From NCBI RefSeq assembly GCF_008274215.1, contig NZ_VTPS01000005.1, forward strand, positions 62,001 through 126,000: a stretch of DNA of 64,000 bases, written 5' to 3'. The position numbers and the translations under genes were made by a program. The notes beneath the pieces are model-generated. The model was not told the origin of the DNA. It did no database searches and saw only the letters and a list, made by a program, of their open reading frames with translations. Origin of the DNA: Calorimonas adulescens. GTDB taxonomy: Bacteria > Bacillota > Thermoanaerobacteria > Thermoanaerobacterales > UBA4877. Shown here in pieces: positions 1 through 64,000 of the stretch. Positions within the stretch are counted from its first letter, which is position 1. Every line of letters begins with the position of its first letter.

Positions 1-654
1 GCAAATGGTGAGTATGACTTTGAGTCCATTGAGGCCCTCGACCTTAACCTCTTTAACGAGACCATGAAGTCGCTCATACAGGGGAATGAGGTGAGGCTAC
101 CGGTCTTTACATTTAAGTCCGGCATAAGAGAGTTTACCGACCCCATAAGAATCGATGAAAACCAGCCAATAATTATAGAGGGAATCCATGGACTAAACGA
201 AAGACTGACCTCTTCCATACCCAAAAACATGAAATTTAAGATATATATAAGTGCGCTGACTCAGATAAATATTGATGAGACCAACAGGATACCCACTACA
301 TACAGCAGACTGATACGCAGAATAGTAAGGGATTATAAGTTCAGGGGTGCCTCAGCCCTGGAGACACTTAAGATGTGGGATGAGGTAAGAAAGGGAGAGG
401 AAAAAAACATATTTCCTTACCAGGAGGAGGCCGACGTAATGTTCAACTCCTCACTGCCATATGAGCTTCCGGTATTAAAAAGATATGCAGAACCACTGCT
501 CATATCAGTGCCCGACACAGTACCGGAATATTCTATAGCCTCTACGCTCCTTAATATACTGTCCTTTTTCCTTCCCATGGATGATGAGTCTTTCATACCT
601 CATAACTCTATACTGAGGGAGTTTATTGGCGGGAGTTGCTTCGACGTTTATTAG
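1..654 (+). CDS. Nucleoside (uridine) kinase family protein, C-terminal part, cut by window edge
   Basis: The reading frame is open from base 1 (ANGEYDFESIEALDLN...), so the ATG at 64 is internal and the true start lies outside the window; 217 codons are visible. PIIIEGIHGLN is the Walker-B-like strand of the P-loop uridine kinase/phosphoribulokinase fold, and the RLIRRIVRDY, GASALETLKMW and FNSSLPYEL blocks are typical of the clostridial uridine kinases that carry an N-terminal TGS-type region. The P-loop is upstream and not seen. The likely role is phosphorylation of a nucleoside such as uridine. The 3' end overlaps the convergent exporter gene by 32 bp. Family fairly sure, substrate inferred. 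Confidence 0.8.
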   Translation, partial: ANGEYDFESIEALDLNLFNETMKSLIQGNEVRLPVFTFKSGIREFTDPIRIDENQPIIIEGIHGLNERLTSSIPKNMKFKIYISALTQINIDETNRIPTTYSRLIRRIVRDYKFRGASALETLKMWDEVRKGEEKNIFPYQEEADVMFNSSLPYELPVLKRYAEPLLISVPDTVPEYSIASTLLNILSFFLPMDDESFIPHNSILREFIGGSCFDVY

Positions 655-1507
655 GCGGGTCAACAAGGGTCATGGCCAGACCAGCAAACATGATGAGCAT
701 ACCAACTATTGAATTAGGGCTGGGCACTTCGTTTAAGACCAGTGCCCCAAGTATAACCCCAAACGTCACCTCCTGGGTGGATATAAGGCTGGCATAGGTA
801 GGATGCACATACCTGACACCTGCGTTGTACAGCGTGTGGCCCATGGCCGTAGGCAAGAGCCCAAGAAGTATTATTGATACTATGTGGACAGCTCTCAATG
901 GGATCACAAAGCCCACGAGAGAGAATGGGAGCAAGAATATGGCTGCAAAAAGATACACCCAGAACACATATTTCAGGAGTGGATAATTATTTCTCTCTCT
1001 CCTTCCGGCAACTGAATATAGAGCATAGCATATAGCAGAAATCACAGCCATGGAATCTCCCATCAGCATCTTGATGTTTATGGTAGCCTCAAATCCAGCC
1101 AGCACCACCATTCCTATCAGTGTAACAGCTATGCCGGCGTACTTGTATGCCGGCAGCTTTTCTTTAAGTATATAAGCAGTCAAAATTGTCACAAACACTG
1201 GAGACAGATAGACCAGACTCAATGAATGGGCTATAGTGGTATAAAACAATGACTGATTGTAAAAATAAAAATGAAAAGCCGTTATAAGGCCATAGATAAA
1301 GAACTTTGTGTACTCCTCTTTCTTTAGCGACATGTGAATCCCGGTGAACCTTGCTGCAATGTATATGAAAAATGAACCGGCAAAAAGCCTTAAGGACGCA
1401 ATCTCAGCAGCCGGAATCCCAACAGCCAGACGTGTAAAAATGGCACTGGTCCCAAAAAAGAAAGTGCCTATGAGCGTCAGCAGCAAACCCCTTTTTGAAT
1501 CCTCCAT
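623..1507 (-). CDS. EamA/DMT-family membrane transporter
   Basis: 294 residues with about ten hydrophobic segments arranged as two EamA repeats (FFFGTSAIFTRLA near the N-terminus; MVVLAGFEATI and SAICYALYSVAGR around the middle). This is the drug/metabolite transporter superfamily fold, usually an exporter of amino acids or metabolites in the cytoplasmic membrane. The ATG at 1507 is preceded by GGGGTAGAG. The substrate cannot be read from sequence. It stands alone and converges with the kinase gene. Confidence 0.85.
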   Translation of the reverse strand: MEDSKRGLLLTLIGTFFFGTSAIFTRLAVGIPAAEIASLRLFAGSFFIYIAARFTGIHMSLKKEEYTKFFIYGLITAFHFYFYNQSLFYTTIAHSLSLVYLSPVFVTILTAYILKEKLPAYKYAGIAVTLIGMVVLAGFEATINIKMLMGDSMAVISAICYALYSVAGRRERNNYPLLKYVFWVYLFAAIFLLPFSLVGFVIPLRAVHIVSIILLGLLPTAMGHTLYNAGVRYVHPTYASLISTQEVTFGVILGALVLNEVPSPNSIVGMLIMFAGLAMTLVDPPNKRRSNSRQ

Positions 1508-1683
1508 AATCTCTACCCCATTATTTTTTATCTATGCGACCATTATATCATAGAATCACAATCAGTATTATAAAACAATTCTTTTATATATGGCAGCGGC
1601 ATACCGGCTTCTAACTAAATGTTGCTCATAGTATAACTTAAAATGGAGATAATATCTACTGTAGAAATCATGGAGGTGAAAAC

Positions 1684-1947
1684 ATGGCAAAGCGAGTAGC
1701 TGTAGAGAGCTCACTGACCGATGTAAAAAATTATCTCTCTCAAAAAGGATATGAGGTCATAGATATATCTGACAACTCACCAGAATCTATATCCAATGTT
1801 CAGTATGACGCTATAGTCGCCACAGGGCTTGACAGCAACACCATGGGCATGGAAGACATAAGGACTCAGGCCCCTGTGATACAGGCAAGAGGTTTGACGG
1901 TAGAGGATGTGTATAAAAGGCTGGAGGATTTAAAGCGCCGGGTATAG
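1684..1947 (+). CDS. YkuS/UPF0180 family small protein
   Basis: 87 residues: MAKRVAVESSLTDVKNYL then a KGYEVIDI strand, a VQYDAIVATGLDSNTMG segment and a QARGLTVEDVYKRLEDL tail. This is the conserved layout of the UPF0180 (B. subtilis YkuS) family, found in spore formers with unknown biochemical role. A clear GGAGGTG lies 6 nt before the ATG. It is a single gene, convergent with spoIIID, and separated from it by a hairpin at 1977-1996. Confidence 0.85.
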   Translation: MAKRVAVESSLTDVKNYLSQKGYEVIDISDNSPESISNVQYDAIVATGLDSNTMGMEDIRTQAPVIQARGLTVEDVYKRLEDLKRRV

Positions 1948-1964
1948 GCCCGGCTCATGCCCTT

Positions 1965-1996
1965 ATAAATAAAGATAGTCTACCTCATGGTAGACT
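1965..1996 (-). terminator. Terminator of spoIIID with the stop codon in the loop
   Basis: AGTCTACC (1977-1984) pairs perfectly with GGTAGACT (1989-1996) around a 4-nt loop. On the minus strand it is followed by a T-rich stretch (ATCTTTATTTAT). The spoIIID stop codon (1985-1987) lies in the loop. The T tract is interrupted, so efficiency is uncertain. Confidence 0.55.
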
Positions 1997-2257
1997 GACC
2001 CCATCTTTCCTTTCCGCCTTATATTTTATATGTGTTGCCCTTCCTCCCCGTATGTGTCTTTCTGCTTTATTTTTTTCCAATACCTTTTTTACATCTTCAT
2101 ATATCAACGGGTTTATCGACTCCAGTCTCTCAGTCACATCCTTATGTACCGTGCTTTTGCTCACTCCGAACACCTTTGCAGCTTCACGGACAGTAGCATT
2201 GGTTTTCAATATGTATTTCGCTATCTCCAGAACCCGTTCTTCTATGTAATCCTTCAT
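1985..2257 (-). CDS. spoIIID: Sporulation transcription factor SpoIIID
   Basis: 90 residues with the helix-turn-helix TVREAAKVFGVSKSTVHKD and the basic C-terminal region RHIRGGRATHIKYK that makes minor-groove contacts in SpoIIID. Length matches the family (about 80-95). It is the mother-cell regulator that modifies the sigma-E programme and switches on sigma-K genes. The ATG is preceded by AAGGGGG. In many clostridia spoIIID follows spoIIQ directly; here about 5.5 kb of PTS genes separates them on the same strand, consistent with an insertion or rearrangement. Confidence 0.97.
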   Translation of the reverse strand: MKDYIEERVLEIAKYILKTNATVREAAKVFGVSKSTVHKDVTERLESINPLIYEDVKKVLEKNKAERHIRGGRATHIKYKAERKDGVSLP

Positions 2258-2335
2258 TGATCGGCCCCCTTCTATCCAGCATCGCTATATTTATATGCCT
2301 TTAAGCGGCCGGGTAGAACAGGGCACACAGCTCAT

Positions 2336-3907
2336 TTATGCCAGTATCCCCAGATAGCTCCCTATAATACCTATGGCAAAGAGTATTACAAGGATCCAGA
2401 CAGAGGATATCCTTTTCCCAAGGAGGTAAAGACATAAAAAGGTAAGACCCAACGGCATCAGTCCTGGAAGCAGGCTGTCTAAAACCTGCTGAAGATTGAT
2501 AGACTGACTGCTAAAGGTGAGCACTACAGGTGTGGAGATCTTTGTCCATCTTGCCACCAGTGTACCCATTATAGTCATACCCAGCACTGTTGCCCCCTGA
2601 TTCAAGCTTTTTAAGGCTCCACCGCTGACATCTTTCACTATATTAAGCCCTGCCCTGTATCCATAGACAAGTCCATACCAGTGTGTGAGCAGCCTTACCG
2701 CATTAAAACTTACAAAAAAAACTGCAGGACCCAGAATGCTTCCCGATGATGCCAGAGATGCGCCAAACGCAGCAGTTATCGGTCTCAATGTACCCCAGAA
2801 TATGGAGTCGCCCACACCGGCGAGAGGGCCCATCATGCCGACCTTTATGGCGTTAATCGTGGATGGATCAACATCGCCACCCGACGCCTTTTCTTCCTCC
2901 AGTGCAGCCACCACACCAAATATTGGGGCGGCAAAAAAGGGCTGGGTATTGAAAAACTCCAGATGCCTCTTGAGGGCTGCCTTTATATCCTCCTCTCCCT
3001 TATACAGCCTTTTGATGACGGGTACAATGGTATAGCAAAAGCCAAGGGCCTGCATCCTCTCATAGTTCCAGGACGCCTGTACAATATTGGATCTTATAAA
3101 CACAGAGATGAGGTCTCTTCTGGTCAGTATTCTCTCTCTAACAACCACTCTGCTCTCCGATGTTTCCTCATTAAATACATTATCACGGTTGAACAGACTG
3201 ACATGAAGTATGGCAAAACATACCGCCAGTATACCAAGCCCGGCAAGAGTAAAATTTGTAAATACAGCAAAAAGAAAGCCTATGAAAAAATAAGGCCAGA
3301 GGTTTTTGACCTTTATCATGTTAAGTACCATGGCATAGCCTATAACCACAATAAATCCACTGGCCACCATAAGCCCCTTTATTATAAAGTCAGGAATAAT
3401 ATTCAGGATGTACTCTGCTGCATAGGTGTCTATATACAACGCAACTAAAAAAGCTGGTATGGCCACACGCAAAAACTGAAGTGAAAGAGATGAGATATGT
3501 GCAAAATCAATCCCTGATATATTGGCTTGATCGGCATATCTATCGGCAAGATGCTGAAAATAAACAGAAAGTGACCTAGCCAAAAAAGTGAGCATTTGTC
3601 CCGCAACTGCCACGGGCACAGCAATGGCTATACCGGTGGCTATGGGCTGACTTGTACCAATAACCAGCACAGTGGCTACCACACTGGCCAGGGCTGTATC
3701 CGGTGACTGTGCAGCCCCAATGTTCATCCACCCCAGTGCCATAAACTCAAGTGTGCTGCCTATTATTACACCTGTCCTTATATCACCCATGGCCAGGCCA
3801 ACCAGGGTACATGCAATAAGGGGCCTGTGAATCTGAAGCTCATCAATCACACTGGCCATCCCCGTAACCCCGCCAATAATTCCAATCAATAATGCCCTCA
3901 ATAGCAT
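2336..3907 (-). CDS. PTS mannose/fructose/sorbose-type IIC-IID fusion
   Basis: 523 residues in one uninterrupted frame. Residues 1 to about 237 are a IIC (sorbose-type) permease; 238-258 is a charged linker (FNRDNVFNEETSESR); from 259 a complete IID begins with the diagnostic ILTRRDL and ASWNYERMQALGFCY and continues to the C-terminal membrane helices, including KVGMMGPLAGVGDSIFWGT. IIC and IID are normally separate proteins of about 260 and 280 residues forming the membrane sugar channel. The start is ATG at 3907 behind AAGGGGG. It is last in the IIA-IIB-IICD operon. Confidence 0.93.
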   Translation of the reverse strand: MLLRALLIGIIGGVTGMASVIDELQIHRPLIACTLVGLAMGDIRTGVIIGSTLEFMALGWMNIGAAQSPDTALASVVATVLVIGTSQPIATGIAIAVPVAVAGQMLTFLARSLSVYFQHLADRYADQANISGIDFAHISSLSLQFLRVAIPAFLVALYIDTYAAEYILNIIPDFIIKGLMVASGFIVVIGYAMVLNMIKVKNLWPYFFIGFLFAVFTNFTLAGLGILAVCFAILHVSLFNRDNVFNEETSESRVVVRERILTRRDLISVFIRSNIVQASWNYERMQALGFCYTIVPVIKRLYKGEEDIKAALKRHLEFFNTQPFFAAPIFGVVAALEEEKASGGDVDPSTINAIKVGMMGPLAGVGDSIFWGTLRPITAAFGASLASSGSILGPAVFFVSFNAVRLLTHWYGLVYGYRAGLNIVKDVSGGALKSLNQGATVLGMTIMGTLVARWTKISTPVVLTFSSQSINLQQVLDSLLPGLMPLGLTFLCLYLLGKRISSVWILVILFAIGIIGSYLGILA

Positions 3908-3919
3908 GGCATTACCCCC

Positions 3920-4393
3920 TTAAATCCTTTGAAGGATATATATCTTAGAATCCTCGGGCAAAACCCTTACCTCAACCTCAATGCCCATCTCCCCTAATTT
4001 TTTTAAGGCTTCAATGTCTTCATCATCCACAGCAACGGATTTGGTTACCATCCTTTTGCCTGCCTTATAGCTTATCCCGCCTATATTTACACTTTTTATG
4101 GAAATGCCCTTACCCACAAACCTCAAGACATCCCCGGGGGTAGTAAAAAGCATCAGCACATTATATCTGTCATAGCTGCCACCTTTTATCCTATCTGCAG
4201 CATCACTTACAGGAAGGACATCTACCCTGATCCCCTGAGGAGCCACTGCCTGTAAAAGCGTTTTCCTCACCATATCCCTGGCCACTTTATCGTCCGCAAC
4301 CAGTATAAGGTTGGCTCCAATATATCTGGACCAGCTCAAGACCACCTGCCCGTGTATAAGTCTATCATCTATCCTGATAAGGCTTAACGACAC
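3920..4393 (-). CDS. PTS mannose/fructose/sorbose-type IIB
   Basis: 157 residues; RIDDRLIHGQV contains the phosphorylated histidine (His14) of the mannose-family IIB domain, and the length is standard. It passes phosphate from IIA to the sugar bound by IIC-IID. The start is GTG at 4393 with an AGGGGG ribosome binding site, overlapping the IIA gene by 10 bp, which indicates translational coupling. It lies 12 bp upstream of the IIC-IID fusion. Confidence 0.95.
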   Translation of the reverse strand: MSLSLIRIDDRLIHGQVVLSWSRYIGANLILVADDKVARDMVRKTLLQAVAPQGIRVDVLPVSDAADRIKGGSYDRYNVLMLFTTPGDVLRFVGKGISIKSVNIGGISYKAGKRMVTKSVAVDDEDIEALKKLGEMGIEVEVRVLPEDSKIYILQRI

Positions 4394-4797
4394 CTTTCAT
4401 TCCCCCTGGAAAATAACCCTCTCGTATCAATAACCCCATCTTTCCCTGCTTTTATACATATTTCTACCAGTTCCTCCGCCGTGTGTCCCTCCCGTGTCGT
4501 CAGTACCTCTAAAAGCATAGGCAAATTCACACCAGTAACATGATAGAGACCCTGTGTCTTTAATGAGACTACGCTGGCTGCATTGAAAGGGCTTCCTCCA
4601 AAGACATCAGTAAAAATTATGGCCTCATCCTCTAAACCATCAAGCGCCTTATAAAGCCTTGATGTAAGGTCTTCGATCCCGTCAGATGGCATAAAAGATA
4701 TCGTTATTAACTCTTCCTGCCTGCCGCATATCATTTCTGCTGCGTTCGCCAGCTCCTGTGCAAGTTTTCCATGTGTTGCTATGATTATTCTGGTCAC
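4384..4797 (-). CDS. PTS mannose/fructose-type IIA
   Basis: MTRIIIATHGKLAQ holds the active-site histidine (His9), and FTDVFGGSPFNAAS is the second conserved motif of the EIIA-Man fold. A GTG at 4812 would read through GGAGGTATC, which is itself the ribosome binding site. The GTG at 4797, 7 nt after GGAGGT, is therefore the better start and puts the histidine at its usual position 9. This is the first gene of the sigma-54-type operon. Confidence 0.93.
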   Translation of the reverse strand: MTRIIIATHGKLAQELANAAEMICGRQEELITISFMPSDGIEDLTSRLYKALDGLEDEAIIFTDVFGGSPFNAASVVSLKTQGLYHVTGVNLPMLLEVLTTREGHTAEELVEICIKAGKDGVIDTRGLFSRGNERCR

Positions 4798-4834
4798 TTT
4801 AGATACCTCCACAAATAAGACTCACCATAAAAGA

Positions 4835-4851
4835 AGCAAGATCTGTACCAA
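4835..4851 (-). promoter_or_regulatory. Sigma-54 (-24/-12) promoter of the PTS operon
   Basis: On the minus strand TTGGTACAGATCTTGCT matches the RpoN consensus (TTGGCAC-N5-TTGCT) at all but one defined position, with GG and GC exactly 10 bp apart. It sits about 40 bp upstream of the IIA start and directly downstream of a gene for a sigma-54 activator. Confidence 0.88.
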
Positions 4852-4889
4852 TACTTATGGCAAGGTTTCTCGGTTTATTTTAAGACAGA

Positions 4890-7601
4890 TTAAAGCACTG
4901 CAAAATTACACAGTCCCAGAAGATAAAGCACCTCATCCTCTGGTATCTTTATACCAAAATCAGCTTCTATTATTTGCATTGATTCTTTAAAAATGCTGTA
5001 TTCATAAGGAAATCTCAATTTTACATCCTCTTTATCATTATAATAAGTATACAGGTTGCCCAGCATGAGTCTCTCTATCATACAGCAGGCATGAACAGAA
5101 AACTTTACTATGATGCTGTTGTTCATCTTAAAAGACAGTTTGTTCTCTATAAAATCAATGGAGTTTAAAACACTATTTAAGGCTTTGCCAGGGTTTACAA
5201 AGGTAAGGTACTCATCCAGGACACCCCTTATATAATCTATAAGTCTATGCCTTGGAATCTCATCCACGTTTTCCTCCGTAACGATTGTGCTCCCCTCATT
5301 CAGAATGGACTCCAGGGCTTCAAAACCGTTTCCAGCCATAATTTCCTCCAGTGGTATGAAGGGTACACCTATTCCAAGATCCATAGACCCCACCACTGCA
5401 ATTACGCTCCCACTATCCTTTAAATGACTTGTATCACCATCAAGTCCGCTTACAGCAACAACCTCTATACCAGTATATCCTTTTTCATGCAGAAAGTCAT
5501 CTATCATATTTTTAAGATTGGATGCCGTTCCTTCACCTGTTATGCATGAGGTGACTATATATTTGCCGTTCCCTATGGATTTTATTCTGTTTTTACCCTT
5601 CCTCACATAGGGTATATGCTCACAAATGGCATCTTTTAGCTCTTTTAATGTAACCTCAGGCATCATAGCCTTTCTGGCTGCCTCAATGACTATGGAGGTA
5701 CTGACCATATCGATGACCTCTACATCTATCCCTGTTCTCTTTTTTATTATATCAGCAAATGTGGTGAGTGAGCCCATATCTACAAGGAGCAGACACCCCC
5801 TCCCCGCATCCAATGAAAGCACCATGTTCACCGCCTTTTCCAGGGCCAGTTCAGGACTCATATCAAGAGGCATGTCAATAGCCCTGACAAAATCTACACC
5901 CAAAAGCGTATTGGCAACCCTCGCCATGCTGGATGCAGTAGTATCACCGTGGGCAATCACAGCAACACCTATCCATCGTTCTGACTTCATGTTACCTAGA
6001 ACACCCAGGATAGCAGCCAGAAATCCCGCTTCGTCGTCTGGAATTTTAAACTGTGGAAACTTGTTATTCAGGAGTTCTACCATTTTCTCCGCAATCTTAT
6101 ATTCATCTGCATATTTCTTTTTTATGGTAGTAAGGTGGCTGTTGATTACTGTCTTGCCGCCCTTCAACCTTTCAAACAGTGAATTTATATGGAGAAAAAT
6201 GGCATAATACAGCCTCTCACTAACATTTTCAACCGAATTTGAAACTATGTCAACAATATCATCTATGATTGTATAAAGGGATGGGTCTATAAGCTTCTTT
6301 AACGCTTCGCTGCCCAGGTTCTTTTTAAATTCAATCGAAAGCTGATTATAATATGATTCTATCTCTATATCCAGTATTTTCTCTATGTCATCGTCCTGAT
6401 AATTCTGTGATTTAAGCTTTTCAATCCTATCCTCAAGTTTTTCGTAGAAATCTGTCTTTAAGAAATCTATCCCGTGAACACTTATTCTTTCTCTTTTATC
6501 AGCCTCCCGGAGGACTCTTTGTATATCCCTTCTGCTGTCTATGTTAAGCAGGCTGTTTTTAACATGAATCGGTAGCTCGTCGGTTGTGATAATAAGCCTG
6601 TCTTTTATGCCGGTTTTGTATTTTAAGAATGCTTTTGCGACAGACACCTGTATATCATTTTTCAGCTGGCCGATATTTCCGCTGCACTGATATACAAGAA
6701 AAGCCTTCATTGCATCGTCTACCATATCTATAGGACTACCTATCCTCTCAGATTCTATGCTTACAATATCTTTTACCAGTTCCAGCCTTTCCTCAATCGG
6801 CCTTTCTGCAAGGGCTGGCAGACTTATCACCACCGGTATCCTCCTCAAAAATGTGGCCAATAGTAAAGAGGTAGGGTCTTCGGTGGTAGCGGCCACGATC
6901 ATAATGCTGGCCTTTCTCAAAGCAGTCTCACCAAGTCTCCTGTACTCGTCCTTATCCATAAGATAAAAAAGCATCTCCTGACCCTCGGGTGGAAGCCTGT
7001 GAACCTCATCCAAGAAAAGCACGCCGCCGTTGGCCTTTTCCACCAGGCCTGGCCTGTCGCTGTCCGCTCCTGTATACGCCCCTTTTGAACTGCCAAAGAG
7101 GTGGGCCATCAACAGCTCCTTGTTGTTGGCAAAATCCGCACAGTTAAAAGTCACAAACGGAGCGTTTTTACTTATAACCCCGGCTTCCCTGGAGTAGTTG
7201 TACATGAGTTCTGCAAAAAGCGATTTCCCAACCCCTGTGGGACCCACTATAAGCGTGGGCAGCCCATGTGGCGGATAGATACAGGCAGCCTTTGCCTGCT
7301 CAACGGCTGAAGCGAGGCTGCCCGATGTACCTATGAGATTATCAAAGGACGGTAAACTCTTATCCAGTATCCTCACCCTTAATGGCTGATCATCACTTAC
7401 AACATTTTCTGCTATGGAGTAGAGTACCGGCCTACCCCTTTTCTTTTTGACCCTTCCTTCTTTAACCAGGTAGTTAAGTTCAGTACTGCAGTTATTGCGG
7501 CTTATACCAGCCTCTTCAGCTATTTCCTCTGTGGTGTACCAGTGGTTATCCGTTCTTTGAAGGCCACGCAGTGCTTCGTATACCTTGTCTCTTCTGCTCA
7601 T
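4890..7601 (-). CDS. LevR-type sigma-54 activator with PTS regulatory domains
   Basis: 903 residues. In order: winged helix-turn-helix (about 1-65; EEIAEEAGISRNN), AAA+ sigma-54 interaction module (Walker A GPTGVGKS about 120-127; the sigma-54 loop as GAYTGA about 174-179; Walker B GGVLFLDEVHRL about 192-203), a first PRD with conserved histidines, an EIIA-Man-like domain (GVAVIAHGDTTASSM), an EIIB-like segment and a second PRD at the C-terminus. This is the LevR/ManR architecture: PTS phosphorylation tunes activation of the downstream PTS promoter. The ATG follows GGGAGGGGAG. The target is surely the promoter at 4835-4851. Confidence 0.95.
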   Translation of the reverse strand: MSRRDKVYEALRGLQRTDNHWYTTEEIAEEAGISRNNCSTELNYLVKEGRVKKKRGRPVLYSIAENVVSDDQPLRVRILDKSLPSFDNLIGTSGSLASAVEQAKAACIYPPHGLPTLIVGPTGVGKSLFAELMYNYSREAGVISKNAPFVTFNCADFANNKELLMAHLFGSSKGAYTGADSDRPGLVEKANGGVLFLDEVHRLPPEGQEMLFYLMDKDEYRRLGETALRKASIMIVAATTEDPTSLLLATFLRRIPVVISLPALAERPIEERLELVKDIVSIESERIGSPIDMVDDAMKAFLVYQCSGNIGQLKNDIQVSVAKAFLKYKTGIKDRLIITTDELPIHVKNSLLNIDSRRDIQRVLREADKRERISVHGIDFLKTDFYEKLEDRIEKLKSQNYQDDDIEKILDIEIESYYNQLSIEFKKNLGSEALKKLIDPSLYTIIDDIVDIVSNSVENVSERLYYAIFLHINSLFERLKGGKTVINSHLTTIKKKYADEYKIAEKMVELLNNKFPQFKIPDDEAGFLAAILGVLGNMKSERWIGVAVIAHGDTTASSMARVANTLLGVDFVRAIDMPLDMSPELALEKAVNMVLSLDAGRGCLLLVDMGSLTTFADIIKKRTGIDVEVIDMVSTSIVIEAARKAMMPEVTLKELKDAICEHIPYVRKGKNRIKSIGNGKYIVTSCITGEGTASNLKNMIDDFLHEKGYTGIEVVAVSGLDGDTSHLKDSGSVIAVVGSMDLGIGVPFIPLEEIMAGNGFEALESILNEGSTIVTEENVDEIPRHRLIDYIRGVLDEYLTFVNPGKALNSVLNSIDFIENKLSFKMNNSIIVKFSVHACCMIERLMLGNLYTYYNDKEDVKLRFPYEYSIFKESMQIIEADFGIKIPEDEVLYLLGLCNFAVL

Positions 7602-7649
7602 GTGCTCCCCTCCCCAACTATATCTATATTATATCAGAATGTTTATTCT

Positions 7650-7760
7650 GGTGTAACAACTAATATGCCATGACCGCATCAAACGCACTCTTAAAGCGAG
7701 TCCATTATACTCTTATTGAGGGGCAAACGCAGCATGGGTATCCGCATGGAAGCATACCCG
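7650..7760. repeat. Intergenic structured repeat, copy A
   Basis: This 297-bp gap carries a segment related to 19261-19377. The core 7677-7714 is identical at 32 of 38 positions to 19294-19331, and similarity extends to GGTGTAA upstream and to GGCAA, ATCCG and CATGGA downstream with conserved spacing. It contains a GAGT-N7-ACTC mini-hairpin and a hairpin GGGTAT/ATACCC (7736-7759) with CATGGA in its loop. Identity unknown: a structured RNA or a mobile-element relic. Confidence 0.55.
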
Positions 7761-7898
7761 ACGGAACACAGACAGAATTATAGAGTGTCAAGACGAATAC
7801 CCAGGCATATAGATGCTGCTGGCATACTGATATGAACAATGTTGATTTTTAATGTAAAAAATAAAGGCCCGGCATCACCGCCAGGCCAATTAATTCGC

Positions 7899-8717
7899 CT
7901 AATATTTTACATAATCAGCAGGATTAACATTCTTTCCATCCTTCAGCACCTCAAAATGCAGGTGGTCACCATCAGCTATCTCAAACAGCGCAGTATTTCC
8001 AATCCTCCCTATAACATCCCCTGCCTTTACATTCTGTCCTTCCTCCACATCTACACTGTTATCCAGGTTACTGTAGCGGACAGTTATTCCGTCCCCCAGA
8101 TCCAATTCTACCGTTACACCTAATTTCCCATCCGTGTAGACCCTTTTTACAGTACCATCCTCCACTGCCACTACATCGTTGCCAAACTCACTCTTTATGT
8201 CCATCCCATTGTGTGTTGTCCACTGCTTTAAAGTCTCTGAGTATACCATACTGTCAACAGCAAATCCGTTGCCAGCTATACCATCAACCGGTTTTATCCA
8301 TGCACTGGTTTTTGTCTGATCACTTGATAACTCCTGCGATGACACAGGTTTTATACTTGGAGACGTATCAGACTTTTTGGGGGTTGAGGCTTTATCCTTC
8401 ACTGTCTCTTCATGTGTCCCCTGACTAGTAGCTGTGTTACCCTCTGTCATATTTTCCTTTACCTTTTCATTAAACTCTTTCGTCTCCTCCATTTTTTGTG
8501 AGTCCGTAACTATTATCTTTGAATCGTTGCTTTTTAAGGTATTGTCCAGATTCTGCACATCGCTTAGCGGTTCTTGCGACAGTTTATTCCTGTTATATGT
8601 AGTGACATAGACGGCAGTCACCGCTACCGCCACAATACATACAAATAATAGCACAAAAAAACTCTGGGTGTTTATCACTCCATATATCTTTTTCCACCAC
8701 TCCGAAATTCGTTTCAT
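7899..8717 (-). CDS. spoIIQ: Stage II sporulation protein SpoIIQ-like, M23 (LytM) domain
   Basis: 272 residues from ATG 8717: a cytoplasmic tail, one membrane helix (FFVLLFVCIVAVAVTAVYV), a low-complexity Ser/Thr/Lys linker, then a LytM domain. Both zinc motifs look intact: HNGMD (HxxxD) and HLH. The clostridial SpoIIQ type keeps these, unlike the B. subtilis protein. Forespore SpoIIQ pairs with mother-cell SpoIIIAH across the engulfment septum. An upstream ATG at 8747 exists, but 8717 has a GGAGGT at ideal spacing. It follows spoIID, and that GGAGGT is buried in a hairpin (8724-8758). Confidence 0.9.
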   Translation of the reverse strand: MKRISEWWKKIYGVINTQSFFVLLFVCIVAVAVTAVYVTTYNRNKLSQEPLSDVQNLDNTLKSNDSKIIVTDSQKMEETKEFNEKVKENMTEGNTATSQGTHEETVKDKASTPKKSDTSPSIKPVSSQELSSDQTKTSAWIKPVDGIAGNGFAVDSMVYSETLKQWTTHNGMDIKSEFGNDVVAVEDGTVKRVYTDGKLGVTVELDLGDGITVRYSNLDNSVDVEEGQNVKAGDVIGRIGNTALFEIADGDHLHFEVLKDGKNVNPADYVKY

Positions 8718-8723
8718 TTTTCC

Positions 8724-8758
8724 ACCTCCAACAGGTAGTATAACCATTTGTTGGAGGT
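8724..8758 (-). promoter_or_regulatory. RBS-sequestering hairpin before spoIIQ
   Basis: On the minus-strand RNA ACCTCCAACA pairs perfectly (10 bp) with TGTTGGAGGT across a 15-nt loop. The 3' arm is the spoIIQ Shine-Dalgarno sequence, 7 nt before the ATG at 8717. Only a transcript starting upstream of base 8758 can form it. Confidence 0.75.
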
Positions 8759-8766
8759 TTATACAT

Positions 8767-9795
8767 CTAATTTTCTAATACCCACCACATGTTGGTTACT
8801 TCTATCCCTTGATAATAGTGTTTTAATATGTCAATGTATGTATAGCCGTGTTTGGCCAGGCCGTTTGCCCCGTACTGGCTCATGCCCACACCATGTCCGT
8901 AACCTGTAACAACAATCTTGACGGTATCACCATCAAACTTAAAGACAAAATTATTAGAATTCAGACCCATATATGTCTGGAAGTCCCGTCCAGATATTAT
9001 CTTATTGCCCACCTTTATGTCTTTTACTCTGCCTCCTGCCGTGTAGTCAATTATTTTAACTTCCGAAGAAAGCTTATTCTGGTTTATCTTAAGCCCCTGC
9101 ACGTTTCTTTTAAGTATGTTTACAAAATCCCTCCTGGAATACTCCACAGTTGTCTTAAATTTTGGGGCCCCCTCTTCGTAGGGGCTGTCTACACTCCTCA
9201 AGTATGGTATACTGTTTCTCCAGACATCCTCAGAATTCTCCGTCTTGCCTCCTGATATCGCATGAAATACGGGATCTATCAAAAGATCCTCATACATGGC
9301 CACCTCGCCTTTTGTATCCTCAACGGCCCTGGATATCTTATCCCAGTAATAGTCTGTATCCTTACCCCATGTAGATACCATATCACTCTTTTCTGCATAG
9401 GCCTGGCAGTGGGTGAAGTCAGTGCATATATCAGCCCCCTCATGCAGCTCACATCCGGGCCCACCAAACTCTCTAAGCCTTGCCAGGGCATATGTCCTGG
9501 CAGCTACGGCCTGAGCCTTTAATGCTTCCATCTCAAAGGCCGCCGGCATCTCGGCCGCCACCACACCTTTAACATATTCCTCAAATGGTATAGAAACAAT
9601 CTTATTGCTTTTGGTCATATAGACACTTATCATTAGTACCCCACCATCCTTTTGAGCCCCATTACCACCCGCCTCTGTACTATCAGGATCTACATGGTGC
9701 GGCTCCTGTACCTCCACCTTCTCCTCTGTCACACGGCTGCCGCACCCATATGTAAATACAAGGGCTATTATAAGCAAAAAAATAAAGACCCTCAT
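8767..9795 (-). CDS. spoIID: Stage II sporulation protein D (SpoIID)
   Basis: 342 residues: an N-terminal signal/anchor (VFIFLLIIALVFTYGCG), then the SpoIID domain with IPFEEYVKGVVAAEMPA (catalytic Glu in AAEMP), EALKAQAVAARTYAL and the C-terminal GHGVGMSQYGANGLA. It is a lytic transglycosylase of the DMP engulfment complex in the mother-cell membrane. The start has GGAGGAGGAGGGG before the ATG. The next gene is spoIIQ, the usual clostridial pair. Confidence 0.96.
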   Translation of the reverse strand: MRVFIFLLIIALVFTYGCGSRVTEEKVEVQEPHHVDPDSTEAGGNGAQKDGGVLMISVYMTKSNKIVSIPFEEYVKGVVAAEMPAAFEMEALKAQAVAARTYALARLREFGGPGCELHEGADICTDFTHCQAYAEKSDMVSTWGKDTDYYWDKISRAVEDTKGEVAMYEDLLIDPVFHAISGGKTENSEDVWRNSIPYLRSVDSPYEEGAPKFKTTVEYSRRDFVNILKRNVQGLKINQNKLSSEVKIIDYTAGGRVKDIKVGNKIISGRDFQTYMGLNSNNFVFKFDGDTVKIVVTGYGHGVGMSQYGANGLAKHGYTYIDILKHYYQGIEVTNMWWVLEN

Positions 9796-9856
9796 ACCCC
9801 TCCTCCTCCAAATACTATGTATATGAGTCGGGTAAAGAAAGTATGAGGGCCAATTT

Positions 9857-10453
9857 TTAGTTGTGAAGTATAGGCGATAACCTCTTGTATACCAGCAAAG
9901 TAATCAGTGATACTGCCAGTCCTTTTAAGATATTAAATGGAGCTATCCCAAACACCACTAAGGTCTTTACATTCACAATTAAAGAGTTCACCTCACTGCC
10001 CATCTTGACTATAGCATCCATCGGTATCCCCATCATTGTCTGATATAGGGGTAAGAGCACAAAGTAGTTAAAAAGGCATCCCAATACAGTCATAAACAGC
10101 GTACCCAACATCATCGATATTATGGCCACATGCTTTGTCTTATGCTTTCGATACATAACACCGGCTGTAGCTACCAATGCACTCCCAACTAAGAAGTTTG
10201 CCAGTTCTCCCACACCTGCAGTAGTCGTGCCCTTAATAGCTATATGAAGCACATTCTTTATGAGTTCTATAAGTACGCCTACCACAGGCCCCAAAGCAAA
10301 GCTCCCCAATAGTGCAGGCACCTCGCTCAAATCCATCTTTAAAAATGCTGGAAACAAAGGCAGTGGAAATTCAATAAACATAAGTACAGTAGCTATAGCA
10401 GCTAACATACCAGTCTTTACAAGTACTGTTGTCCTTTTATGAACCATTTCCAT
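9857..10453 (-). CDS. ribU: Riboflavin ECF transporter S component RibU
   Basis: 198 residues with about six membrane helices. FIEFPLPLFPAFLKMDLSEV and LGPVVGVLIELIKN are RibU signatures, and the FNILKG region near the C-terminus fits binding of the shared energizing module, whose genes are not here. It imports riboflavin. An FMN riboswitch and terminator precede it. The ATG at 10453 follows AGGAGGGG. Confidence 0.95.
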   Translation of the reverse strand: MEMVHKRTTVLVKTGMLAAIATVLMFIEFPLPLFPAFLKMDLSEVPALLGSFALGPVVGVLIELIKNVLHIAIKGTTTAGVGELANFLVGSALVATAGVMYRKHKTKHVAIISMMLGTLFMTVLGCLFNYFVLLPLYQTMMGIPMDAIVKMGSEVNSLIVNVKTLVVFGIAPFNILKGLAVSLITLLVYKRLSPILHN

Positions 10454-10469
10454 TTAGACCCCTCCTATC

Positions 10470-10503
10470 AAAAAATCCCGAAGGCAATAACCTTCAGGAT
10501 TTT
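10470..10503 (-). terminator. Riboswitch terminator before ribU
   Basis: The minus-strand RNA forms AAATCCTGAAGG / CCTTCGGGATTT (with one G-U pair) around a 6-nt loop, followed by a T run, directly before the ribU ribosome binding site. It is the expression platform of the FMN riboswitch. Confidence 0.92.
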
Positions 10504-10520
10504 AAACCCAACAAAAAAAC

Positions 10521-10625
10521 ACTTCTCCCATCCAGACTATACTGTCGGCTCCGGAGTTTCACCGGATCTGCCTTTCGGCTCGCGGGCTTTACCGCCGGTC
10601 GGGAATTGCACCCTGCCCTGAAGTT
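10521..10625 (-). promoter_or_regulatory. FMN (RFN) riboswitch
   Basis: The minus strand carries the RFN element core: CTTCAGGGCAGGGTG, AATTCCCGACCGGCGGTAA, AGCCCGCGAGC, GATCCGGTGA, ACTCCGGAGCCGACAG and GGATGGGAGAAG. These blocks are near-invariant in FMN aptamers. FMN binding should favour the terminator at 10470-10503 and shut off ribU. Confidence 0.98.
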
Positions 10626-10746
10626 ACTGCCTTCTTATTAAGTTCTGACTATATATTAGCACATATATGTTAAAAAATCAACAGCTTTTTGAGTCAAAGA
10701 TGTTCGCTGAAGAGTGCAACTAAAATTACCAGATTTCTGTATCTCA

Positions 10747-11523
10747 CTATAATACCTCCATTCTATTTTCATATAGCCACCCTGCCGAAATAAACATAAG
10801 GACTGCTATTAATATATAGAATATACCTGGAGTCAATGATATTGAAACGCTACCCGGGTTAAAAACCGAATTCAAAGTAGAAAACCCATAGATCTTCATC
10901 CAGATTGGCGGGAGGATATCCACCGTCCATTCAGACAATTTTTGTGCTATATAGCCTGGCAGTATATATGCTATAAATGCTGCAAGAAACCTGATAAAGG
11001 GTATATCTATAGACCTGTATACAGTGTAGGAAAATATACCGGTAATTATTCCAAACGCGAGAAATCCTGTGCCAAGAAGGTAAAAGCTTATCGAGTCCTT
11101 AAGGATTGCATTCCACAGTTGTCCTGCGTATACAGCCTGCACCTGAGCTACCCTCACGATGAGATCCCTGTTTAATACAGTCAGAAAGCCTGACAGCATC
11201 AACAGGTTATAGATGACAAACTTAACAAACACCAAAAGAAATTTAGCGCCTATCACCATATAGCCGCTAACAGGTAGCGACATAAGGGTGTATATCGTCC
11301 CATGCTTATACTCATCGCCCATTGCAGTAAAGCTGCCTACCACTGCCGCCAGGGCAAATCCAAATACCGGGATAAGCGATACGGCTGTGGGGGCGCCTTC
11401 AGGCCAGGCCGCTACCCTTGTCAAGAGAAAGATATAGAACGCTGCAAGTACAGCTATGGATATGCAAAAGCGATAAATCTCCGTATGATATTCATTTTTT
11501 AGCAGAGAATATAACCTCTTCAT
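10747..11523 (-). CDS. ABC-2 type transporter permease
   Basis: 258 residues with about six hydrophobic segments and the GDEYKHGTIYTLMSLPVSG block typical of ABC-2 permeases (short loop after the second helix). It is the membrane partner of the ATPase encoded just upstream, whose gene overlaps it by 4 bp. The substrate is unknown; YtrA-regulated relatives respond to cell-wall stress. Confidence 0.85.
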   Translation of the reverse strand: MKRLYSLLKNEYHTEIYRFCISIAVLAAFYIFLLTRVAAWPEGAPTAVSLIPVFGFALAAVVGSFTAMGDEYKHGTIYTLMSLPVSGYMVIGAKFLLVFVKFVIYNLLMLSGFLTVLNRDLIVRVAQVQAVYAGQLWNAILKDSISFYLLGTGFLAFGIITGIFSYTVYRSIDIPFIRFLAAFIAYILPGYIAQKLSEWTVDILPPIWMKIYGFSTLNSVFNPGSVSISLTPGIFYILIAVLMFISAGWLYENRMEVL

Positions 11524-12218
11524 TGAAGCACCTCCTTAAAGATATCCTCGATGGATTTTCCCCTCTGGTCTCTCATTTCATCTGCATTGCCAGACATCAT
11601 CACCTCTCCATGGTCCAAGAATATTACCTCGTCAAATATCTTTTCAATCTCGGACACCATATGCGTGGATATAATGATTGAACTTTCGCCTTCTCTGTAA
11701 CCTTCCAGTATCCCGGTGATTATCTTGTCCCGCGAAAGGGGGTCTATACCGCTTAAGGGTTCATCCAAAAGGTATATCTCAGCGTTCCTGGATAGAACAA
11801 GGAGCAGTTTTAGCCTTTCCATCATGCCTCTTGATAGTGAGGTAATCTTATCCTCAGGGTTTAAGGCCATCAGTTTCAAGTAATCTTCTGCTTTATCTCC
11901 ATTGAAGTCATCAAACATTTCTCTGTAAAAGGAGATAGCATCTTTTATTCTCATCCATTTATATAGATGGCTGCCCTCCGGCATAAAAGAGACTATGCCT
12001 TTTGTGGCAAGGCCTGGCCTCTTCCCATCGATCAACACTTCACCCTCCGTAGGTTTTAAAAGACCAGCAATTATCTTTAAGAGGGTAGACTTGCCACTTC
12101 CATTATGTCCTAAAAGTCCAACTATCCTTCCTTTTTCAATATTTAAATCCACGCCCCTCAATGCCCATTTGCTGCTGTATCTCTTCTTGAGATTGACCGC
12201 CTTTAAGAAATCACTCAT
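11520..12218 (-). CDS. ABC transporter ATP-binding protein (YtrB-like)
   Basis: Walker A GLLGHNGSGKSTLLK, Walker B IYLLDEPLSGIDP and H-loop IISTHMV. The signature motif is LSRGM rather than LSGGQ, as in the YtrB/BcrA-like exporter group. A longer frame reaches 12251, but ATG 12218 (MSDFLKAVN) follows GGAGATGGGG and overlaps the GntR stop as ATGAGTGA, so it is the likely start. It energizes the downstream ABC-2 permease. Confidence 0.92.
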   Translation of the reverse strand: MSDFLKAVNLKKRYSSKWALRGVDLNIEKGRIVGLLGHNGSGKSTLLKIIAGLLKPTEGEVLIDGKRPGLATKGIVSFMPEGSHLYKWMRIKDAISFYREMFDDFNGDKAEDYLKLMALNPEDKITSLSRGMMERLKLLLVLSRNAEIYLLDEPLSGIDPLSRDKIITGILEGYREGESSIIISTHMVSEIEKIFDEVIFLDHGEVMMSGNADEMRDQRGKSIEDIFKEVLQ

Positions 12219-12588
12219 TGGTCCCCATCTCCTCTCTGCAATATATTTCAATCATTGAAGCTATTTCCTTATAGGCAAACCCCAGGCCGTTCATCTCTTT
12301 TATAAAGTTTTCAATGAGCTCCCGGGCCATACTGTCTCTTATATTTCTTACACGACCTTCATCCTCTGTAACAAAACTTCCCATCCCCCTCTTCGTATTT
12401 ATCACTCCCTCTCTTTCCAGTTCCTGATATACCCTCTGCATTGTATTGGGGTTTACTGTATATACGATGGCCATATCCCTGACAGATGCCAGTCTTTCCC
12501 CCGGACTAATCTCTCCTTTAGCTATTTTTTTCTTAATATCGTTCATTATCTGCAGATATATAGGATAATGCTCATCCAGACTGTTCAT
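12211..12588 (-). CDS. GntR-family regulator, YtrA subfamily
   Basis: 125 residues: winged helix YPIYLQIMNDIKKKIAKGEI, SVRDMAIVYTVNPNTMQRVYQELEREGVI and the wing TKRGMGSFV, then a short helical dimerization tail in place of the large GntR effector domain. That length and tail define YtrA. It probably represses its own operon through the palindrome over its promoter. It is the first gene of GntR-ATPase-permease. The start follows GGAGGTGAAAC. Confidence 0.92.
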   Translation of the reverse strand: MNSLDEHYPIYLQIMNDIKKKIAKGEISPGERLASVRDMAIVYTVNPNTMQRVYQELEREGVINTKRGMGSFVTEDEGRVRNIRDSMARELIENFIKEMNGLGFAYKEIASMIEIYCREEMGTNE

Positions 12589-12610
12589 GTTTCACCTCCA
12601 ATACTACTGT

Positions 12611-12648
12611 ATTAGTTATATAGTACACTAATGTTACGCATATGTCAA
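12611..12648 (-). promoter_or_regulatory. Promoter and candidate operator of the GntR/ABC operon
   Basis: TTGACA (12643-12648) and TACTAT (12620-12625), 17 bp apart on the minus strand. The inverted repeat ATTAGT-N10-ACTAAT (12611-12632) covers the -10 box and fits autorepression by the GntR protein encoded just downstream. Confidence 0.65.
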
Positions 12649-12803
12649 TCAAAATTTTTATTAAATTCTTCGCTCAGTCATTAGTGATTTATAACCTCCA
12701 AAGACATATTTAAAAATTATTTATCACTCATTATCAGTCTTGGATATATTCAACTTTATTTGCCCTGCAAATTACTGTATAATCTATTCAGAGGTGTATT
12801 TGT

Positions 12804-12911
12804 ATGAATAGGGAAAAGATGTTAAAAAGGATAAAATCCCTGAGAGAGGAAAAGGGGCTCACACGTGAAAAACTGGGAGAGGGTTTTTCAAAGGGGTATA
12901 TAAGCAAGTAA
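12804..12911 (+). pseudogene. Truncated XRE-type helix-turn-helix gene, 35 codons
   Basis: MNREKMLKRIKSLREEKG continues as LTREKLGEGFSKGYISK and then stops. This is the first half of an XRE helix-turn-helix (recognition helix ending GYISK, normally followed by IE). It has a GAGGTG ribosome binding site and a TATAAT at 12778-12783, so it may still be expressed. No homologous continuation was seen in other frames downstream. Read as a remnant; a micro-protein is the alternative. Confidence 0.55.
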
Positions 12912-12967
12912 GTATACTTTATCTGGCAAGATCATACCCCATGCGGGTAATGGAAGGATAGGATGAA

Positions 12968-14116
12968 ATGGCAAAAATAGACCTTATAGCGACAACACTT
13001 TTAGGAGTTGAATCCATTGTAGCAAAAGAGATAAGGAAATTGGGTTATAAAGATGTAACCGTGGAGGACGGCAGGGTAACATTTACCGGGGATGAGATGG
13101 CTATCTGCCGGGCCAACCTGTGGCTGAGGAGTGCCGAGAGAGTCCTTGTAAAGCTGGGAGAATTTAAGGCAGAGACCTTTGACGAACTGTTTGAGGGGAC
13201 AAAGGCCATGCCCTGGGCTGACTGGCTTCCTGTCAATGCCGCCTTCCCGGTAAATGGCTATTCTTTAAGGTCAAAGCTATTCAGCATACCGGACTGCCAG
13301 GCTATTGTCAAAAAGGCCATAGTGGAAAGCATGAAGAAGAGGTACAGGAAGGAGTGGTTCGAGGAGGACGGCCCGCAGTACAAGATACACTTCGGGATAA
13401 TCAAGGACAGGGCCACGCTTATGATAGACACCAGCGGGCCAAGCCTTCACAAGAGGGGATACAGGGAGATCTCCAACGAGGCACCCCTACGCGAGACCTT
13501 AGCCGCTGCCATGATTGAAATAAGCAAGTGGAAGCCGGAAATACCACTATCAGACCCATTCTGCGGTTCGGGGACTATACCCATAGAGGCTGCGCTCATC
13601 GGTACAAATACTGCCCCGGGGATTAACAGAGAGTTTATATCGGAGAAATGGGAACGGCTACCAGAAAGACTGTGGAAGGGTGCAAGGGAGGAGGCCCTGT
13701 CCCTCATGCGGCCGGATTCAAAGCTCAATATTATGGGGTCTGATATAGATGGCCAGTCCGTGAAACTCTCGCGGAGCAATGCCAGAAAGGCTGGCATGGA
13801 AAAATACATCTCTTTTAAACGCATAGATATAAGGGACATATTCCTCAGGGATAAGAACGGATATATCATCTGCAATCCACCCTATGGTGAGAGGATGGGA
13901 GAAAAGGATGAGGTAGAAAATCTATACAGGGATATGGGCATGGTTTTTAAAGACTTTGACGGCTGGTCTTACTTTATACTCAGCGCCCATGAGGAGTTTG
14001 AAAAGCTGTTCGGTCAAAGAGCAGATAAGAAGAGGAAATTGTACAATGGGATGATTAAATGCTACCTCTATCAGTATTATAATAATGAAGAGAGGACACA
14101 ACCAGGCAAGATATAA
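12968..14116 (+). CDS. THUMP-domain class I RNA methyltransferase (RlmL/YpsC-like)
   Basis: 382 residues: a THUMP-containing N-terminal half (about 1-160), then a Rossmann methyltransferase with the SAM site DPFCGSGT (196-203) and the N6-adenine/N2-guanine motif NPPYGER (303-309). It is the bacterial 23S rRNA guanine-N2 methyltransferase type without the second RlmK domain, as in B. subtilis YpsC. The exact base is not known. It is a single gene with its own terminator, preceded by GGAAGGATAGG. Confidence 0.93.
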   Translation: MAKIDLIATTLLGVESIVAKEIRKLGYKDVTVEDGRVTFTGDEMAICRANLWLRSAERVLVKLGEFKAETFDELFEGTKAMPWADWLPVNAAFPVNGYSLRSKLFSIPDCQAIVKKAIVESMKKRYRKEWFEEDGPQYKIHFGIIKDRATLMIDTSGPSLHKRGYREISNEAPLRETLAAAMIEISKWKPEIPLSDPFCGSGTIPIEAALIGTNTAPGINREFISEKWERLPERLWKGAREEALSLMRPDSKLNIMGSDIDGQSVKLSRSNARKAGMEKYISFKRIDIRDIFLRDKNGYIICNPPYGERMGEKDEVENLYRDMGMVFKDFDGWSYFILSAHEEFEKLFGQRADKKRKLYNGMIKCYLYQYYNNEERTQPGKI

Positions 14117-14136
14117 AGCCTGACCGTGTCCTTTTT
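14094..14136 (+). terminator. Terminator of the RNA methyltransferase gene
   Basis: GGACAC and CAGGC on the 5' side pair with GCCTG and GTGTCC on the 3' side, followed by five T. The stop codon (14114-14116) is in the loop. Confidence 0.8.
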
Positions 14137-14137
14137 C

Positions 14138-14791
14138 TTACTTTATAAATTCAACCACCTCATCCAATTGCCTCATCTGCTTGGGCCTTGGTGTCTCTGC
14201 TGGGTATCCTACGGGAATCAAGGCTATAAAATCAAGGTCATCAGGGATATTTAGTATCTTTTCTATCTCCTCTTGAGCCTGGACAGGTCCTGTCATCCAT
14301 ACTGCTCCAAGCCCCATTTGATGAAAGGCAAGGAGCATATAGGCAATTGCCGCTGCTACCGATTGCACCCTCGATGAGGCCATATCTCGCGCCTTTACCA
14401 TCTTTTTAGCCTGTTCGTCAAACTCCATTCTGGACCTCATGAGGCTATCCGCTGTGGATGAATATGCTCCTGCACAGGCTGCTATGAGGCAGGGTGCTGT
14501 GCGGAAAAATGCCGATATCTTATTCCACCTCTCTATGGTGTCACCTATCTCTTTTGCCTCCGGCCAGGCCGCAATAGTATCAGCACTCCTCTGGACAGCA
14601 TCTGCAATCTTATTAATCACATCCCTGTTTTTCACCACATAGAATTTCCACGACTGATGGTTGCCGGCATTCGGGGCATATGTCGCTATATCCAGTGCCC
14701 TTCTTATAAGTTCATCGGGTATATCCCTATCCTCCCATGCCCTTATAGAGCGACGTGATTTTATCAGTTCCTCAAGTTCTGTTAAATCCAT
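14138..14791 (-). CDS. Nitroreductase-family flavoprotein
   Basis: 217 residues: KSRRSIRAWEDRDIPDELI (FMN phosphate contacts) and TYAPNAGNHQSWKFYVV near the N-terminus, LGLGAVWMTG-type segment MGLGAVWMTGP and LIPVGYPAE at the C-terminus. It is an FMN-dependent NAD(P)H oxidoreductase of unknown substrate. A single gene, convergent with the methyltransferase. A second paralogue lies at 62823-63377. Confidence 0.9.
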   Translation of the reverse strand: MDLTELEELIKSRRSIRAWEDRDIPDELIRRALDIATYAPNAGNHQSWKFYVVKNRDVINKIADAVQRSADTIAAWPEAKEIGDTIERWNKISAFFRTAPCLIAACAGAYSSTADSLMRSRMEFDEQAKKMVKARDMASSRVQSVAAAIAYMLLAFHQMGLGAVWMTGPVQAQEEIEKILNIPDDLDFIALIPVGYPAETPRPKQMRQLDEVVEFIK

Positions 14792-15042
14792 GTATGGTCT
14801 CCCTCTCCATTTTTTATATATTATATCACAAAAATAGTAGATTACCCTTTGAATAATCTACATGGCTGATACGTTGGATAAGCTACAACCCAAGCTAAGA
14901 GAGGTAATAGGATTATGCCTTGAAGAAATGAATCTAGAAGAAAGAAAAAATATCCCTGAGTTTGTCGGAATTCAGCAGATAGAGGCTGCAATATGATTAA
15001 TCTGCAGCTATTGATGCAAGAACAACGAAAAATTTACTGATT

Positions 15043-15070
15043 AAAAAGGAGTGAAGATGTCCTCACTCCC
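15043..15070 (-). terminator. Terminator of the fakB-like gene
   Basis: GGAGTGA / TCACTCC pair on the minus strand and are followed by TTTTT. The stop codon (15063-15065) is at the base of the loop. Confidence 0.75.
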
Positions 15071-15905
15071 TTTCAAAGTATATCCCTACTGCATCCGGGC
15101 CAGCGTGGGTGCCTATTACAGCGCCAGCCTGAGACTTTATTATTTCTCCCACACTGAAGTTTTCCTTTATGATTTTCTCCAGTTCATCAGCATCTTCTGG
15201 AGAATTGCTATGGTTTATCCCTATGGTCTTACTGCTAAGGTCTACATTAAAGCTCTTGATATAATCAACAATCCATTTGAAAGCTTTTTTCTTGCCCCTT
15301 ACCCTCTCTATAACCTTGATTTCTCCGTCCTCTATTCCCAAAATAGGCTTTATATTCAGGATATTTCCAACAACAGTCTGTGCTGTAGAGAGCCTACCTC
15401 CCCTGTGCAGGTAGCCAAGGTCACTGAAGACAAGGGCATACTTTATGTTTGCCATCATACGGTGTACCTCGCCTATTATCTCATCCTTTGAAGCACCTTC
15501 TTCTGCCATGCGCGCAGCTTTAAGAACAATAAGCCCCTGGCCAAGCGTGGCGTTTAGTGTGTCTATCACGGTTATATCTGCATCAGGAAACTCACCTTTA
15601 GCAGTTACAGCAGAGTTATAAGTTCCGCTTAACTTCGATGAGAAAAACAGTCCTATAATAGAGTCATATCTATTTATTAGTCCATTAAAAAGCTCCTTAA
15701 AATACCCCGGCGTTACCATACTGGTCGTTGGCATTACCTTTGTATTTGATAAAATCTCATAGAACTCCGCTGAACTTATGTCAACGCCATCCCTGTATGA
15801 CATATCTCCAAAATGGACTGTAAGTGGGGCCACCACTATTTTATATTTGTCTATAACCCATTTGGGAAGGTCTGAACAGCTATCTGTTACAATACATATA
15901 CCCAT
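15063..15905 (-). CDS. DegV family fatty-acid-binding protein (FakB-like)
   Basis: 280 residues: IVTDSCSDLPKW, VAPLTVHFGDMSYRDG and TTSMVTPGYFKELF (Thr/Ser contacts to the fatty acid carboxylate), SSKLSGTYNSA in the middle. DegV proteins present exogenous fatty acids to FakA for phosphorylation. The gene starts 3 bp after the fakA gene, strong support for the FakA-FakB pairing. Confidence 0.93.
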   Translation of the reverse strand: MGICIVTDSCSDLPKWVIDKYKIVVAPLTVHFGDMSYRDGVDISSAEFYEILSNTKVMPTTSMVTPGYFKELFNGLINRYDSIIGLFFSSKLSGTYNSAVTAKGEFPDADITVIDTLNATLGQGLIVLKAARMAEEGASKDEIIGEVHRMMANIKYALVFSDLGYLHRGGRLSTAQTVVGNILNIKPILGIEDGEIKVIERVRGKKKAFKWIVDYIKSFNVDLSSKTIGINHSNSPEDADELEKIIKENFSVGEIIKSQAGAVIGTHAGPDAVGIYFERE

Positions 15906-15908
15906 TGT

Positions 15909-17459
15909 TTAGCTCTCCTTGCATACAATATAGTCGTACAGCGGCTGGCCACCATACTCAAAGGCTATCTCTTCATCGGGAAATTTTTCCTTTATACCAT
16001 CCTGTATCTTTTCATTTCCCCTATCCTTGTAATAAATTGTCACAAGAGATTCATCCCCATCTATCATCCTATCAAGCAAAAGATAGAGCGCCTCTTCATC
16101 CTTTTCGGCCTGGCCCACAATCTCATCCCCAATGATAGCCAGATAGTCCCCCCTTTGCAGGTTAAAACCATTTATCAGTGCGTCCTTCGACGCCGTAGCA
16201 ACACCGCCAACCGTAACGCCTTTCAACGCATCTATCATTTTATTTTCATTGTAGGAAGCATCCATGGCAGGATTGAAAACCGACAGGGCCACCGCTGCTT
16301 CTGATATATTCTTTGTGGGTATTACATATACAGGAGTTTCGCTCAGTTCCTTTACCTTCATGGCAGTCATGATAATATTTTTATTGCCCGGGAATATATA
16401 TACCTCACTGGCATAAAGGCTGTCCACGGCAGACTTCAATTCCTCTACGCTTGGGTTTGACGTTATCCCGCCCTCCACCACAAAGGCATTCTTTATCTTC
16501 CTGTACATATCCACAAAACCTTCGCCCTCTGCCACTATCACAAAACCATGGGGAACCCTTTCACGAAACAGGGTTTCCCTATGCTGTCTTCTCATATTGT
16601 CTATCTTTATATCATAGAGTTCACCAAGACCCTTGGATATATCTATAACCCTTCCTGGCTCATTGGTATGGATATGGACCTTGATTATGCCGCTGCTTCC
16701 CACCACAATCATAGAGTCACCCAATCGTGAAAGCCTGCCCTTAAGATAATCAACCTTGTCTTCACCAGAATTTATTATGAGCTCCGTGCAGTATGTGTAT
16801 TTAATATCCTCATTATAATATTCTGATTTTGTTTCAACAGGCATAACCTGAAAGCCCTCCATCCCTGAGGCCTTCAGCATGCCCTCCAGCATAGCTACAA
16901 GCCCCTCTCCACCTGCATCTACAACATTAGCATCCCTCAATGCTTTCAGCAGGGTTGGAGTTTTAAGGGAAGCCTCTCTCGCCGCTTTTAAAATTCCATT
17001 AAGGAAGGTGTCAAGGTCAGTCTCATGTGACAATGCCTTTGCCCTGGCAGCTATTTCTTTTGCCACCGTGAGCATCGTACCTTCTATGGGTTTATTCACT
17101 GCTTTATATGCCTTTTTCGCAGCACTGTCTATAGAGAGAGCGAGGTCTCTTATCTCAAGCGCCTCTTTGCCCTTACACCCATCAGCAAAGCCCCTAAAGA
17201 GCTGTGATAAAATCACACCCGAGTTACCTCTTGCTCCCATCAACGACCCCAATGCTGCGGATTCTGCCAGAGACGACACATTACCCTCTGCGTTCTTTCT
17301 AACTTCATTCAATGCCCTTTCCAAAGTGGCAAGCATGTTAGAACCTGTATCACCATCAGGTACAGGAAAGACATTTAGCGAGTTTACATAATCTTTTTTC
17401 TGGGATAATCCCATCCATGCCCCTTCCAAAAGTTTCTTGAATTTCCTTGCGTCTATCAA
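15909..17459 (-). CDS. fakA: Fatty acid kinase subunit FakA (DAK2/DhaL domain)
   Basis: 516 residues. The N-terminal DhaL-type kinase domain has FPVPDGDTGSNML (Mg/ADP ligands Asp35, Asp37, Asn41), ARGNSGVILSQLF and GTMLTVAKE; the middle and C-terminal parts follow the FakA layout, with THEVMxxGF-like segments and KVHIHTNEPG. It phosphorylates FakB-bound fatty acids for phospholipid synthesis. It lies between the Gls24 gene and the fakB-like gene, the usual Firmicute order. Confidence 0.94.
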   Translation of the reverse strand: MIDARKFKKLLEGAWMGLSQKKDYVNSLNVFPVPDGDTGSNMLATLERALNEVRKNAEGNVSSLAESAALGSLMGARGNSGVILSQLFRGFADGCKGKEALEIRDLALSIDSAAKKAYKAVNKPIEGTMLTVAKEIAARAKALSHETDLDTFLNGILKAAREASLKTPTLLKALRDANVVDAGGEGLVAMLEGMLKASGMEGFQVMPVETKSEYYNEDIKYTYCTELIINSGEDKVDYLKGRLSRLGDSMIVVGSSGIIKVHIHTNEPGRVIDISKGLGELYDIKIDNMRRQHRETLFRERVPHGFVIVAEGEGFVDMYRKIKNAFVVEGGITSNPSVEELKSAVDSLYASEVYIFPGNKNIIMTAMKVKELSETPVYVIPTKNISEAAVALSVFNPAMDASYNENKMIDALKGVTVGGVATASKDALINGFNLQRGDYLAIIGDEIVGQAEKDEEALYLLLDRMIDGDESLVTIYYKDRGNEKIQDGIKEKFPDEEIAFEYGGQPLYDYIVCKES

Positions 17460-17470
17460 ATGAATCCTCC

Positions 17471-17824
17471 TTATACTCTTATGCCATCAATATTTACAAT
17501 TACCTTATCTACAGTTTCTCCGGTCATTTTCTCAACAGTATATTTGACCCGTTCTATAATGTTGTTGCCAACAGCTATCATATTTACACCATAGTCTACT
17601 GTGATATGGATATTTATCAGCAGTCCCTCTTCTTTCCTTGTAACCTTGACCCCCCTGGCAGGGTTATCCCTTCGAACCAGGCCTGTAATTGTATCCATGG
17701 CTCCCTTGCTTGCCATATTCTTCACGCCATATATATCAGATGCTGCTGCCCCTACTATCTGCTCTATTACCTCATCAGAAATATCAATTTTACCCAGTGA
17801 AGTACTCTGCGGCACATGAAACAC
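17471..17824 (-). CDS. Asp23/Gls24 (YloU-like) family protein
   Basis: 117 residues: GKIDISDEVIEQIVGAAASDIYGV, then MASKGAMDTITGL and DYGVNMIAVGNNIIERVK. This is the Asp23/Gls24 envelope-stress family, nearly always just upstream of the DAK2 gene, as here (11 bp gap). The ATG is preceded by GAGGTG. Molecular role unclear; likely envelope-associated. Confidence 0.93.
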   Translation of the reverse strand: MFHVPQSTSLGKIDISDEVIEQIVGAAASDIYGVKNMASKGAMDTITGLVRRDNPARGVKVTRKEEGLLINIHITVDYGVNMIAVGNNIIERVKYTVEKMTGETVDKVIVNIDGIRV

Positions 17825-17884
17825 CTCCTCGTACCCTTTTTTATATTTTACAATATTCCTATCATAATACTCAAGCTAAAATTA

Positions 17885-19036
17885 TCAGTCCCTCTTATAC
17901 ACTATTCTTCCGTTTATTATGGTAGCATAACACCTGTTTCTTATATCCAACGGGTTCCCGTCAAATATCGCTATATCTGCATCCTTGCCCGGCTCTAAAC
18001 TCCCCACCCTGTCGTCAATACCGACTATCTTTGCAGGATTTATTGTAATTGCCTTCAGTGCCTCCATTTCATCCATACCTTCTCTTACCGCAAGGGAGGC
18101 ACAGAGTGTTATGTACTGCAATGGAATCACAGGATGGTCTGTCATTATGGCCACAAGAATGCCCGCCTTCGAAAGTATCCCAGGCGTCTTAAAGGTCAGG
18201 TTTTTAAGCTCCACCTTGGACCTTTCAGAGAGAGATGGGCCCACTATGCACGGGTAACCCTCTTCCTTCAGATAATCAACTATCAGATGCCCTTCTGTGC
18301 AGTGATCCAGGGTAAGCCTCACATTAAACTCTTTAGCAATCCTTATGGCCGTGAAGATATCATCAGCTCTATGGGCATGAGCCTTTAAGGGTATCTCCCC
18401 TTTCAAAGCCTTAGCAATAGCTTCCATCTTCAGGTCAAGTTCAGGCTTATCTTCATCCTCCTTTTTGGCACGGCCCTCCATATACTCCTTTGCTTTAGTA
18501 AGCTCCTCCCTGAGAATGCCCGCTATGGCCATCCTCGTCCTCGGCAATTTCTTCTGTTCTCCATAAACCCACTTTGGATTTTCTCCAAAAGCCACCTTCA
18601 ATGCCACAGGGTCCTTTATTATCATGTCATCTATCCTCTTGCCATAGGTCTTAATGGCGGTAAAAAGTCCACCAATGACATTGGCACTGCCCGGCCCTGT
18701 GACCGCAGTGGTTACGCCACCCTGATACGCCTCCTCAAAATTTCTGTCCATGGGATTTATGCCATCTATGGCCCTTAGATGGGGAGTGGCCGGGTCTGTC
18801 TCCTCATTTCCATCGTCCCCCTCAAACCCCACAGCGTCTTCCCACATTCCAAGGTGACAGTGGGCATCTATAATGCCTGGCATAACAAACTTCCCAGATA
18901 CGTCCATTATCTCTGCACCGGATGGGTCTATATTTCGCCCCACCTCAACTATCCTGCCATCATTTATGAGGATATCGCCACCCTCTATGACTTCACCTGC
19001 CATGGTATATATATTACCATTCTTCAATAATATCAT
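17885..19036 (-). CDS. Metal-dependent amidohydrolase (imidazolonepropionase-like)
   Basis: 383 residues of the amidohydrolase superfamily TIM barrel: metal ligands DAHCH (59-61), KAHAH, LDHCTEGH and the catalytic Asp in MTDHPVIP, plus the closing SLEPGKDADIAIFDGNP. The family acts on cyclic amide, imidazolone or dipeptide-like substrates; the substrate is not deduced. It is a single gene 60 bp downstream of the Gls24 start on the same strand. Confidence 0.88.
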   Translation of the reverse strand: MILLKNGNIYTMAGEVIEGGDILINDGRIVEVGRNIDPSGAEIMDVSGKFVMPGIIDAHCHLGMWEDAVGFEGDDGNEETDPATPHLRAIDGINPMDRNFEEAYQGGVTTAVTGPGSANVIGGLFTAIKTYGKRIDDMIIKDPVALKVAFGENPKWVYGEQKKLPRTRMAIAGILREELTKAKEYMEGRAKKEDEDKPELDLKMEAIAKALKGEIPLKAHAHRADDIFTAIRIAKEFNVRLTLDHCTEGHLIVDYLKEEGYPCIVGPSLSERSKVELKNLTFKTPGILSKAGILVAIMTDHPVIPLQYITLCASLAVREGMDEMEALKAITINPAKIVGIDDRVGSLEPGKDADIAIFDGNPLDIRNRCYATIINGRIVYKRD

Positions 19037-19260
19037 TGTGTCTTCCCCCTTCTTGTACTTAATTTTGCATTTTACTGCAATAGTTTTGTTTAATATTAGG
19101 ATATAGCCATTGACGTCTTGTTGCTGTAATTCTAAGTAAAAAACACATTGGAGTATATTCTTTCCAAATAGGGCTATATTCTATATTGTATCAAATCTTG
19201 TCATATTATCAAAGCCAAAGGAAAATTTGAAACATTTTGCTGGCAACCAGTCTTGATTTA

Positions 19261-19377
19261 GGTGTAAGAACCCCAATAAAAAATAATACGCAACATCAAA
19301 TGCAACCTTAAAGAGAGTCTATGATACTCTTGAATTCGTGGCAAGTGTAGACGGCGCATCCGGCATGGACGCCGGTT
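19261..19377. repeat. Intergenic structured repeat, copy B
   Basis: Within a 370-bp gap, related to 7650-7760 (32 of 38 core positions). It has GAGT-N7-ACTC (19315-19329) and a perfect CCGGC/GCCGG hairpin (19360-19375) whose loop holds ATGGAC. The stem sequence differs from copy A while the CATGGA element is shared, hinting at a conserved fold. The rest of the gap (19037-19260) is AT-rich with nothing recognised. Confidence 0.55.
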
Positions 19378-19407
19378 GTATATCAAAAAGTATGCAGTGA
19401 ATCATGC

Positions 19408-20424
19408 TCAAAAGCCAAACAGTGTCAATTTAAAATCAGGGGTGTACTGCCCTACCTTTATCTTATGATTGTTAAACACGTCCTTATGATAAAAAGGCTC
19501 CAAGTCTCTTAAGTCCTCTTCGTTCAGTTCACCCAGTTGATACAGTGCCTCACATGCTGCAGAGTATGCCGATGCCGCCTCTCCATCCTCTATCTTTATG
19601 GCCAGGCCCCATCCTCTGTCACGCATACCAGCACAGAATACCCCGTCCGCACCCATCTTACTGAATATCCTCCCCTTGGCCACCCGCATAAGAACCGTGT
19701 CAAAACCACCTTCGCCCGAAACCATCTCGGGATAACTCACCATAGCATTGACAATCCTTTCCGACGCTTCCCTAAATGGACTCTCCAGCGCTGAGGGGTT
19801 TGCCATCTTTGCAAACGCTATGGCCATGTTGTAAATCGGCATACCAAACACAGGAACTCCACATCCATCTATTCCAATAGCAATATCCTCTATCTTCATC
19901 TCAGTAAACATGGATATTATTTCTAAAATTTCTCTTTGAAGCGGATGATCGGGGTCTGTATAATCCTCAAGTGGGTATCCCTTTTTAAGACATGCAGCCA
20001 GCATACCAGAGTGCTTGCCGGAGCAGTTGCACGTCACCTCATCAAACTCCAGGCCATCTCTTATCATTTCGCTGGCCCTGACCTCATCTAATGGTTTTAA
20101 TACCCCACACTTCAGGTATGTAGTGTCTATGCCAAGTTTTTCAAGAATACCATTTATTGTCTCTACATGCTCTTTGTCGCCCCTGTGGGATGCACACATT
20201 ATGGACAGCTCCTTTTCCGTTAAACCATACTCCTCCAGTGCCCCACTCAAGACAACATTGACCGCCTGTATTGGTTTAGCCGCTGACCTCATATAGCTCT
20301 TTTTGCCAATATTTCCAACAGATGCTACAACCCTGCCATCAGAATCAACAACTGCTATATCTCCCTTATGTATGTTTTCAATTAATTCTCCGCGGTACAC
20401 CACGACAAGATTCTCAGACATCAT
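19408..20424 (-). CDS. Asparaginase (Asparaginase II / PF06089-type)
   Basis: 338 residues: KSYMRSAAKPIQAV, IMCASHRGDKEHV and TCNCSGKHSGMLAACL are the conserved blocks of the thermolabile/Rhizobial-type asparaginase family. It hydrolyses asparagine to aspartate and ammonia. The stop region overlaps nothing; the start overlaps the upstream C26 hydrolase gene by 4 bp, forming a two-gene unit. Confidence 0.88.
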   Translation of the reverse strand: MMSENLVVVYRGELIENIHKGDIAVVDSDGRVVASVGNIGKKSYMRSAAKPIQAVNVVLSGALEEYGLTEKELSIMCASHRGDKEHVETINGILEKLGIDTTYLKCGVLKPLDEVRASEMIRDGLEFDEVTCNCSGKHSGMLAACLKKGYPLEDYTDPDHPLQREILEIISMFTEMKIEDIAIGIDGCGVPVFGMPIYNMAIAFAKMANPSALESPFREASERIVNAMVSYPEMVSGEGGFDTVLMRVAKGRIFSKMGADGVFCAGMRDRGWGLAIKIEDGEAASAYSAACEALYQLGELNEEDLRDLEPFYHKDVFNNHKIKVGQYTPDFKLTLFGF

Positions 20425-21140
20425 GACGCCTCCCTGTTTCTGGCAGCTACTATCAATGCCTTAAAGATGGACAAAAATTTACTTTCATGTTCAAACATTC
20501 TCTCCGGATGAAACTGCACTCCCAATATGAATGAATGATTCACGCCTTCTATTACTTCCGGTATATCATCCTTAGCAACCGCTGTGACTTTCAAACCCCT
20601 GCCGATTTCCTTTATGGCCTGATGATGAAAACTATTCACACCCACTATCCTCTCGCCAAAAATATCATAAATGATTGACTCTTTATCCAAGATAATATCA
20701 TGATACGGATACCATTTTGGTGTCCCCTCATCCTGTCTGTGGTTTATAGCATCAGGTTTTAAAGATATGTCCTGATAAAGGCTGCCCCCCATCGCTACGT
20801 TTATAACCTGGCATCCCCTGCATATACCCAGTACAGGCATGTCCATATCTGCCGCCAGTTTTACTATCTCTAACTCTGTAACGTCACGTTCCAACGAAAT
20901 TCCCCTGCTGTAGCCAGAGTTTGTTTCATTAAAGTAGACCGGGTCCACATCGCCGCCACCTGTAATCAGCAGCCCGTCTAACCTGCTTAATATCTCTGCT
21001 GCATAACTCCTTTCAGGCTGAGGTGTTATTACCAATGGCGTGCCTCCAGCTTCTGTAATCGCATTGACATAGGATAAGTGCAACTGGTAAAGACTCTCTT
21101 TATAATTTATGGATGTGGTTATGCCAATGACAGGTTTCAT
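20421..21140 (-). CDS. Gamma-glutamyl-gamma-aminobutyrate hydrolase family (peptidase C26)
   Basis: 239 residues from ATG 21140 (MKPVIGITTSIN), which follows AGGGGGACAG; a longer frame starts at 21170 without a good site. PVLGICRGCQVINVAMGG holds the nucleophilic Cys and GVQFHPERM the catalytic His/Glu of class I glutamine-amidotransferase-like hydrolases, with DGLLITGGGDVDPVYF as the oxyanion region. PuuD-like; probably releases glutamate or a related acid. Coupled to the asparaginase, suggesting use of amide nitrogen. Confidence 0.9.
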   Translation of the reverse strand: MKPVIGITTSINYKESLYQLHLSYVNAITEAGGTPLVITPQPERSYAAEILSRLDGLLITGGGDVDPVYFNETNSGYSRGISLERDVTELEIVKLAADMDMPVLGICRGCQVINVAMGGSLYQDISLKPDAINHRQDEGTPKWYPYHDIILDKESIIYDIFGERIVGVNSFHHQAIKEIGRGLKVTAVAKDDIPEVIEGVNHSFILGVQFHPERMFEHESKFLSIFKALIVAARNREAS

Positions 21141-21202
21141 AACTGTCCCCCTCTTATATACATTATACATTTATTATACTATATTCCGGGTGCATTTACA
21201 TT

Positions 21203-21233
21203 AAAAATAACCGGGCAGTTACCCGGTTATTTT
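21203..21233 (-). terminator. Terminator of prfB
   Basis: AAAATAACCGGG pairs perfectly with CCCGGTTATTTT (12 bp) around CAGTTA and is followed by T on the minus strand. The prfB stop (21219-21221) is in the loop. Confidence 0.9.
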
Positions 21234-22332
21234 AACCCCTTTCTGTGCTTTAAGGTATGCATCAATGAAAATATCAATATCCCCATCCATTACCTTTTGA
21301 GTGCTGCCAACCTCGACACCCGTCCTGTGGTCCTTGACCATGCTGTATGGGTTAAACACATAGGATCGGATCTGGTTGCCCCATCCTATATCCTTGTGCT
21401 CACCCTTGATCTCACTTACTTTTTCAAGGCGCTCCTGCTCCTTTATCTCCAGCAGTTTTGCCTTAAGCATCTTCATGGCTGTCTCCCTGTTGGATATTTG
21501 AGACCTTTCATTCTGACAGCTTACCACAATGCCGGTAGGCAGGTGGGTAATCCTGATAGCCGATTCGGTCTTATTTACATGCTGGCCGCCGGCTCCGCTG
21601 GACCTGTAGGTATCTATCCGCAGGTCTTCCGGTCTTATATCCACCTCTACATCATCCTCCAGTTCTGGCAGCACCTCTACAAGGGCAAAGGAGGTATGCC
21701 TCCTGGCTGCTGCATCAAAAGGTGAAATCCTTACCAGTCTGTGAACTCCTTTTTCCGCCTTCAAATACCCGTATGCATAATCGCCTGACACCCTGAAGGT
21801 TATATTCTTTATACCCGCCTCTTCACCCGGTAGATAGTCTAAAACATCAACATCAAAACCTTTTTTCTCAGCCCAGCGTGTATACATTCTGTACAGCATC
21901 TCTACCCAGTCCTGAGATTCTGTACCGCCGGCACCAGAGTGAAGGGTAACTATGGCATTATTCATATCGTAGGGACCGTCAAGGAATGTCTTAATACGAA
22001 GGTCTTCAAGTTTTTCCTTAAATGCCTCATATTCTTCCTTTACCTCTGATTCAAGGCTCTCCTCATTTTCTTCTATACCCAGTTCTACCAGAGCCATTAT
22101 ATCTTCCCATTCTCTCTGCAGTTCCTCAAACCCTTCAATCTTATTACGCAGTATCTTTATCCTTTTATTTATTTTTTGAGACCTCGATGTGTCATCCCAG
22201 AATCCCGGCCTGGCCATCTCTTCTTCCAATCTCTTTATCTCTGCTTTTGCTCCGGCCACGTCAAAGGGAAACACCCAATTCATCTAAATCCCCTTTAATT
22301 TCATTCAGCATTATCCTGTAGTCCTGTAACAA
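21219..22332 (-). CDS. prfB: Peptide chain release factor 2, programmed +1 frameshift
   Basis: Translation starts at TTG 22332 behind AAAGGAGC and reads 23 codons (MLQDYRIMLNEIKGDL, then DELGVSL) to CTT-TGA-C at 22266-22260. A +1 slip on CTTT skips one base (22263) and continues as DVAGAKAEIKRLEEEM down to 21219, giving about 370 residues, the normal RF2 size. SPF (codon recognition) and GAGGQHVNKT (GGQ) are present. An ATG at 22283 opens the long frame artificially but belongs to the wrong frame. RF2 ends translation at UGA/UAA, and the UGA in the shift site gives autoregulation. Confidence 0.95.
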
Positions 22333-22346
22333 TTATATCAGCTCCT

Positions 22347-25031
22347 TTATACTGCTTCTTTAACATTCTTACCACAGCAATTTTTGTATTTTTTACCGCT
22401 GCCGCACGGGCAGGGGTCATTCCTTCCTATCTTCTTACCCTTATTTCTCACTGGTTCAGATGGTGCAGAATTGTCCATTATCGGCTTTGCCACCTGTTCC
22501 CTCTTCGGTGCCTCCTTCTGAAGAGAGATATGGTAAAGTATCCTTACCGTGTCAGCCTGTATGTTGCGAATAAGCTCCTGGAACATTTCATAACCTTCTT
22601 TTTGATACTCTATCACAGGGTCTACCTGCCCGTATGCCCTCAGGCCGATACCATCCCTCAGATCGTCCATTGCGTCGATGTGGTCCATCCACTTGGAATC
22701 TATTGTCCTCAGGAGCACTACCCTTTCCAGTTCCCTCATATTGGATTCGCCAATTTCTTCCTCTTTCTTTCTGTATTCCCTTTCGGCGATCTCCATTATG
22801 GCCTCTTTTAAGCCCTCTTTTGTCACCTCTTCCTTATTCTCTACTATTATGCTTCCCTTCGGCAGGAAATACTGGTTAAGGTGATTAAAAAGGCCATCGT
22901 AGTCCCACTCTTCCGAATATTTACTCACTCCTGTGTAAATCTCTATGGACTCATCAACAATGGCCTCAACCATAGACATAATGTTCTCCCTCAGATTTTC
23001 CTCATCCAGCACTTTTTTTCTCTCGCCATATATAACCTCACGCTGTTTGTTCATAACATCATCAAACTGGAGGACTCTTTTCCTTATGTCAAAGTTTCTG
23101 CTTTCTACCCTTTTTTGGGCAGATTCTATCTGTTTGGTAAGGATATTGTTCTCTAAAGGCATGTCCTCCTCCACACCCAGTGCATCCATTATACTCATAA
23201 CCTTCTCTGAGCCAAAGAGCCTCATCAGGTCATCCTCCAGGGACACATAGAACCTTGAAGACCCCGGGTCTCCCTGTCTGCCAGAACGGCCCCTCAACTG
23301 ATTATCTATACGTCTTGCCTCATGCCTTTCCGAACCTATGATATGGAGACCACCGAGAGCAACAACCTCATCGTGCTCCCTGTCACATTTTTCCTTTTCT
23401 TCCCTGTAAATCTCCTTATATACCTCACGGGCCTTAACTACCTCCGGGTCCGTTAGCGACGCATATCCCGCCGCAGCATTTATTATCTCATCTGGATACC
23501 CCATCTCTCTCATTCTCTGCTTCGCCAGAAACTCAGGGTTGCCGCCAAGCATTATATCAGTACCACGGCCTGCCATATTGGTGGCAATGGTGACAGTGCC
23601 CTTCCTGCCAGCCTGAGCAATTATCTCGGCCTCTTTCTCATGATACTTGGCGTTTAATACCTGATGGGGTATCCCTTTTTTCTTCAACATCCCGCTCAGT
23701 ATCTCTGACTTTTCAATGGAGATTGTGCCTACAAGGACAGGCTGACCCTTCTTATAGCTCTCCTCTATCTCATTTACTATTGCCCTATACTTGGCGTTTA
23801 CTGTCTTGTATATAACGTCAGGGTTATCCACCCTTATCATAGGCTTATTGGTCGGTATCTCCACAACGTCAAGGCCGTATATCTCACGGAACTCCTGCTC
23901 TTCAGTCTTAGCCGTACCGGTCATTCCTGCAAGCTTTTTGTACATCCTGAAGTAATTCTGAAATGTTATTGTGGCCAGGGTCCTGTTTTCATTCTGAATC
24001 TTCACCCCTTCTTTAGCCTCAATAGCCTGATGGAGACCGTCACTATACCTTCTGCCAAACATCAGCCTGCCGGTAAATTCATCTACTATTATTACCTCTC
24101 CATCTTTAACTATATAATCCCTGTCCTTCTTCATGAGGGTATGGGCCTTGAGTGCCTGAATGATATGGTGATTCAACTCCATATTATCCATATCAGCCAG
24201 ATTCTCCACGTTAAAATAGCGCTCAGCTTTTTTTACACCTGAATCGGTAAGGGCCACGGTGTTGGCCTTCTCATCTATGGTATAGTCATCGGAACCAAGT
24301 GTCTTTACAAACCTATCCGCCTTATAATACTTATCTGTCGATTCTGTACCCATACCAGATATGATGAGAGGCGTACGAGCCTCGTCTATAAGTATACTGT
24401 CCACCTCATCCACTATGGCAAAATTTAATCCCCGCTGGACCATCTGATCTTTATATATGACCATGTTATCCCTCAGATAGTCAAAGCCATACTCATTATT
24501 AGTCCCATAGGTTATATCCGCAGCATAGGACAGCTTCCTCTGAGCGTTGTCCATATCATGCTGGATGAGGCCCACACTCAGGCCTAAAAACTCATACACC
24601 TTTCCCATCCATTCGCGATCACGCTTTGCCAGATAGTCGTTCACTGTCACTATATGGACACCCTCACCGGTAAGCGCATTGAGGTATGCAGGGAGAGTAG
24701 CAACAAGGGTTTTACCTTCACCTGTTTTCATCTCGGCTATCCTTCCCTGGTGCAGCACAACGCCTCCCAGCACCTGTACTCTGAAATGCCTCATGCCCAG
24801 CACCCTGTCTGATGCTTCTCTCACCACAGCAAAGGCTTCAGGCAGTATATCATCAAGGGACTCACCATTCACTATCCTTTGTTTAAATTCAGCTGTCTTG
24901 CCCCTGAGCTCTTCGTCAGTGAGCTTTTTCATATCATTTTCCAAGCCCATGACCTTATCCACTATGGGCCAGAGCCTTTTTATCTCTCTTTCATTAAAGC
25001 TCCCAGCAATCTTTTCAAATATCTTTAACAA
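22347..25031 (-). CDS. secA: Preprotein translocase ATPase SecA
   Basis: 894 residues, standard length. Walker A region [26 protein letters not shown], helicase motifs [10 protein letters not shown] and [10 protein letters not shown], and a C-terminal SEC-C zinc motif [13 protein letters not shown]. It drives Sec-dependent protein export. A GTG at 25040 is possible, but TTG 25031 lies 7 nt after AGAAGGTGA and gives the usual MLKIFEK start. It lies 14 bp upstream of prfB, the classic secA-prfB pair. Confidence 0.98.
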
Positions 25032-25114
25032 TACAATCACCTTCTCGGTTAAAAAATAATCCCTAAAGGTTTATTATATCAGAGTGGATATAAACCTTCA
25101 AGGGAATGGGAAAA

Positions 25115-25306
25115 TCATCCTACATCTATACACCTGCCACAGTCACTGCAGTAATAGACATCCCTTTTCTCCGCCTTTATCTTTGAATATTCCTTGACCG
25201 CATAATTCTTCAAACCATATATCCTGTAATAGTTCATTGGTCTCAATATATCCGGTATCTTTACATTTTCAGGACGAGATATCCAGTAAGCCTCATTGCT
25301 CCAAAC
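25115..25306 (-). pseudogene. C-terminal fragment of a 4Fe-4S aldo/keto reductase
   Basis: A 63-codon frame without a start reads ...ILRPMNYYRIYGLKNYAV, KEYSKIKAEKRD, then YYCSDCGRCIDVG and a stop. The CxxCxxC cluster and preceding helix resemble the C-terminus of the ferredoxin-linked aldo/keto reductases (normally followed by CP). The frame is closed upstream by a stop at 25307-25309. Read as a relic of a lost gene between secA and larC. Confidence 0.5.
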
Positions 25307-25370
25307 CTATTCAACACCTCACCGCAAGCTCTGCGCTACAAATTTTATTATACTACATAAACATGATATT

Positions 25371-25395
25371 AAAAAGGCAGGATTAGAATCCTGCC
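25371..25395 (-). terminator. Terminator downstream of the larEBC operon (second)
   Basis: GGCAGGATT/AATCCTGCC, a 9-bp perfect stem with a 2-nt loop, followed by TTTTT on the minus strand. Confidence 0.8.
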
Positions 25396-25429
25396 AAATT
25401 TAAAGGGAAAGTTTATGGAGAATTTATAT

Positions 25430-25452
25430 AAAAACCGGTAATACCGGTTTTT
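25430..25452. terminator. Bidirectional terminator downstream of larC
   Basis: AAAAACCGGT/ACCGGTTTTT, a 10-bp perfect stem with a 3-nt loop, flanked by A and T runs on both sides. It and the hairpin at 25371 lie between larC and secA; 25453-25593 shows only AT-rich DNA with a weak hairpin near 25527-25555. Confidence 0.85.
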
Positions 25453-25593
25453 ATCATTAATCCTTCATATTCAGTATACCACATCTCTCAAGTTATTGCA
25501 TCACCTTACGTAAAATTTTTCTCCCTCTTTATATATCATTAAAGAGAGAATTAATACCTATTTCAATACTATGACCAAGAGACAGGTTACCTG

Positions 25594-26754
25594 TCAGTCT
25601 CGCATCAAAGCCAATATCTCGCTGTAAATAGCATTAAATGGCCTACCTGCTTTTTGCGCTACTCTTTTCACATCCTCATATTCCGGTACAGCCTTTACAG
25701 TTTCACCATCTATATAGCCATACTTTATATTTACAGGTCCATACTCCGTTTCAACTGTTCTTATCTCCCTTTTGAGCTTAGACCTGTCCACAAGAAGCTT
25801 TCTTATCCCAAAACTGGTGGTCTCTCTAAATACTATCTCCTCCACCTTAATGATGTCCTCTCTTTTGCATATAACAGAAAGAACAGCGGCTGGCCTTGAC
25901 TTTTTCATTATGACTGGCTGTATAAAGACATCAAGGGCACCCTCGGCGAATAGCCTGTCAATAACATATTCATAGGACTCTGGGTTCATGTCATCTATGT
26001 TCGTTTCAAGGAGATAGACCTGGTCTCTTTCATAGCCCGCAGCCTCTCCCAAAAATGTCCTCAGAATATTGGGGACTTCCAGGTCTTTTTCTCCACTGCC
26101 ATATCCTGTGTTTTTCACAACCATTGAAGGCATTCCGCCGAATTCATCAGCCAGGGTCTTCACTATGGCTGCCCCTGTAGGCGTTACCAGCTCGGACCGT
26201 ATGCCGTTGTCATATACCGGTATACCTTTTAAAAGTTCTGCTGTGGCCGGGGCAGGCACTGGAAGTCTGCAATGGGCAGCCTGTATATAGCCTCCACCTA
26301 CCGGTACTGGTGAAAAGACTATCCTGTCAGGCTTTACCATGTTTATCAGTATGGATGTGCCTACTACATCTATAATGGAATCTACAGCGCCGACCTCATG
26401 GAAGTGCACCTCTTCTAAGGACACATTATGTACCTTCGATTCTGCCCGGCCAAGATTTTTAAATATCTCTCTGGCAAGCTCTTTTTCCCTATTTTCCAAC
26501 TCACTATTGTCAATTATCTCATATATGTCGTTAAGATTTCTTTGGTGATGATGCCTCTCGTCATAGCTTACCTTGAACCCCAAGGCATGTATTCCTTTTT
26601 TGACAACCTCTGTTATCTCTGCATCGTAATCATGCAGTGCAATGCCCTCAAGCCTTTTCAGGAACTTTTCTCTTTCACCAGTAAGGCTCAAGAGAGATGA
26701 TATGGTCATGTCGCCGCTTATGCCTGAAAAACAGTCAAAGTAAAGTATTTTCAT
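25594..26754 (-). CDS. larC: Nickel insertion protein LarC (pyridinium-3,5-bisthiocarboxylate mononucleotide)
   Basis: 386 residues from ATG 26754 (MKILYFDCFSGISGDM), which overlaps the larB stop as ATGA; the frame stays open upstream to 26928, but that part is larB in another frame. HEVGAVDSIIDVVG, GGGYIQAAHCRLPVPAPAT and ETNIDDMNPE are LarC signatures. Here both halves are in one frame, unlike the frameshifted larC1/C2 of lactobacilli. It inserts nickel to give the NPN cofactor, using CTP. A short hairpin overlaps the stop codon. Confidence 0.95.
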   Translation of the reverse strand: MKILYFDCFSGISGDMTISSLLSLTGEREKFLKRLEGIALHDYDAEITEVVKKGIHALGFKVSYDERHHHQRNLNDIYEIIDNSELENREKELAREIFKNLGRAESKVHNVSLEEVHFHEVGAVDSIIDVVGTSILINMVKPDRIVFSPVPVGGGYIQAAHCRLPVPAPATAELLKGIPVYDNGIRSELVTPTGAAIVKTLADEFGGMPSMVVKNTGYGSGEKDLEVPNILRTFLGEAAGYERDQVYLLETNIDDMNPESYEYVIDRLFAEGALDVFIQPVIMKKSRPAAVLSVICKREDIIKVEEIVFRETTSFGIRKLLVDRSKLKREIRTVETEYGPVNIKYGYIDGETVKAVPEYEDVKRVAQKAGRPFNAIYSEILALMRD

Positions 26755-27500
26755 ATCTTCTCTCCCATTCTGTTTATTATGCTGGCAATATATGCCGCTC
26801 CAAATCCATTGTCTATATTTACCACAGCCACTCCGCTGGCACAGGAATTGAGCATAGTGAGCAGGGCCGAAAGCCCATGAAAGTTTGCACCGTATCCTAC
26901 GCTTGTAGGCACAGCAATCACCGGACATGATACAAGACCTGCTACCACACTGGCCAAAGCCCCCTCCATTCCAGCAACAGCAATTATTACCTTTGCTCTC
27001 CTCAATTCATCCATATGACTGAGCAATCTATGAAGCCCGGCCACTCCGACATCATAAAGCCTTCCCACATTATTTCCAAAAAATTCAGCAACGCACGCTG
27101 CCTCCTCGGCCACCGGAATATCTGATGTGCCGCCGGTCGCTACCAGTATCCTGCCTACAGGCTGGCTATGAGAACGCTTCAGATATATTATCCGGCCATC
27201 TTCATTATACTTAAGGTCAGGAAAATCCCTTTTAAGTTCATCATACATCGTCCTGTCTGCCCTCGTGCCAAGTATGTCCTCCCCATGTTCTAACATATCC
27301 TTTATAATGCCCCTAACATGCTCTATGGACTTTCCCTGACAAAAAATTACTTCCGGATAACCCTTTCTCCTCTTTCTGTCATAGTCTATTTTTGAATAGC
27401 CAAGGTCATTATATCCTTCTCCTCCAAGTTCTTTTAAAGCATCATCTATGGATATACTGCCGTCCTTGACCATTTCCAGTATCTCTCTCTTGCCCATCAT
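26751..27500 (-). CDS. larB: NPN cofactor biosynthesis protein LarB
   Basis: 249 residues; the C-terminal half is AIR-carboxylase-like (ILVATGGTSDIPVAEEA, VIIAVAGMEGALASVVAGL and PTSVGYGA). LarB carboxylates and hydrolyses nicotinic acid adenine dinucleotide to the biscarboxylate mononucleotide. Both ends overlap neighbours by 4 bp (larE and larC), so the three genes are translationally coupled. AATGAGGTG precedes the tandem ATG start. Confidence 0.95.
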   Translation of the reverse strand: MMGKREILEMVKDGSISIDDALKELGGEGYNDLGYSKIDYDRKRRKGYPEVIFCQGKSIEHVRGIIKDMLEHGEDILGTRADRTMYDELKRDFPDLKYNEDGRIIYLKRSHSQPVGRILVATGGTSDIPVAEEAACVAEFFGNNVGRLYDVGVAGLHRLLSHMDELRRAKVIIAVAGMEGALASVVAGLVSCPVIAVPTSVGYGANFHGLSALLTMLNSCASGVAVVNIDNGFGAAYIASIINRMGEKI

Positions 27501-28294
27501 AACACCTCATTCATGCTTCCTCTTCTATATCCTTGCAGGTCCAAAGCCACATACCTGTAGCCAATCTCCTTTAGCCTCTCTACAATCTTTAACCTCAAAT
27601 CTTCGTCAAAGAGCCTGGAAATATCCTGAGGGTCAAGCTCTATCCTGGCCATGTCACCATGGTTTCTTACCCTGAACCCTTTAAAGCCCAGTGATAGCAA
27701 ATAGTCCTCAGCCTTCTCCACCCTTTTTAACTTCTCACTGGTTATCTCCTCACCGTATGGAAATCTTGATGATAGGCAGGCATAAGCTGGCTTGTCCCAT
27801 GTGGGCAGGTCAAGCTCTCTTGATATGTTGCGAATGTCCTGTTTTGTAAGACCCAGCTCAAGAAACGGACTCACCACGCCCATCTCTTCCGCCGCTTTAC
27901 GGCCAGGCCTGTAGTCGCTCAGGTCATCAGCATTGGTGCCGTCCAGGATAAACTTTATGCCCTCGCTGTCTGCGATACTTTTCAACTTGCTAAAAAGTTC
28001 CCTCTTACAGTAATAGCACCGGTTGACAGGGTTTTTGGCAAAACCTTCAATCTTCAATTCCTCTGACTCAATAAAGATATGCCTTATGCCTATCTCACCG
28101 GCATATTTTCTTGCCTCCTCCCTTTCCCTCTCAGGGTATGTAGAAGAGACTGCAGTGACAGCCAGCGCCCTGTCACCTAAGGCATCATAAGATGCCTTGG
28201 CCAGAAGAGTAGAATCCACACCGCCTGAAAACGCTATAAGGACACTGTCAAGGCTCTTTAAATACTCCAGAAGTTTATTGTATTTTTCACTCAT
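27497..28294 (-). CDS. larE: Sulfur transferase LarE
   Basis: 265 residues from ATG 28294 (MSEKYNKLLEYL) behind GGAGGT. It has the PP-loop ATP site VLIAFSGGVDSTLL, NRCYYCKRELF, and a cysteine in AYACLSSRFPYG at the position expected for the sacrificial sulfur donor or cluster ligand of LarE. LarE converts the two carboxylates to thiocarboxylates. It is the first gene of larE-larB-larC; no larA-type racemase is in the window. Confidence 0.94.
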   Translation of the reverse strand: MSEKYNKLLEYLKSLDSVLIAFSGGVDSTLLAKASYDALGDRALAVTAVSSTYPEREREEARKYAGEIGIRHIFIESEELKIEGFAKNPVNRCYYCKRELFSKLKSIADSEGIKFILDGTNADDLSDYRPGRKAAEEMGVVSPFLELGLTKQDIRNISRELDLPTWDKPAYACLSSRFPYGEEITSEKLKRVEKAEDYLLSLGFKGFRVRNHGDMARIELDPQDISRLFDEDLRLKIVERLKEIGYRYVALDLQGYRRGSMNEVL

Positions 28295-28336
28295 AATAAG
28301 CAGTACCTCCATAGTACGGATTTATAAACCTTAAAC

Positions 28337-28462
28337 TTATAGTATGTTCTTATTCTCCATCGTCTTTTTTGCCTTTTTCATTGAATAACCGACAAACGCT
28401 GCTGAGACAGCATATGTGGCTGCAGCTGTCCTAACATTGATAAAACCATCAGGTATATGTAT
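28337..28462 (-). CDS. 41-codon CbiM/NikM N-terminus-like ORF with ATA start
   Basis: From ATA 28462, 7 nt after GGAGGG, the frame reads IHIPDGFINVRTAAATYAVS, then AAFVGYSMKKAKKTMENKN, I, L and a stop. Full CbiM/NikM proteins (nickel/cobalt ECF S components) begin MHIPDGF followed by this first membrane helix, and their N-terminal Met-His loop binds the metal. Here the protein ends after helix 1 and the start is ATA. Either a decayed remnant or a stand-alone peptide. It lies between DUF3842 and the nickel-cofactor genes. Confidence 0.6.
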   Translation of the reverse strand: MHIPDGFINVRTAAATYAVSAAFVGYSMKKAKKTMENKNIL

Positions 28463-28480
28463 TTTTTACCCTCCTTCAAT

Positions 28481-28510
28481 AAAAAAATCATGAAGAATCA
28501 GTCTTCATGA
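28481..28510 (-). terminator. Terminator of the DUF3842 gene
   Basis: TCATGAAGA/TCTTCATGA, 9-bp perfect stem with a 5-nt loop, followed by seven T on the minus strand. The stop codon (28498-28500) is in the loop. Confidence 0.9.
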
Positions 28511-28929
28511 CCTACCTGTTCCTTCAATTCTGTTATCAGTTCATCCAAATAACCTTGCATAGCGCCCTCCTTGGTGCCAAGAATCTTCACATTACACCGC
28601 GAAGATGGAATTAAAAGCTTCATTGCATCCGAGGAAGACACTGCCTCAGCCATCTTTGGGGTAAGCTCACCCATTAGTGAATTGGATATGATTATAGCTA
28701 TGGGACCTATTATTAAATCCACCTTTTTAGCATTTACTACTATGGCGTTCTCGCCTGTAGCGCCTTCATCGGCGCCTCCTTTTAACATATTAAACGTAGC
28801 TGTGGAGTTGGTGCCAAGGGCTATTATCTTTACAGGCAACCTCTCCTGCCTTATCCTCTCAATGACAGCCCGGCCAAGTCCTCCACCCTGACCATCAATT
28901 ACCGCTATATACAGATTATCTCTCTTCAT
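28498..28929 (-). CDS. DUF3842 family protein
   Basis: About 143 residues. IAVIDGQGGGLGRAVIERI is a nucleotide-binding-like glycine-rich strand-loop-helix, followed by IIALGTNSTATFNML, GATGENAIVVNAKKVDLIIGP and NSLMGELTPKMAEAV, the family pattern. Function unknown. The ATG at 28929 is in frame with one at 28947; neither has a good ribosome binding site, so coupling to the upstream S-component gene (15-32 bp away) is likely. The CbiM-like ORF follows. Confidence 0.85.
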   Translation of the reverse strand: MKRDNLYIAVIDGQGGGLGRAVIERIRQERLPVKIIALGTNSTATFNMLKGGADEGATGENAIVVNAKKVDLIIGPIAIIISNSLMGELTPKMAEAVSSSDAMKLLIPSSRCNVKILGTKEGAMQGYLDELITELKEQVGHED

Positions 28930-28961
28930 ATTTTTAATTCTACACACATTTCACAGTACTG

Positions 28962-29459
28962 TCAATAGATATCTTTAGATGCTCCCTTCTTAATAACAGG
29001 CATAAGGGCATAGACTAAGGCCATGGATATCAATGCATCTACAGTGTGATGAAGTACAGTGCCTATGACCACCACACCGGCCATATAGGTACCTATACCA
29101 AAAGGTATGACTATAAGTCCCTCTAAAATGGCATGTACTGGAAGGACAACAAAGACAGCCTTATTAAAACTCATGCCCCTTCTGATAAGCATCGCCCCTG
29201 CTGCTCCCCATACAGCGTGGGTGAGAGCCCTGGCTGCAACAACAGGCCCCAGCTTCAAAAGAAATCCAAAAGCGGAACCCAGCCCGACCATAACCGCTGC
29301 TGAAGGACTTACAAGCATTGCCAGCATCTCAGGCACATGTGCCGTAAGGGTTGCTGAAAACGGTGGTATTACAACACCCAGTATACCTCCAAAAGCTATA
29401 GGTATCATGATGGCAAGGGCTGTAAGCACAGCACCAGCAGTAAGTTCGTGAGTTTTCAT
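28962..29459 (-). CDS. niaX: Niacin-type ECF transporter S component (NiaX-like)
   Basis: 165 residues with five or six membrane helices; ELTAGAVLTALAIMIPIAFGGIL opens with the Ala-rich helix that contacts the ECF T component. The niacin assignment comes from the NiaR-type operator over its promoter and the niaR gene just upstream on the same strand. The start follows AGGAGG. The transporter ATPases and T component are not encoded here. Confidence 0.78.
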   Translation of the reverse strand: MKTHELTAGAVLTALAIMIPIAFGGILGVVIPPFSATLTAHVPEMLAMLVSPSAAVMVGLGSAFGFLLKLGPVVAARALTHAVWGAAGAMLIRRGMSFNKAVFVVLPVHAILEGLIVIPFGIGTYMAGVVVIGTVLHHTVDALISMALVYALMPVIKKGASKDIY

Positions 29460-29474
29460 CTATATTCCTCCTAT

Positions 29475-29533
29475 CTTTACAGTTGTCTTTACATCTGTAA
29501 AGATATTATAACACCTGCTGAAAAGAGCTGCAA
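29475..29533 (-). promoter_or_regulatory. niaX promoter with NiaR operator
   Basis: TTGCAG (29528-29533) and TATAAT (29505-29510) are 17 bp apart on the minus strand. Directly downstream, 29475-29502 holds three TTACA/TGTAA-type half-sites, including the palindrome TTTACAGATGTAAA, as in NiaR (YrxA) operators. Binding would block initiation. Confidence 0.8.
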
Positions 29534-29697
29534 GTGTTAACAAAAAATAAACATAGATTTAACATGGATTTAATACAAAAATCTATAGGTGGTGCTATAC
29601 TGAAGATGGTGGTCTTACACGAGGGCAATATCCCTCACAACTTAATATGGAAGGTAAGTCCCCTCAACCTTCCCCTCCTAAATTTTCATATATATTT

Positions 29698-30213
29698 TCA
29701 ATCCATTATAAAGCCCTTTTCTCTTAGGGCTTTCTCTATTCTTTCCAGCGCTGCCTCACTTTCAGCTTCTACGGTATGCAGGTGTACTCCCTCAGTAAGT
29801 GAGGACAAAAGCTTACCCTGGCTCTCTTTTATGCTCCTTATAAAGTTGTCAAGGTCATACCTGGATGATATCATGAGGTATCCTTTTAATTCACCATATA
29901 CCGGGTGCTCAACTATAACGTCCAGTACCTTTCCCCCGTAATCTACTATGGTGGAGAGCTCTTCATAGACATCTTCCATACCATGCCTGCAGGCAAAAAT
30001 TCTCGTCTTCCTCTGCATGTTTCCTTCCAGCCTGTAACCCTGAGGCGTGGAGAGTATCTTTTTCCCTTCAGCTCTCATGATTGCGATGTCCTGGACAATC
30101 ACCTGTCTGCTAACTCCGAGCCGGCTTGACAGCTCACTCCCGGAGATAACCCCTCCATTTTCCAACATTTCAATTATCCTGCACCTTCTTGCCGCTGCAT
30201 CCACTGCCTTCAC
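29698..30213 (-). CDS. niaR: Niacin-responsive repressor NiaR (HTH + 3H domain)
   Basis: 171 residues: helix-turn-helix (ISGSELSSRLGVSRQVIVQD) then the 3H domain with its conserved histidines (ACRHGMEDVYEEL, VEHPVYGELKG, EGVHLHTVEAES). NiaR senses nicotinic acid and represses NAD salvage genes. The GTG at 30213 is used here; internal GTG codons near 30204 also fit the AGGTGAAGG site. It overlaps the DUF5317 gene end. A 180-bp gap separates it from the niaX promoter. Confidence 0.92.
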   Translation of the reverse strand: MKAVDAAARRCRIIEMLENGGVISGSELSSRLGVSRQVIVQDIAIMRAEGKKILSTPQGYRLEGNMQRKTRIFACRHGMEDVYEELSTIVDYGGKVLDVIVEHPVYGELKGYLMISSRYDLDNFIRSIKESQGKLLSSLTEGVHLHTVEAESEAALERIEKALREKGFIMD

Positions 30214-30748
30214 CTGCCTTCTTTACCAGTATGTCCTGAATGAGAAAAAATAGTCCTATGCAAATAAATATATCACCTATACTCAGCACATCCGGTCTCG
30301 GATAGGGTTTTGGTATGTATATTATATCTCCCAGAATCCATAAGGGCGTACCCGGTGTTATCATCACATGAGAAATAAGGCCTCCCCTGGCAAGACTGTC
30401 TGCAAGTTCTGTAAAACCAGCTTTTCTTGCCGCTTTCAAAAGTACCGGCATCCTGCCGCCGTTTAAAGCTATAACCACCATGTTCAGGAAAACCCCAATG
30501 CCCACTGGCCAGAATACCCTGTTATCCCTGTTCATATAAACCGCAACCATAAGAAATGCAAAAGAGGACAGGTACAGCCAGTACCTTAAATGTCCAATCT
30601 CTTTCGCATACAATACACTGACCGTTTCTATAAGCAGGCCCAGTGCAAACAGGTATGAGCCCCTTATCTCATATTGGGCCGCAGCCTTTATATCAACGCC
30701 TCTTATTATTGCTATGATTAAAGAAATGACCACAACATCAATAAACAC
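30170..30748 (-). CDS. DUF5317 family membrane protein
   Basis: 192 residues from GTG 30748 behind GGGAG; a longer frame to 30826 would run deep into the HD-GYP gene. Several hydrophobic helices plus the NGGRMPV motif that marks DUF5317, and the conserved LGDIIYIPKPYPRP segment near the end. Function unknown. It overlaps the HD-GYP stop by 11 bp and the niaR start by 44 bp, so all three are probably co-transcribed. Confidence 0.8.
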   Translation of the reverse strand: MFIDVVVISLIIAIIRGVDIKAAAQYEIRGSYLFALGLLIETVSVLYAKEIGHLRYWLYLSSFAFLMVAVYMNRDNRVFWPVGIGVFLNMVVIALNGGRMPVLLKAARKAGFTELADSLARGGLISHVMITPGTPLWILGDIIYIPKPYPRPDVLSIGDIFICIGLFFLIQDILVKKAGEGSGCSGKKVQDN

Positions 30749-32024
30749 GTATAAACAACTCCCTGTTATTGGCAAATGCCTTTTTAAATGCCTCCAGTGC
30801 AGTAGGTATAAAATGGCCACGCTCATTGACTATCACAGAATACGCCTCATCTTCACTCATAGCCTGCCTGTAGGGCCTATCTGAAGTCAGGGCGTCATAA
30901 ACATCTGCAATGGCGAGTATGCCTGCTTCTAAGGGTATCTTATCCCCCAGCTGTTCAGGATATCCTTTACCGTTATACCACTCGTGATGATATCGTATCC
31001 ACCGCGCTTCCATCTCCAAAAACTCTATATTCCTTACTATTCTGTAACCTATCTCAGCATGTTCCTTGACCTTCTCATACTCCTCCGGTGTCAGGCGGCC
31101 AGGCTTATTTAATATGCCCTCATCTATCCCAATCTTGCCGACATCGTGCAGGAGAGCTGCAATCTTAATCTTTTCTATTTTGGCATCCGGAAGACCAAGC
31201 TCCTTAGCTATAGTCTCTGCATATTTTTCTACCCTCTGTGAATGGCCTTTGGTGTATTTATCCTTTGCCTCTATGGCGTCCACAAAGGCCTGTATAGTCT
31301 CATAATACGTCTTTTTTAAATCAAGATAGATCTGTACTGTATACCTGACTATCAAAATAGGCAAAAAGAAAAACGCAAGACTTATGTAGCCATACAGATC
31401 ATACGCCACGCTCAGCAAAAACCCCATAAACCCCATAGATACAAAATTTGGTAGTCCCAAAGTGAAATTTTCTTTAAAGGTTTTACAAAAATCAATCCCT
31501 TTGTCAAAATAGATAACAAGGCTTATCAACAGATCATTTATAAGCAGAAAAATAAAAGAAAACATCATTGTAGTTATGAATTGATTTATATATCCCAAAA
31601 TACCATGTATCTGCAATGCCACATAAATATAGTTATAGGCAATATGCGCCGATATATAGAAACTTATAACAGTAGAAGCTGTATTAAATACGGTAACCTT
31701 AAACGGCCTGTTAAAGACAAACTTAGACTCACCCTTCTTATAGTAGACACTGAAAAACTCTGCTAATCCTACTATAAATACCGCTTTATCAATACCCAGA
31801 ACCGATATGGCTAAAATCTGAGACACTAAGCTAAAGGAGACCAGAGTACCATTACCCAACTCCAAGGTAAGGGACTCTGATATGACAAGGACAGCAAAAA
31901 AAACAGCAAGCCTGCCTATATCAAACCCACTATCAGATACCGTGCTTATACCCCTACCCAGTATCAGCAAGGCTACAGCAGATAAGGTCAATATATATGC
32001 AAAAAGTAACTTCTGTCTGCTCAA
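30738..32024 (-). CDS. Membrane HD-GYP domain phosphodiesterase
   Basis: 428 residues: about eight membrane helices (1-235), then an HD-GYP domain with AALLHDVGKIGID (HD at 293-294) and the full HHEWYNGKGYP motif (346-356), which marks active HD-GYP enzymes that cleave c-di-GMP or related cyclic dinucleotides. The membrane part is presumably a sensor. It follows a 13-bp inverted-repeat element and a 28-residue ORF. Confidence 0.92.
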   Translation of the reverse strand: MSRQKLLFAYILTLSAVALLILGRGISTVSDSGFDIGRLAVFFAVLVISESLTLELGNGTLVSFSLVSQILAISVLGIDKAVFIVGLAEFFSVYYKKGESKFVFNRPFKVTVFNTASTVISFYISAHIAYNYIYVALQIHGILGYINQFITTMMFSFIFLLINDLLISLVIYFDKGIDFCKTFKENFTLGLPNFVSMGFMGFLLSVAYDLYGYISLAFFFLPILIVRYTVQIYLDLKKTYYETIQAFVDAIEAKDKYTKGHSQRVEKYAETIAKELGLPDAKIEKIKIAALLHDVGKIGIDEGILNKPGRLTPEEYEKVKEHAEIGYRIVRNIEFLEMEARWIRYHHEWYNGKGYPEQLGDKIPLEAGILAIADVYDALTSDRPYRQAMSEDEAYSVIVNERGHFIPTALEAFKKAFANNRELFIRVY

Positions 32025-32048
32025 ACGATTGTCCCCCTTCTATAAAAA

Positions 32049-32231
32049 CGGCCGGTATAAACAGTTTAGATTACCATGGTGACCACTTAAAACCTGCTCC
32101 GCCAACTACTGCCAGAGCCATTAAGGTTAAAAGAATAGATATTATCCTTGCCTTCATCCCTAAGCCCCCCTTTATGTTTTTCTCTATCCCACGCTACGGG
32201 ACAGGAGGCCGCTACGCTACGTTTATACCGG
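32049..32231. repeat. Long inverted repeat bounding a 28-codon ORF
   Basis: GGCCGGTATAAAC (32049-32061) and its perfect complement GTTTATACCGGCC (32219-32231) bracket 157 bp. On the minus transcript the upstream arm can alternatively pair with a nearer GCGGCC (about 32206-32211), and the downstream arm is followed by GTTTTTAT. A small hairpin (TGTCCC/GGGATA) with loop GTAGCGT lies between. This looks like an attenuator, riboswitch or small mobile element. Confidence 0.6.
32071..32157 (-). CDS. 28-residue single-helix membrane peptide
   Basis: MKARIISILLTLMALAVV continues GGAGFKWSPW. It is one hydrophobic helix with a basic start and a Trp-rich end. The ATG at 32157 follows GGGGGGCTTAGGG. No family recognised. 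It lies inside the inverted-repeat element just upstream of the HD-GYP gene; it could be a leader peptide or a membrane micro-protein. Confidence 0.5.
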   Translation of the reverse strand: MKARIISILLTLMALAVVGGAGFKWSPW

Positions 32232-32240
32232 CCTTTTTTT

Positions 32241-32879
32241 CTATTTTTTAAGTGTATTGACTACCCTGTTGACTGCATTTAAAACAGCCTTTACACATGC
32301 CTCCTCAATCTCCTCATGGACAATTGCATTTCCAATATATAGTTCCTTATGTCTTGTATTCATGACGCTGAGCACCACAACCAGCACCTTCAAATTGGCT
32401 ATGTCTATAAACTTATAGTCTTCAACAACAAGGACGATTTCATCCGATATGTACTTATTCAATGCAGAAACCACTGCATTTATAAAAGCAGTCGGTAAAA
32501 AACCACTGGAATGGACTCCGCTGTATTCACCCTCATACGCAATATCGTTCTTTTCAAGAACGACCCGTGCGCTTCCCCTAATTCCTTCAAGACTGTACTG
32601 CAGGCTTCTTATCCTTAACCGCTCGTCATCATTGGGTAATCCATCGTTCTCTATTTCAGCTACACTTATAACCTTGTAATCTATATCAACATTGAACTTC
32701 GCCATGAGAGCCGACTGTACGTCTCTGGAAATCTGTTTAGGATTTCTGCTCTTATCTGCAAGTACATGTATCTCTACAATTTCGCCACGGTCATTCTTTA
32801 TTATCTTGCTGGATATTACTCCTCCAAGCTGGTTTAATGTCTTTTCCATTTCTTCAAGAAGGTTTTTATCTGTTTCCAT
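32241..32879 (-). CDS. Hypothetical protein, clostridial conserved type
   Basis: About 212 residues (ATG 32879; ATG 32885 also possible; GGAAGGA upstream). The N-terminal half has a predicted strand-helix pattern with VEIHVLADKSRNPKQISRDVQSALM, then VDIDYKVISVAEI. The C-terminal half (FINAVVSALNKYI, LVVVLSVMN, ELYIGNAIVHEEI) resembles a small alpha/beta domain. No signal peptide or membrane helix. I do not assign a function. It lies between hpf and the inverted-repeat element. Confidence 0.7.
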   Translation of the reverse strand: METDKNLLEEMEKTLNQLGGVISSKIIKNDRGEIVEIHVLADKSRNPKQISRDVQSALMAKFNVDIDYKVISVAEIENDGLPNDDERLRIRSLQYSLEGIRGSARVVLEKNDIAYEGEYSGVHSSGFLPTAFINAVVSALNKYISDEIVLVVEDYKFIDIANLKVLVVVLSVMNTRHKELYIGNAIVHEEIEEACVKAVLNAVNRVVNTLKK

Positions 32880-32951
32880 TAGCATCCGTCCTTCCAATTG
32901 TACATATATTAAATTATTCTACTTATTTTTGCTAATTCCTTCTTAAATAAT

Positions 32952-32979
32952 AAAAAAAATGGATGGATCTCCTCCATCT
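32952..32979 (-). terminator. Terminator downstream of hpf
   Basis: GATGGA/TCCATC stem with a GGAGA loop, followed by CATTTTTTTT on the minus strand, 35 bp after the hpf stop. Confidence 0.75.
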
Positions 32980-33013
32980 TTAAATAAAAATATCAATAAA
33001 TAAACTATTATCT

Positions 33014-33547
33014 TTATTCCTCATTTGGCTCTATAAGGCCATACCTTCCATCCTTCCGTTTATAGACCACAGCCACATCATCGGTCTCCTCATTGGTAAA
33101 GACAAAGAAGTCATGTCCAAGGAGGTTCATCTGAAGTATAGCCTCCTCAACTGACATGGGCTTGATACTAATCTTTTTTGTCCTTACAACCTCGAAGCCT
33201 TCCTCCTCTTCCTTAGGCCCCTGAGGTAAATCGGCATATCTTATGGAATCTCCGCTACTGAATCTTTTCTCCAATCTGGTTTTATATTTAAGTATCTGTT
33301 TTTCAATCTTATCAACCGCATTATCAATGGAAACATACATATCCGGTGTGGCTTCCTCTGCCCTGAAAAGTATATCCCTGAATGGTATTAATATCTCTGC
33401 TTTATGAAATCCCCTTTCTACCTCCAACAATACCCTTGCCTCGAGCTCTTTGTAGAAATATTTGTCAAGCTTTTGGAGTTTCTTTTTTGCTCTCTCCTTT
33501 AATGCATCAGTAACATCCATGTTTTTGCCTGTTACAGCAACCTGCAT
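33014..33547 (-). CDS. hpf: Ribosome hibernation promoting factor, long form
   Basis: 177 residues from ATG 33547 (MQVAVTGKNMDVTDAL) behind GAGGGGAG. The N-terminal S30AE domain is followed by a linker and the C-terminal domain KKISIKPMSVEEAILQMNLL and DDVAVVYKRKDGRYGLIEP that dimerizes 70S into 100S ribosomes. Long HPF is the Gram-positive form. It is a single gene with its own terminator. Confidence 0.97.
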   Translation of the reverse strand: MQVAVTGKNMDVTDALKERAKKKLQKLDKYFYKELEARVLLEVERGFHKAEILIPFRDILFRAEEATPDMYVSIDNAVDKIEKQILKYKTRLEKRFSSGDSIRYADLPQGPKEEEEGFEVVRTKKISIKPMSVEEAILQMNLLGHDFFVFTNEETDDVAVVYKRKDGRYGLIEPNEE

Positions 33548-33633
33548 ATCATCAACTCCCCTCATTTTTAGGATGCATATAGTTATATTCTATCTTCTTC
33601 CCTTTTTTCCTTCTTTTATTACAAAACTTTTCT

Positions 33634-34356
33634 CTAATACAGGACCTTGCTTAAGAATTCCTGAGCCCTGCTGTTTTCTGGATGAGAAAAGAATTGTTCG
33701 GGAGTTGATTCCTCCAATATCTGGCCTCCATCCATGAATATTATCCTGTCGCCCACCTCTCTGGCAAATCCCATCTCATGGGTAACCACCACCATGGTCA
33801 TACCCTCCTCAGCTAAGCCCTCCATGGTCATAAGAACCTCTTTTACCATTTCAGGGTCCAGGGCCGACGTGGGTTCGTCAAAAAGCATTATATCCGGCTG
33901 CATAGCCAGGGCACGGCATATGGCCACCCTTTGTCTCTGTCCGCCTGACAGTTGAGATGGAAAAGCATATATTTTGTCCTCCAAACCTATCTTTTTCAGG
34001 AACTCGAATGCAATATCCTCGGCAATATCCTTGCTAAGTCCCTTTACCTTCATAGGGGCAAGGGTTATATTGCCAAGCACATTAAGGTTATTAAACAGAT
34101 TAAAGTGCTGAAAAACCATACCAATCTTCTGCCTTATGCGGTTGACATCCGTCTTTTTGTCTATCAGCTCCCCCTCTATATATATCTTGCCGCTGGTAGG
34201 ATACTCCAGCAGGTTTATGCATCTTAAAAAGGTGCTTTTCCCCGAGCCACTCGGTCCAATGATTACAACTACATCCCCCTTGTCCACCTTTGCATTTATA
34301 CCCTTTAGTACATGCAGCTTGCCAAAATTTTTGTGGAGGTCTTCAACGCGAATCAC
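33634..34356 (-). CDS. Polar amino acid ABC transporter ATP-binding protein
   Basis: 240 residues, GlnQ type: Walker [15 protein letters not shown], signature [15 protein letters not shown], Walker [17 protein letters not shown]-loop VVTHEM. It energizes import with the permease and binding protein just upstream. Overlaps the permease gene by 14 bp. Substrate (glutamine, glutamate, arginine or cystine) not determined. Confidence 0.96.
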
Positions 34357-35008
34357 TGGCTTTAAGCCTCCTCTCCAGGATTCTCTGAAAAGTAGAGAAT
34401 ATATAAGTCATCACAAAATAAATGAGCGCAACCACAATCAATGGTTCAAAGGCTGTATACGTGGCTGCTCTTATTATATCAGCCTGCCTCATCAGGTCGC
34501 TCATGCTTATAACAGAGACAGCGGCTGATTCTTTGAGCAGCGCTACAAACTCATTGCCCAGCGCAGGAAGAATGTTCTTTATTGCCTGGGGAATAATCAC
34601 AAAGCGCATAGCCAGGCCGTAACTCATGCCCAGAGACCGGGCAGCTTCCATCTGTCCATAGTCCACTGCCTGTATTCCTGCCCTGATAATCTCAGCCACA
34701 TACGCACCGCTATTTATACTAAGGGCAGCTACTGCTGCCGGAAAGCTTGGTATATCCTGACCTATAAGCTGTGGCAGTCCGTAATAAACTATATATAACT
34801 GCACAAGTAACGGCGTCCCCCTTATAAGCTCCACATATGCACTCCCTATAAAGCTTAGGGGCTTAAAGCTGGACATCTTCAATAAAGCCACCACAAGACC
34901 GAGTATTATCCCAAAAATCACAGAAACTAATGTAAGTTCAATGGTAGTAACAGCCCCCTTTACAAAAAGGGGACTGTATGAGGAGATCCTAGAAAAATCA
35001 AGATTCAA
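34343..35008 (-). CDS. Polar amino acid ABC transporter permease
   Basis: 221 residues from TTG 35008, 6 nt after GGAGGT; the frame is open to 35032 but lacks a site there. Five helices, the HisM/GlnP start [17 protein letters not shown], the EAA loop [23 protein letters not shown] and [20 protein letters not shown]. It forms the membrane channel. Confidence 0.95.
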
Positions 35009-35021
35009 AGTTATACCTCCC

Positions 35022-35894
35022 TTATGCGCCAAACCACTTATTTACCATCTCGTCGTACTTGCCGCTATCCTTCAGGTCCTTTAAAACCTTATTTATTACC
35101 TCTACCAGGTCCTTATTTCCCTTTGCCACTGCTGCTGCAGAACCGCCGCCTTCATCTGCCAGCTCTTTAATATATACAGATTTTATATCGTCATTCATGC
35201 TGACAAACTTTTTTGCCACTACCTCAGTAGCCAGAACTGCATCAACCTTGCCGTTTTTAAGCTCCATTACGGCATCCGTCAGAAGGTTTATAGGCTTTGT
35301 TTTCATTCCCGCCTTTTGGGCTGCAGCTTCCTGAGTCGTACCCAACTGCACAGCAATCAGTTTATCCTTTAAATCGTCAATTGTTGCAATATTAGAGTCC
35401 TTTTTGACCAAGACAAGATTTTTCCCGGAGAAGTATATATCGGAAAAGTCCACACTCTTTGCCCTTTCCTCTGTGGCAGTCATACCGGATATTATTACAT
35501 CAATTTTATTCGCCTGAAGCATGGGTATAAGCCCATTAAAGGAAGTGTCAACTATATGCAACTTCACTCCCAGTTCATCGGCTATAGCCTGTGCCAGGTC
35601 AATATCAAACCCGACTATCTTATCTTCGCCGTTGATTATCTCATGGCTCTCATATGGAGGGTAGTCTGCACTGAGCCCTACTATAAGTTCACCTCTTGCC
35701 TTTATCTCATCAACTTTGCTTGTTTTTCCCGTGTTATCCTTAGACTGTGAATCAGAACTGCTTTGAGTCTGAGACTGTGAGCCAGAACCATTTTGAGCCT
35801 GAGGTTGTGCCGCAGGTTGACTGCTATTGCTTCCACAGGCTGCAACAGCCAGCACCAAAAATACAGTAAGCAAAACAACTACAACCTTCTTCAT
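35022..35894 (-). CDS. Amino acid ABC transporter substrate-binding lipoprotein
   Basis: 290 residues: lipoprotein signal ending VAAC, a Gln/Ser-rich linker (about 25-60), then an SBP_bac_3 domain (LIVGLSADYPPYE, GFDIDLAQAIADELG, DVIISGMTATEERAKSVDFSD). It captures a polar amino acid outside the membrane. First gene of the three-gene operon; GGGAGAGG precedes the ATG. The linker repeats look codon-slippage prone. Confidence 0.95.
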   Translation of the reverse strand: MKKVVVVLLTVFLVLAVAACGSNSSQPAAQPQAQNGSGSQSQTQSSSDSQSKDNTGKTSKVDEIKARGELIVGLSADYPPYESHEIINGEDKIVGFDIDLAQAIADELGVKLHIVDTSFNGLIPMLQANKIDVIISGMTATEERAKSVDFSDIYFSGKNLVLVKKDSNIATIDDLKDKLIAVQLGTTQEAAAQKAGMKTKPINLLTDAVMELKNGKVDAVLATEVVAKKFVSMNDDIKSVYIKELADEGGGSAAAVAKGNKDLVEVINKVLKDLKDSGKYDEMVNKWFGA

Positions 35895-36084
35895 CCAAAG
35901 ACCTCTCCCTTCTTTTTTGTATAATTATAGAGCATAATGCATATAAAATCAATATGTAGTCAAAAAAATATCTTATTTTTAAATTAAGATGGCTTGCCTC
36001 GATGTTTTTCTAACCTCGCTTATTAATTTTTACGGTAAAATTGATCCTGGATCATATACAATTTTCTTTTATATATGTTCAGTC

Positions 36085-36179
36085 TGTGGAAAACTACAGT
36101 ATAAAACTGTGGAAAATGTGGATAAGTCCCTCTATTAGCATGACTGATGGATTAACAATGTTGAAAGGCCTGTGGAGAA
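36085..36179. promoter_or_regulatory. Cluster of DnaA-box-like sites in an AT-rich gap
   Basis: Within 445 bp without a gene (35895-36339) lie one perfect DnaA box TGTGGATAA (36117-36125) and three close matches in the same orientation: TGTGGAAAA at 36085 and 36108, and TGTGGAGAA at 36171. The surroundings are very AT-rich. No replication genes are nearby, so a DnaA-binding reservoir is likelier than an origin. Confidence 0.45.
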
Positions 36180-36271
36180 CACACTACATATTTATTCATA
36201 CTTGCTTTAATTGTTATTATTTTATTAATGTATTATTTTATTAATGGCCCGTCAATATTATTTAGTACATA

Positions 36272-36309
36272 AATAAAAATTAAAAGGGACACACCCTAAG
36301 TGTCCCTTT
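36272..36309 (-). terminator. Terminator of the zinc-ribbon gene
   Basis: AAAGGGACAC/GTGTCCCTTT, a 10-bp perfect stem with a 7-nt loop, followed by a T-rich tail on the minus strand. Confidence 0.85.
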
Positions 36310-36339
36310 GATAATCCTCTTTACTATTACGTAAGGGGA

Positions 36340-36540
36340 TTAACCACGATTAAAACTTCTGTGAGATGATCTGCCACCATTCCCGTGGTTGTCATATCTC
36401 TGCTTTTTAGCATCTCTGCACTCCTTGCACCTTACGGGTTCATTCTGGAAACCTTTCTCAGCATAAAACTCTTGCTCTCCTGCGGTAAATACAAACTCCT
36501 TTCCGCAGTCCTTACAAACTAACACCTTGTCCTCATACAT
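36340..36540 (-). CDS. Small zinc-ribbon domain protein
   Basis: 66 residues: VCKDCGKEFVFTAGEQEFY and VRCKECRDAKKQRY give two CxxC pairs about 29 residues apart, the zinc-ribbon layout of a small stress-related family often called zinc-ribbon domain-containing (PF13451). The tail is Asn/Gly/Ser/Arg rich and probably disordered, possibly RNA-binding. Single gene with a terminator; AGGGGATTATCC precedes the ATG. Confidence 0.88.
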   Translation of the reverse strand: MYEDKVLVCKDCGKEFVFTAGEQEFYAEKGFQNEPVRCKECRDAKKQRYDNHGNGGRSSHRSFNRG

Positions 36541-36643
36541 ACGGATAATCCCCTCACTTTAAAGATATTGTTTGCCTATATTCCACTTTAATATACAGGC
36601 CATTATTATTATATGGTAAAAGCTTAAAAAAAGCAATACTTTT

Positions 36644-37678
36644 TTAAAAATTTTGTGGCCTGCCGATGTGTCTCAATGTAAAAGAAAATATGATTCCTGA
36701 GACTATTACATACATATAAAAGCTAAAAAACCTCCAGATGCCTATAAACACGCCGAGATTCTGAGTCGGCACAATATTGGAAAAAATCGCTGCATATCCC
36801 AATTCAATTACCCCGCTGCCACTGGGTATTGGGTTATATGTAAGTATGCTATAAAAAATGGTTTGCCTTGCAAGCACATTAAACCAATCGATATGTAAGC
36901 CCATTGCCAGCATTATAACTGTAGCAAAATTAAAGAAAATAAACCAGAAAAGTACAGTATAAATCATCTGGATTGCGGTCACCTTAACGCCATACGAAAG
37001 TATTACTTTGAAATTTTCCTTATATTCCCTTAGTCCTTTAACTATCCTCCATATCCATTTATCTCTTGACCTTTTAAATGTAACTCTCTTAATCATGGAA
37101 GAATAACCGATTTTGACTGCCAGCAATTCAATAAAATGTGGATTTATCATTAAGTACCAGCACCCTATAAGAAGCACAAATAAAAACAAAGATACACCTA
37201 CAGCCAGAACTCTCAGATAAATATTTAACCCTATTCTGTTATAAAAAAATAACGTAAGAAACAGTGGAAAGATGCCGAAAAAAAGCAAAGAGTAAAGCAG
37301 TCTGCCTGTCACCACTGTTATCCCTTTATTTATCTTTATATTCTTCTTGCTCAGATAGTATACCAGTGCAGGTAACGCCCCGGATTGAAAGGGCGTTATG
37401 GCTCCAATAAAGTGTGAGGCTATGTTAGATACAAACAGATAAAAAAATGAGGTACGCTCACCCATAATCCCAAGGAGGTTCTGTATCCTTAATGTGTCAA
37501 CAGCCCACGTCCCAAACATCATCAAGACCATCAGCACAATGTATTCAATTCTAATATGTAGTATCCTGTCTATCTCATCAGGACTGACTGTAAAGTATAT
37601 AATTATAATTATTGTCACAAAGCTTATCAGGACTGACGATAAAAGCCATATCAGGTTTTTTCTATTTAGCAGGTTCAT
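36644..37678 (-). CDS. YbhN/AglD-like flippase-like membrane protein
   Basis: 344 residues with about eight membrane helices. SHFIGAITPFQSGALPALVY and the late NPIPSGSGVIELGY motif are typical of the lysylphosphatidylglycerol synthase transmembrane-like (UPF0104) family. Probably moves or modifies a lipid. No soluble MprF transferase domain, so it is not a full MprF. Single gene. Confidence 0.85.
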   Translation of the reverse strand: MNLLNRKNLIWLLSSVLISFVTIIIIIYFTVSPDEIDRILHIRIEYIVLMVLMMFGTWAVDTLRIQNLLGIMGERTSFFYLFVSNIASHFIGAITPFQSGALPALVYYLSKKNIKINKGITVVTGRLLYSLLFFGIFPLFLTLFFYNRIGLNIYLRVLAVGVSLFLFVLLIGCWYLMINPHFIELLAVKIGYSSMIKRVTFKRSRDKWIWRIVKGLREYKENFKVILSYGVKVTAIQMIYTVLFWFIFFNFATVIMLAMGLHIDWFNVLARQTIFYSILTYNPIPSGSGVIELGYAAIFSNIVPTQNLGVFIGIWRFFSFYMYVIVSGIIFSFTLRHIGRPQNF

Positions 37679-38084
37679 CTTCTACCTCCACATGTCAAGG
37701 TTTGCCATCAGAGTCAACCCCTGGTGATACACTCCCGGTTTACTCCCATTCCCTCTTTTACTTCACTATCCCTATACCATATTATTGTTTTTCTTACAAC
37801 CGTTCTTAAATTTTTCTACAGTATTTTGGATTGTATAGATTAATTGCCCACGGCTGTCTTCTATGCATCACAAACCGCCTTTGGAAACCTATCGTGTCAA
37901 TCCCTTAATATAAACATTATACAGGATGTTTTGTGTATATGGAAGGTACTTGTCGGAGTATCTTCTTTTTTGTATTTTATTGCGTTTTCATTCGCTGAGA
38001 AGATGCAATACTGCCTTTACAATGCGACAAAATGTAACAAATAATTGCTAATAGTGCAAATTCCTCTACTTTTCGTAACTATCA
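37679..38084. other. Intergenic region without a recognised feature
   Basis: About 400 bp between divergently oriented genes. I see T-rich DNA, a TATAAT on the minus strand near 37917 without a convincing partner, and no repeats or reading frames worth calling. Confidence 0.5.
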
Positions 38085-38113
38085 TTTACTCAATATTTAA
38101 ATCAAACTATAAT
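38085..38113 (+). promoter_or_regulatory. Promoter of the XRE regulator
   Basis: TTTACT (38085-38090) and TATAAT (38108-38113) with a 17-bp spacer, 20 bp before AAGGAGGTGAATTCATG. Confidence 0.75.
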
Positions 38114-38133
38114 CATTAGAAGGAGGTGAATTC

Positions 38134-38523
38134 ATGTTTGGTGATGTGTTGCACAGATTACGAAAAGAGAAACATCTTACCCAGAGAGAACTTGCAGATA
38201 AACTGTCTATTTCAAGAAGCGCTCTCTCGTTGTATGAATCAAACAAAAGAGAACCAGATTTCGCTACTTTAAAAAAGATTGCTGATTTTTTTAACGTCTC
38301 TCTTGACTATCTCCTCGATAGAGAGGTGGGTAATACTTCCACAAACGATTACAAAATACCCGACTATATATCCGAGGTACTAAAAGACCCAGATATAACT
38401 CAGGCTTTCAAAGAGTTAAAAAACATGTCAGAAGAGGAAATAAAGAGCCTTGCTGTTCATCTGTACGCAATCAAACTAATGCGTACAAAGGAGAAAGAAT
38501 CAAAAGGTACTAATAAATCTTAA
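38134..38523 (+). CDS. XRE-family transcriptional regulator
   Basis: 129 residues: helix-turn-helix LRKEKHLTQRELADKLSISR with SALSLYESNKREPDFATLKKI, SLDYLL, then a helical tail (PDITQAFKELKNMSEEEIKSL) as in SinR/immunity-repressor-like proteins. The target is unknown. It is a single gene with a strong ribosome binding site (AAGGAGGTGA). Its stop codon abuts the stop of the convergent ArsR gene with no base between. Confidence 0.9.
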   Translation: MFGDVLHRLRKEKHLTQRELADKLSISRSALSLYESNKREPDFATLKKIADFFNVSLDYLLDREVGNTSTNDYKIPDYISEVLKDPDITQAFKELKNMSEEEIKSLAVHLYAIKLMRTKEKESKGTNKS

Positions 38524-38886
38524 TTAATTATGCCCAACGTGTTCCAGTCCCTGTCTCAACAATGTCAGTATGTGTTCATCATTTAGAGAATAAAAGACGG
38601 ATTTGCCTGCTTTTCTGAATTTTACAAGCCTGGCAGCCCTTAAGGTCCTTAATTGATGAGATATGGCTGACTGCGACATATTAAGAATTTCTGCTATATC
38701 ACAGACACATAATTCATCAAGGCTGAGTGAATATAATATTTTTATACGGGTTGGGTCACCAAGTATTTTAAAAAGGTCGGTAAGTTCACTAATGGTCGTG
38801 TCGTCCAGTTTGTGGTTTAATACATTATCAATCTCTTGCTGATGTGTCTCATTTTCATCGCACAACTCTATATTATCATCCACCAT
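38524..38886 (-). CDS. ArsR/SmtB-family metal-responsive repressor
   Basis: 120 residues. Winged helix AEILNMSQSAISHQLRTLRAA; ELCVCD carries the alpha-3 cysteines, and DEHILTLLRQGLEHVGHN contains the alpha-5 zinc site D-x-H-x10-H-x2-H exactly. With both sites it resembles the CadC/CzrA group sensing Zn, Cd or Pb. It lies 32 bp after the ArsA-type ATPase gene on the same strand, so it may control that operon. CAAAGGAGG precedes the ATG. Confidence 0.92.
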   Translation of the reverse strand: MVDDNIELCDENETHQQEIDNVLNHKLDDTTISELTDLFKILGDPTRIKILYSLSLDELCVCDIAEILNMSQSAISHQLRTLRAARLVKFRKAGKSVFYSLNDEHILTLLRQGLEHVGHN

Positions 38887-38918
38887 AATTGTGAGCAGGC
38901 CTCCTTTGGTAAGTTAAT

Positions 38919-39857
38919 TCAAATCACATCAGTATACAGCAACGATACCTTCTCGAGGTATAATTTGCCCTGGATGTCATCCGGGAAAAGTGGTATTTCC
39001 ATTAAGATCATGTCCTTAAATTTCCTATAAATCTCTTCCATATAAAACCTCTCAGTTTGTTTCCGCTTAAGCAAAAACTCATCAGATATATCATCGGGCA
39101 GAACCTTATTTATTATAACTCCGCCTATCTGTATCCCATATTTTGCAAGAATGGATATCGCCTTTTGCGTCTCTATAATCGGCAATTTCTCTGGGTTTAA
39201 CACAAACACAAAGCACGCCTTCCTGCTGTCTATTAATATTTCCCTGGCTTTTTCATACTCTTCTTTCCGTCTCATCAGTATATTCAATACGGGATCATTG
39301 GTATACTTGTCATGGAGTTCTTTATTCCCGACAGTTGACATCTTCATAAGCTCTACAGCCTCGCGCCTGCTTGAAATCAACGAATCCATCCAGGCACCCA
39401 TAAGTTCCGGCAAAGACAGTAGCCTTATCGTGTGACCTGTAGGGGCAGTGTCAAAAATGATGACATCATAATCTGAGGTATAATTTATTATGATCTTCAC
39501 CAGTTCGTCAAATATGGCCGCCTCTTCAGAACCAGGAGATACCACCATTGCATCTATTTGCCTTTCTATCTCTTCTATTATTATAGGGCTTAAGGTCTTG
39601 CGCATCTCGGCCTTTGTCCTCTTTATATAATCATCGCTGGCCTTTTCTGGGTCAATCTCAAGACCAAAGAGATTATTATCCAGCTCTCTTATTTTATTCC
39701 CAATCTCTACTTCAAAGATGTCTCCCAAAGAATGGGCAGGATCTGTAGAGACGATAAGCGTCTTATAACCCCTTTGTGCACAAAAAAGGCTGTAAGAGGC
39801 CGAACTGCTGGTCTTGCCAACACCACCCTTGCCACCAAAGAAAACTATATTTTTCAT
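38919..39857 (-). CDS. ArsA/GET3-family ATPase, single domain
   Basis: 312 residues from ATG 39857 (MKNIVFFGGKGGVGKTS), which overlaps the upstream stop as ATGA. Deviant Walker A GGKGGVGKTSSS, switch STDPAHSLGDIF and FDTAPTGHTIRLLSLP are ArsA/Get3 marks. Bacterial ArsA drives arsenite export, while GET3-like forms handle membrane proteins; no ArsB or Acr3 is here. Single-domain length is the norm for clostridial copies. Confidence 0.92.
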   Translation of the reverse strand: MKNIVFFGGKGGVGKTSSSASYSLFCAQRGYKTLIVSTDPAHSLGDIFEVEIGNKIRELDNNLFGLEIDPEKASDDYIKRTKAEMRKTLSPIIIEEIERQIDAMVVSPGSEEAAIFDELVKIIINYTSDYDVIIFDTAPTGHTIRLLSLPELMGAWMDSLISSRREAVELMKMSTVGNKELHDKYTNDPVLNILMRRKEEYEKAREILIDSRKACFVFVLNPEKLPIIETQKAISILAKYGIQIGGVIINKVLPDDISDEFLLKRKQTERFYMEEIYRKFKDMILMEIPLFPDDIQGKLYLEKVSLLYTDVI

Positions 39858-40150
39858 CAGCAGCACCAGTCATATTTGCCCCAGCGTTCACTCAAGACCT
39901 CCTTACGGTCAAGCATTCTTTTTTCCCATGTCGTGAGGTCTTCGGCAAGATAGGGCAAAAGCTCTATAGAATAATAACTGGATGGCAATGGCAGTCCAAG
40001 CAGCTCACCATAGCACAGGATCATGAAATTGTCTAATTTCTCATAGGCCTCAACCCTCATAATCCTTGAGGAGTTGTAGTCAGCCGAAAAGGCACCTTTA
40101 ATGAATTCTTTGGTGAAGTCTAAAGTCTTCATCAACCTCTCATTATTCAT
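39857..40150 (-). CDS. Small ArsA-associated protein ending in CC (cory-CC-star-like)
   Basis: 97 residues without membrane helix: mostly helical, with MILCYGELLGLPLPSSYYS in the middle and the final residues KYDWCC. I recall a small family next to ArsA genes named for a Cys-Tyr and a terminal Cys-Cys (cory-CC-star); this fits, but I could not check. The terminal pair of cysteines could hand a soft metal to the ATPase. It is coupled to the ArsA gene by a 4-bp overlap. Confidence 0.6.
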   Translation of the reverse strand: MNNERLMKTLDFTKEFIKGAFSADYNSSRIMRVEAYEKLDNFMILCYGELLGLPLPSSYYSIELLPYLAEDLTTWEKRMLDRKEVLSERWGKYDWCC

Positions 40151-40153
40151 ATC

Positions 40154-41140
40154 TCAGTTCCCCCTTTTATTAATATCATCAAGAGTCTTAAATTCATAAC
40201 CTTCATCCCTGATTGAGTCAATAATCTTAGGCAATGCCTCGGTATCATCCTTTGATTCAGCGTGGAGAAGGATAACTGCCCCCGGATGCAAATTGTCCAT
40301 AACAGTATCGTAACTTTCTTGCGGCCCTCCAGGTAATGGGAGCCAGTCCTTGAAGGCAAGGCTCCAGAATACCGTTGTATATCCCAGTTCTTTTGTCACT
40401 TTTAGCGTTCTTTCCGTATACTCTCCCATGGGTGGCCTTACATACTTTGTCTTTATCCCCACATCCTTCATCAGCAATTCATCCACCCCATTTAGTTCCT
40501 CCTTAATCCTATCATCGGTAATTGTTGGCAGGCTGGGGTGTGTCATTGTGTGGTTGCCCACTATATGGCCCTCTTCAACCATTCTCTTTACATAGTCTGG
40601 GTGCTGCTTTACATAAGAGCCTGTGACAAAAAAGGCTGCTTTTACATTCCGGTCATTTAAAATATCCAGTATAGTTGGTGTGTATCCATTTTCATAGCCT
40701 TCATCAAATGTCAGATAGACTACCTTTGATGATTCATCTCCGGTAAAAATAGCACCATACTTGTCTATCAGTTCCCTGGCGGTCTTAGATATGGTTGGAG
40801 TTTTATGCTCGCTGTTACGTACCATACCCCATCCTATTGGTGTCTCTACCGGCTCTGTTTTTTTGCTTTCTTCTTTCTCCGGTTGCTTCACGCTGTCGTC
40901 TTTCTCCACGTCCTGTGGTACATTATCCTTTTGTAAATCAGACTCTGCATTTTCAACGGTGTGATTATCTTCACTGCTGCCGGCATCATTTGTCTGACTC
41001 TGGTTTACCCGAGTCTCTGCTTCACTGTTTGCCTTTGACTGTACAGGCTGTTTAGCAGGTTCCTGCGATTTTTGCCTATAGCTGCATCCACCCATGACAA
41101 GCAGTAGTACCAATAATAATGTGATCAATCTTGATTCCAT
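40154..41140 (-). CDS. pdaA: PdaA-type polysaccharide deacetylase lipoprotein
   Basis: 328 residues: lipoprotein signal (LVMGGC), a long acidic linker (about 25-100), then a NodB domain with TFDEGYENG, GNHTMTHPSLP and RPPMGEYTERTL. TFDEGYENG (not TFDDG) and the GWGMVRN start are typical of PdaA, which deacetylates muramic acid during spore cortex delta-lactam formation. It ends 3 bp before the small ArsA-partner gene. Confidence 0.9.
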   Translation of the reverse strand: MESRLITLLLVLLLVMGGCSYRQKSQEPAKQPVQSKANSEAETRVNQSQTNDAGSSEDNHTVENAESDLQKDNVPQDVEKDDSVKQPEKEESKKTEPVETPIGWGMVRNSEHKTPTISKTARELIDKYGAIFTGDESSKVVYLTFDEGYENGYTPTILDILNDRNVKAAFFVTGSYVKQHPDYVKRMVEEGHIVGNHTMTHPSLPTITDDRIKEELNGVDELLMKDVGIKTKYVRPPMGEYTERTLKVTKELGYTTVFWSLAFKDWLPLPGGPQESYDTVMDNLHPGAVILLHAESKDDTEALPKIIDSIRDEGYEFKTLDDINKRGN

Positions 41141-41153
41141 CTAAGCCAGCTCC

Positions 41154-41663
41154 TTATGTGTATTGGCAGATGTCTCTATAGAGACAGGTGTGACATCTGT
41201 TTTTATCAACACGGTATCTATGGACTGCGCCATTTCTGATGCTTTGCATTTCTTTAATTATTTCTGTTACCTTTTCCCTTATATAATAATTGTTGTCAAT
41301 CTCGTAGGCTTTATTGGCATATATCAATCTCCCCTTACCAGGGCGAATGCCATAATTTTCTTCAACAAGAAGAAAATATACGGCAAGCTGCATGACATCT
41401 TTTTCAAGAGGTGTGTCTGTTGTGGTTGATTTGAGTTCCACCGGTACTAAATCATCACCCTTCTTGAAGATATAGTCGGGCTTTCCGGAAATCATATATG
41501 TGTCTGATTTCAGCAGTGTTCCATCCCCTTTTGCATCACTGTAAATAGACCTATAGCCTTTTATTCCAACAGTCCTCTTAATCTCCCGTATCCTTAACGA
41601 CGTTTCCTTATCAAGAAGGATGATGGCCAGGCCAACTATAAAAATGATCAGAGCAATGACCAT
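41154..41663 (-). CDS. Membrane-anchored Cas4-like PD-(D/E)XK nuclease, C-terminal part
   Basis: 169 residues from ATG 41663 behind AGGGTGG: one N-terminal membrane helix, then a RecB/Cas4-type core with GKPDYIFKKGDDLVPVELKS (Asp, Glu-x-Lys), QLAVYFLLVEE (motif IV Gln/Tyr) and a C-terminal CHTCLYRDIC cluster. The first Cys and the His of the Cas4 fold are missing here but occur in the preceding ORF. No cas genes or CRISPR array are near. The activity is probably DNA processing at the membrane. Confidence 0.78.
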   Translation of the reverse strand: MVIALIIFIVGLAIILLDKETSLRIREIKRTVGIKGYRSIYSDAKGDGTLLKSDTYMISGKPDYIFKKGDDLVPVELKSTTTDTPLEKDVMQLAVYFLLVEENYGIRPGKGRLIYANKAYEIDNNYYIREKVTEIIKEMQSIRNGAVHRYRVDKNRCHTCLYRDICQYT

Positions 41664-41929
41664 ATCTTCCACCCTATCCATAAGATAAGTACGGCAGAAG
41701 CCAGCCCGGCTACAATCCTGATAAAGTTTTGCATCTTAAGCCCCCTGTCATATGCTTTATGATATTTTTTCCCTTTTTTAAACCTTTTAGAAATTTTTTT
41801 CGTTCCCCGCGGTATTTTGTTTACGGTCAAGCTGTAGTAATATTGATAAGGGCAATAGCAAAACCTGTTAACGTCTTCCGCAGATATATATTTCCCGGCC
41901 TCCTCATGGTTTTTTCCAATTTGTTCCAT
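41648..41929 (-). CDS. Cas4-like N-terminal half with C-terminal membrane helix
   Basis: 93 residues from ATG 41929 behind GGGTGGTG. ISAEDVNRFCYCPYQYYYSL is the start of Cas4/Dna2-type proteins (first cluster cysteine), GKKYHKAYD supplies the motif I His, and the rest is a membrane helix (FIRIVAGLASAVLILWIGW). It overlaps the nuclease-core ORF by 16 bp. Together the two would build one complete fold bound to the membrane by two helices. Confidence 0.68.
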   Translation of the reverse strand: MEQIGKNHEEAGKYISAEDVNRFCYCPYQYYYSLTVNKIPRGTKKISKRFKKGKKYHKAYDRGLKMQNFIRIVAGLASAVLILWIGWKIWSLL

Positions 41930-42117
41930 GTGCAACACCACCCGCTACAAGACCATTATACATCTAATTTAACGGATATTAAAGCTCCTCAAAACTTTTT
42001 ACATATATAATAAAAAAACTTGAAATTCTGATAAAAATTTACATACCGCCATGACATCAAATATAGCCATTAAGGATATTTCTGTGTAGGTTTTATTGAT
42101 TTTTTAAGTTGGGGTAC

Positions 42118-42146
42118 TTGATAAATCCATCCAACATGCGTATAAT
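42118..42146 (+). promoter_or_regulatory. Promoter of candidate small RNA
   Basis: TTGATA (42118-42123) and TATAAT (42141-42146), 17 bp apart, in an intergenic gap with no plus-strand gene for more than 1 kb downstream. Confidence 0.75.
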
Positions 42147-42152
42147 ATACTG

Positions 42153-42222
42153 TGGTCAAAAGATTTGACTCCCCCTTTAATATAAATCTTTTAAGTCCTT
42201 GGTTAACCAAGGACTTTTTTTA
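42153..42222 (+). ncRNA. Candidate small regulatory RNA, about 70 nt, two hairpins
   Basis: About 7 nt after the promoter begins a segment made of two adjoining perfect hairpins. The first is AAAAGATTT/AAATCTTTT (42158-42192) with a 17-nt loop holding ACTCCCCCTTT, a sequence complementary to Shine-Dalgarno stretches. The second is AAGTCCTTGG/CCAAGGACTT (42193-42216) with loop TTAA and five more T, an intrinsic terminator. The 3' end overlaps the dipeptidase stop codon in antisense. Confidence 0.62.
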
Positions 42223-43132
42223 TCACCCTTTCCCAGTTTTTATAACATATCTTATCCACATCCTCTATACTGTATCCGCTATCAATCAGATTTTGACGGA
42301 TTAACAGCATGTCGGATACGCCGCTCATATCTCCAGGTATTGTGCACCCATCAAAGTCCGATCCAAAACCTACACACCCTATGCCGGCTACATCTGCAAT
42401 ATGGTCAATGTGGCGTATTATATCATTCATGCTGGCCTGGCCATCACTCAAGAATTCAGCAGCAAAATTAATGCCTATAACCCCGCCGGTATCAGCAATT
42501 GCCCTTATTTGCTCGTCAGTAAGATTTCTTGGGTGGCTGCAGAGTGCCCTGCAGTCAGAATGGGATGCAATAACCGGCGCACTGGCGACATTGATAACAT
42601 CCCAGAAACCCCTTTCATTCAGGTGGGATACATCCACAATCATACCTATCCGGTTCATCTCCTTCACTACGTCCTTGCCAAAAGAAGTCAAGCCGCTTCC
42701 CGAATCCTCTCCAATGCCGTCTCCCAGTTCGTTCCTCCTGCTCCATGTCAGTGTAATCGCCCTGACACCAAGCCTGTAAAAATCCCTCAGCAGATACATG
42801 CTGCCCTCTAAAGCCTCACCGCCCTCTATGGATAGAAGACCGCCAACCCTACCATTCTCCTTTATCCTGTTCAGGTCATCGAATCTATATACAGGTTCCA
42901 GTCTGCCTCCGCTTTTATCCACCTCATTGTAAAAGCTATCAATCATGGCAAAAACCCTGTCCGCCGCTTTTTTTCTCACGTACATGTCGTCAACAAAACA
43001 CGCAAAGACCTGCATCAATACCCCTGAACTTTCCAGTGCAGGAAGGTTGATATGGCCTTCTCCATCATCCATTAAACTCCGCTTTCCATCCACCGTATCC
43101 ATCAGGGTATCACAATGAAAATCAATAAACAT
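42203..43132 (-). CDS. Membrane dipeptidase family (peptidase M19)
   Basis: 309 residues: FIDFHCDTLMDT (first zinc His/Asp), GLLSIEGGEAL (bridging Glu), VDVSHLNERGF, ASHSDCRALC and GFGSDFDGC are the renal dipeptidase signatures. It hydrolyses dipeptides, including D-residue types. Single gene; GGGGGTGTTTGC precedes the ATG. Its stop codon lies in the loop of the hairpin that terminates the plus-strand candidate RNA. Confidence 0.95.
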   Translation of the reverse strand: MFIDFHCDTLMDTVDGKRSLMDDGEGHINLPALESSGVLMQVFACFVDDMYVRKKAADRVFAMIDSFYNEVDKSGGRLEPVYRFDDLNRIKENGRVGGLLSIEGGEALEGSMYLLRDFYRLGVRAITLTWSRRNELGDGIGEDSGSGLTSFGKDVVKEMNRIGMIVDVSHLNERGFWDVINVASAPVIASHSDCRALCSHPRNLTDEQIRAIADTGGVIGINFAAEFLSDGQASMNDIIRHIDHIADVAGIGCVGFGSDFDGCTIPGDMSGVSDMLLIRQNLIDSGYSIEDVDKICYKNWERVIKKVLG

Positions 43133-43267
43133 GCAAACACCCCCCTTTTATCATTATTGTATCATTAATTGTATCATACTCACCTATAAATTTCTCGACT
43201 TATACAAAATAAAATAGGCACAAATAATTTTTCTTAGTTTAGGAAAAATAATTAGTGGTGATGATAG

Positions 43268-44752
43268 ATGGAATATATATCAAAGGACCTGAAAGAAAAT
43301 ATTGAGGAGCTTAAAAATCGCTTTAAAGAGTGCGACGACATAATATTTAGAGAGTTTCATATTGGAAACCAGGCCTTTACACACAAGGTAACACTCATCT
43401 ATTTTGAAAACATGATAGACAGGGCGCTCATACAGGATAACATAATAAAACCCCTTACAAAGGTAGATTACCTTACAATAGAGCGTAACCCTGGAAGGCA
43501 GCTATTTGATAGGATAAAGGAAAAGCTCATAACGGCATACAGGCTGGAAGAAAAGGACAATATGGGTGAGATAGTGGCAGCCATCCTTTCTGGCAATACG
43601 GCTCTTTTTGTAGACAGAATTGACAGGGGTATCGTCATATATTCAAAGGGGTGGGAAAAGAGGAACATTGAAGAGCCTCAAACTGAGGTCGCCATAAGGG
43701 GTGCTCATGAGGGGTTTATTGAGTCCTGCGGGACAAATGTCTCTCTTATACGAAAGAGGATAAAAGACCCTAACCTAAAGTATTTTTCAACTGAGATAGG
43801 AAAACGCAGCAAAACAACCGTTGGACTTATGTATATCGATGGCATAGCAAACCCTGCAATTATAGATGAGCTTAAAAGGAGGATAAGTAAAATCGACATA
43901 GACGGGATACTGGAGAGCGGCTATATTGAACAGTTGATAGAGGATAATCCAATGTCTCCTTTCCCCCAGTTCAGGCACACAGAACGTCCTGACGAGACGT
44001 GTGGTGCGCTCCTGGAGGGAAATGTGGTAATCCTCTGTGATAACACACCCTATGCTCTGATAGCACCTGTTACACTGATCGGACTGTTCCAGTCCATTGA
44101 TGATTACAGTTCCAACTGGTATATAGCCACCTTGATCAGGGCACTCAGATTTTTAAGCGCATTTTTTGCCGTCACTATACCTGCCCTTTATATTGCCTCA
44201 ACGTCGTATCATCCCGACATGCTGCCAACAGACCTGGTTTTATCCATAGCTTCGTCAAGAGAGAACGTGCCATTTGCCACACCAATAGAAGCACTCCTGA
44301 TGCTTATAACGCTGGAGGTATTAAGAGAAGCTGGTGTGAGACTACCAGCGCCTTTTGGTCAGACAATAGGTATAGTTGGAAGCATTGTCCTCGGCCAGGC
44401 CTCTGTGCAGGCCGGAATTGTCAGCCCCATAATGGTCATAATAATATCAATAAATGCTATATCATCCTTTGCTATCCCCAATTTTAACCTTGCCATATGT
44501 TTCAGGCTGATGACATTCATATTTATCCTTTTAGCTTCAGTCGCAGGCCTTTACGGGGTATACATAGGGTTTCTGGCGCTCATAATACACCTTGTAAAAC
44601 TTAAGAGTGTGGGAGTAAGCTATCTCTCGCCATTCGTTAACTTTAAAATCGGTGATGGTATAGATACATTCTACAGAGCTCCGTTCCATCAACTCACCAA
44701 AAGGCCAGACTATACCATGCCCCTCGACAAAGATAGGATGAAAAAGCATTAA
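43268..44752 (+). CDS. Spore germination receptor subunit A (GerA/GerKA family)
   Basis: 494 residues: soluble N-terminal domain (about 1-270), then five membrane helices. FREFHIGNQAF, LIEDNPMSPFPQFRHTERPD and LREAGVRLPAPFGQTIGIVG are typical of GerAA/GerKA. It forms the oligomeric germinant-gated ion channel in the inner spore membrane. First gene of a plus-strand operon A-(small ORF)-C-B. The GGTGATGATAG before the ATG is a modest ribosome binding site. Confidence 0.95.
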   Translation: MEYISKDLKENIEELKNRFKECDDIIFREFHIGNQAFTHKVTLIYFENMIDRALIQDNIIKPLTKVDYLTIERNPGRQLFDRIKEKLITAYRLEEKDNMGEIVAAILSGNTALFVDRIDRGIVIYSKGWEKRNIEEPQTEVAIRGAHEGFIESCGTNVSLIRKRIKDPNLKYFSTEIGKRSKTTVGLMYIDGIANPAIIDELKRRISKIDIDGILESGYIEQLIEDNPMSPFPQFRHTERPDETCGALLEGNVVILCDNTPYALIAPVTLIGLFQSIDDYSSNWYIATLIRALRFLSAFFAVTIPALYIASTSYHPDMLPTDLVLSIASSRENVPFATPIEALLMLITLEVLREAGVRLPAPFGQTIGIVGSIVLGQASVQAGIVSPIMVIIISINAISSFAIPNFNLAICFRLMTFIFILLASVAGLYGVYIGFLALIIHLVKLKSVGVSYLSPFVNFKIGDGIDTFYRAPFHQLTKRPDYTMPLDKDRMKKH

Positions 44753-44774
44753 TAGGAACAGGAGGCCATACAGT

Positions 44775-44855
44775 TTGAACAAAATGACACCTATCACAGG
44801 TGTTCCAATAGTATTATGTTTCATTGGATTTTTAAGTGGAGTCGAAAAACCATGA
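44775..44855 (+). CDS. 26-residue membrane micro-protein in the ger operon
   Basis: TTG 44775, 8 nt after GGAGG, starts MNKMTPITGVPIVLCFIGFL continuing SGVEKP. It is one hydrophobic helix. Its TGA overlaps the ATG of the next gene (ATGA, 44852-44855), so it may couple translation into the C subunit. No family recognised; small extra subunits are known for some germination receptors, but none of this sequence is recalled. Confidence 0.5.
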   Translation: MNKMTPITGVPIVLCFIGFLSGVEKP

Positions 44856-45946
44856 AAAAAACTCTTTTGCTCACCTTGACCATTATACTTATGTCTATAT
44901 CACTATCAGGTTGCTGGGATTTGGCCGATATAGACAAAAGGCTTTTTGTAGCTTCGTTTGCTATAGATAAGGATGATAATAATTTTGTCGTTACACTTAC
45001 AGTCCCTTCCAACCTGACAACGGGCAGCACAGGGTCAAATCAAAATCAGGATGCCCCCGTCCCATCTTTTAGGGAAGAATCCAGCACGATATATGGGGCA
45101 TTGGATAAGTTGTCACTCAGGATAAACAGAATGATAGATTTCTCACACACCTCGGTAATACTCATCGGTGAGGACACTGCAAGAGATGATTTAAAACCAA
45201 TACAAGAATTTTTAGAAAGGTTTGCCAGTGTAAACAGGCGTGCCCAGATAAGTATCTCAGAGGGGAAGGCAGAAAACATAGAAAAACTTCATTCAAAATT
45301 AGAAAAGCAGACCTCCGTGTATCTTGATACTATATATGAAAATAGAAACTCACTCGGCTACTTTGTCCATCAAGATGTAAATGATTTTATACGCATGATG
45401 CATTCTACAGGCGGCAACATGCTCATGAGCAAGGTAAAAATCGGACCCAATGATGCGTATATAGGTGGAGCAGCTGTGATAAAAGATAACAAAATGGTTG
45501 GATGGCTGGATGCAGAAGAAACCCTGGGTATAAACCTGATTAAAAATAAGATTAAAAATCCACTTATACCATGTGACAACATCACATTTGAGGTATCAAA
45601 CAGCCATGCAAAGCTATCAGTCATATCAAGTTATGTGCCAACCATAGGCATAGACATAAAGGTAAGGTGTAACATACTTGAAGCTGTTGAATTATCGCCA
45701 ACAGATGAGAAAAAAATAAAAGCAGCAGAAGGCATAATTTCTGCGCGCATAAAGTCAATTGTATATAAAAGTTTGGATACCATTCAAAACGAGTATGGTT
45801 TTGACGCTATCCAACTGGGCGAGTTTCTGTACAAATTTTATCCAGATATTTGGAAGAAATATCAACAAGACTGGAATGAGATATTCCCGAATGTAAGGTT
45901 CATAGTAAATGTGGACTCTACAATACAAAAAGTCGGCAGTATATGA
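44852..45946 (+). CDS. Ger(x)C family spore germination lipoprotein (GerC)
   Basis: 364 residues from ATG 44852: MKKTLLLTLTIILMSISL followed by SGCWD, a lipoprotein signal, then DIDKRLFVASFAIDKDD and the Ger(x)C body ending FYPDIWKKYQQDWNEIFPN. It is the lipid-anchored C subunit of the germinant receptor. A longer frame starts at 44816, but the lipobox fixes the start. Followed after 25 bp by the B subunit. Confidence 0.93.
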   Translation: MKKTLLLTLTIILMSISLSGCWDLADIDKRLFVASFAIDKDDNNFVVTLTVPSNLTTGSTGSNQNQDAPVPSFREESSTIYGALDKLSLRINRMIDFSHTSVILIGEDTARDDLKPIQEFLERFASVNRRAQISISEGKAENIEKLHSKLEKQTSVYLDTIYENRNSLGYFVHQDVNDFIRMMHSTGGNMLMSKVKIGPNDAYIGGAAVIKDNKMVGWLDAEETLGINLIKNKIKNPLIPCDNITFEVSNSHAKLSVISSYVPTIGIDIKVRCNILEAVELSPTDEKKIKAAEGIISARIKSIVYKSLDTIQNEYGFDAIQLGEFLYKFYPDIWKKYQQDWNEIFPNVRFIVNVDSTIQKVGSI

Positions 45947-45971
45947 TAAAGTGCAGAGGAAGGTATTGAGT

Positions 45972-47072
45972 ATGAACGGTGATAACGAAAAGATAACCTC
46001 ATATCAATCTGTAGCATTTCTTATCTCCGTAATCATTGGAACAGGCGTGCTCAGTATGCCAGGAGATGTAGCTAAATCTTCCGGGCCTGACAGCTGGATA
46101 TGTGTCATTTTAGGTGGATTTTTTTCGTTTTTATTCAGCCTCCCTATAGCATATGTAATAAAATATATGGATGAAAAATCATTCTCTGAGTACCTTATAA
46201 ACCGTGCAGGTAGGTTTTTGGGCACCATCATAGCACTGCTATACTCAGTCTATTGTTTCCTCATCTCAATATCAACCTTACAGGTGTTCGCCAATGTGCT
46301 TTGTACATACATATTTAGGGAAACACCAAAAGCATTTGTCATTATCTTAATGTTGTTGCTCACTGTCTACCTTACAATCTCAGGGGTAAAACCTACTGTT
46401 GAAACATCCTATATCCTCCTGCCCATACTCATTTTTTCCATTATTTTGATATACGCACTCACACTGCACAAGGCCGATTTTACAGAATTTTTGCCTTTCT
46501 TAAACTCTTCTTTTAAGGATCTGGCATTAGGTACTTACAATACCCTATACAGTTATCTGGGCTTTGAACTGCTTTTGTTTATAGCTCCAAGTCTCAAAGA
46601 CAGGAACAGCGGGAAATATATACTTAAATACACATTCATGATGCTCATACCAGTGTACCTGTATGTGGTAGTTTTGGTAATCTCATCACTTGGTTTAGAG
46701 CAGACAAAACAATGCATATGGCCCAGCATGACCCTCATGATGAGTATTTCAGGGCCTGGCCGTATATTTGAAAGGCTCGGCATTGTTGCAATGGTAGTTT
46801 GGATATTAACTTCATTTACCACACTGACCGGCTTCTATCTGGGAGGGGCACTCACATTTTCAGGTTTGTGGGGGCTAAAAAATTATAGAACTGTAGTGAT
46901 AATAGCTGCTCCCATTGTGTACATACTGTCACTATTACCCAGCAACGCCTTCCAGACAATAAATTTTATCAAGGTTCTTAATTACCTTGGTATTGCATGC
47001 AGTATAGCAATCCCCATATGCCTTAGTATTGCAGAGTCCCTAAGGTCATACTCAAGACATATAAAAAAATAA
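45972..47072 (+). CDS. Spore germination receptor subunit B (GerAB/GerKB)
   Basis: 366 residues from ATG 45972 (MNGDNEKITSYQ) after AGAGGAAGG; the frame is open to 45909 but that part overlaps gerC. About ten membrane helices; SVIIGTGVLSMPGDVAK is the unwound helix of the APC/LeuT fold that binds the germinant amino acid. Last gene of the operon. A weak GGCA/TGCC hairpin separates it from the convergent ger operon. Confidence 0.94.
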   Translation: MNGDNEKITSYQSVAFLISVIIGTGVLSMPGDVAKSSGPDSWICVILGGFFSFLFSLPIAYVIKYMDEKSFSEYLINRAGRFLGTIIALLYSVYCFLISISTLQVFANVLCTYIFRETPKAFVIILMLLLTVYLTISGVKPTVETSYILLPILIFSIILIYALTLHKADFTEFLPFLNSSFKDLALGTYNTLYSYLGFELLLFIAPSLKDRNSGKYILKYTFMMLIPVYLYVVVLVISSLGLEQTKQCIWPSMTLMMSISGPGRIFERLGIVAMVVWILTSFTTLTGFYLGGALTFSGLWGLKNYRTVVIIAAPIVYILSLLPSNAFQTINFIKVLNYLGIACSIAIPICLSIAESLRSYSRHIKK

Positions 47073-47087
47073 AGGCAAGGCTGCCAT

Positions 47088-48230
47088 TTAATAAACCTCA
47101 GGATTATTTAATATCCAACCTGTATCCTTAATTGATGCTTCTGCCCTGACCTCTATCAATATGCTGGGGAATATATTGTCCCAGTCCTCTTTTGTCTGTT
47201 CCCAGACCACCGGGTTGGTGTGTTCCAGTACTTTTTCAAAACCCAGGAAATCCACCCTCTGTTCCTGTGCCTTTTCTACAATGCTGGTAATATATGTTTC
47301 AATACTCTTGCCTACCTCATTGTTTATCTCGTACATTATGGTTGGGTCATTTGCAAAATCAGGGTATAATGTACTCTGTTCAACATATCCAGTAACTTTA
47401 ACATTTATCATATAGACCAGACTGTTATCCCTTACGATTGGTTTTATGACTGTCCTTCCCTCCTCTATACCCACATTTACCGTAGCTCCGCTTGAAGGGA
47501 GTCTGGTTACTATATCGGTACTCTTAACCCTTCCAAACAGCCAATTACACGCCACAGTATCCCCCTCATCCAGCATACCTATAAGTTTTCCATCCTTGTA
47601 TATGCTTGCACCGTAAACCCTCATCACCTCCTTATCCCCGTCCTTATCCAACCTTATGCGTCCCATCAAAGCTGCATGGGGAAGAGCCTCTATATTCTCC
47701 AAAAATTTGTTCAACTGCACCGCATAAAACTTAAGGCTATACTTTGAGATATCCCTTGTTATATGCACTATAGCAAATGCTGGCATGGTATCATATTCAA
47801 AGTTTGCCTCAAGTACATCTTTGGCTCTACCATCTACTGTAAACATCCACGGAGTAAGAGTATATTTAGGGTCCCTCTTGAAGAGGTTTACCAGCTCGGT
47901 TATCCCCTCTCTACCCATATCTTCTCCTATCAGAACAGCCTGAATATGACCCAGAAACGGAACCCTGGAGGACTTTATATAGGCGTCTTTTACAGCCAAT
48001 TCCACACTATCGCCAGTGCCAGAAACTGTGATTGTCTCGTTGCCCAAGGACAGGCTTTCACCTCTGCCTTTTCCCATTTTAGGCAATTGAAAAGTCACTT
48101 CATATCCTCCTGTCCTCACATCCTTATCAATACCAAAAAGGAGTACCATATTGTAATTCTCTATAGGCATTGAACACCCGTAACTTAACATATTCAATAC
48201 TAAAAGAAAAAAAATCAAAAATTTTTTCAC
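47088..48230 (-). CDS. Ger(x)C family spore germination lipoprotein (second operon)
   Basis: 380 residues from GTG 48230, whose GTGA overlaps the upstream stop. Signal VKKFLIFFLLVLNML followed by SYGCSMPIE (lipobox YGC), then MVLLFGIDKD and the C-terminal PVVWEQTKEDWDNIFPS. An in-frame extension to 48320 is an overlap artefact. C subunit of the minus-strand A-B-C receptor. Confidence 0.92.
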   Translation of the reverse strand: MKKFLIFFLLVLNMLSYGCSMPIENYNMVLLFGIDKDVRTGGYEVTFQLPKMGKGRGESLSLGNETITVSGTGDSVELAVKDAYIKSSRVPFLGHIQAVLIGEDMGREGITELVNLFKRDPKYTLTPWMFTVDGRAKDVLEANFEYDTMPAFAIVHITRDISKYSLKFYAVQLNKFLENIEALPHAALMGRIRLDKDGDKEVMRVYGASIYKDGKLIGMLDEGDTVACNWLFGRVKSTDIVTRLPSSGATVNVGIEEGRTVIKPIVRDNSLVYMINVKVTGYVEQSTLYPDFANDPTIMYEINNEVGKSIETYITSIVEKAQEQRVDFLGFEKVLEHTNPVVWEQTKEDWDNIFPSILIEVRAEASIKDTGWILNNPEVY

Positions 48231-49336
48231 CGTCTCACTACACTCTCCTTTATAATACTTATAATAAGCAGTAGCAGTGGGAGCCCAAACAGTACTACAG
48301 GATAAACGATAGGGGTCCATATCCTTGACGGGAATACAAGGACCTCACTAATGTTCTCCGGCAACATCGCAAGAAATATAACTATCGGTGACAGTACATA
48401 CGCTATCACCTTATAATCCTTAAGCCCCAGCCACTGTCTTAATCCATCAACCGTTATAAAAAAATAAATGCTTAATTTAATAAAAACCAGTCCTGTCCAC
48501 ATGGCTATAGCTATCGCTTCCAATCTCTCCATGGACTGTGAAAGCTGAGCCTCTCTAAGAAGCATAAAGGTTGAAAATATGGTGGAGTCTACTCGTTCGC
48601 AGCTCATTGTCATTATCTCCATGGCAACAACTAAGCTCAAGCATATACCGCTTACTAATATTGCTGTCTGATTGTATTTCATGAGCTTCTTATTATCGCT
48701 CACATAGGGTATAATCATAAGGGCTATGATATCCTCAGCCAAAAATGAGGCACTGATAAATGAACCTCTGACTGCCATCCCTATGTCATGGGGAATAATG
48801 GGTTTTATATTCAATGTATTGATGTTTTTTACCGGCATAATAAATAAAAGCAATATAAATATAACCAGAAACAGCATAACCACATCACTGCAGATGCCTA
48901 TGGTTTTAAGTCCTTTTAAAACAGCGTACAGAATAAGCACCATGGTCAGAATCAAAATGACAATCAATGGGACATTAACAGTCACAAAACTCTGAAAAGG
49001 CAGGGTAAACTCTCTCAATACTATCACCACAATACTGAGATATGTAAGGATAAACACTAACCCTACTACCTTACCTGCAAATTTGCCGACTATCTCCTGG
49101 CTGTATTCCACTACAGTCTTATCCGGGTATCTCAGCCCCAATTTCATCACTATATACCCTACCATCAGGGCCTGTAGTGTCCCTATCAGGACTGAAATCC
49201 ATGCATATTGCCTGCTTACTTCTACCGTAGGTGAAGGATTTAAAAACACCGAAAGGCTTACAAGGGTATTTATCATAAGCCACATGAATCCTCTTGGACT
49301 TAAAGATACTCTTTTAGTGTCTCCTGTTTTATCCAT
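48227..49336 (-). CDS. Spore germination receptor subunit B (second operon)
   Basis: 369 residues with ten membrane helices; FMWLMINTLVSLSVFLNPSP and YAWISVLIGTL are endospore germination permease features, though the helix-1 glycine motif is less conserved than in the other operon. Starts right after the A gene (TAAATG) and overlaps the C gene by 4 bp. Confidence 0.92.
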   Translation of the reverse strand: MDKTGDTKRVSLSPRGFMWLMINTLVSLSVFLNPSPTVEVSRQYAWISVLIGTLQALMVGYIVMKLGLRYPDKTVVEYSQEIVGKFAGKVVGLVFILTYLSIVVIVLREFTLPFQSFVTVNVPLIVILILTMVLILYAVLKGLKTIGICSDVVMLFLVIFILLLFIMPVKNINTLNIKPIIPHDIGMAVRGSFISASFLAEDIIALMIIPYVSDNKKLMKYNQTAILVSGICLSLVVAMEIMTMSCERVDSTIFSTFMLLREAQLSQSMERLEAIAIAMWTGLVFIKLSIYFFITVDGLRQWLGLKDYKVIAYVLSPIVIFLAMLPENISEVLVFPSRIWTPIVYPVVLFGLPLLLLIISIIKESVVRR

Positions 49337-50893
49337 TTACCTGCCCTCCCCTTTCTGCTTTATGTCCATCCTCTTCTTGTTTTCTGATTTTATATAATTG
49401 GGCCTGTATAGCATAGTCCATCGCGGCAGCCGTAATATAGAATCCTTGTTATCCCTTAAGTCAAATGGAGCCAACGGAGTAAGATATGGTACCCCAAATG
49501 ATTCCAGTGAGGCCAGATGTGCCAATAACATTATGACACACCATGCAAAACCGTATATGCCAAGAAGCCCGCTTATTATCAAGACAGGATAAGGCAAAAG
49601 CCTCATCATATAAGATGCTGTATATGACGGAACAGCGTAGGACGCCAGTGTCGTAGCGGCAACAATAATAACCACAAAAGGACTGACCAATCCGGCGCTC
49701 ACTGCAGATTGCCCTACAACCAGTGCCCCTACAATGCTGATCGTCTGGCCAATGGTACCTGGAAAGTGTATACCCGCTTCTCTTAAGATTTCAATCAGTA
49801 TCATCAGGATCAGTATCTCAGCAAATGGAGAGAATGGTATAAAGGACCTCCCGCTCATTATGCTCAGGGCGAGTGTTGTCGGCGGCATTTCCTGATTGAA
49901 TGTTACCACAGCAATATAAAATCCAGGAAGAAATATGGCAATAAATAGTGCTAAAATCCTTAAGACCCTTACTCCACTTGATATTATGCTGTTTTCATAA
50001 TAGTCGTCCGGTGATTGTACAAACTCCATAAAAAGAAACGGGACTATCAGCACCACCGGTGTACCGTCCACTATTATTGCCACCTTTCCCTCTAATAGAT
50101 TGGCAACAGCCTTGTCCGGTCTCTCGGTCGTCATAATTGTCGCAAATGGCGATAAGGGTGCATCACTTATAAATTCTGCAATATAGCTGGAGTCCACTAT
50201 AGCATCTATATCTATCACCTTGAGACGTTTTTTTACCTCTTCAACGATCTTATTGTCGGATATTCCGTCTATAAAAGCGATAATAACGTTTGTCCTGCTG
50301 GATCTTCCAATTGTAAGCGGTTCAAAATGAAGGTTTGGGTCTTTAATATATCTCCTTAACAGTGTGACATTGGTAAGCATGGTCTCCGTGAAACCGGAAT
50401 GTGGACCCTTGGCAATAGCCTCATTTTTAGGCTCGTCTATACTGCGTTCCTTCCATCCCCTGGTCTCACACATAATGGCCCTGTCAGAACCATCTATAAA
50501 GACAACTGTAGAACCGTTTAGTATATAGTTTATACATTCACTAAACTTGTCTACCTCACGTACATCATTGGCCGTTATCATGAACTGGCTCACATATTTG
50601 GAAGCTCCAACAGAATTAAACTTTTCCTCATCAACTTCCTTTAGCATAATTGGCCTTATTACATTAAGGTTGATAATCCTCTTATCAACCAACCCGTCAA
50701 TATAGGCGACAGCGGCATAGGTATCTGCTTTTCCACCCAGTGAGAACTTTCTTGTTATGACATCAAAGTTTTCATTCAGGGTCTTCTTTACTTCTTTTAT
50801 GTTGTTATCAACAGATTTATCTATCTTCTCATTTTTTTCTTCCGGATGTTTTTCTTGATTATTGTTTTTAAATAATCTGTCAAGTAGGGACAT
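49337..50893 (-). CDS. Spore germination receptor subunit A (second operon)
   Basis: 518 residues. An extra charged N-terminal stretch (about 1-40, NNNQEKHPEEKNEKIDK) precedes the GerA domain: GWKERSIDEPKNEAIAKGPH, VTLLRRYIKDPNL, LSPFATIMTTERPDKA and LREAGIHFPGTIGQTISIVG. First gene of a minus-strand A-B-C operon. The N-terminal extension is of the kind found in GerAA-type disordered tails. Confidence 0.95.
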   Translation of the reverse strand: MSLLDRLFKNNNQEKHPEEKNEKIDKSVDNNIKEVKKTLNENFDVITRKFSLGGKADTYAAVAYIDGLVDKRIINLNVIRPIMLKEVDEEKFNSVGASKYVSQFMITANDVREVDKFSECINYILNGSTVVFIDGSDRAIMCETRGWKERSIDEPKNEAIAKGPHSGFTETMLTNVTLLRRYIKDPNLHFEPLTIGRSSRTNVIIAFIDGISDNKIVEEVKKRLKVIDIDAIVDSSYIAEFISDAPLSPFATIMTTERPDKAVANLLEGKVAIIVDGTPVVLIVPFLFMEFVQSPDDYYENSIISSGVRVLRILALFIAIFLPGFYIAVVTFNQEMPPTTLALSIMSGRSFIPFSPFAEILILMILIEILREAGIHFPGTIGQTISIVGALVVGQSAVSAGLVSPFVVIIVAATTLASYAVPSYTASYMMRLLPYPVLIISGLLGIYGFAWCVIMLLAHLASLESFGVPYLTPLAPFDLRDNKDSILRLPRWTMLYRPNYIKSENKKRMDIKQKGEGR

Positions 50894-51064
50894 ACATAAA
50901 CCTCCATGCGATTTCGTCTATATGTTATTGTTTTCAAATTCTGCAGAATTTATTATTCAAACACTGCCTTAATATATGATACATAATTAGCCCGATTTTT
51001 ATAATATGTATAACAAATTCTTTAAAAATGTGGTAAAATAATAAATAATAGGAGGAGGATGAAC

Positions 51065-51790
51065 ATGCCTATATACATTTATTATCCGATGCTTATATTT
51101 TCCAAGATGCCCTCATTTATAAGGACACCAATCATAAGGGTCATCCTGGAGTTTTATTTGAAAAAATACATCAAGCTTGAGGTTTATAACAAAGAAATAC
51201 TGGAAGAAATGAAGGGAAAACCGGCATTATATATATGTAATCATTTGAGCAACATGGACGCCATCTTACTGAACAAGGTCCTCAAGAAGAATAGGGTTGC
51301 CTTTATAGCGGGGGTAAAGCTGACGAGAAACATCATCACCTACCAGGTAATGCAGACAGTGAGGACCATAAAAATAACCCCAAATACAGCAGATGTGGGG
51401 GCTATTAAGGCGGCTATAGATTATCTGAAAAAAGGTGGTTCAATACTTATATTCCCTGAAGGTACAAGGAGTCGGGTACGGTCCATGATAGAGGCAAAAC
51501 CAGGGTTCGCTGTCATAGCCAGCAAGGCAAACGTGCCGGTAGTGCCAATAGGAATCGAAGGGGTGGATGACATATTCCCTATAAACGATAATGACATAGG
51601 AAAGGAATTTTTCAAGAAAAGAGGCACAGCAAAGATAACCATAGGAAAACCTTTCTATATAGATAAGCAGGGCGAGAACGAGGACAGAGACCAGTGGCTC
51701 AGGAGGATTACCAACGATGCCATGTACAGGATTGCTGCATTGGTCTCCCCTCGTTATCGTGGTGTATACAGCAAGGAGAATGCTAATTAG
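51065..51790 (+). CDS. plsC: 1-acylglycerol-3-phosphate acyltransferase (PlsC-like)
   Basis: 241 residues from ATG 51065, 8 nt after GGAGG (the ATG at 51059 is too close to it). Motif I NHLSNMD, motif III LIFPEGTRSR, motif IV VPVVPIGIEG. It acylates lysophosphatidic acid for phospholipid synthesis. Single gene; its end overlaps the convergent lipoprotein gene by 8 bp. Confidence 0.93.
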   Translation: MPIYIYYPMLIFSKMPSFIRTPIIRVILEFYLKKYIKLEVYNKEILEEMKGKPALYICNHLSNMDAILLNKVLKKNRVAFIAGVKLTRNIITYQVMQTVRTIKITPNTADVGAIKAAIDYLKKGGSILIFPEGTRSRVRSMIEAKPGFAVIASKANVPVVPIGIEGVDDIFPINDNDIGKEFFKKRGTAKITIGKPFYIDKQGENEDRDQWLRRITNDAMYRIAALVSPRYRGVYSKENAN

Positions 51791-52595
51791 AATAGAGAAG
51801 TTCACCATCGGGAGTTACAACAAAACTCCTTATTTTTTTTAGATTTGAGTTTGCTTTCAGCTCATCCTCTAAATTATTGTTTGAAGAGGGATATCCTGTG
51901 TATATAACGCTTATTATCCAGGCTTTTTTATTATCAAAGTCTGCATATACATTGTATACCGGAAGGTAAGGGTCAAGATCCATTTCATTTGAGACAACCT
52001 CAAGGGAGTTGCCCATATCCAGTCCCTCTTCCATGGCTTTTTTCTCTATTACCTCTTCACATTCCCTCTTTATTTCAGGTATGGTGTCGGATATGTTATA
52101 TATGCTAGAGAACTTTGAGATTTCATCAGGAGGATTTATCTTTATATTGTCTACGTCCTGCTTTGTATAATTGAGTATATCAAACCTTACAACTGGTGGA
52201 TTGGTTTTTAGTTTTTGAATACCTCCCGTCTTGAGTTCAGTAAAGTATTTTTCAAGGGCCTCCGATTTAAAGATATTGTCTTTTTTTCCGCTAAGTAAAA
52301 ATGTATTGGTAGACAGCCTTTCTATAACTATTTTTTCTGCATTGGCACCGCTCACTATCATCTTCATATCATGGTTTTCAACTGCTGTTTTCGTCGAGTT
52401 TCTTGAATCTTTGTTTATTATATTTGCAATTGTTGATATTTTTTCTCTGTCTGTTATTTTTTCCAGAATAACACTGTAGGGATAGCTTAGGCCAACCGTA
52501 ATACTTCGGACATCTTCAGGTACTACAGACTGCTGAAAACCACATGATGACAGAAATATACTCAACAGAATTACTGTAAAAAGGATTTTCTTCAC
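51783..52595 (-). CDS. Uncharacterized lipoprotein
   Basis: 270 residues: signal LFTVILLSIFLSSCG with lipobox LSSC, then a soluble domain of mixed strands and helices. No catalytic motif is visible and no family is recognised. The N-terminal VRSITVGLSYPYSVILEKITDREKI part suggests a DUF5301-like beta region seen in spore-former lipoproteins, but this is a guess. It is 6 bp after mobA and may be co-transcribed. Confidence 0.75.
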   Translation of the reverse strand: MKKILFTVILLSIFLSSCGFQQSVVPEDVRSITVGLSYPYSVILEKITDREKISTIANIINKDSRNSTKTAVENHDMKMIVSGANAEKIVIERLSTNTFLLSGKKDNIFKSEALEKYFTELKTGGIQKLKTNPPVVRFDILNYTKQDVDNIKINPPDEISKFSSIYNISDTIPEIKRECEEVIEKKAMEEGLDMGNSLEVVSNEMDLDPYLPVYNVYADFDNKKAWIISVIYTGYPSSNNNLEDELKANSNLKKIRSFVVTPDGELLYSN

Positions 52596-52601
52596 TCTGA
52601 T

Positions 52602-53165
52602 TCACCCATCCTTTATTTTTTGAGCTTCAATATAGTCTTTTTCATTATTTATGTTGAAAAAGCAGTATTTGTTACATATATTATCATTATACCCAATATA
52701 TAGAGTTTTTACCTTGTTAAAGAGCAGGGATATCTTTTTTTGCCCATTCCTTATCATGCAGTCAATTTCATCTATACAGGCCTTTGAGTATATTGCGCAG
52801 AGCGGTTCTAAGAGTTCGCCATTTTTTGGTACAACTATATCATACCCCTCAGCCATTTTTTGCATGTATCTTATCAGTCGTATATCTATAAAGGGCATGT
52901 CCACTGCAGTTATAAAGTTATACAGGTCATTGGAGGCAACCAGACCTGAGAGTATACCACCCAGAGGTCCAGTGTTACTATAGATGTCTGATACATATTT
53001 TACTTCATAGGGATATGTCTTAGAGGAAACTACAATAATCTCATTAAAAACTTCTTTTAAAATATTGATGCTGTTCCCAAGAAGGTCAGTCCGTCCCCAT
53101 GGAAGCAGGGCTTTGTCCATACCCATCCTGGAAGCAGCACCGCCAGCCAGTATAATTCCTGCCAT
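52602..53165 (-). CDS. mobA: Molybdenum cofactor guanylyltransferase
   Basis: 187 residues: GIILAGGAASRMGMDKALLPW is the nucleotidyltransferase signature, with GPLGGILSGL and AVDMPFID for the metal/GTP site. It attaches GMP to Moco, giving the dinucleotide form used by oxidoreductases such as the one encoded upstream. Its ATG overlaps the Gate-protein stop (TAATG). Some relatives make the CMP or UMP-linked forms; the GMP assignment is by family. Confidence 0.88.
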   Translation of the reverse strand: MAGIILAGGAASRMGMDKALLPWGRTDLLGNSINILKEVFNEIIVVSSKTYPYEVKYVSDIYSNTGPLGGILSGLVASNDLYNFITAVDMPFIDIRLIRYMQKMAEGYDIVVPKNGELLEPLCAIYSKACIDEIDCMIRNGQKKISLLFNKVKTLYIGYNDNICNKYCFFNINNEKDYIEAQKIKDG

Positions 53166-53617
53166 TACGGTATCCTATCGATAACTTTTTCATTATATCT
53201 GCCTGACAAAAACCACGTAAAAAGAAAGGCAAGGACGAGCCGCGGTATCAGCAGCAAAAACACATTTGCCCCCAACCTCGCCAGTATTATAGTATCCTCA
53301 ATTACCGAATGGCATATCACCAAAAAGGTACATACAAGAAAAAAGTCTTTACGGCTTATTACACCTTCCCTGGAACATTGAATTATTACTCCTGCGCTGT
53401 ATGACAGTCCAAAGACCATGCCCACAATAAGGGGAAAGGCAGATTGTTGCGACATGCCCATCTTTTTGACTACCGGTGCAAATATATCAGATGCTTTGTC
53501 CATGAGCTTCGTATCCCTCAGTATTTCCATGACAATCATCAGTGGGATTACCACCTCGGCGATCTTCAAGACCTGCATAATCCCGCCATAAACCCCATTA
53601 TAGAGCGCTTGCAGCAT
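53165..53617 (-). CDS. Gate-domain (nucleoside recognition) membrane protein, SpmB-like
   Basis: 150 residues, four or five helices; VVIPLMIVMEILRDTKLMD and FGLSYSAGVIIQ with CHSVIEDTIILARLG are Gate-domain features. Half-size Gate proteins usually work as a pair (SpmA/SpmB). Forms an operon with the next upstream half-Gate gene, the oxidoreductase and mobA. Confidence 0.82.
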   Translation of the reverse strand: MLQALYNGVYGGIMQVLKIAEVVIPLMIVMEILRDTKLMDKASDIFAPVVKKMGMSQQSAFPLIVGMVFGLSYSAGVIIQCSREGVISRKDFFLVCTFLVICHSVIEDTIILARLGANVFLLLIPRLVLAFLFTWFLSGRYNEKVIDRIP

Positions 53618-53635
53618 GTTGTAACCCCCCTTAAC

Positions 53636-54052
53636 CTACATTATGACATTAAGGATTATACCCATAAATGCGGCAATAGTTACTCTGGTTAGAACTATGG
53701 AGGTTATCGGTACACCAACTTTTTTCGTGACGGCCGTCTCATTGATAAGGCTGTGGCATATGGCAACCATCGTCCCAAGAATGGTAACCTCTTTTATCGA
53801 AAGACTTAACGCCGTCATAGCGCCTATTGCCGCATATACATTGACAAAAGCGCCAAGAACAAGGGCTATAGACGCTTCCCCGGGCAACCCAAATACCCTT
53901 AGTACAGGCGTAAGGATTTGTGAAAGGTATGGAAATAGTGGTGTGTATCTTAGTATAGTCACCAGGACATACACAGGAAATATTATTTCAGCCAGTTCCC
54001 ACGTTGTCCTTATTCCATTTATGATACCTCTCTTTATTGTATCTACAGTCAA
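53636..54052 (-). CDS. Gate-domain (nucleoside recognition) membrane protein, SpmA-like
   Basis: 138 residues from TTG 54052 behind AAGGAGG. TWELAEIIFPVYVLVTILRY, GEASIALVLGAFVNVYAAIG and CHSLINETAVTKKVG mirror the downstream Gate protein, so the two look like one split transporter. The usual partner SpmA/SpmB pair acts in spore core dehydration; the context here with a molybdoenzyme suggests another cargo. Confidence 0.82.
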   Translation of the reverse strand: MTVDTIKRGIINGIRTTWELAEIIFPVYVLVTILRYTPLFPYLSQILTPVLRVFGLPGEASIALVLGAFVNVYAAIGAMTALSLSIKEVTILGTMVAICHSLINETAVTKKVGVPITSIVLTRVTIAAFMGIILNVIM

Positions 54053-54053
54053 T

Positions 54054-55979
54054 TTATAGCCTCCTTATGTTGACCCTGGCATCATATATGGCGGCCTGGC
54101 CTCCCAGGTCTGCTGTAGCAATCGGTGTAAGCCTGTTGACCCCATACTGACCCTCATATATCATGACAGTACCTACCGGTACAGCCCTGGAAGGCCTGGC
54201 CAGGCCCTCCAGCTCACCGGAGGGAGATGTCACAAGGACTTTATCCCCATCCAGTATGCCCATCTTTTCTGCCTCACCAGTATTAATATACACATATGGC
54301 AGGTCATAAATGCCTACGTAGCTCTGGGAATGCAGCGAGTCCTTTGGATGCGGTGTAATGAGACGATATGTATAACCCTCATCACCATCGCCTGCCCTGA
54401 TATTTAAGTCAAAGTTTAAAAACTCAAACTTGCCGCTCTCTGTCATAAAGCCATCCTGCCATGGTATCTCCGTTGAACCCGGCGGCTCAATATACCCTTT
54501 TTTAATATCCTCCAAGGTGATACCATGCCTTTTCAACGGTCTTAAGGCCATCTCAAGCCATTCTTCAGATGTAAGGTGTGGAAAACCTTCCAGACCCATC
54601 CTTTCAGCTATATCTGCAAATATTTCCCATTCCGGCCTGGCCTCTCCTATCCTGTCTATAACCCTTTCAGCATAGTTGAGATATGTCCTGCTCATGGTGG
54701 TATATATAACGTCTTCCTCCTCTAAGAAGCTTGTCACCGGCAAGACCATGTCGGAAACTTCACACGTATCCGTCATAAAGAGATCCAGTGTAACCTTAAA
54801 ATCTATCTTATTCAGTGCTTTTATAAGTCTTCCTGTGTCTGGTATCTGTCTCAATGGATTAGCCTTGGTGACAAACAGAGCCTTGACAGGAGGATCTGCC
54901 TCCTCAAGAAAAGTTGCCATCTCGCCCCTTAAAAACTCTCTCTTAGCGGTTGCCCTATCGGCAGCATAAAACCCATCATCTATATACCTGCTCATCAGCC
55001 GGTGAGAATAATTGACACCTCCGCCCCTTACACCCACATTTCCAAGGACAGCCCATAGAGCGTCAATAGCCCTGACTGCATTGCCTCCGCCTGCATGCCT
55101 CTGCATCCCATACCCTATATAGCATGTGGCAGGTCTATTCTCCATGAGGAGTCCGGCAATATTCAAAATATCCTCAGGACAAAGCCCCGTCTCATGCAAT
55201 ACCCACCCCATATCAAGTCTCTTTAGCAAACTTAAATATTTCTCGTAACCATTTGTCCTGTTGCTTATAAACCACCTGTCTTCTTTTCCTCTCTCTATTA
55301 TTGTTTTGGCCAGGCCCAGAGCCAGCAGTGCATCGCTCCCAGCTTTTATGGAATAATAATAGTCTGCCAGCTTTGTACTGGCCGTCGCTATTGGGTCAAT
55401 CAGCAGTACCTTGGCCCCCTTCTTCCTTGCCCTTTCTATAAAAGGCACCAAGTGAATATTGGTATATACAGGATTCCTGCCCCACAGCACAATCAGCTTT
55501 GAGTTTAGCATGTCATCAGGCTTGTGGGACAGGGGCATTCCAAAATCCATGGCCTGGGCACTGTTGCCTGCACCCCAGCACAGGCTGCCGGAGCACTCTG
55601 AAACGCCACCATAGATATTGAAAAACCTGTTGTCCAAGCTCCTTAAAAGTCCACCACTCCCGCTCTCATAGTAATGGGCCACGCTAAGTGTCGAAAAATT
55701 TCTCTTTATATAATCGAGTTTCTTGACAATAATATCGTAAGCTTCATCCCAGCTTATACTCACAAACTTCCCTTCTCTTTTCAGAAGAGGATGCCTCAAA
55801 CGATGTGGGCCATATATCCTATCTGCCAGTGCCCTGCCTTTGGGGCATATGAAACCCCTGGTAAACGGATGACTTACATCACCGTCTATCCTCTTTATTA
55901 TCCCATTTTCCACACTCACTTTAAATCCGCAGCCATCAAAGCAATCCAGAGGACATGCACTTCTGTATATCTCACTCAT
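54054..55979 (-). CDS. Molybdopterin-dependent oxidoreductase (CISM family)
   Basis: 641 residues from ATG 55979 (MSEIYRSACPLDCFDG). The N-terminal 4Fe-4S ligands are CPLDCFDGC and GFICPKG. Domain order is FeS, Moco-binding (WGRNPVYTNIHLVPF, KAGSDALLALGLAKTI), and a C-terminal MopB domain (TPHPKDSLHSQSYVG, NTGEAEKMGILDGDKVLV). The ligand region SECSGSLCWGAG suggests Cys or Ser to Mo. No twin-arginine signal, so cytoplasmic. Substrate unknown; no partner FeS or membrane subunits are adjacent. Confidence 0.9.
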   Translation of the reverse strand: MSEIYRSACPLDCFDGCGFKVSVENGIIKRIDGDVSHPFTRGFICPKGRALADRIYGPHRLRHPLLKREGKFVSISWDEAYDIIVKKLDYIKRNFSTLSVAHYYESGSGGLLRSLDNRFFNIYGGVSECSGSLCWGAGNSAQAMDFGMPLSHKPDDMLNSKLIVLWGRNPVYTNIHLVPFIERARKKGAKVLLIDPIATASTKLADYYYSIKAGSDALLALGLAKTIIERGKEDRWFISNRTNGYEKYLSLLKRLDMGWVLHETGLCPEDILNIAGLLMENRPATCYIGYGMQRHAGGGNAVRAIDALWAVLGNVGVRGGGVNYSHRLMSRYIDDGFYAADRATAKREFLRGEMATFLEEADPPVKALFVTKANPLRQIPDTGRLIKALNKIDFKVTLDLFMTDTCEVSDMVLPVTSFLEEEDVIYTTMSRTYLNYAERVIDRIGEARPEWEIFADIAERMGLEGFPHLTSEEWLEMALRPLKRHGITLEDIKKGYIEPPGSTEIPWQDGFMTESGKFEFLNFDLNIRAGDGDEGYTYRLITPHPKDSLHSQSYVGIYDLPYVYINTGEAEKMGILDGDKVLVTSPSGELEGLARPSRAVPVGTVMIYEGQYGVNRLTPIATADLGGQAAIYDARVNIRRL

Positions 55980-56237
55980 ATATCCACCCTCATGCAATTA
56001 ATTCTTACATTATAACTGACAACACTTGGTATATACACAACATCAGGAACAATCATCATAAAAGCCCAATATGATCATGAGACACATCTCCGCCTTGTGG
56101 CAGATCTTTGGATACAGTATTGTGTTCGTGGATATGTCCGCCGCTCCGTCTACAGGTTTGCAGAATAAATCGTCAATTTTAACAGGTATAAATTAATTAT
56201 AACATTATAGCTATAATATCAAAAGCCTAAATATTGA

Positions 56238-56273
56238 TAAAAAAATAACCATCAGTTCCAATCACTGATGGTT
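56238..56273 (-). terminator. Terminator of hydF
   Basis: AACCATCAG/CTGATGGTT, 9-bp perfect stem, followed by ATTTTTTT on the minus strand. The hydF stop (56262-56264) is in the loop. Confidence 0.9.
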
Positions 56274-57488
56274 AACCTCGCCCACTTTATATGCCTCCTC
56301 AAAAGGTTGCGTAACCCTCTCCAGTATCCCATTGAGATAAGCAATTATAACACCGTAGTTTACTATGGGCACTCCAGCATACATTGCCCTTGATATCCTG
56401 TAGAGCATCTCTCTTCTATTAATCATGCAAGCCCCGCAATGGATTATCAGTTTATACCTTTTAAGGTCATAGTCCTCCGGCATATCCCGACCTGTCAGAT
56501 AGTCATAATTAAGTTCACCGCCAATATAGCTGTTTAGCCATCTGGGTATCTTTACACGCCCTATATCATCACCTATGGGATGGTGTGTACATGTCTCCAT
56601 GATAAGTACCCTGTCTCCCGGTCTCAAGCCATCAATGGCTTCGGTACCGTTTATCATAGTGTCGAGGTCGCCCTTGTACCTTGCAAACAGGATGGAAAAT
56701 GACGTAAGCAGTATATCCAAAGGGGTGTCCATGGCCACCTGATGAAAAGCCTGAGAATCGGTAACCACCAACGCAGGTTTACTTTTAAGGTTCCTTAGCA
56801 CATTGGGGTATTCGTCCTCTTTTACAACCACTGCTGATGCACCATGGTCCAGCACATCTCTTATGGTCTGCACCTGTGGGAGAATAAGCCTGCCCTTTGG
56901 TGCTTCCATATCTACAGGCACCACCAGGACCACTGTTTCCCCAGGAGACACTATATCCCCCAGTATAGTCTCTTCACACCAATCAGAAGGTGCATTCTCT
57001 ATGATGAGCCTCTTTAGTTCGTTAATCCCCTCCCTCGTCTTAGAACTGACGGTTACACATGGTAAACCGGTATTTACTTGTATCTCCTTATCAGTAAGGT
57101 CTGCCTTGTTAAACACAATCACAACTGGTATCTCTTTTTCTTTTATCATATCCAGAAGCCTATGCTCATATATGCCCATGCCCCTCGTAGCGTCCACCAC
57201 AAGAAGCACCATATCACTCTGTTTCAGAACCTGCATGGATCTTTTTACCCTGAGTTCGCCCAGTTCCCCCTCATCGTCAATGCCTGCAGTGTCAATGAGC
57301 TCGACAGGTCCCAATGGCAAGAGTTCCATCGCCTTGTATACAGGGTCCGTAGTTGTCCCAGGTGTATCGGATACAAGTGCTATATCCTGCCCTGTAAGGG
57401 CATTTATAAGACTGGATTTACCCGCATTCCTCTTCCCAAATATTGCTATATTGAGCCTCGAACCTCTTGGCGTATTGTTCATCATCAC
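56262..57488 (-). CDS. hydF: [FeFe]-hydrogenase maturation GTPase HydF
   Basis: 408 residues: GTPase with G1 FGKRNAGKSSLINAL, G3 DTAGIDDEGE, G4 NKAD; a C-terminal cluster domain with THHPIGDD and HCGACMINRREM (His and Cys ligands). HydF is the scaffold that receives the 2Fe subcluster. Starts 6 bp after hydG. Last gene of the operon. Confidence 0.97.
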   Translation of the reverse strand: MMMNNTPRGSRLNIAIFGKRNAGKSSLINALTGQDIALVSDTPGTTTDPVYKAMELLPLGPVELIDTAGIDDEGELGELRVKRSMQVLKQSDMVLLVVDATRGMGIYEHRLLDMIKEKEIPVVIVFNKADLTDKEIQVNTGLPCVTVSSKTREGINELKRLIIENAPSDWCEETILGDIVSPGETVVLVVPVDMEAPKGRLILPQVQTIRDVLDHGASAVVVKEDEYPNVLRNLKSKPALVVTDSQAFHQVAMDTPLDILLTSFSILFARYKGDLDTMINGTEAIDGLRPGDRVLIMETCTHHPIGDDIGRVKIPRWLNSYIGGELNYDYLTGRDMPEDYDLKRYKLIIHCGACMINRREMLYRISRAMYAGVPIVNYGVIIAYLNGILERVTQPFEEAYKVGEVNHQ

Positions 57489-57494
57489 ACCCTC

Positions 57495-58904
57495 CTAAAA
57501 ATATAGATCTCTCTGCCCCTCCTCTATCAATTTCAGCCTATCCTCTGTCATCTGACGCACCTTAGGGTTCCTTATCTGACTCAGATGTTTTCTTATGGTG
57601 TCTTCGCCAACCCTCTTGGTCTCCTCAGATGCATAGTCCATAAGATACTCTTTGAAAGTAAGAATGGCGTTTGGCTGGCAGCAGTTCTGTATATTGCCAC
57701 TCTTGGCTAACTTCATAAATCTGTCCCCTGTCCTAAACTTGCGGTAACAGGCCGTACAATAACTTGGCAGATATCCCTGTCTGCACAAATTCCTCAGAAC
57801 CTCATCAGGTGCTCTATTATCTTCCACCTCAAACTGTGCTGTATCCTCATCGGATTCCTTGTCCTCATACTCCTTTTTATATCCGCCAACCCCCGTACAT
57901 GAACCGGCACTTATCTGTGAGACACCAACCGACATTACCTCTTCGCGAAATCCCGGGTGCTCCCTCGTTGTAAGTATAATCCCTGTATAAGGGACAGCCA
58001 GCCTTATAATTGCAACCAGTTTCTTAAATTCCTTATCCGGTACCAGATATGGATATTCGGATATATTGACTCCCACAGCAGGCCTCAGGCGCGGTACAGA
58101 GATGGTATGGGGCCCGACTCCAAATGTCCTATCTAAATACATGGAGTTATACACAAGGCCCATCACCTCATACCTGTAGTCATAAAGCCCAAACAGCACA
58201 CCCAGCCCCACATCATCTATTCCGCCCTCCATTGCCCTTATATGGGCTGTGGTATGATAGTCGTAGTCATGTTTTGGCCCTGCAGGGTGCATATATGCAT
58301 ATGTGGGCCTGTGATATGTTTCCTGAAAAAGCACATATGTCCCTATCTTTGCTTCTTTAAGCCTCCTGTAGTTTTCCACAGTGGTTGCAGCAATATTTAC
58401 GTTTACTCTTCTTATATTGCCATTATCGTTCTGAACACTATAGATGGTTGATATACAGTCCAATATATACTCTATAGGACAGTTTACAGGGTCTTCCCCA
58501 GCTTCCAAAGCCAGCCTCTTGTGCCCAAGAACCTCCAAAACTCTTACCTCTTCTTTCAGTTCTTCCATGGTGAGTTTTTTTCTGCTTATACTGTTTTTAT
58601 GTCCATACCCACAGTAGCGGCAGCTATTAACACAATAATTGCTCAAGTAAAGCGGTGCAAACAGTACTATTCTCCTGCCATATATCTTTTCCTTTATTTC
58701 TCTTGCTACATTATATATTTCCTCCAGCAGTTCCTCATCCTCCACATAAAGCAAAGCCGCCACTTCTACCGGTTCTAAGCCTTTTGCTTCCCTCGCCCTG
58801 TCTATTACTCCAAGGATATCTGCTCTTGTAAAACCTCTTCCCCTATTGAGATTGTCATTTATCTTCTCGTCATCGATAAAATCAGCTTTCAGCTCATCAT
58901 ACAT
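57495..58904 (-). CDS. hydG: [FeFe]-hydrogenase maturation tyrosine lyase HydG
   Basis: 469 residues from ATG 58904 (MYDELKADFIDD) behind AAGGGGAAA; the frame is open to 59027 only because it overlaps hydE. Radical SAM motif CVNSCRYCGY and the C-terminal auxiliary cluster motif CTACYRKFRTGDRFM with NCCQPNA, which is the site of Fe(CO)2CN formation from tyrosine. Overlaps hydE by 16 bp. Confidence 0.97.
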   Translation of the reverse strand: MYDELKADFIDDEKINDNLNRGRGFTRADILGVIDRAREAKGLEPVEVAALLYVEDEELLEEIYNVAREIKEKIYGRRIVLFAPLYLSNYCVNSCRYCGYGHKNSISRKKLTMEELKEEVRVLEVLGHKRLALEAGEDPVNCPIEYILDCISTIYSVQNDNGNIRRVNVNIAATTVENYRRLKEAKIGTYVLFQETYHRPTYAYMHPAGPKHDYDYHTTAHIRAMEGGIDDVGLGVLFGLYDYRYEVMGLVYNSMYLDRTFGVGPHTISVPRLRPAVGVNISEYPYLVPDKEFKKLVAIIRLAVPYTGIILTTREHPGFREEVMSVGVSQISAGSCTGVGGYKKEYEDKESDEDTAQFEVEDNRAPDEVLRNLCRQGYLPSYCTACYRKFRTGDRFMKLAKSGNIQNCCQPNAILTFKEYLMDYASEETKRVGEDTIRKHLSQIRNPKVRQMTEDRLKLIEEGQRDLYF

Positions 58905-59968
58905 ACGGCATTTCCCCTTCTTAATGATTTGGGACTCTCCCCATAGCCGGTCGATACCTTCCTGCCGATGGAGTTTATAATTCCTTCTATGCAGTGCCTG
59001 CAGGCCTCGGGCCTCTCGCCTGTACATATCTTGCTCGGGTATATCTCGTACAACCTTCTGTAATTCACTGGCATCACATTGGGCATAACCACATTAGCTC
59101 CTGCCATCAACCCCTTTTGCCTCCCAAAACTATCCAAACTTCCCAGTGCCGTTGTTGCTGGAAGGTTCACCAGAGGGTTTACAAGCCTTGTCACAGCAAG
59201 CACTTTAAGCGTCTCTTCCACAGTGCCTGATGGAAACCTTCCAAGAGGCGTATTTGGATTGGAAATAAAAGGCCCTATGCCTATCATATCCGCATCCATT
59301 TCTCTGAAAAAGATAATGTCCTCTGCCAGTGTCTCCACATTCTGCCATGGAAGCCCCACCATGTTACCCGTACCCAGCTCATACCTCAATGACTTTAAAT
59401 CCTTCTGGCATCTTATCCGGTTTTCATAGCTCATGCCGGGATGTAATTTTCTGTACAGCTCTCTATTTGATGTCTCCTGTTTGATAAGATACCTGTCTGC
59501 CCCGGCTTCTCTCAAAAGCCTGTAGTCTTCAAAGTCCCTTTCACCTATCGACAGTGTTATCGCCACATCTACCCTTTCCTTTATCCTCTTTATCACATCA
59601 CAAAGGAGTCCTGTAGTATAAAAACTGTCTTCCCCAGACTGCAGTACTAAGGTTTTATATCCAATACTGACGGCGTACGCGGCGATATCTACAATTTCTT
59701 CAGGCATGAGCCTATAGCGGGTAATGTTCCTATTATTTTTTCTCAAACCGCAATAGAGGCAGTTCCTCTCACAAAAGTTGGAAAACTCTACTATACCCCT
59801 CAGGTGGACATAATCTCCAAAAACAGCCTTTCTTATCCTGTCTGCAGTTTGAAAAAGGGCATCCATTTCATCCTTCTCTGGTTTTAAAAGAAAGATCACC
59901 TCTTCCTTGGTAAACCTTGCACCATTTAAAGCCTTTTTCAGCATGTCATCATATTCAGCTCTCATCAT
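58889..59968 (-). CDS. hydE: [FeFe]-hydrogenase maturation radical SAM protein HydE
   Basis: 359 residues: FSNFCERNCLYCGLRKNN (CxxxCxxC), then the TIM barrel with LQSGEDSFYT and GIGPFISNPNTPLG. HydE makes the organic part of the H-cluster bridging ligand. It starts 5 bp after the TM1266-type gene; the second ATG is equally possible (AGGTGAT upstream). Confidence 0.97.
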   Translation of the reverse strand: MMRAEYDDMLKKALNGARFTKEEVIFLLKPEKDEMDALFQTADRIRKAVFGDYVHLRGIVEFSNFCERNCLYCGLRKNNRNITRYRLMPEEIVDIAAYAVSIGYKTLVLQSGEDSFYTTGLLCDVIKRIKERVDVAITLSIGERDFEDYRLLREAGADRYLIKQETSNRELYRKLHPGMSYENRIRCQKDLKSLRYELGTGNMVGLPWQNVETLAEDIIFFREMDADMIGIGPFISNPNTPLGRFPSGTVEETLKVLAVTRLVNPLVNLPATTALGSLDSFGRQKGLMAGANVVMPNVMPVNYRRLYEIYPSKICTGERPEACRHCIEGIINSIGRKVSTGYGESPKSLRRGNAVCMMS

Positions 59969-59973
59969 ATCAC

Positions 59974-60219
59974 CTATTTCGTTATAGCAGTCTTTACATG
60001 CACCCCTGGCAAATTGCCAAGCTTGCCGGTAAGAGCACCTATCTCGTCAGTGGTTCCATCTATTATCAAAGAAATGACAGAGACACCCCTTTCCCTGTAT
60101 GGAATTCCCATTCTTCCAACTATAATATGGGCATACATGCTTAGAATGTTATTTAATTGACTGGACACAGGTTCCCTATTGTCCACTACGATTCCTATGA
60201 CCCCTATCCTCGTCTCCAT
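59974..60219 (-). CDS. TM1266-type iron-only hydrogenase system regulator
   Basis: 81 residues with a ferredoxin-like (ACT-type) pattern: TRIGVIGIVVDNREPVSSQL, HIIVGRMGIPYRERGVSVIS, LTGKLGNLPGVHVKTAI. This is the small TM1266 family found with hydrogenase maturation genes, thought to be a regulator. First gene of TM1266-hydE-hydG-hydF. Its ribosome binding site GGGGGGATATT lies immediately after the leader terminator. Confidence 0.92.
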   Translation of the reverse strand: METRIGVIGIVVDNREPVSSQLNNILSMYAHIIVGRMGIPYRERGVSVISLIIDGTTDEIGALTGKLGNLPGVHVKTAITK

Positions 60220-60367
60220 AATATCCCCCCGAAAAACAATAATAGCCTATCCACCGGATAGGCCAACTTTCATACTTTTGACTTATCCCCTGGGACTCAG
60301 GTCTTCCCTTGTCTTCAGGCTCCACGCTTCAACCTCCGGCTCAGGTTTCCCCTTGCCATTAGTTATT
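60220..60367 (-). ncRNA. Structured leader of the hydEGF operon, putative riboswitch
   Basis: From the predicted start near 60367 the minus-strand RNA carries GGCAAGGGGAAACCTGAG (60357-60340) and, 44 nt later, GACAAGGGAAGACCTGAG (60313-60296), 15 of 18 positions alike. Each copy starts a hairpin (AACCT/AGGTT around GAGCCGG; CCT/AGG around GAGTCCC). A terminator GCCTATCC/GGATAGGC (60263-60245) with T-rich tail follows, just before the gene. GGATAAG (60288-60282) can pair with CCTATCC of the terminator (6 of 7), giving an antiterminator. No known riboswitch class recognised. Confidence 0.68.
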
Positions 60368-60373
60368 GATTTG

Positions 60374-60402
60374 ATAATAACATAACAAACATTAAAAGTC
60401 AA
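60374..60402 (-). promoter_or_regulatory. Promoter of the hydEGF operon
   Basis: TTGACT (60397-60402) and TATTAT (60374-60379), 17 bp apart on the minus strand. It places transcription start near 60367, about 150 nt before the first gene. Confidence 0.75.
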
Positions 60403-60525
60403 TATTCATACACCATGTGCATTTTTCTATGGACCACAACAAAAAGCCAGCAATCAATGAGTCAAGCCCTTCTTTACGCTGTGCAAATTGTTTTTCATCT
60501 AATGCACCGGATAATATTTCGACTC

Positions 60526-61281
60526 TTATAAACTGTGTAACTCATTTAAAAGTTTTTCAAAACCGCTGTAATCCAATGACTGCTCTCCATCGGACAACGC
60601 TCTTTCAGGCTCAGGATGCACCTCCACCATTACACCATCCGCCCCGCATGCAATCGCTGCCTTGGCCATTGAAATTACCATGCTCCTCCTGCCTGTGCCG
60701 TGGCTTGGATCAACTATAATTGGATACGGTGATAGCTCGTGCACTGCAACTACCGCAGACAGATCCAAGGTATTTCTCGTGTACGTCTCAAAGGTCCTTA
60801 TGCCCCTCTCACAAAGGATTACGCCCCTGTTACCTTCATTTACAATATACTCAGCCGCCAGGAGCCATTCCTCTATCGTAGCAGACATTCCCCTCTTTAA
60901 AATCACAGGCTTATCCTGCCTGCCAATTTCCTTTAAGAGTGAGTAATTTGCCATATTCCTTGAACCCACCTGCAGCATATCACATACCTCATACACCACC
61001 TCAACCTCCCGAGGGTCCATAACCTCACTTACCACATATATGTCATAAAGGCTTTTTGCCTTCTTGATTATTTGCAGCGCTTCATTTCCAAGGCCTTGAA
61101 AGGAGTATGGAGATGTCCTCGGCTTATAAGCCCCACCACGTACAAGCCTTATACCCTTACTATATAAAAATTCTACCTCATCTATAAATGTTTTTTCCCC
61201 TTCAATTGAGCATGGACCAGCAATCACAACAGGCTCTTTGCCTATACTAATGGCTCCAACCTTCACCACATTTTTATTCAT
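60526..61281 (-). CDS. aroF: DAHP synthase, short type I-beta (aroF-like), no regulatory domain
   Basis: 251 residues: VVIAGPCSIEGEK, RGGAYKPRTSPYSFQGLG, GSRNMANYSLL, LCERGIRTFETYTRNTLDL and VDPSHGTGRRS are DAHP synthase motifs of the beta (KDO8PS-like) branch. It condenses PEP and erythrose 4-phosphate, the first shikimate step. The enzyme starts right at the barrel; relatives with an N-terminal ferredoxin-like feedback domain have about 340 residues. Single gene; no other aro genes are adjacent. Confidence 0.93.
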   Translation of the reverse strand: MNKNVVKVGAISIGKEPVVIAGPCSIEGEKTFIDEVEFLYSKGIRLVRGGAYKPRTSPYSFQGLGNEALQIIKKAKSLYDIYVVSEVMDPREVEVVYEVCDMLQVGSRNMANYSLLKEIGRQDKPVILKRGMSATIEEWLLAAEYIVNEGNRGVILCERGIRTFETYTRNTLDLSAVVAVHELSPYPIIVDPSHGTGRRSMVISMAKAAIACGADGVMVEVHPEPERALSDGEQSLDYSGFEKLLNELHSL

Positions 61282-61485
61282 AGTGTATTACTCCCATTCT
61301 TAGCTTTGATCTGATATAATTATATCATAATCCAAAAGGGTTTAGGTCTTTGGAGTCCTGTGAAATCTATATTAAAATAAAACTAGCATTATCAAGACAT
61401 ATCAAAAAATATGATAAAGACCACTGCATAAAATTTCCGATACTATTATTTTAATATCACAATTGAATTAATTTTACGTCGAAAC

Positions 61486-61552
61486 TTGTAACACAATTGT
61501 AACATTTTTTTAAGATTTTATTAACCTTTTTGAGAAAATGATATGTTAAGAT
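61486..61552 (+). promoter_or_regulatory. Four 11-bp direct repeats (PhoB/PhoP-box-like) before a possible promoter
   Basis: TTGTAACACAA, TTGTAACATTT, TTTTAAGATTT and TATTAACCTTT follow each other with exact 11-bp period (61486-61529), each with a TT-N-TAA(C/G) core, as in Pho boxes of OmpR-type regulators. An extended -10 (TG-T-TAAGAT, 61544-61552) lies 17 bp further. The preceding 61282-61485 has AT-rich DNA with nothing recognised. Confidence 0.5.
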
Positions 61553-61583
61553 GAATATGTAATAAAAAGTCAGTCTCCATACC

Positions 61584-61637
61584 AAAATCTGCCTGATAGC
61601 ATGCCAAGGCCCCAGTGCATCTATCAGGCAGATTTTT
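61584..61637 (+). terminator. Strong hairpin with T run downstream of the 11-bp repeats
   Basis: AAAATCTGCCTGATAG pairs perfectly with CTATCAGGCAGATTTT (16 bp, 61584-61599 and 61621-61636); the 21-nt loop has an inner ATGC/GCAT. It would end a plus-strand RNA of about 80 nt started at 61559. A- and T-flanked, so it may also act on the other strand. Confidence 0.7.
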
Positions 61638-61765
61638 CGTAACCCTCAGCAAGATACGGAGCAGGAGTTTCATCAGATGGAGAACCTATGTATAAACGAT
61701 TCTATTAATTGCTCATAAAAGTTTATAAAATAAATAAATGATACCAAGCACAGGGTGATTATATA

Positions 61766-62137
61766 AAGAAAAGAGGCAATAAAATTTAGTAATACAGAAG
61801 AAGATAATATATATAAGATTGACTATGGCAATAATATTGAAAGAGAAATTAAGCTAATTGAGGATGCCCTTATAGAATGTTCAACAGCTTTAGAATATCC
61901 TGCTGAATGAACAGCATTGGAGCTCCCAGGAAACGACCAGTATATATTCAGAATTCGTTTACACTGCTTTCAGCTCTATCAATGACGGTAATGACCCTGC
62001 TGTACGTACCGTGTGCAGCTACTATCGCAACAATTAAGCAGGAAACAAACTCAACAAAATGGGCTGTATTATCTGCAGTATTATGTCTTTTATCTATTTT
62101 TAGACATATACAGAGAGCATTATCCAATGATAAATAA
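61766..62137 (+). pseudogene. feoB: feoB pseudogene (ferrous iron transporter B)
   Basis: First a frame with EEDNIYKIDYGNNIEREIKL, IEDALIE and YPAE, then a stop where FeoB has RW; then, in another frame, SFTLLSALSMTVMTLLYVPC, AATIATIKQETNSTKWA, the last membrane helices of FeoB (normally SAFSFMVFVLLYVPC-like). The G domain and most of the channel are missing. It sits just before the feoC-like gene, so this is a decayed feo operon. The ATG at 61907 gives a 76-residue open frame that may still be translated. Confidence 0.8.
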
Positions 62138-62257
62138 TATTATTATGTAGTATATTCAGTTTGTATAACTACCATAAAGGCTGACTTGAGACCTGAGCAA
62201 AATGAGCTCTATTTTGAAAGTCGCCAAAAAATTACACTATAGAAAGGATGTTGTAAA

Positions 62258-62527
62258 GTGCTAATAAAGATATTGAAAAAGTTAGCCGGTGGTGGAATAT
62301 ACTCGAACAGATTAATGACAACTGAATTAGGGGTGGATAAAAGACTGGTAGAACAAATGATAAACCAATTGCAACAGCCTGAATACATAGAAAGAGACAG
62401 CATTGGAAACTGTTCCTCACATTGCAGCTGCTGCACATCAAAGAAACGTTGTTGCAGTAATAATGACTTTATTGATTTGAACATATGGAGGATTACCGAT
62501 AAAGGTGAAAAAGCTATGTCACAATAG
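62258..62527 (+). CDS. feoC: FeoC-like winged-helix protein
   Basis: 89 residues: winged helix MLIKILKKLAGGGIYSNRLM, TTELGVDKRLVEQMINQLQQ, then a cysteine-rich insertion CSSHCSCCTSKKRCC and the closing NIWRITDKGEKAM. This is the clostridial FeoC type, whose cysteines can bind an Fe-S cluster. It follows the broken feoB by 120 bp. A GAAAGGATG site lies before the start. Possibly kept only as an orphan. Confidence 0.85.
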   Translation: MLIKILKKLAGGGIYSNRLMTTELGVDKRLVEQMINQLQQPEYIERDSIGNCSSHCSCCTSKKRCCSNNDFIDLNIWRITDKGEKAMSQ

Positions 62528-62754
62528 TACCTGTGTCTTTGTCCCAGTTCCTTATTTCATAGTTTGCTACATTCCATAGTTTCGATTAAATTGAAGAGGA
62601 TTCCCGCCAGATTATCCTAAAAAGTTTAACGAGTTTTCATTGAGAAAATTGTTTCTCATTCTGTGCTTTTTATATTATTTCTACACAAGCCACGAAATCC
62701 CTTCTTTTCACGTTATGGTATGGACATCAATGCCCTATTTACACTGTCATAAAA

Positions 62755-62818
62755 TGCAAAAATAACAGGCAAGTTGTAAAATAAAATGTCTTACAGTATT
62801 TTATTTTACAACTTGCCT
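62755..62818 (-). terminator. Perfect 21-bp hairpin, terminator of the nitroreductase
   Basis: The arms 62767-62787 and 62798-62818 are perfectly complementary (21 bp, starting AGGCAAGTTGTAAAAT) with a 10-nt loop; on the minus strand GTTATTTTT follows. It starts 5 bp after the nitroreductase stop. The gap 62528-62754 shows nothing else. Confidence 0.8.
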
Positions 62819-62822
62819 ATCA

Positions 62823-63377
62823 TTAATTAATGATTTTTACCACACCGTCTTTTCTGGGTGAACGTTGTATCGGTTCTGCCGCCTTGTATCCAAACACAGC
62901 GGCAGCATATGGAATGTATTCGTCAGGTACTCCCCACTCTTTCTTTAATGCTTTCCCCTCCTCAGAGGTAAACAAGTCTTTAACTACCGCATGCACCCAG
63001 TTTGACCCTATTCCTAAAGATGTAGCAGCAATCATCATATTGCCCATAGCAAGCGTACAATCATAGATTGTTGTAAACATATCATCCTGGCCGAAAACAA
63101 CAATAAGTGTTGGCGCTGTTTCAAGAGGATTAGGTCTCTTTTGCCCTGGTGGAGGAGCAGGCATGTTTTTGGGTCTATTTCTTTGTAAAATTTCATTTAT
63201 CTTCAATAGCACATCTTTGTTTTGTATTACGACAAAAAGCCAAGGCTGCCTGTTCATACCAGATGGAGCATACCTACCCGCCAAAAGAATCATTTCCAAT
63301 TCTTCAGCTTTTATTTGCTCGGGCTTATATTCTTTTATGCTCCTTCTGCTCAAGATTGATTTGATTGTTTCATTCAT
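62823..63377 (-). CDS. Nitroreductase-family protein
   Basis: 184 residues: ILSRRSIKEYKPEQI, LAGRYAPSGMNRQPWLFVVI near the N-terminus, TLAMGNMMIAATSLGIGSNWVH near the C-terminus. A PAPPPGQKRPN loop between them is unusual. FMN-dependent reductase, substrate unknown. Single gene; AGGAGGTATAG precedes the ATG. Confidence 0.9.
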   Translation of the reverse strand: MNETIKSILSRRSIKEYKPEQIKAEELEMILLAGRYAPSGMNRQPWLFVVIQNKDVLLKINEILQRNRPKNMPAPPPGQKRPNPLETAPTLIVVFGQDDMFTTIYDCTLAMGNMMIAATSLGIGSNWVHAVVKDLFTSEEGKALKKEWGVPDEYIPYAAAVFGYKAAEPIQRSPRKDGVVKIIN

Positions 63378-63468
63378 AAATTCTATACCTCCTATCCTAT
63401 CTAAATATTGGAATACTTAATGACTTGATGAGCATTATTTTGCAGTTGTCGTATTGACGTAAATCCAT

Positions 63469-63702
63469 CTATGCCGCATCTTCAAATAGGGCTACAGCAT
63501 GTTCAATGACCATTTTTACTACATTGTCTAGTCCTTTCTGGTCTTTAAAGCCCCTTCGGCGCAGCAATCTCTTGACTGTTGCCCGAATAGAAGCTTTGAT
63601 GTTTTCTTTAATCGTCCAATCTACCTGCCCTTCAGTTTTACTCTTTATTATCCTCACCAGCTCCCTGGCAATTTTTTTTGCTTCTTCATCATTTAAAATC
63701 AC
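63469..63702 (-). pseudogene. C-terminal remnant of a type I restriction HsdR subunit
   Basis: 77 residues: DEEAKKIARELVRIIKSKTE, VDWTIKENIKASIRATVKRL, LRRRGF. This is the C-terminal (DUF3387) end of HsdR, normally at the tail of a protein of about 1000 residues. Only this piece is present, starting at GTG behind AGAG, with unrelated DNA upstream. No hsdM or hsdS nearby. It may still be translated. Confidence 0.7.
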
Positions 63703-63715
63703 CTCTTTTCCCTGA

Positions 63716-63853
63716 CTAACAGTTTTTAAGTATTAATACTATGAATATCACAAATGGCAACACCTTTAAATATTGATGTTTGCTCGCTGGCAAAATAAGA
63801 AACAGTAAAATAGCAGCAAAAAAAGCCAAAGCCCGAAACTCTTTTGCGCTCAT
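63716..63853 (-). CDS. 45-residue two-helix membrane peptide
   Basis: MSAKEFRALAFFAAILLF, LILPASKHQY, LKVLPFVIFIVLILKNC: two hydrophobic helices with a short polar turn. The ATG at 63853 follows AAAGGAA, and a promoter lies at 63913-63941. No family recognised. It ends 13 bp before the HsdR remnant, so both could share a transcript. Confidence 0.55.
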   Translation of the reverse strand: MSAKEFRALAFFAAILLFLILPASKHQYLKVLPFVIFIVLILKNC

Positions 63854-63912
63854 GCAAAGTATTCCTTTCTTCTAGACAAAATATAAACGATCCTTATTAT
63901 CACTTTTACTTT

Positions 63913-63941
63913 ATTATATCATACAAAAAAGTAAACTTTAA
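63913..63941 (-). promoter_or_regulatory. Promoter of the small membrane peptide
   Basis: TTAAAG (63936-63941) and TATAAT (63913-63918), 17 bp apart on the minus strand. Confidence 0.6.
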
Positions 63942-64000
63942 TATTTATAATCATTATTATATTAAATTCTATGTATAAAAAGATCTTTATCTCATTTATA

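Follow-up and report, generated by a model that had tools for sequence, protein, structure and literature searches.

A tandem-hairpin leader of [FeFe]-hydrogenase maturation genes: a candidate attenuation RNA family and its possible protein partner TM1266

The leader of the hyd operon

What regulates the H-cluster maturases (HydE, HydF, and HydG) in anaerobes? I know of no sensor for them. In the window (the whole stretch of 64,000 nucleotides of Calorimonas adulescens DNA that was analysed), a leader lies on the minus strand between a DAHP synthase gene and the TM1266-hydE-hydG-hydF genes. A first-pass annotation, made from the letters alone, had read this leader as a transcription-attenuation riboswitch. 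Is it an attenuator, and what may it sense? The annotated and predicted features are listed below in the direction of transcription.

60374..60402 (-), sigma-70 type promoter TTGACT-17-TATTAT with TG before the -10 element, 10 of 12 consensus positions
60330..60364 (-), hairpin unit 1: outer pairs ACU/GGU, helix UGGC/GCCG, inner pairs GGG/CCU, two 2x2 purine loops of the tandem G.A type
60286..60320 (-), hairpin unit 2: outer pairs CCU/GGG, helix GAC/GUC, inner pairs GGG/CCU
60280..60288 (-), antiterminator strand GGAUAAGUC, with one G (60288) common to the outer helix of unit 2
60256..60264 (-), terminator 5′ arm GGCCUAUCC, partner of the antiterminator strand
60232..60265 (-), intrinsic terminator: stem 60265-60243 (10 pairs, 5 of them G-C) and T-rich tail TTATTGTTTTT, -14.9 kcal/mol
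60225..60230 (-), Shine-Dalgarno sequence GGGGGG of TM1266, with the terminator directly before it
59974..60219 (-), TM1266 family protein, a NikR-type regulatory domain without a DNA-binding domain (TIGR03959, 118 bits; PF21699)
58889..59968 (-), hydE (TIGR03956, 387 bits)
57495..58898 (-), hydG (TIGR03955, 664 bits); the longest ORF starts from 59027, the likely start is near 58898
56262..57488 (-), hydF (TIGR03918, 578 bits)

Most of the layout described earlier was found again. The promoter is present at 60402-60374, and its letters are identical in a relative of the same family (L034). The predicted transcript has about 148 nucleotides up to the TM1266 ATG at 60219, close to the earlier estimate of 150. 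The two 18-mers CAAGGGGAAACCTGAGCC and CAAGGGAAGACCTGAGTC, read directly, are 15/18 alike and 44 nucleotides apart. However, they do not each open a small hairpin, as had been thought; they are the apical halves of two hairpins of 35 nucleotides (60364-60330 and 60320-60286), whose folding energies are -12.4 and -10.0 kcal/mol for units 1 and 2. With the family covariance model, which had both units in its training set, unit 1 scores 41.2 bits (E 7e-8 in its own genome) and unit 2 scores 40.9 bits (E 9e-8). Unit 1 shows compensatory pairs relative to L034. The terminator does touch the first ribosome binding site, its stem (60265-60243) and tail standing directly before the GGGGGG at 60230-60225. 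The segment said to pair with its 5′ arm is real and slightly longer than described (60288-60280 with 60264-60256, 8 of 9 pairs).

A leader peptide is not favoured; the 14-codon frame MARGNLSRRLKRGA, which starts inside unit 1 (approximately 60319-60361, minus strand), has no convincing Shine-Dalgarno sequence. Elsewhere in the window, the match of a 77-aa ORF (63469-63702, minus strand) to type I restriction enzymes (PF11867) is confined to their C-terminal end, and the ORF is possibly a gene remnant.

Comparative structure and distribution of the element

The family was traced through the sequences upstream of TM1266 in related genomes. Many of these regions carry CCUGA-N4-RAGGG-loop-CCUGA-N4-RAGGG between a promoter-like sequence on the 5′ side and a terminator on the 3′ side. 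The hairpin follows the formula YCU·GA·N4·RA·RGR-loop-YCU·GA·N4·RA·RGR (35 nucleotides for each copy in the window) and is a near-perfect dyad composed of outer pairs, a tandem G·A, a variable helix of 4 bp, a tandem A·G, and inner pairs. A tandem arrangement, or a one-sided first hairpin, was also seen directly in many relatives. None of 98 sequences departs from the central C and G in the outer and inner pairs, and both 2x2 loops are mostly GA facing AA or GA, which amounts to tandem G·A or A·A mismatches. The variable helix is CUUA/UAAG in a Caldicellulosiruptor-like group, GAU/GUC and GGU/ACC in L034, GUCC/GGGC in L044, UUGC/GCAA in L046, UAAA/UUUA in L038, and GAC/GUC in unit 2 of the window.

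Do these substitutions keep the stems? In an alignment of 13 sequences made by MAFFT without any structure input, ten pairs are kept in 96% of the cells; two-sided changes number 28, a result that no shuffle out of 500 equalled. RNAalifold, unprompted, returned the same pairs as found in this alignment. In the 98-sequence model (97 distinct rows), there are 257 two-sided cells versus 79 in shuffles, and the covariation score is 0.68 versus at most 0.19 for slid pairings. Thus, as the first-pass annotation had expected of a genuine element, the substitutions compensate rather than break the stems. Since alignments A3 and A7 were fitted to the structure, the argument is carried by the result with the unfitted alignment A2 and by the control of strand and position described below.

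The 13-sequence covariance model, whose E-values are rough, was run on 398 genomes of the phylum without regard to gene context. Of the loci examined together with their downstream sequence (L083-L139; L101, which is truncated, was left out), nearly all lie directly 5′ of TM1266, hydE, hydG, or hydF. The remaining ones stand before the gene for an ECF transporter S component of PF12822 (L089, L096, L129, L130, and L134) or before an unknown gene (L124) or are spurious (L136 and L139). Over half of 40 weaker matches (E about 0.001-0.07) are still 5′ of the same genes. An independent test with 80 hydG loci of named genomes gave 31 matches up to E 0.63, every one on the hydG strand and upstream of hydG; they include several species of Clostridium, Moorella, Desulfosporosinus, Anaerospora, Solidesulfovibrio magneticus, and a deltaproteobacterial genome. 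The expected presence in the hyd leaders of related genomes was therefore confirmed by both the scan and the hydG loci. By these matches, the element was found upstream of hyd maturation genes in Bacillota and in Desulfovibrio-type or deltaproteobacterial genomes. With its compensatory changes and its constant same-strand position 5′ of functionally related genes, it is, as judged by comparison of sequences, a conserved structured cis-regulatory RNA.

Some matches were discarded. L002 and L003, short DNA matches to the leader in its own genome, appear inside protein-coding sequence; the weak own-genome matches L140, L141, and L142, and L136, L139, L234, L236, L240, L244, and similar ones, are within genes or repeats and were dropped as chance.

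Several genes recur beside the element. The ECF S component (PF12822, about 165-185 aa) stands under it alone or after TM1266 (L089, L096, L129, L130, L134, and L260; L110, L111, and L133), and livKHMG-like genes follow it in L096, L129, and L130; a sequence search among solved structures found no relative of this S component. An unannotated protein of about 100 aa is encoded between hydG and hydE in one family (L083, L087, L092, L113, and L120), and several of these loci carry the element separately for TM1266 and for hydG; the L113 copy of the protein has no Pfam match. Near motif-controlled hydG or ECF genes, a DUF554 membrane protein is found repeatedly (L118 and L134), and L106 and L118 continue with a class V aminotransferase-like gene. 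In L124 (G184:C16), a convincing element that has a terminator of its own lies 5′ of a gene for a 185-aa protein unrelated to the hyd genes.

Is the element already catalogued? No family of Rfam 15 matches the window leader, the best being STnc361 with 18.5 bits against a cut-off of 80, and nothing was found at E <= 1 in the leaders of 13 relatives. This agrees with the first-pass annotation, in which none of the riboswitch classes compared fitted. The sole match in the window that reaches the Rfam cut-off is an FMN riboswitch (RF00050, 10516-10629, minus strand, 118.8 bits), which is unrelated to the leader. In the open-access literature, no paper was found on the element, on the function of TM1266, or on a sensor for the H-cluster maturases, and hydrogenase genes are unmentioned in the multi-genome ncRNA discovery papers searched. 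These comparisons support the view that the leader represents an uncatalogued, widely conserved, structured family of putative attenuation RNAs for [FeFe]-hydrogenase maturation genes.

Predicted switching of the leader

A terminator lies 3′ of the motif in most loci. In 44 non-redundant leaders with a nearby terminator, the 3′ strand of the motif plus eight flanking letters was paired with the terminator 5′ arm. The mean energy is -11.8 kcal/mol for the own pairing, versus -9.9 when the arms are swapped between loci and -8.0 when they are shuffled (0 of 2000 permutations). The last ten letters of the motif alone show no excess of pairing (1253/2000); thus, the specificity resides in a stretch spanning the 3′ edge of the motif and its flank. 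The antiterminator duplex overlaps the outer 3′ strand of the hairpin in 42 of the 44 loci. Only one G is shared in the window, where the folded hairpin 2 and the antiterminator could nearly coexist. Thus, the competition there would have to be partly steric, and hairpin 2 probably needs to be bound by something. Comparative analysis establishes the hairpin and its conservation, the genes with which it is associated, and the locus-specific antiterminator pairing.

In the ON state, the terminator 5′ arm would be taken up by the 3′ end and flank of the last hairpin, which would act as the antiterminator. In the OFF state, the dyad-symmetric hairpin would be kept closed, and the terminator would form. 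Both hallmarks of a transcription attenuator were seen: an intrinsic terminator after the putative sensor domain and a predicted, mutually exclusive antiterminator pairing (with an overlap of 1 nucleotide in the window). In a minority of genomes, the hairpin overlaps the Shine-Dalgarno sequence of hydG, hydF, or the ECF S component, which may give a translational OFF control. The 3′ GGGG of the motif occupies the Shine-Dalgarno position before the ECF gene in L089, L096, L129, and L130 and before hydG in L242 and L269. Since the 3′ end of the motif is engaged in either the antiterminator pairing or the Shine-Dalgarno overlap, I infer that a stabilised hairpin, and hence the folded RNA, probably shuts the genes off.

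TM1266 and the signal that the hairpins may sense

TM1266 is the first gene of the operon in the window. The protein matches 2NZC by sequence, and its AlphaFold model has a TM-score of 0.94 to 2NZC and mostly about 0.8-0.9 to NikR. By this model, TM1266 folds like the regulatory domain of NikR, and it has no DNA-binding domain. TM1266 (2NZC) is a homotetramer (PMC12626770), and a tetramer with twofold axes would plausibly fit a dyad-symmetric RNA. There are no His or Cys metal ligands among the conserved letters of TM1266 (alignment A5); thus, NikR is no guide to its effector.

Does the motif follow TM1266? Among HydG-positive genomes of the phylum sample, 67 of the 178 that have a strong TM1266 carry the motif, compared with none of the 34 that lack it (Fisher 1e-6, kinship ignored). 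TM1266 is present in all 68 context-credible motif genomes of this sample. Three of the 71 hits in the sample had been set aside as spurious before this tally: those of G252 and G263, as their contexts (L139 and L136) are not leaders, and that of G089, as its match (L234) runs directly into coding sequence unrelated to the hyd genes. With a more sensitive model, one of the 34 TM1266-negative genomes (G398) became positive; its motif adjoins hydG, and a divergent TM1266 is present. About a dozen of 34 further TM1266-positive genomes gained a motif beside hyd or TM1266 genes. In families f7, f43, and f70, to which the contrast within kin is limited, the motif occurs in TM1266-positive genomes and in none of the TM1266-negative ones. 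Where named motif loci have no TM1266 nearby, seven of the eight genomes encode it elsewhere, versus one of nine motif-less genomes. The exception is a fragmentary Thermoanaerobacterium assembly, in which the motif is present and no TM1266 was detected. Acidaminococcus (L184) has TM1266 and no motif at hydG.

Two genera of the same order (g3 and g5) have TM1266 in another operon, where a gene for a coiled-coil (DivIVA-like) protein precedes it (L005-L007, L010-L012, L016, L017, L025, L026, L028, L029, and L035-L037). Elsewhere in these genera, a weak element and the Shine-Dalgarno sequence of hydG overlap (L242 and L269).

What may close the hairpins? Since the motif tracks TM1266 even when unlinked, and the protein is a NikR-type domain without a DNA-binding domain, I favour an attenuator in which the closed hairpins would be captured by a TM1266 tetramer, with a probability of roughly one in two. 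TM1266 as the hairpin binder is a hypothesis drawn from correlation and plausibility. The tetramer might report the state of H-cluster assembly, and the position of TM1266 as first gene would then suggest autoregulation of its own operon. A wider proposition is offered tentatively: throughout Bacillota and in some deltaproteobacterial lineages, the NikR/ACT-type TM1266 may be an RNA-binding attenuation protein for dyad-symmetric tandem-G·A hairpins, one that senses a signal of H-cluster assembly and thereby controls hydE/F/G, the TM1266 gene itself, and an orphan ECF transporter.

A true riboswitch is a less probable but serious alternative. The hairpin, single or in tandem, would itself bind a small molecule or ion linked to the H-cluster, and the terminator or the hidden Shine-Dalgarno sequence would follow. 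A compact core with highly conserved letters outside the pairs, the two expression platforms (terminator and Shine-Dalgarno occlusion), and the occurrence of single and tandem copies all suit this explanation; the joint control of biosynthesis genes and an ECF S component is a classical riboswitch pattern. The ligand might be an intermediate of H-cluster synthesis, an iron species, or a compound imported by the co-regulated S component; SAM, tyrosine, and iron, named in the first-pass annotation, are guesses from gene context. However, the core is a short hairpin with two 2x2 purine loops and near-exact dyad symmetry, in which no pseudoknot or junction was seen, and the strict co-occurrence with TM1266, even unlinked, is unexpected for a self-sufficient aptamer. 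From this co-occurrence and symmetry, a protein-responsive attenuator is at least as likely as a ligand-binding riboswitch. Thus, of the layout proposed earlier, the attenuation leader, tandem in the window, stands by its terminator, antiterminator pairing, and compensatory changes, and ligand binding is one candidate role.

It is improbable that another RNA-binding protein or an RNA-stability factor targets the hairpins, with TM1266 as no more than a member of the same regulon. Such a protein could plausibly use dyad-symmetric purine-loop hairpins as its sites, and TM1266 is often itself downstream of the motif, but the motif is confined to TM1266-encoding genomes also when TM1266 lies elsewhere. 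Chance repeats before an ordinary constitutive or upstream-operon terminator, with no regulatory RNA, would agree with the folding energy of the window leader, which alone is unremarkable (z -1.84) and leaves the support for the window element to comparison, but this explanation is refuted by the compensatory changes in about 100 sequences and by the strand and position bias of the matches at hydG loci, and the locus-specific pairing with the terminator also speaks against it.

If TM1266 does act on the hairpins, an orphan family with a solved structure (2NZC) would gain a candidate trans-acting role. The genes of the H-cluster maturases have in any case a widely distributed RNA element whose proposed on/off mechanism is open to test, and the substrate of the co-regulated orphan ECF transporter may be an H-cluster precursor or the sensed ligand. 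The element might also serve to steer hydrogenase maturation in clostridia that produce hydrogen.

How does the element compare with known systems? According to a review, tandem Wco riboswitches occur upstream of ferredoxin hydrogenase genes (PMC9481103). The element differs from Moco/Wco riboswitches in architecture and in its targets, which are the maturases and not the hydrogenase; there is no Rfam match at E <= 1 in the leaders of 13 relatives, and the matches of the window leader are non-significant and unrelated. TM1266 resembles the C-terminal regulatory domain of NikR (PF08753) and ACT domains in its predicted fold and as a homotetramer; unlike NikR, it lacks a ribbon-helix-helix DNA-binding domain and conserved His/Cys ligands (A5). 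As in guanidine-II (mini-ykkC) and other tandem-hairpin riboswitches, small tandem hairpins precede the expression platform. Guanidine-II RNAs have conserved ACGR tetraloops; in contrast, the conserved letters of the element are in internal purine loops, it has no Rfam match, and it precedes other genes. Among protein-responsive attenuators are PyrR/pyr, HutP/hut, TRAP/trp, and ANTAR proteins with tandem hairpins. I know of no sequence or structure common to their leaders and the element, and, unlike PyrR, HutP, and ANTAR, the proposed protein is a NikR-type or ACT-like domain whose binding is hypothetical here. The window leader has tandem hairpins like the ANTAR targets, and, as with PyrR, HutP, TRAP, and ANTAR, a small regulator, often encoded in its own operon, is proposed to steer a terminator and an antiterminator through a conserved leader hairpin.
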